Below are positions 1 to 16,930 of a stretch of DNA of 16,930 nucleotides, piece by piece. Position numbers and translations under genes: made by a program. The stretch is from Candidatus Margulisiibacteriota bacterium. GTDB lineage: Bacteria; Margulisbacteria; Termititenacia; Termititenacales; Termititenacaceae. Below the pieces are notes generated by a model. The model did not search any database. It saw nothing but the letters and a program-made list of their open reading frames with translations, and had not been told where the DNA came from. Each line of letters starts with the position of its first letter. Within the stretch, counting starts at the first letter, position 1. Location of the stretch: contig JAITIE010000045.1 of assembly GCA_031279615.1 (NCBI GenBank), forward strand, positions 1-16,930, read 5' to 3'.

Positions 1-3000
1 AGATGCTCGTAGCGGCGCAAACCCGTGCCAGCCGGTATCAGTTTGCCGATGATGACATTTTCTTTCAAGCCGGCCATATTGTCCTGCTTGCCGTACACCG
101 AGGCCTTGGTCAGCACCGACGTCGTTTCCTGAAAAGACGCGGCGGAGATATAGCTGTCCGTATTCAGCGAAGCCTTGGTCAGACCCAGCAGCACGTGGTC
201 GCCGACCGGCGGAGCTTTGCCGTCCGCTTTGAGTTTCTTGATCGTGTCTTCATAGTCAAACACGTCCACGAAATCATCCACCAAATACGGGCTGTCGCCG
301 ATCTCGCGAATACGCACTTTTTTGGTCATCTGGCGCACGATCACTTCGATGTGTTTGTCGTTGGTCGAAACGCCCTGCTGCAAATAAATGCCCAGCTCCT
401 CATTGACCAAAAACAACTGCGCCGCTTTCTTGCCCAAAATCGTGATGACATTGTGCGGATCGATCGGGCCCTTGGTCAGCTGCTCGCCCATCTTGACCTG
501 CTTGCCGGTGTAAAGGTCATTTAGCTTACTGCCCAGCGGTATCTCGTAAGTCTTTTTCTGGCTCTTGTTGCGCACCAAAATTTTGTGGCGGCCGTTTTCC
601 TCCGAGATCGCGTCGATCTGGCCGTCGATCTCCGAGAGCACCGCGGCTTTTTGCGGGTGCCTGGCCTCGAACACTTCCTCCACGCGCGGCAGACCGGCCG
701 TAATATCGCCGGCATCCTGCACTTCCACGTTTTCGATGGCGATGACCTGATCGTATTTCACGGCCTGGTCCTCAGGCACGCACAGCTGCGCGCCAGACTT
801 GATCGGATACACGCCGCCCGGCTCGAGCAGGATGGTCAGCGTACCGTTTTCGTTTTCGGTGATGCCCGTGACGAAACCGGAGCTTTCCGCGCGCACACCC
901 GGCGCCAGCTCCTCATCGTTGTCAACCAAATCCAGTTTCTTGACCAGCAATTCTTTGTCGGCGTCGACAATGTACTGCTTGCGCAAAGACTGGTCGGGAT
1001 TATGAATGAACAGCGAGCCGTTGCGGTTGGCCACCGAGATCATTTCCGAGCCGCCAGAAGCGTATTCTTTTTTGACCGGTTTTTCCACAAAGCCGTGATA
1101 CGAAATCTTGCCCTCGTTGATCGCGAAAATATATTTCACGCTCTTGTCGCGCTTGGCCAGCAGCTCGCCTTTTTTCACTTTTTGGCCATCCTTGACACTC
1201 AGCTCCGAGCCGGTCAGCAGACGCAGCACGCTCTTATTGCCTTTGGGCGGCTTGACATGCGCCAGCAGCGGATGCACCAAAATATCCACGTCTTTGCCGT
1301 CGCGTAAAATAGAAGTCTGGCGCACCTGATCTTTGGCTTTTTGCTGGCCGTCCGGATCGTGGAAATACACCGTGCCGTCGATCGGCGAAAAAATTTCCTC
1401 CATGTCGCCGCCGCCCAGCACCGCGCCGCCGGTATGGAAAGTGCGCATCGTCAGCTGTGTGCCCGGCTCGCCGATAGACTGCGCCGCGATAACGCCCACC
1501 GCCTCGCCGATATTGATCAGCTTGCGGGTCGACAAATCGTAGCCATAGCACTTGCGGCAAATGCCGCCGCGGGTAGAGCAAGTCAGCGGCGAACGGACTT
1601 TGACCGACAAAAACCTGGCCGCTTCGATTTTTTTGGCGGCTTTGTCGTCAATAACTTCGCCTTTTTTAACTAAAATTTCCTTTTCGTTATCCGGATTATG
1701 CAGAGTTTCCGCGGCTACGCGCCCGAACAATCTTTTGCGCAACGAGATCAGCTCCTGGCCGTCCTCATCGTACAGCGGCTCCAGTGTAATACTGTCTGCG
1801 GCGCCGCAGTCTTCCTCGGTGATAATCACATCCTGCGCCACATCAACCAGCCGGCGGGTCAGATAGCCGGACTCGGCTGTGTGCATCGCGGTGTCCACCA
1901 AACCCTTGCGCGCGCCGTAAGAGGAAATAAAGAATTCCGTCAAACTCATACCGTCGTACAGATTGGAAGTGATCGGCACTTTGACCGGACGGCCTTTGGC
2001 GTCGGCCATCAGACCGCGCATCGCGGAGAGCTGACGCACCTGGTCGATATTGCCGCGCGCGCCAGAATTGGCCATCATATACACGCTGTTGTACTCGCCC
2101 AGATTTTTCTGCATTTTTTCCGTAACCACACCGGTCGTGTTGCGCCAAATGTTATTGACTTTTTCTTCGGTCTCTTTTTTCACGCGTCCCAGTTCGCGGA
2201 TCATCGCGCCAGCGATCTCGTCATCCTCGGCCTTTTTCCACTCCCTGATCCGTTTCAGATTTTTGAGCGAGCGCTCCACCACTTTGGCAATCTTGCCGCT
2301 GTTATCTTTTTGTCCGGCCAGGTTTTTGACCGCGCCGGCGTCGCTCTCCAGAGTCTTGCCCAGCGTCTTCAGCGCTTCGTTGAACTCCTCAAACTGCAGG
2401 GCGCTCAAAAGCGCCGGCAGGAGTTTCAGCGCGTCAACCGCTTTGCGCAACTCTTGATATTTCTGCGGTTTTTGGTCGGCAATATAATTGTAGATGCGCG
2501 TCCAAATCTCGCTGTCGACAATTTTTTGCAGATTTTCTAAAACTTCGCCCAGCTCGGTCTGCGCGCTCTGCAATTCTTTGGGCTTGGGCAGTTTGTCCAA
2601 TTCCTGACTGAATTCAAACTGCTCGCCGGACTCGCCGTGCTCGACGTAGCCCCACAGCTCCGGCATGATTTTAAATTTCACCAGAATTTCTTTTAAATGT
2701 TCCAGCGCGTTTTTGACTTTTTTCGTGGTGTCTTCCAGGCCTTCTTCTTTGACCACGCCCTTGAGATAACTGTCGAGGAAATATTTGTCGCCTTTTTGCT
2801 CTTTGCCCAGCAGGACATCGACAATATCCGCCGCCTCAATCAAAGCCGACGGCAGAGCGGCTTTGCCGCGCAGAGCTTCCGTGCCGCCAATTTTCAGTTT
2901 GGCGCGGTCACTCAATAATTCATTGCGGGATTTCCAGGCTTCCAGCCGCTCCAGCACGGTCAGCCAGGCGCCGCGCAGTTGTCCCAAACATTTGCTGATT

Positions 3001-6000
3001 TCTTCCTCATCCTCCGCCTGTCCCAGCTCGGCCAGGGCCTTATCCAGCGGCAGTTTATTGTCCGGATTTTCCGCCAGCAGGTCATTGAGTAAACCGCGCG
3101 GTATATCGAGTTTCGCTTCGGCTTCGTTTTTGCCTTCCAGAGCAGCCAGCGGTTCGTTGAGGTCTTCCACCGGTTTGCGCAGGCTGTTCACTGCGGCTCC
3201 GGGTTTATTCAGCGCGGACAGCGCGTCGCCGGAAATAACCATGTGTTCGATATAATTATCCAGACTATTCAGCCAGTGCAGAGCGCCAAAGGCCGTGACC
3301 ACCGTGCGCGCTTCTTTGTCGGTCTTGAGAAACTCCAGACAGTTGCGCAGTTCGTACAAATTGGTCTTGATATTTTCGGCCTCGTCGGCGTTTTCCATGC
3401 CGGCCAGCAAAGCCAGCGGCGATTGCAACAGATTTTCCAGCACATGCAGAGAAACCAGCACATTGAAATACCTTTGCTGGCCGCGCAGCACGATCAGCGG
3501 TATCTGCAGACGCTCGCGGTGCCGCGTGTCGGATTTGCGCTCGTGATTCGGCTCGACGGATTTCAGTTCGGCCAGACCTTTGACCAGCTCGTTTAAGCCG
3601 TTCAGGATTTTCAAAGCTCTCCGGTTTTTCTCCCCGGCGCCACCGGACTCTTTTTGCACGTCTTTTTCCAAGCGCGCCAGCAGGCGGTCGAGTAGTTTTT
3701 CCGCGGATTTCTTATTGACCACATTAGCGTCGGGCGTGGAATCAATAAACTGCCGCAGATATTTTTTCGTGTCGTTCAGAGTTTTTTGCAGCAAGTCCAT
3801 GACATCCTGCGCGTCCAGGCGGTACACTTCCTGAAATTCGCGCAGGTCTAGATTGTCGACCGCGGTAAAATCTTCCAGCTTGTCCAGCGCGCCGCTCAAA
3901 GAATTGATCTTCGGCGTCACAATCTTGGTGATTTTCTCGCTGACCGGATTATAAACTTCCGTGATTTTTTTCAGCGCGGCTTTGATCTCGCGGACAGCGC
4001 TCTGCGTCAGGCTCTTTTTCGGCTGATCGTTTTTGGACAGCTCCACGTTTTTGGCATAATGTTTTTGCAATTCTTCCAGCAGTGACTTCAGCTCGCTAAT
4101 CTTTAGCCCGCCGACCGCTTCCTTGACGGACTTGGCGTTAAAATTATCCTGCTTGCTACCGTCCGCTTTGATCTCCGCCAGCTCTTCGATCCTGTTTTGC
4201 TCTTTGTCGTTTTTCACGCACTTTTTGACGCTCTCCAGATTGCGGGAAAGATTTTCCAGCAAACCTTTGAGCGCTTTGACATAAGTGCTGTCTTTCGGTT
4301 TGGCTTTGCCTTTTTCCGCTTCGGGAATATCCAGCAAATCGCTCTCCGTAAAATCCGCCGCCTCTTTGGTCTTGAGCGCCTCGCGGAAAATACTCTCCAG
4401 CACGGTCTTGTAACCGCCCAGAGGCTTCAACAGCATATTGTCCAAATATTCCTTGTGGTCTTTGAAATAATAATAGTCGTCTTTTTTCTTGCGCAGAAAA
4501 TCCAGCGAAATGCGCGACACATATCTCTCCACGCGGTCTTTGACGGATTTTTCCTGTGCATCGCCCAGCACGGAGATCAGCAGCTCGCGCCGTGCCCGCA
4601 GTTCGCGCAAAATCGTCTTCACGGCAAAATGCGCGTCGAGAGCGTTCAGCGGCTCTTCCAGCCTGGCCAGCGGCACATTGAAATCGTTGAGTTTTTTGCG
4701 CGCCAGACCGGCTTCTTCCTCGATGCGGTCTTCCTCTTTGCCAGCGTTGATATTAAAAGCGGCCACCTGCTTGCGACTGTTGCCGATGTCGCGGGCTTTG
4801 TTCAAACCCAGCGCCACAAATTCCGGCGGACTGGCCGACACGCCGGACTTAGTCGCGTAATGAAAACCGATATTTTTCAGCTGATCGCACAGCTCGGCCG
4901 TAACCTGAGCGCCGTATATATCGTAGTACTCGGAAATCAAACCGCGAATCTTGCCTTTGTCCATGCGGTAATTAAGATAACTGGCTTTGGGTTTATTGAA
5001 ATGCTCCAGCACTTTGCTGATGGCGTTATTGAAAACCAAACGGCCAATCGTCGTGCGTATCCATTTGTCCTCGTCCTTGACGAGCTGTTCTTTGTCCTCG
5101 GATTCGTTTTTCTTCAGGCTGAGCACATCTTCAAAATTGAGCAGTAAATTATTGCGCGAAATCCGGATCGGCTGCTGAATCCTGATCATGTGCAGATTGT
5201 AAGCTTTCATCGCCTCGTTGATGTCCGCAAAAGGCCGCGCTTTTTCCTCCAGCCGGCTTTTGGCCAGATACAGGAATTGTCCGGCTTTTTCGTCAAAAGC
5301 TTTGACTTCTTTGTCAGCCGCGCGCTCCATCGTCATCCAGTACAGACCGATAACCATGTCCTGCGTCGGCGTGATGATCGGGCTGCCGTTGGACGCGGAG
5401 AGGATATTGTTGTCCGCGCGCAGTAAAATACGGCACTCTGCCTGCGCTTCGGTGGACAGCGGCACGTGCACGGCCATCTGGTCGCCGTCGAAGTCCGCAT
5501 TGAAAGCCGTGCAGACCAGCGGGTGTATCTGGATCGCCTTGCCCTCGACCAGCACCGGCTCAAAAGCCTGAATGCCCAGACGGTGCAGTGTTGGCGCGCG
5601 GTTGAGCATCACGGGGTGGCCTTTAATGACTTTTTCCAGAGCGTTGTAGACCACCACGTCTTTGTTTTCGATCTTGCGTTTGGCGTCCTTGATATTGTGC
5701 GCTTCACCGCTGGCCACCAGCTCGTGAATAATGAACGGCTTGAACAGCTCGATCGCCATTTCTTTGGGCAGGCCGCATTGATGCAGTTTGAGCGAGGGGC
5801 CGACCACGATCACCGAACGTCCGGAATAATCCACGCGTTTGCCGAGCAGATTTTGGCGGAAACGCCCCTGCTTGCCCTCGATAATATTGGAAATCGAGCG
5901 CAGCGGCCGACCGTTGGTGCCGGTGGCTTCGCGGCCATGCTTGCCGTTGTCAAACAGCACATCGACGGCTTCCTGTAGCATGCGTTTTTCATTGCGCACG

Positions 6001-6851
6001 ATCATATTCGGCGCGCCGATGTCCAGCAGTCTTTTCAGGCGGTTGTTCCTGTTTAAAACGCGGCGGTACAAATCGTTGAGGTCCGAAGCCGCGAAACGGC
6101 CGCCTTCCAGCTGCACCATTGGCCGCAGGTCCGGTGGCATGACCGGAACGCAGTCCATGACCATCCAGGACGGCTTGTTGCCGGAAGACAAAAACGCCTC
6201 CACCACGCGAATGCGTTTGGTTAGTTTGAGGTAGGTCGGGCCTTTGGCAGCGGACAGCTCGCGGCGCAGACCGCCCAGCAATTTGTCCAAATCCATATCG
6301 TCCAGCACGTCTTTAACGGCTTTGGCGCCCATGTCGGCCTGGAATTTCTGGCCGTATTTTTGCTTGTAATAATTGTACTCGGCTTCCTGCAGCAACTGCG
6401 TGACTTTTAGTTCCTTGACCGACTCGTGCACTTTGGTGACCATGTAGGACTCGTAATACACGACGCGTTCCAGATTTTTGTAGGGCATATCCAGCATGAG
6501 GCCGATATGCGACGGCACGCCTTTCAAAAACCAAATATGCGCGACCGGCGCGGCCAGCTCAATATGCCCCATGCGCTCGCGCCGCACTTTGGAGTTCGTG
6601 ATCTCCACGCCACAGCGTTCGCAGGTGATGCCGCGGTAACGCACGCGCCGGTACTTGCCGCAGGTGCATTCCCAGTCTTTGACCGGCCCGAAAATCCGCT
6701 CGCAGAATAAGCCGTGGCGTTCCGGCTTGAACGTGCGGTAATTAATCGTCTCCGGCTTTTTGACTTCACCGTGCGACCAAAATCTGATCTGTTCCGGCGA
6801 AGCGATGCCCAGCTTGATGCTTTTGAAATCTTTCGGGTCACGAACTAACAT
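1..6851 (-). CDS. rpoC: DNA-directed RNA polymerase beta' subunit with giant insertion (3' end cut by window)
   Basis: Catalytic subunit of RNA polymerase. The ATG follows AAGGAGG by six bases, 42 bases after rpoB. The frame stays open for 2283 codons to the window edge. It is cut just after the LIPAGTG motif near the normal C-terminus, so little is missing. Seen in order: N-terminal zinc ribbon (C62, C64, C77, C80), clamp and dock regions like E. coli without the Thermus-type N-terminal insertion, catalytic NADFDGD (D453, D455, D457), the first rim-helix region (about 669-694), an insertion of about 850 residues, the conserved IWRN/SGARGN region (from 1565), bridge helix (about 1625-1670), second zinc site (C1682, C1758, C1765, C1768), trigger-loop start HTGGA (1806-1810), a second insertion of about 235 residues, and DITAGLPRV (from 2049). 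The usual family length is 1200-1400. All catalytic residues are intact, so I infer a functional enzyme. Confidence 0.97.
708..1421 (-). other. SI3-like insertion in the RpoC trigger loop
   Basis: The trigger loop starts with [12 protein letters not shown] (ending at residue 1810) and resumes with DITAGLPRV at residue 2049. In minimal enzymes such as Thermus these are almost adjacent, so about 235 residues are inserted. The segment is beta-rich, with patterns such as [14 protein letters not shown] typical of sandwich-barrel hybrid motifs. Gammaproteobacteria carry SI3 (about 190 residues) at this place and cyanobacteria a larger one. This looks like the same class of insertion. Confidence 0.75.
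2235..4769 (-). other. About 850-residue insertion in the RpoC rim helices
   Basis: Between the conserved TKSG (S669) and VNNIW (V1565) there are 896 residues. From memory of E. coli beta', this span is about 47 residues. The extra sequence, roughly residues 695-1540 (boundaries uncertain by 15-20), is rich in Leu, Lys, Glu, Ala and Asn, has few Cys and little Gly, and reads as a chain of amphipathic helices. Short similar segments recur, for example [16 protein letters not shown] and [10 protein letters not shown], each followed by an acidic Ala/Glu stretch. I see no nuclease, protease, intein or nucleotide-binding motif. The frame and codon style continue unbroken from the flanking rpoC sequence. 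The two rim helices border the secondary channel, the known docking site of GreA, GreB and DksA. What the insert does is unknown. Confidence 0.85.
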
Positions 6852-6893
6852 TTATGCCTCCTTAAAATTTGCAAACCTCAAAAAACGTCCGCG

Positions 6894-9800
6894 TTATTTC
6901 CGGTCTATCTCCCGTCCGTCGGCGGTCAGGACTTTCATGTCCAGTCCCAGCGAGCGGATCTCGCGCACCAGCACGTGGAATGAAGCCGGCGTGCCAGGCG
7001 GCGGCAGATTTTTGCCCTTGATAATCGCTTCGTAAACTTTGGCGCGGCCCGACACATCGTCGGACTTGACCGTCAGTAATTCCTGCAGAGTGTACGCGGC
7101 GCCGTAAGCCTCCAGCGCCCAGACTTCCATTTCGCCGAAACGCTGGCCGCCCATTTGCGCTTTGCCGCCCAGCGGCTGCTGTGTAACCAGCGAGTACGGA
7201 CCGGTGGCGCGCGCGTGCATTTTTTCCTCGACGAGGTGGATCAGCTTGAGCATGTACATATACCCGCACATAACTGGCTTGGCGTAAGGCTCACCGGTGC
7301 GTCCGTCGCGCAAAGTCACCTCGCCGCTCTCGCTCAGCCACTCAAAACCCGGGATTTTCCGCGCCTCGCGCAGTTTTTCCTCGATCGCCTGCACCGACGC
7401 GCCTTTTTCCGGATTTTCTGTCTCGTTTATCGCTTCGTCGAATTGCTGAGCTTCTATATACTCGCCCAGCGCGTGCGCGGCGTTGCCCAAAACCGTTTCA
7501 TAAATCTGGCCGACATTCATACGCGAAGGCACGCCCAGCGGATTGAGCACAATGTCTACCGGCTTGCCGTCCGGCAGGAACGGCATGTCTTCCGCCGGCA
7601 GGATGCGCGAAATCACGCCTTTGTTGCCGTGGCGTCCGGACATCTTGTCACCGACCATGACCTTGCGCAGCTGCGCCACATAGACCCGCACAATAGTTTT
7701 CACGCCGGGCGGCATGTCATCTTTGTTGTTCTCGTCAAACACGCGGACATCCACCACTTTGCCGCCTTCGCCGGACGACACGCGCAGTGAGGAGTCTTTC
7801 ATATCGCGGGCTTTGTCGCCGAAAATCGCGCGCAGTAATTTTTCCTCCGGCGGCTGTTCCTGTTCGCCCTTGGGCGTCACCTTGCCGACCAGAATATCGC
7901 CAGCGGTCACCGTCGAGCCTGGCCGGATAATGCCGCGCTCGTCCAGATTGCGCAGAAACTCCTCGCTGACATTGGGGATTTCCGGCGTCAGCTCCTCCGC
8001 GCCAACTTTGGTCGTGCGCACTTCCAGCTCGTAGCGGTTGATATGTATCGTCGTAAAAATATCGTCCTTGACCATGCGGTCAGACACCAAAATCGCGTCC
8101 TCGAAATTGTAGCCGTCAAAAGGCAGGAACGCCACCAGCACATTTTTACCGATCGCCAGCTCGCCGTCCTTGAAGCAGGTGCCTTCGACCAGCGGATCGC
8201 CAGCTTTGACCTTTTGCTCGACCGTCACGATCGGCTTTTGGTTGCGGCAGGTGTTTTGATTGGTGCGCAGATATTTAATCAGCTCATATTTTTTCTCATA
8301 GGCTTTTCTGCCGTCCGCCGGAGCATATTTGATGACAATTTTATTGGCGTCGACTTCGCTCACCTCACCGTCGGCCTCCGCAAAAAGCGCCGTGGAAATA
8401 TTTTTGCCGATGTGCTTCTCCATGCCCGTGCCGACAAAAGCGCGGTCCGGGTAAATCAACGGCGTGGCCTGCCGCATCATGTTGGAGCCCATCAGCGCGC
8501 GGTTGGCGTCGTCGTGCTCCAAAAACGGCACCAGACAGGCGCTCACGCCAAAAAGCTGTTTGGGCGAAACACCGACATAATTGACTTCCGCAGTCCTGAA
8601 CATGTCGAACTCGCCTTTTTTGCGCGCCGGCACAATGTCGCCTTTTAATTTATTGTCCGGCGTCACGCTGACATCGTAAGGAGCGATAATCGACTCTTCC
8701 TCTTTCTCCGCGGTCAAATACACCGGCGGATTGTTCCGGCCATTTTTGACCTCGCCGTTTTCCACTTCAAAATACGGCGTCACGATGAAGCCGTGCCTAT
8801 TGACATCGGCAAAAGTCGCCAGCGGCGAGATCAAACCGGAAGTCGGGCCTTCGGGCGTCTCCACCGGACAGATGCGTCCGTAATGCGACGGCTGAATATC
8901 GCGCACTTCAAAACCCGCGCGTTCTTTATTGACACCGCCGGGACCCATTGCCGACAGACGGCGTTTGTGCGCCAGCTCCGCCAGCGGATTGATCTGGTCC
9001 ATAAACTGCGACAACTGTGAGGAGCCGAAAAATTCTTTCATCACCGCGATCAACGGGCGGATATTGATAAGCGCCTGCGGCATGAAATCCTCGTTGCCTT
9101 TGAGCATCATCTGGTCTTTGATCAATCTTTCCAGACGGGTCAAACCAACTTTGAACTGCCTCTGCAGCAGCTCGCCCACCGCGCGCACACGGCGATTGGA
9201 CAGGTGATCGATGTCGTCCACCGAAGCCGAGACATCAGCGGTGAACAGCTTGATCAGATAACGTGCTACAGCCGCCACGTCTTCGTTGGTCAAGTAGTGC
9301 ACATCCTCGTTGTGCGCTTCGGCAAAACCCAGCTTGGTGTTGATTTTGTAACGGCCAATCTCGCCCAAATCATAGCGGTCAGGATTGAAAAACAGATTTT
9401 CCAAAAACTGCCTGGCGCCGTCCTCCGTGATATGGTCGCCCGGACGCAGTTTGCGGTACAGCTCGACCAGCGCTTCGCTCGGCGTCAAAATAGGACCGAT
9501 TTTTTTATTCTTAATCGTTTTGTCTAGATACTCGCCGCCGTTGAGCACCCGTTTGATTTTGGTCAGGTCTTCCGGATCCGGCTCATTGCTCAGAGCCTGG
9601 CGCATCTCGTCCTCATTGTAGCCGCGCGCCGCCAGGAACAAAGACAGGCCGATTTTTTTCATTTTGTTGATGTAAACCCAGATCACGCCGTTGGTGTCGA
9701 TTTCCATTTCCAGCCAGGCGCCGCGGTTGGGAATAATCTTAGCCTTGAAAGATTTTTCGTTTTTCTTGGCGTTTACTTTTTCCTCAAAATACACGCCGGA

Positions 9801-10241
9801 CGACCGCACGAACTGTGAAATGACCACGCGCTCGTCGCCGTTGAAAATGAACGTGCCTTGTTTGGTCATGCGCGGTATCTCGCCCATGTAAATCGTCTGC
9901 TGTTTGATTTCGCCAGTGATCGTATCCACCAGCCGCACCGGCACACGCAGTGACAGCGCGTAAGTATGCTCCTCGCGCAGACAGTCGATCTCCGAATATT
10001 TCGGCTCCTCGACTTCCGGTTTGGTATAGGCGTTTTTGTCCTCGTCAAAATACAAAAAGGAAAGCTCGTAACGGCCGTTGAAACCCACGATCGGGCTGAT
10101 GGCTTTTAACTCCTCCTCAATGCCCTCGTGCAAAAACTTATCGTAAGACTTCAACTGCAAAGACGTGAGCTTGGGCACGTCCAATTTTTCTTCAGGAATG
10201 TCAGCGTTTAACTTTACTCTCGGTTTAATTTTTGCGACCAC
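6894..10241 (-). CDS. rpoB: DNA-directed RNA polymerase beta subunit
   Basis: Second catalytic subunit of RNA polymerase, 1115 residues against about 1340 in E. coli; it lacks the large lineage-specific insertions SI1 and SI2. The start is GTG (MVAKIKPRVKL), eight bases after AGGAGG. Seen in order: the N-terminal lobes, the rifampicin-pocket region FFGSSQLSQFMDQ (D415) through HKRRLSAMG (H425, S430, matching E. coli H526 and S531), cluster II ETPEGPTSGLI (461-471), the active-site FDGYNFEDA and GDKMSGRHGNKG elements, and the C-terminal MGGQRFGEMEVWALEAYGAA clamp region ending in GLDMKVL. Oddities: E. coli N518, L533 and N568 correspond to I417, M432 and T467 here. It lies between rplL (85-base gap with a hairpin) and rpoC (42-base gap), the conserved order. 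Confidence 0.99.
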   Translation of the reverse strand: MVAKIKPRVKLNADIPEEKLDVPKLTSLQLKSYDKFLHEGIEEELKAISPIVGFNGRYELSFLYFDEDKNAYTKPEVEEPKYSEIDCLREEHTYALSLRVPVRLVDTITGEIKQQTIYMGEIPRMTKQGTFIFNGDERVVISQFVRSSGVYFEEKVNAKKNEKSFKAKIIPNRGAWLEMEIDTNGVIWVYINKMKKIGLSLFLAARGYNEDEMRQALSNEPDPEDLTKIKRVLNGGEYLDKTIKNKKIGPILTPSEALVELYRKLRPGDHITEDGARQFLENLFFNPDRYDLGEIGRYKINTKLGFAEAHNEDVHYLTNEDVAAVARYLIKLFTADVSASVDDIDHLSNRRVRAVGELLQRQFKVGLTRLERLIKDQMMLKGNEDFMPQALINIRPLIAVMKEFFGSSQLSQFMDQINPLAELAHKRRLSAMGPGGVNKERAGFEVRDIQPSHYGRICPVETPEGPTSGLISPLATFADVNRHGFIVTPYFEVENGEVKNGRNNPPVYLTAEKEEESIIAPYDVSVTPDNKLKGDIVPARKKGEFDMFRTAEVNYVGVSPKQLFGVSACLVPFLEHDDANRALMGSNMMRQATPLIYPDRAFVGTGMEKHIGKNISTALFAEADGEVSEVDANKIVIKYAPADGRKAYEKKYELIKYLRTNQNTCRNQKPIVTVEQKVKAGDPLVEGTCFKDGELAIGKNVLVAFLPFDGYNFEDAILVSDRMVKDDIFTTIHINRYELEVRTTKVGAEELTPEIPNVSEEFLRNLDERGIIRPGSTVTAGDILVGKVTPKGEQEQPPEEKLLRAIFGDKARDMKDSSLRVSSGEGGKVVDVRVFDENNKDDMPPGVKTIVRVYVAQLRKVMVGDKMSGRHGNKGVISRILPAEDMPFLPDGKPVDIVLNPLGVPSRMNVGQIYETVLGNAAHALGEYIEAQQFDEAINETENPEKGASVQAIEEKLREARKIPGFEWLSESGEVTLRDGRTGEPYAKPVMCGYMYMLKLIHLVEEKMHARATGPYSLVTQQPLGGKAQMGGQRFGEMEVWALEAYGAAYTLQELLTVKSDDVSGRAKVYEAIIKGKNLPPPGTPASFHVLVREIRSLGLDMKVLTADGREIDRK

Positions 10242-10276
10242 TCTGGCGCCTCCTCAGATAGACTAAAGCACAATTA

Positions 10277-10305
10277 CCCGGGTCTTTGTTTGGCAAAAAC
10301 CCGGG
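10277..10305 (-). other. Hairpin in the rplL-rpoB spacer
   Basis: On the minus strand CCCGGGT and ACCCGGG form a 7-bp stem with a 15-base loop. No run of T follows, so it is not a typical intrinsic terminator. In E. coli the rplL-rpoB spacer holds an attenuator and an RNase III site that lower RNA polymerase expression relative to ribosomal proteins. A similar role here is inference from position only. Confidence 0.4.
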
Positions 10306-10326
10306 GTTCCTTAAATGCTAAAAACT

Positions 10327-10722
10327 TTACTTGATCTCAACTTTAGCGCCTTCTTTTTCCAGCTTTTCTTTAATAGATTTCGCTTCGTCCGCCGACACGC
10401 CTTCCTTGACCGGTTTTGGAGCGCCGTCCACTAAATCCTTGGCTTCTTTCAAGCCCAGTCCGGTAATCTCACGCAGCGCCTTTAACACCTGGATTTTCTT
10501 ATCTCCGGCGCTGGCCAGAATAACGCTGACAGTAGAGGCAGCGGCTCCGGCGTCTCCACCGGCGGCAGCTGCGGCCGCGGGAACAGCGGCTACAGCCACG
10601 GGAGCGGCCGCGGTCACGCCAAACTTTTCTTCCAAAGCTTTGACCAGACCGTTCAACTCCAGCACTGAAAGTTTTTCCACTTTATCAATAATTTCTTGAG
10701 AAACTGCGGTAACTTCTGTCAT
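10327..10722 (-). CDS. rplL: 50S ribosomal protein L7/L12
   Basis: Stalk protein that binds the C-terminal helix of L10 as dimers and recruits translation GTPases to the ribosome. The product is 131 residues. An N-terminal dimerisation helix pair (1-34) is followed by an unusually plain Ala/Val/Gly hinge (about 37-63) and a C-terminal domain from about residue 64 with the family signature [24 protein letters not shown] (the GTPase-factor contact surface), ending in AKVEIK. The ATG follows a strong GAGGAGGTG site. It is preceded by rplJ across a 62-base spacer with a 10-bp hairpin and followed by rpoB. A separate, strong ribosome binding site suits the need for several L12 copies per L10. Confidence 0.99.
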
Positions 10723-10748
10723 TATAAATTCACCTCCTCATACTTAAG

Positions 10749-10782
10749 GTAAAGCCGCCATATGTTGCGGCTTTACACATAT
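10749..10782 (-). other. Hairpin with possible pseudoknot between rplJ and rplL
   Basis: On the minus strand GTAAAGCCGC and GCGGCTTTAC form a perfect 10-bp stem with the 8-base loop AACATATG. ATATGT lies just 5' of the stem, right after the rplJ stop codon, and is complementary to ACATAT inside the loop. An H-type pseudoknot or an alternative hairpin is therefore possible. No T-run follows, so it is not a terminator. A role in RNA processing or in the L12:L10 ratio is inference. Confidence 0.55.
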
Positions 10783-10784
10783 CG

Positions 10785-11294
10785 TTATTTTTTTTCCGCT
10801 ACAGCGTTCAAACCATAGACTAATTTGCGGAGCGGCCCCTGCAGCACATTGACCAGCCCGCTGATTGGCGATTGCAGTAAATACACCAGCTTGGACAACA
10901 GTTCCTTGCGGCTCGGCAGAGCGGCCAACTCCTGGACCTGCGCCGCGCCGATAGCTTGCTTCTGGAAAACGCCGCCTTTGACCGTCACGGATTCGTGATT
11001 TTTGCAAAAAGCGGCCAGGGCTTTGGCTGGCGCCACCGGTTCTTTGGCAAAAATATACGCTATCGGACCGGTCAGCTGTTTTTCGTCCACCGGAATATTC
11101 AAGTCCTTGAACGCGATAGAAGCCAGAGTATTTTTGTAAACACAGTACTCCGCTTTGGCCCCGCGCAGACTGCGGCGCAGTTCACGGTCGTCGGCCACGG
11201 TCAATTTGCTGTATTGAGAAAACATCACCAATTCGGAATCCGCAATTTTTTGCTTGATTTCCGCTACCGCAGTTTTCTTGCTCTCTTTAACCAT
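10785..11294 (-). CDS. rplJ: 50S ribosomal protein L10
   Basis: Base of the ribosomal stalk: it binds 23S rRNA and holds L7/L12 dimers through its C-terminal helix. The product is 169 residues, the usual size. The N-terminal part (KTAVAEIKQKIADSELVMFSQYSKLTVADDRELRRSLR) and the middle KAEYCVYKNTLASIAFKD are typical of the family. The C-terminal LVYLLQSPISGLVNVLQGPLRKLVYGLNAVAEKK gives the L12-binding helix. The ATG follows GGAGGAG by six bases. Upstream is a 114-base gap containing a duplicated piece of the rplA 3' end; downstream is rplL. In many bacteria L10, alone or with L12, represses its own mRNA through the leader, and a candidate leader is listed separately. Confidence 0.99.
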   Translation of the reverse strand: MVKESKKTAVAEIKQKIADSELVMFSQYSKLTVADDRELRRSLRGAKAEYCVYKNTLASIAFKDLNIPVDEKQLTGPIAYIFAKEPVAPAKALAAFCKNHESVTVKGGVFQKQAIGAAQVQELAALPSRKELLSKLVYLLQSPISGLVNVLQGPLRKLVYGLNAVAEKK

Positions 11295-11347
11295 TCTTAC
11301 TCCTCCGCAGGTCTTATGTCCTTAGCAGACTGCCGGCTTCTTTGGAA
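11295..11347 (-). promoter_or_regulatory. Possible L10 autoregulatory leader
   Basis: The bases before rplJ contain CCGGCAG and, about 19 bases later, CTGCGGAGG, which can pair as a stem with one bulge. The ATAAGACCTGCGGAGG end resembles the 3' side of known L10-binding leaders. The match is judged from memory and is weak. A covariance-model search (Rfam L10_leader) would settle it. Confidence 0.3.
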
Positions 11348-11381
11348 TTATGCCGCACTCGCCAGCACCTTGACGCCCGGC
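11348..11381 (-). repeat. Duplicated copy of the rplA 3' end
   Basis: These 34 bases are an exact direct copy of the last 34 bases of rplA (11409-11442), including its TAA. The offset is 61 bases, with 27 bases between the copies. The copy lies in the rplA-rplJ spacer and is not needed for coding. It borders a small hairpin (GCCCGG with CCGGGC, 11375-11395). Confidence 0.9.
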
Positions 11382-11408
11382 TTTACAGTCCGGGCTTCTC
11401 TCATGCCC

Positions 11409-11442
11409 TTATGCCGCACTCGCCAGCACCTTGACGCCCGGC
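11409..11442 (-). repeat. Original of the 34-base direct repeat (rplA 3' end)
   Basis: This is the coding copy of the repeat: the final ten codons of rplA plus stop. It is identical over 34 bases to 11348-11381. Similarity stops at the base before the shared GCCGGGC. Confidence 0.9.
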
Positions 11443-12098
11443 CCCATGGTGGGAGCCAGATAAATACCTTTAACGTATGTGCCTTTAACCGTTGACGGCT
11501 TGGCCTTTAAAATCGCTTCGTAAAGAGCTTCATAATTGGATTTTAGTTTGTCCGCCTCAAAAGATTTTTTGCCGATAATCGTGTGGATCACGCCGGCCTT
11601 GTCCGTTTTGTATTCCACCTTGCCGGACTTTTGCTCGCCGATCGCTTTGGCCACATCCTGTACCACCGTGCCGGCTTTGGGCGTCGGCATCAAGCCTTTG
11701 CGTCCCAGCACTTTGCCGAGTTTAGAAACTTTGGGCATCATGTCGGGTGTCGCCAGCAGGACATCAAAATCCGTAAAACCGCCGTTGATTTTCTCGACCA
11801 AATCGTCCGAGCCGACAAAATCCGCGCCGGACTTTTCCGCAATCTTGAGATTGTCGCCATTGGTGATCACCGCCACGGTTACTTTTTTGCCGAGTCCCGC
11901 CGGCATAGCCACCGCGCCGCGCACCATTTGCTCGCCTTTTTTGGGATCAATGCCCAGCACAAAAGTCGCTTCTATCGTCTCATCAAATTTAGCCGCGCCC
12001 AAATCGCGGACTTTAGCCAGCGCCTCGTCCAGCGGAAACACCGTCTTGCCCTGCAAGGATGCCAGTTTGCTTCTATATTTCTTGCCGTGTTTTGTCAT
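11409..12098 (-). CDS. rplA: 50S ribosomal protein L1
   Basis: Forms the L1 stalk of the large subunit, binds 23S rRNA helices 76-78 and helps release E-site tRNA; in many bacteria it represses its own operon mRNA. The product is 229 residues, the usual length. Typical segments are KFDETIEATFVLGIDPKKGEQMVRGAVAMPAGLGK near the N-terminus, GLMPTPKAGTV in the middle and a C-terminal TYVKGIYLAPTMGPGVKV. The ATG follows TTAGGAGAAAAA. Only eight bases separate it from the rplK stop codon, so the two are almost certainly co-transcribed and perhaps translationally coupled. Its last 34 bases are duplicated downstream. Confidence 0.99.
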   Translation of the reverse strand: MTKHGKKYRSKLASLQGKTVFPLDEALAKVRDLGAAKFDETIEATFVLGIDPKKGEQMVRGAVAMPAGLGKKVTVAVITNGDNLKIAEKSGADFVGSDDLVEKINGGFTDFDVLLATPDMMPKVSKLGKVLGRKGLMPTPKAGTVVQDVAKAIGEQKSGKVEYKTDKAGVIHTIIGKKSFEADKLKSNYEALYEAILKAKPSTVKGTYVKGIYLAPTMGPGVKVLASAA

Positions 12099-12106
12099 TT
12101 TTTCTC

Positions 12107-12571
12107 CTAATCAATAACCTCTACGCCCATCGAGCGGCAGGTGCCGGCGATAACTTTGACCGCGGCTTCCTCGTCGTAACAATTCAAGCCTTCCATTTTT
12201 TGCCTGGCAATCTCCCTCAGCTTGGCGCGGGTAATCTTGCCGACTTTGTTTTTATTGGGCACGGCCGAGCCTTTGGGAATATTCAAAGCCTTGCAAACCA
12301 GCACCGCGGCCGGCGGCGATTTGAGCTTGAAAGTAAAAGTGCGGTCGCTGTAAACAAAAATATCCACCGGTATGACCGAACCGGCTTTATCCTTGGTCTG
12401 GTCATTGTAGGCCTTGCAAAAATCCATGATGTTGAGGCCGTGCTGTCCCAAAGCCGGACCGACTGGCGGAGCCGGATTGGCCTTGCCAGCCTCGATTTGC
12501 AGTTTAACAACAGTAACCAGCTGCTTGGGGCCGCCTGCCGCTGGTTTTCCGCCTTTGCCTTTTTCGCCCAT
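12107..12571 (-). CDS. rplK: 50S ribosomal protein L11
   Basis: Part of the GTPase-associated centre with 23S rRNA and L10-L12; it is also the ribosomal sensor partner of RelA-type stringent response. The product is 154 residues, about 12 longer than usual because of a Gly/Lys-rich start ([16 protein letters not shown]). The conserved N-terminal linker [14 protein letters not shown] lies at 35-48 and includes the prolines of the thiostrepton-binding region. The C-terminal RNA-binding domain ends in [12 protein letters not shown]. The ATG follows TAGGAG, which supports the longer start. It lies 15 bases after nusG and 8 before rplA. Confidence 0.98.
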
Positions 12572-12587
12572 TATTTTCTCCTACAAT

Positions 12588-13223
12588 TTAGACGTTTTTC
12601 TCGATTTGGTCAAAATCCAATTCCACCGAAGTAGAGCGGCCAAAAATCGAAATCATCACTTTGACCGCGCCTTTTTCCGGCAGGACTTCTTTTATCTCGC
12701 CGGCATAACCGCGGAACGGCCCGGAAATCACTTTCACGTTTTCGCCGACCTCAAAATCAATTTCCAGTTTCGGCTTCACGGTCACTTCGCCGGTTTGATT
12801 GAGTATGCGCAGCACATCTTTGTCCGGCAGTGGCTCCGGCACGCCCGCGCCCACAAATTTGGACACGCCGTTGACCGTGCGCAGGTGATACCAGGCTTCG
12901 TCGTCTTTTTCCATATTGACGAAAACATAACCCGGAAACATCATTTTGCGCCGCTCATAACGTTTGCCGTTCTTGACCTCGATAACGTCTTCCTCCGGCA
13001 CCAGCACTTTAAAAATCCGGTCCTGCAGATTGAAGTCGCTGATTTTCTGCTCTATCGCCGAGCAGACTTTTTGCTCAAAACCGGTGAACACCTGCAGCAC
13101 ATACCAATCACCTTTGGCGGCGCGCGGCTCTTCCGCCGCCGGTACAGCCGCTGCGTCTTGCGCCGTTTCCGCTGTTTCCAAACTGGCTTCTTCTATTATA
13201 TTATTGCTCTCTAACTCGCTCAT
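12588..13223 (-). CDS. nusG: Transcription termination/antitermination factor NusG
   Basis: Universal elongation factor that binds the clamp of RNA polymerase and links it to Rho or to the ribosome (S10). The product is 211 residues. It has an acidic, Ala-rich N-terminal extension (about 1-37) that looks disordered. The NGN domain runs from WYVLQVFTGFEQKV (40-53) through FPGYVFV (96-102). The C-terminal KOW domain is visible as ISGPFRGYAGEI (166-177), ending in VELDFDQIEKNV. The ATG is preceded by TAGGAAAAAC and lies 13 bases after secE. NusG contacts the beta' clamp, which in this organism belongs to a greatly enlarged subunit. Confidence 0.98.
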   Translation of the reverse strand: MSELESNNIIEEASLETAETAQDAAAVPAAEEPRAAKGDWYVLQVFTGFEQKVCSAIEQKISDFNLQDRIFKVLVPEEDVIEVKNGKRYERRKMMFPGYVFVNMEKDDEAWYHLRTVNGVSKFVGAGVPEPLPDKDVLRILNQTGEVTVKPKLEIDFEVGENVKVISGPFRGYAGEIKEVLPEKGAVKVMISIFGRSTSVELDFDQIEKNV

Positions 13224-13236
13224 GTTTTTCCTATAA

Positions 13237-13398
13237 TTATTTAAAAAGCACGGCGCCCAAAATCAAATCCAGCACAAAAGTAAAAAAAGTCAACAGCGCC
13301 ACGATCAAAAACACGGCCACGGTCATCTGCGCCACACGGCCGCCGACCGGCCAATCCACTTTTTTCATCTCTGTTTTTAAGTCCGCCAAAAATGCCAT
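13237..13398 (-). CDS. secE: Preprotein translocase subunit SecE
   Basis: Small membrane subunit that clamps SecY in the SecYEG channel. The product is 53 residues, the short single-span form found outside Enterobacteria. A cytoplasmic amphipathic part with the conserved LKTEMKKVDWP (7-17) is followed by one membrane segment (about 25-51, MTVAVFLIVALLTFFTFVLDLILGAV). The ATG has an AGGA about 12 bases upstream. It lies between tRNA-Trp and nusG, the classical place of secE. Identification rests on the K-K-V-x-W-P signature, the single membrane span and the neighbourhood. Confidence 0.93.
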   Translation of the reverse strand: MAFLADLKTEMKKVDWPVGGRVAQMTVAVFLIVALLTFFTFVLDLILGAVLFK

Positions 13399-13466
13399 TT
13401 TATTGTACTGTCCTGACTATCTTTTATTTAGAACGACATACTAAAAACACAAATCACGCTCACTTC

Positions 13467-13526
13467 GCCAGCTTTGCCGGCTTGTGGGTCTCGCTTAACG
13501 TCGGCCACTGCGTGGCCTTGTTAAGC
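13467..13526 (-). other. Two hairpins in the tRNA-Trp to secE spacer
   Basis: A two-part hairpin starts six bases after the tRNA 3' end. GCTTAAC pairs with GTTAAGC (13520-13526 with 13493-13499), and inside it GGCCAC pairs with GTGGCC around a three-base loop (13503-13517). A second small hairpin, GCCGGC AAA GCTGGC with one G-T pair, occupies 13467-13481. No T-run follows either. They could protect or define processing ends between the tRNA and the secE mRNA. The remaining bases of this 133-base spacer show nothing else clear. Confidence 0.5.
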
Positions 13527-13531
13527 TCGAC

Positions 13532-13607
13532 TGGCAGGCGAGGCAGGGATCGAACCCGCAACCTACGGTTTTGGAGACCGCCACTCTACCAATTGAGCTA
13601 CTCGCCT
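13532..13607 (-). tRNA. trnW: tRNA-Trp (anticodon CCA)
   Basis: The 76 bases fold as a full cloverleaf. The acceptor stem AGGCGAG/CTCGCCT is perfect over 7 bp, followed by discriminator G73 and an encoded CCA. The D arm holds GCTCAATTGGTAGAGT. The anticodon loop CTCCAAA carries CCA on the stem GCGGT/ACCGT. The T arm holds GCGGGTTCGATCCCTGC. CCA reads UGG, tryptophan. A tRNA-Trp gene just before secE-nusG is common in several phyla, and here it is embedded in the operon between rpmG and secE. Confidence 0.97.
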
Positions 13608-13715
13608 ACAGTGGAATTATCCTCTTTATAGGCAACTCCTCTTTTTATTTATGTACCGGACTGGCTATACCAGTCCGGTACGCGACACAAACACGCAAAA
13701 GGATAATTCCACTGT
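13608..13715. repeat. 108-base nested palindrome between rpmG and tRNA-Trp
   Basis: The outer arms are exact 16-base inverted repeats: ACAGTGGAATTATCCT at 13608-13623 and its complement at 13700-13715. Inside is a perfect 12-bp palindrome, GTACCGGACTGG and CCAGTCCGGTAC, around the loop CTATA (13653-13681). The outer arm directly abuts the first base of the tRNA, and the other arm ends 12 bases after the rpmG stop. It fills nearly the whole spacer. There is no T-run, so a terminator is unlikely. It may be a small palindromic repeat element or an RNA processing structure. Confidence 0.85.
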
Positions 13716-13727
13716 CGGCAACGAATT

Positions 13728-13877
13728 TTACTTCGTTTCCTTATGCGGAGTATGCTTCTTATCCCACTTGCAATATTTCTTCAACGTCAAACGCTCCGGA
13801 TTGTTGCGCTTCTCTTTCGTCGTCACGTAATTGCGCCGTTTGCAAACCTCGCACTCGAGCGTGATAATCTCTCGCAT
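13728..13877 (-). CDS. rpmG: 50S ribosomal protein L33
   Basis: Small large-subunit protein near the E site; 49 residues, the typical length. The sequence reads [12 protein letters not shown], then the family core [14 protein letters not shown] and the end [10 protein letters not shown]9 and C12 form the first half of the zinc ribbon found in C+ L33 proteins. In the second half the pattern is C36-K-W-D39, so the fourth ligand position is Asp instead of Cys. The ribosome binding site before the ATG is modest (GCAGG). It is the first gene after the promoter at 13909-13937 and is followed by the palindrome and tRNA-Trp. It is too short for ordinary ORF cut-offs. Confidence 0.95.
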
Positions 13878-13908
13878 TTTAACCTGCTTTCATCCAAAAA
13901 GGGGGTAT

Positions 13909-13937
13909 ATTTAACTATAAGGCGGTGGAGATGTCAA
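13909..13937 (-). promoter_or_regulatory. Sigma70-type promoter for the rpmG-rpoC cluster
   Basis: A perfect -35 TTGACA (13932-13937), a 17-base spacer and a -10-like TTAAAT (13909-13914, four of six consensus bases) lie upstream of rpmG. A start near 13902 would give a leader of about 25 bases. The TGA inside TTGACA is the stop codon of the upstream radical-SAM gene. No terminator lies between that gene and rpmG, so read-through is also possible. Confidence 0.6.
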
Positions 13938-15169
13938 TAAGCCAAAGAATAAGCCGTTTGCAATAAACTACTAATCTTTTGTTTTAATAATTTATCCTCA
14001 GATTTTTGGACTAATTCCCTGAGAAAAAAGCTGTCGGCAAGATCACCATAATCCTCTATAACTCGCAAACAAGCCAGCGTCTGCGCGGCATTCATTTTTT
14101 GCGTATATATTTTTCTAGCCTTTTTAAGCTCCGGTGATTTATCAAATCGCTTTTCTTTGACTTGCAAAACTTCCGCGACTTTATCCCGCGCGTAAAACAT
14201 ATTCTGGATTTTGCCGTTGGACAGTTCAACGCAGAAATTTTGAATATCTAGATATTTACGGAAAGGATAAAAGAAAAACTTCAGCGGCTGAAAATGCAGC
14301 AGTTTTAGAAGCCGGTTGGAATTCAGTTTATCTTCGAGATCAGCCAGCGTAAGATTTTTAATATTGCCCACCGGCAAAATCTTCTCGCCGACAAAGTTTT
14401 CATAAAGCACCGCGTCTCCGGAAACAGTAATAAAAAGCTTCACTTTCGGCTCGTTGTCTGACAACGCGGAGCCCCGCTTGGCATAAGGATTATTCTCTAC
14501 TACAGATAATTTTTTAGCGCGGCCAACAGAATATTCCAGCGGCACCGTTCTTTGTTTTAGCTTTACTCTGCCGGTCTCAATTCCTTGCTTTTCCAGACAA
14601 CGCAATACCTCAGCAAAAGTGTTGTCTTTAGAATACTCTACAGATTGCAGGTCATAATCAAATCCGCGCGGCCTGTCAGTTTCCAGCACAGAAACGACAT
14701 TTATAATATTTTGCCTTGGCGTGGCTGGCTGAGTTTGGTGAAATCTATCGCAACTTACCACCAATTTAATGAACTGCCCGCCACGCAGTAATTTTTGAAA
14801 ACGGCAGACAAAATCACGCACGGCTTGCTCTGACTTAGCCCAAAAACCATTGGTAATAATCCCGACATTGAAGCCTTTGCGCAGGACATATTCCAAAAGC
14901 GCCGTAAAATCTTGGTGCAAAAAAGGCTCGCCGCCCCAAAAGGCAAGACGCGTCTGTTTAAGCTCAGCCGCCTGGTCAACAATATTTTTTAATAATTCTA
15001 AACTCAAAAATTCCCCGCTCCGCGGCGAGCCGTAGTTGGAACAATGCGCGCAGGAATTAGTGCAGTGTTTGGTAAGCTCCACAGTCAATGAATCGAGCTT
15101 AAAACGGTCTAGGAAATAAGCGGGAGGATAGTTCTCTAATTCTTTTCCTATAGTTTCATATAAATACAT
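13934..15169 (-). CDS. Radical SAM protein, paralogue A
   Basis: 411 residues. The radical-SAM cluster motif CTNSCAHC (C36, C40, C43) binds the [4Fe-4S] that cleaves S-adenosylmethionine; WGGEP at 78-82 is the SAM amino-group motif. SCDRFHQ (139-145) is shared with its neighbour. The C-terminal half has the fold pattern of a SPASM/twitch region (VSGDAVLYENFVGEKILPVGNI), but where a cluster Cys would be expected there is none. A Phe/Lys/Tyr-rich block around H292 (LHFQPLKFFFYPFRKY) is identical in the neighbour. The ATG overlaps the stop of the upstream gene as TGATG, implying translational coupling. Substrate unknown; a peptide- or small-molecule-modifying enzyme is possible, but nothing in view identifies it. 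Confidence 0.9.
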   Translation of the reverse strand: MYLYETIGKELENYPPAYFLDRFKLDSLTVELTKHCTNSCAHCSNYGSPRSGEFLSLELLKNIVDQAAELKQTRLAFWGGEPFLHQDFTALLEYVLRKGFNVGIITNGFWAKSEQAVRDFVCRFQKLLRGGQFIKLVVSCDRFHQTQPATPRQNIINVVSVLETDRPRGFDYDLQSVEYSKDNTFAEVLRCLEKQGIETGRVKLKQRTVPLEYSVGRAKKLSVVENNPYAKRGSALSDNEPKVKLFITVSGDAVLYENFVGEKILPVGNIKNLTLADLEDKLNSNRLLKLLHFQPLKFFFYPFRKYLDIQNFCVELSNGKIQNMFYARDKVAEVLQVKEKRFDKSPELKKARKIYTQKMNAAQTLACLRVIEDYGDLADSFFLRELVQKSEDKLLKQKISSLLQTAYSLAY

Positions 15170-16401
15170 CAGCTTGTCCCCTGCACATAGCGCGGTTCAT
15201 AAGCATATGTTGTCATTAGAAGATTTTGGATTTTTTGTTTTAATCTAGTATTAGTTATCTTGCGTTTCAATTCATGTAACGGGAAAAGGTCAGAAAGGTC
15301 TCCATAACACTCAATAGTTTTTAAAGCTGCGGGATCAATTTCACATTGGCCAGTATAAATCCGTCTAGCTAGCTGCAACTTTTGTGAAAAATCAAATTGC
15401 TTTTGCCGTTTCTGCAATAAATCAGAAGCAAGATTTCTTAGAAAGAAGAAATTTCGAATTTTACCAGCCGAAAGTTCTTGAGTAATCTTTTGTATATCTA
15501 CATATTTACGAAAAGGATAAAAAAAGAATTTCAACGGCTGAAAATGCAGCAATTTCAAAAGCTTTTGCCTATTCATGTTTTTAAGAATTTCTGTAATATT
15601 TTGCTTATAGACATTGCCCAAAGGCATTATTTCATTACCTATAAAAGTCTCATAAAAAAACACCTCTCCTGTTACCGAAACACAAAAGATTATCTCGGAA
15701 TTAACCAAAGTAAACCGAGCATAAGGGTCGGCGCCTTGTTCAGTCAATATTTTAGCTCTGCCCGCTGCTTTTTCTAAAGGCAAAATAGTTGTTCTCTGTC
15801 GCACCTTTTCTAAAGATATATTTGGGTTGTGTTTCCGTAAGTCACCGAATACTTTAGCTAGAGTATTATCACCCCGACTCTCTACAGAATGTATGCGATA
15901 ACCCTCTAGTTTTTCTCTTTCCAGCACAGCAAGCGCGTTTACAATATTGATCAAGGGCGTGGCTTTTTGTTCTTGATGAAAACGATCGCAACTGAGCGCC
16001 AATCTTACTGTCTTACCACCCTTGCCCAGCCTTTTTAATTGGCTAATGGTTTTCTCCGCCGCTTCCAGCGAATAAGCCCAAAAAGCATTAGTATTTACAC
16101 AAGGAGTCAAACCATTATCCAGACAATATTTTAAGATAAGATAAAGATCTGGATGTAGAAAAGGCTCGCCGCCCCAGATATTTATAAAATCATGTTTCTG
16201 TTGAACAGCTTGATCTATCAGTTTCTTTACCAAGGTTATTGGCAAAAATTTTTTCTGCCGCGGAGAACAATAATTAGTGCAATGCCGACAAGCATTTGTA
16301 CATTTGTTAGTTATTTCCAAAGACAAATAAGCAATTCGAAAACTATTTGTAAAATAATCTAGAGGATAATGCTTAATTTCTTTTTCAATAAGTTTTCGCA
16401 T
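15169..16401 (-). CDS. Radical SAM protein, paralogue B
   Basis: 410 residues, alignable end to end with the downstream paralogue A. The cluster motif is CTNACRHC (C34, C38, C41), with an extra C45 close by; WGGEP is at 76-80 and SCDRFHQ at 137-143. The SPASM-like strand VSVTGEVFFYETFIGNEIMPLGNV again lacks the expected Cys. The LHFQPLKFFFYPFRKY block around H286 is identical in protein to paralogue A but differs at many synonymous sites, so it is kept by selection on the protein. The ATG follows GGAG by seven bases, 26 bases after the SPASM gene. It is strongly AT-rich: 15 of 60 bases are G or C at 16321-16380. Function unknown; the two paralogues may act together on one substrate. Confidence 0.9.
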   Translation of the reverse strand: MRKLIEKEIKHYPLDYFTNSFRIAYLSLEITNKCTNACRHCTNYCSPRQKKFLPITLVKKLIDQAVQQKHDFINIWGGEPFLHPDLYLILKYCLDNGLTPCVNTNAFWAYSLEAAEKTISQLKRLGKGGKTVRLALSCDRFHQEQKATPLINIVNALAVLEREKLEGYRIHSVESRGDNTLAKVFGDLRKHNPNISLEKVRQRTTILPLEKAAGRAKILTEQGADPYARFTLVNSEIIFCVSVTGEVFFYETFIGNEIMPLGNVYKQNITEILKNMNRQKLLKLLHFQPLKFFFYPFRKYVDIQKITQELSAGKIRNFFFLRNLASDLLQKRQKQFDFSQKLQLARRIYTGQCEIDPAALKTIECYGDLSDLFPLHELKRKITNTRLKQKIQNLLMTTYAYEPRYVQGTS

Positions 16402-16427
16402 GCATTCACTCCGCCTTAGCTACAATC

Positions 16428-16930
16428 TCATAAACGCTCATAAATACCTCTCGCTTTTTTATTATATTTTCTAGTTAAAATCTTTATCTTCTCCGGCAAT
16501 TTTTCCGGCACCAGCAAACCTAACCTCACAAATTCTACAAGCTTGTTTAGATCTGATAACAGCCATAAATTAGGGTTATAACAAGTCCTGCATTGTGCAG
16601 GCCGGTCCTTAATATTTGAGGTTAATAAAGATTTTCTGATCGCCAGCAATTTCTTGCTCTGCCAAGCTTCCAACAAGGTCATTTCCGAGATATTTCCTAA
16701 AATCAATCCGGCCCGAAAATGATCCCTCAGGCAACAAGAAATATCGCCATTAGCTAAAATATGCAAATTCGTAAATGGTCCAGGGCAAGGAATAGATAAA
16801 TACCCGTTAGCCAGGGAAACCCTCGAAAAATATGACAAATCGCTGTTAGCGCTATTGACATTTAATAAAGAAATTTTTATTTTATAAAAATACTTTTTAA
16901 AATTAAGAATAAATAAAGGTAATTCTGCCA
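16428..16930 (-). CDS. Radical SAM/SPASM protein, C-terminal part (5' end cut by window)
   Basis: The frame is open from the window edge to the stop at 16428, giving 166 visible residues; the gene start and radical-SAM core lie outside. The visible part is a SPASM domain that holds auxiliary [4Fe-4S] clusters: CPGPFTNLHILANGDISCC, then LRDHFRAGLILGNISEMTLLEAW, then QCRTCYNPN. This follows the usual order C, G-x4-C, lGN, eiW, CxxC. A basic tail (KILTRKYNKKARGIYERL) ends the protein. It is followed after 26 bases by paralogue B, so the three radical-SAM genes probably form one operon. A TTG at 16838 could look like a start, but the frame continues upstream without a stop. Confidence 0.85.
   Translation of the reverse strand, partial: AELPLFILNFKKYFYKIKISLLNVNSANSDLSYFSRVSLANGYLSIPCPGPFTNLHILANGDISCCLRDHFRAGLILGNISEMTLLEAWQSKKLLAIRKSLLTSNIKDRPAQCRTCYNPNLWLLSDLNKLVEFVRLGLLVPEKLPEKIKILTRKYNKKARGIYERL

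Follow-up and report, generated by a model that had tools for sequence, protein, structure and literature searches.

The window analysed here, a stretch of 16,930 nucleotides, belongs to Candidatus Termititenax (Margulisbacteria), a genus of termite-gut bacteria. It encodes on its minus strand the beta' subunit of RNA polymerase, preceded by an intact rplK-rplA-rplJ-rplL-rpoB cluster. The relevant features are organized as follows (G003 is the one of the six genus genomes searched with a beta' subunit of normal length):

3..6851, minus strand: rpoC, RNA polymerase beta', 2283 codons with the 3' end lost at the contig end; matches TIGR02386 with 1560.6 bits
729..1415, minus strand: SI3-type insertion inside the trigger loop, distinct from the rim insert
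1416..1451, minus strand: N-terminal trigger-loop arm, with clade-specific V940A (residue 1810)
1821..1961, minus strand: bridge-helix region, with clade-specific L788M, R789H and D792E (E. coli numbering)
2082..2183, minus strand: descending rim helix, residues 1557-1590
2184..4715, minus strand: rim insert, residues 713-1556, 844 amino acids by the rim HMM
4716..4865, minus strand: ascending side of the rim region, residues 663-712, with a degenerate DD..VP motif
6894..10241, minus strand: rpoB, 1115 amino acids, with small indels compared to the 1069-amino acid RpoB of G003 and a long stem on the insert-clade branch
12588..13223, minus strand: nusG

The protein belongs to the bacterial RpoC family based on its profile match, the NADFDGD catalytic motif, both zinc motifs and the rpoB gene upstream. 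As the initial annotation had stated, rpoC is a single frame of at least 2283 codons, free of stops until it runs off the contig end, and a motif check of the translation recovers the catalytic and zinc residues it had reported. The assembly contains one rpoC match, as does each related genome, and RpoC of the relatives with the insert is 2310 amino acids long.

Between TKSG and VNNIW lie 894 residues, compared to 45 between ARSG and VIDIW in E. coli MG1655; the size claimed earlier holds, with the counts given (896 and about 47) corrected. The insert edges were set with an HMM built from 16 native rims, which aligns with residues 632-712 and picks up again at residue 1557, leaving 844 residues in between (848 by length difference). 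The insert had been located at 2235-4769, where it is indeed present, but with each edge off by 51-54 bases; its site in the rim helices, where the secondary channel opens, its size and its likely functionality all hold. By eye, the C-terminal end of the insert seemed to match residues of the native rim, but this was dropped, as the HMM puts the break at the tip. In the descending rim helix, the acidic residue at position 684 (E. coli numbering) is N here and D or E in all 14 non-insert RpoC proteins compared.

Five of the 74 phylum genomes searched carry the insert, each with one match, and no carrier was found beyond these five, which all belong to one genus and represent five of its six genomes. 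One of the four copies besides the present one is cut by a contig end. The insert is absent from G003, G006 and G007, and since both the sixth member of the genus (G003) and the sister genus have an RpoC of 1396 amino acids, it looks like a recent gain within Candidatus Termititenax. A normal-length RpoC in relatives had been named beforehand as an observation that would speak against the insert. G003 has one, but with five carriers known, among them named public entries from different accession series, this helps to date the insert and does not refute it. Stop codons, named in the same vein, are missing over all 844 codons. The four full copies have a single length without indels (876 aligned columns are gap-free in four sequences) and include an invariant run of 50 residues. 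Codon usage of the insert is closer to that of rpoB and rpoC than to that of the neighbouring radical-SAM genes, and its dN/dS is 0.032-0.130 at dS 0.28-0.67 (10 pairs, four of which involve G002 and span 280 codons only), compared to 0.015-0.054 for the flanks. The stop-free codons, the rpo-like codon usage, the four other carriers and the purifying selection argue against chance. Judged from these comparisons the insert is real and under purifying selection, being an in-frame, lineage-restricted insertion with a conserved core on both sides, and that the insertion itself is genuine is near certain.

Artefacts, inteins and spliced elements are general sources of in-frame inserts, but we give such an origin hardly any credence here: the same insert recurs in contigs of different accession series, shows coding-type selection and contains no HN[CST] motif in residues 680-1555, and none of the 15 Pfam families listed for the four inserts is an intein family. 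It is very improbable that drift in a host-associated bacterium fixed an expansion that was neutral or mildly harmful, with compensating changes in the core. In favour of this reading, dN/dS of the insert exceeds that of the flanks about two- to fourfold, and faster evolution of Margulisbacteria has been published (PMC8047818, in the part considered). Against it stand dN/dS as low as 0.03-0.13, the single length of the four full copies although dS is near 0.5, the invariant run and the short RecA and EF-G stems observed here (see below).

The profile, sequence and PDB searches reported here found no related protein or domain for the insert. Among the 7991 best word-sharing candidates scored, the insert region inside RpoC retrieved one protein cluster (P0001) and the insert alone none, while residues 718-1011 matched none of 6043 candidates. 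A contig scan with two short peptide patterns gave 227 matches, two of which are relatives, and none of 97 pattern matches in viral contigs carried the insert. Weak profile matches were read as chance, i.e., Pfam families His_Phos_2 (best E 0.0022, three of four members) and QRPTase_C (best E 0.035, all four inserts) and PHROGs matches (best 0.024), as was the one PDB sequence match, a threonine-tRNA ligase (E 0.082).

An internal duplication is suggested by the alignment of residues 718-1011 with residues 1225-1495, which scores 87, a value reached by none of 40 plain and none of 500 pattern-preserving shuffles. Two results speak against it: hhalign aligns just 15 columns (P 0.045), and the insert scores 106 against its own reverse, a figure presumably inflated by self-symmetry (one half scores 57 against the reversed half). 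We therefore treat the duplication as a hint and make no claim of it. Two AlphaFold2 models have mean pLDDT values of 41.9 and 45.5 and are helical and strandless at that low confidence; in the alignment behind the first, a few columns place pieces of the native rims within the insert, which may have hurt the model. The insert is probably an alpha-helical domain of about 95 kDa.

On the same branch, RpoB and RpoC have changed far more than ribosomal proteins, RecA or EF-G. Eighteen genomes were aligned, of which 11 entered the trees and all 18 the site counts; G002, with a partial rpoC, is in neither, and G032 and G055 are in the rpoC and rim alignments only. G000 was left out from the RpoA tree, G000 and G001 from the NusA tree and G004 from the EF-G tree. 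The stem of the insert clade and the G003 branch measure 0.04 and 0.12 for four ribosomal proteins, 0.00 and 0.02 for RecA, and 0.02 and 0.04 for EF-G. The corresponding values are 0.26-0.32 and 0.06 for RpoB, and 0.43-0.57 and 0.09-0.10 for RpoC. The stem also exceeds the G003 branch, more weakly, for RpoD, RpoA and NusA. Separately, a covalently fused alpha dimer is seen in the same genus.

Horizontal replacement of rpoB-rpoC, insert included, from a deeper unsampled relative would turn much of this divergence into age and make the insert older than the genus. Unconstrained RpoB and RpoC trees indeed set the insert clade outside G003, G006 and G007, and the AU test under LG+G4 rejects the species topology (p = 0.021 and 0.00013). 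LG+C20+G4 does not reject it (p = 0.32 and 0.12), but this mixture model has the poorer likelihood for RpoC and is a weak control. Even in the free trees, the clade lies about twice as far from the family root as its relatives do, and no further carrier emerged from the 74 phylum genomes or the 7991 protein candidates scored. We regard replacement as quite improbable.

In RpoC, 16 of 400 otherwise invariant sites are changed in the insert clade and 3 of 403 in G003, while among the longer outgroup branches G010 reaches 8 of 408. Eight of the 16 changes fall in bins that we set ourselves at 706-805, 931-942 and 1131-1149 and take to be the trigger loop and the bridge helix with its preceding segment (8 of 75 sites compared to 8 of 325 elsewhere, p = 0.004). 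The SI3-type insertion in the trigger loop is 32-46% identical to that of G003 in 50-residue steps, compared to 69-77% between G003 and G006. By these counts the RpoB changes are not exceptional on their own (12 of 323 in the insert clade, 19 of 342 in G011).

The GreA_GreB domain is found in none of eight family genomes and in 5 of 28 phylum genomes, the GreA_GreB_N domain in none of the eight, and zf-dskA_traR in none of the 28. The eight family genomes, with a completeness of 63-100%, include all three with a normal rim. Since Gre matches are missing from normal-rim relatives as well, and DksA matches from all 28 phylum genomes, the insert did not, in all likelihood, displace these factors, which were most likely lost earlier. 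The initial suggestion that the insert blocks or replaces Gre/DksA is thus only partly supported. The cyanobacteria-like V940 and D792 were dropped as marks of Gre-less lineages: the Gre-positive G011 has both, which ties them only loosely to a lack of Gre, and only the clade-specific change is used. Position 1136, where Q raises hydrolysis (PMC7026648), is A in the insert clade, G003 and G006 alike.

The rim insert is best read as a domain grafted onto the loop between the rim helices, which arose within Candidatus Termititenax and has been maintained by selection. Held covalently where the secondary channel opens, it would influence in cis how trigger loop and bridge helix fold and refold, would affect pausing, backtracking and transcript hydrolysis, and would cover the rim against diffusible secondary-channel factors, a role roughly equal to the Si3-rim contact of cyanobacteria. 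To such a permanently tethered module, coupled to the catalytic cycle and Si3-like in effect, we give about even odds; the reading draws on position, distribution, selection, the lack of Gre/DksA matches, the long stem and the enriched changes. The suggestion of a built-in regulator becomes more plausible through the same-branch trigger-loop and bridge-helix changes, while remaining conjectural, and the contact of the insert with the channel is putative given the pLDDT values. A bolder version, in which a new fold, a helical rim domain, would serve as a built-in and permanently docked elongation factor that took over pausing and proofreading in a Gre-less polymerase whose active site was retuned on the same branch (V940A, D792E, R789H), is doubtful.

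Alternatively, the domain could point outwards as a docking platform that recruits a lineage-specific partner, with no action on the channel; the ribosome or NusG (coupled transcription-translation), a nucleoid or membrane protein, or a regulator are candidates. The rim hairpin tip is solvent-exposed in known structures, the insert has a net charge of -4 over 844 residues, and NusG of G000 and G003 is just 57% identical. Yet no partner was found within the window, the NusG branch to G003 is about as long as the stem (0.24 against 0.27), and the RpoC changes specific to the clade cluster close to the active site. We consider docking somewhat unlikely.

The rim insert has its closest parallel in cyanobacterial Si3, likewise a very large lineage-specific beta' insertion in a lineage without Gre/DksA. 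According to the parts of PMC10802570 and PMC10120043 considered, Si3 contacts the rim hairpin, with its tail and fin resting on the rim helices, and thereby shields the site to which Gre and DksA bind; the rim tip serves as a pivot of trigger-loop-driven motion. Si3 differs in being located in the trigger loop and in consisting of barrel-sandwich hybrid domains over 645 residues, whereas the rim insert, at 844-848 residues, sits at the rim tip and is predicted, at low confidence, to be helical. The latter occupies residues 713-1556, away from the trigger loop at about residue 1801, and coexists with the SI3-type insertion there. E. coli SI3 (beta'i6) and the HABAS/BEAN insertions are also in-frame and lineage-specific with an intact core, but the covered part of the PMC11515920 catalogue has seven insertion sites in beta', none of them in domain uD4, which we infer from its coordinates to hold the rim helices; no site there corresponds to the rim insert, and no such family occurs among the weak Pfam matches or the PDB match. 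HABAS domains have a four-stranded sheet and BEAN domains a bracket fold; the low-confidence models of the insert show helices and no strands. GreA/GreB and DksA/TraR likewise act on the secondary channel and the rim helices (PMC10802570, PMC6970531, in the parts considered), but are diffusible, and the 15 Pfam families listed for the inserts include neither GreA_GreB_N and GreA_GreB nor zf-dskA_traR.

In summary, the rim insert exceeds the 645-residue cyanobacterial Si3, called the largest known insert in the considered part of one recent paper, and occupies a site absent from that part of the PMC11515920 beta' catalogue. It is so young that one relative in the genus still lacks it, providing a natural with/without pair that bears on what giant polymerase insertions do, on how an enzyme of several subunits accommodates an extra 95 kDa and on whether the rim tip controls the catalytic cycle without Gre factors. 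If the bolder version with a docked elongation factor is true, the insert together with the fused alpha dimer would represent a recently rebuilt RNA polymerase of which the states before and after both survive.

The RpoC of the source genome is encoded by a single open frame of 2283 codons reaching past the contig end; no second rpoC match occurs in the assembly (1,021,249 bases, 165 contigs, 80% complete). Against TIGR02386 it scores 1560.6 bits in two stretches, the best of which ends at residue 698. Of the Pfam domains, the third stops at residue 673 and the fourth starts at 1543. When searched with a profile built from 16 native Margulisbacterial rims, the protein matches at residues 632-712 and again from 1557, with no significant match in between; residues 713-1556 are therefore placed at the tip of the rim-helix hairpin of beta', which upholds the insertion of about 850 residues located in the rim helices by the initial annotation. 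The length gain is 848 residues (915 vs 67). We take the hairpin tip to be about 670-674 of E. coli from our own alignment (numbering from MG1655 rpoC). The minus strand of the window carries rpoC, rpoB, rplL, rplJ, rplA, rplK, nusG, tRNA-Trp and three radical-SAM/SPASM-type genes, the ribosomal gene names being assigned by product recognition and synteny. The features of interest, with G003 a genome of the same genus without the insert, are:

2184-4715, minus strand: the rpoC insert, with a possible internal duplication (residues 718-1011 and 1225-1495, recurring N.PLA.LE-like start)
6894-10241, minus strand: rpoB, RpoB of 1115 residues (G003: 1069) with small insertions, one of them of 16 residues near residue 221
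12588-13223, minus strand: nusG, whose product shares just 57% identity with the NusG of G003, with a clade stem no longer than G003's own branch
13934-16928, minus strand: three adjacent low-GC genes, two for radical-SAM proteins and one, truncated at the contig end, for a SPASM-domain protein

The latter three genes, with a codon usage unlike that of the rpoBC cluster, perhaps form a peptide-modification locus; the best NCBIfam match of the radical-SAM proteins, far under the cut-off, is a YydG-type peptide epimerase.

The insert profile matches five of 74 phylum genomes, once each: the source genome (G000), G001, G002 (partially, at a contig end), G004 and G005, which all belong to the genus Candidatus Termititenax (Candidatus Margulisiibacteriota in NCBI). 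Public GTDB contigs with the insert are those of Candidatus Termititenax aidoneus NkOx7-01 (BGZN01000039.1) and of the Margulisiibacteriota MAG Gx481_bin108 (JAIRZV010000028.1). The RpoC frames of G003 and of two further members of the family (G006, G007) count 1396 amino acids and lack the insert. A wider search gave an rpoC match in 87 of 95 genomes, with no other frame above 1602 amino acids among those listed, and a search of 5.8 billion proteins with the insert region returned one cluster, P0001 (7991 candidates scored). Since G003 groups with the carriers in trees of four concatenated ribosomal proteins, RecA (where the carriers' own stem has zero length) and EF-G, the insert was most simply gained after G003 had split off. 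RpoB identity between G000 and G003 is 76%; for two named Termititenax species, the relevant section of PMC8047818 gives 78%. Going by this identity, G003 may be Ca. T. persephonae or a close neighbour of it.

The inserted domain is rich in leucine, lysine and glutamate (~95 kDa, net charge -4, pI 6.4) and has no convincing match in Pfam (best E 0.0022), PHROGs (0.024) or the PDB (0.082). It is likely mostly helical, as AlphaFold2 predicts 78% helix and no strand for a 961-residue piece, at a pLDDT of 41.9 (45.5 for a 388-residue piece). Its dN/dS amounts to 0.032-0.130 over 10 genome pairs (dS 0.28-0.67; four of the pairs use G002 and cover 280 codons only), next to 0.016-0.054 for the C-terminal part of RpoC (10 pairs) and 0.015-0.027 for the N-terminal 500 residues (6 pairs). 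The four full copies align over 876 columns without indel, with 59 of 584 columns variable in residues 680-1263 and 51 of 292 in residues 1264-1555. In codon usage, the insert has a correlation of 0.89 to rpoB and of 0.79 to the remainder of rpoC (rpoB vs remainder, 0.92; first radical-SAM gene vs remainder, 0.46), and its third-position GC is 0.66, compared to 0.72 and 0.70 for rpoB and the rest of rpoC and 0.43 and 0.30 for two radical-SAM genes. Judged by its sequence, the insert is functional; its position, distribution and selection are documented at that level.

The core enzyme of the insert clade sits on a long stem. When the species topology is imposed on trees of 9 to 11 genomes, clade stem and G003 branch measure 0.317 and 0.059 for RpoB, 0.570 and 0.089 for RpoC, 0.408 and 0.219 for RpoA copy 2, 0.084 and 0.026 for RpoD, 0.259 and 0.158 for NusA and 0.241 and 0.268 for NusG; the values are 0.041 and 0.116 for the four ribosomal proteins. 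RecA gives 0.000 and 0.023, EF-G 0.022 and 0.040. In unconstrained trees the clade moves to the family base for RpoB and RpoC, and also for NusG and RpoD. Transfer of rpoB-rpoC together with the insert stays a rival to a gain within the genus, because the enforced topology for RpoB and RpoC is rejected under LG+G4 but not under LG+C20+G4, which for RpoC is the model with the poorer likelihood. With the topology left free, the distance of the clade to the family root is about twice that of its relatives for RpoB (0.27-0.28 vs 0.12-0.14) and RpoC (0.44-0.46 vs 0.23-0.24), and 0.11-0.14 vs 0.10-0.16 for the ribosomal proteins.

Another subunit is altered across the genus. The rpoA gene is a single frame of 544-584 codons that encodes two alpha N-terminal domains and one C-terminal domain, present as follows:

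L104:34-1677 (G001): tandem rpoA fusion
L103:772-2403 (G003): tandem rpoA fusion
L105 (G005): tandem rpoA fusion
L106 (G004): tandem rpoA fusion
C149, a contig of G000: tandem rpoA fusion, in part

Two TIGR02027 matches are found per frame in G001, G003, G004 and G005, and in the cut frame of G000, compared to one in G006, G007 and four outgroups. The scanned proteins of G001 and G003 each have two RNA_pol_A_bac, two RNA_pol_L and one CTD stretch; copy 1 apparently lacks a segment retained in copy 2. By its domain content the product is a covalent alpha dimer, which G003 possesses though it lacks the rim insert. No natural alpha fusion was found in the literature among the titles and abstract openings of the matches listed; Francisella has two separate alphas, according to the part of PMC3294249 concerned.

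Phylum-wide, PF01272 (GreA/GreB) occurs in five of the 28 Margulisbacterial genomes searched, leaving 23 of 28 with no GreA/GreB domain, and PF01258 (DksA-type finger) in none of 28. In the family, neither PF01272 nor PF03449 was detected in eight genomes (63-100% complete; insert-bearing G001 and G005, 93% and 95%). Positive controls for PF01272, PF03449 and PF01258 matched 9, 9 and 5 of 14 known genomes. As none of these domains was found in the eight family genomes, the rim was most likely already free of Gre/DksA factors before the insert arose. The DD..VP motif and position 684 of the rim matter for factor binding; in the insert clade the motif is degenerate and residue 684 is N, vs D or E in 14 of 14 non-insert sequences compared. 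For ppGpp-DksA, N680 is named in the portion of PMC7676912 that deals with it.

At sites invariant in 14 other Margulisbacteria, the clade changed 16 of 400 in RpoC (G003, 3 of 403; G006+G007, 3 of 405) and 12 of 323 in RpoB (3 of 326 and 2 of 325, respectively); the deeper outgroup branches (G008, G010, G011) show 3-8 RpoC and 5-19 RpoB changes. Eight of the 16 RpoC changes (E. coli 763, 765, 767, 788, 789, 792, 940 and 1144) fall in the bridge helix, the stretch preceding it and the trigger loop. With bins named and set by ourselves, and uncorrected for that choice, this is an enrichment (8/75 vs 8/325 elsewhere, Fisher p = 0.004), as for RpoB 514-600 (5/46 vs 7/277, p = 0.017). The clade has A940 and E792, the 14 other Margulisbacteria V940 and D792, states that PMC7026648, in the part concerned, treats as cyanobacteria-specific; A940V and N792D are described there to increase transcript hydrolysis in E. 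coli.

The main earlier catalogue of such insertions is reportedly that of Lane and Darst. Among the titles and abstract openings of the matches listed in a full-text literature search, no paper describes a rim insertion or a Termititenax polymerase. By the coordinates in the section of PMC11515920 concerned, which excludes inserts below 50 residues, none of seven beta' insertion sites lies in the domain bearing the rim helices. An insertion in beta' is of a known kind; the size and place of the Termititenax insert are what would be new. In cyanobacteria, the trigger-loop insertion Si3 binds the rim hairpin, hides the Gre/DksA site and pivots trigger-loop motion on the rim tip, as described in parts of PMC10802570 and PMC10120043. 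In Candidatus Termititenax, the inserted domain is tethered at this very tip, and the bridge helix and trigger loop also changed on the same branch. Given this combination, the insert, which would contact the secondary channel and affect the kinetics of the enzyme, is best read as a module acting in cis on the catalytic cycle.
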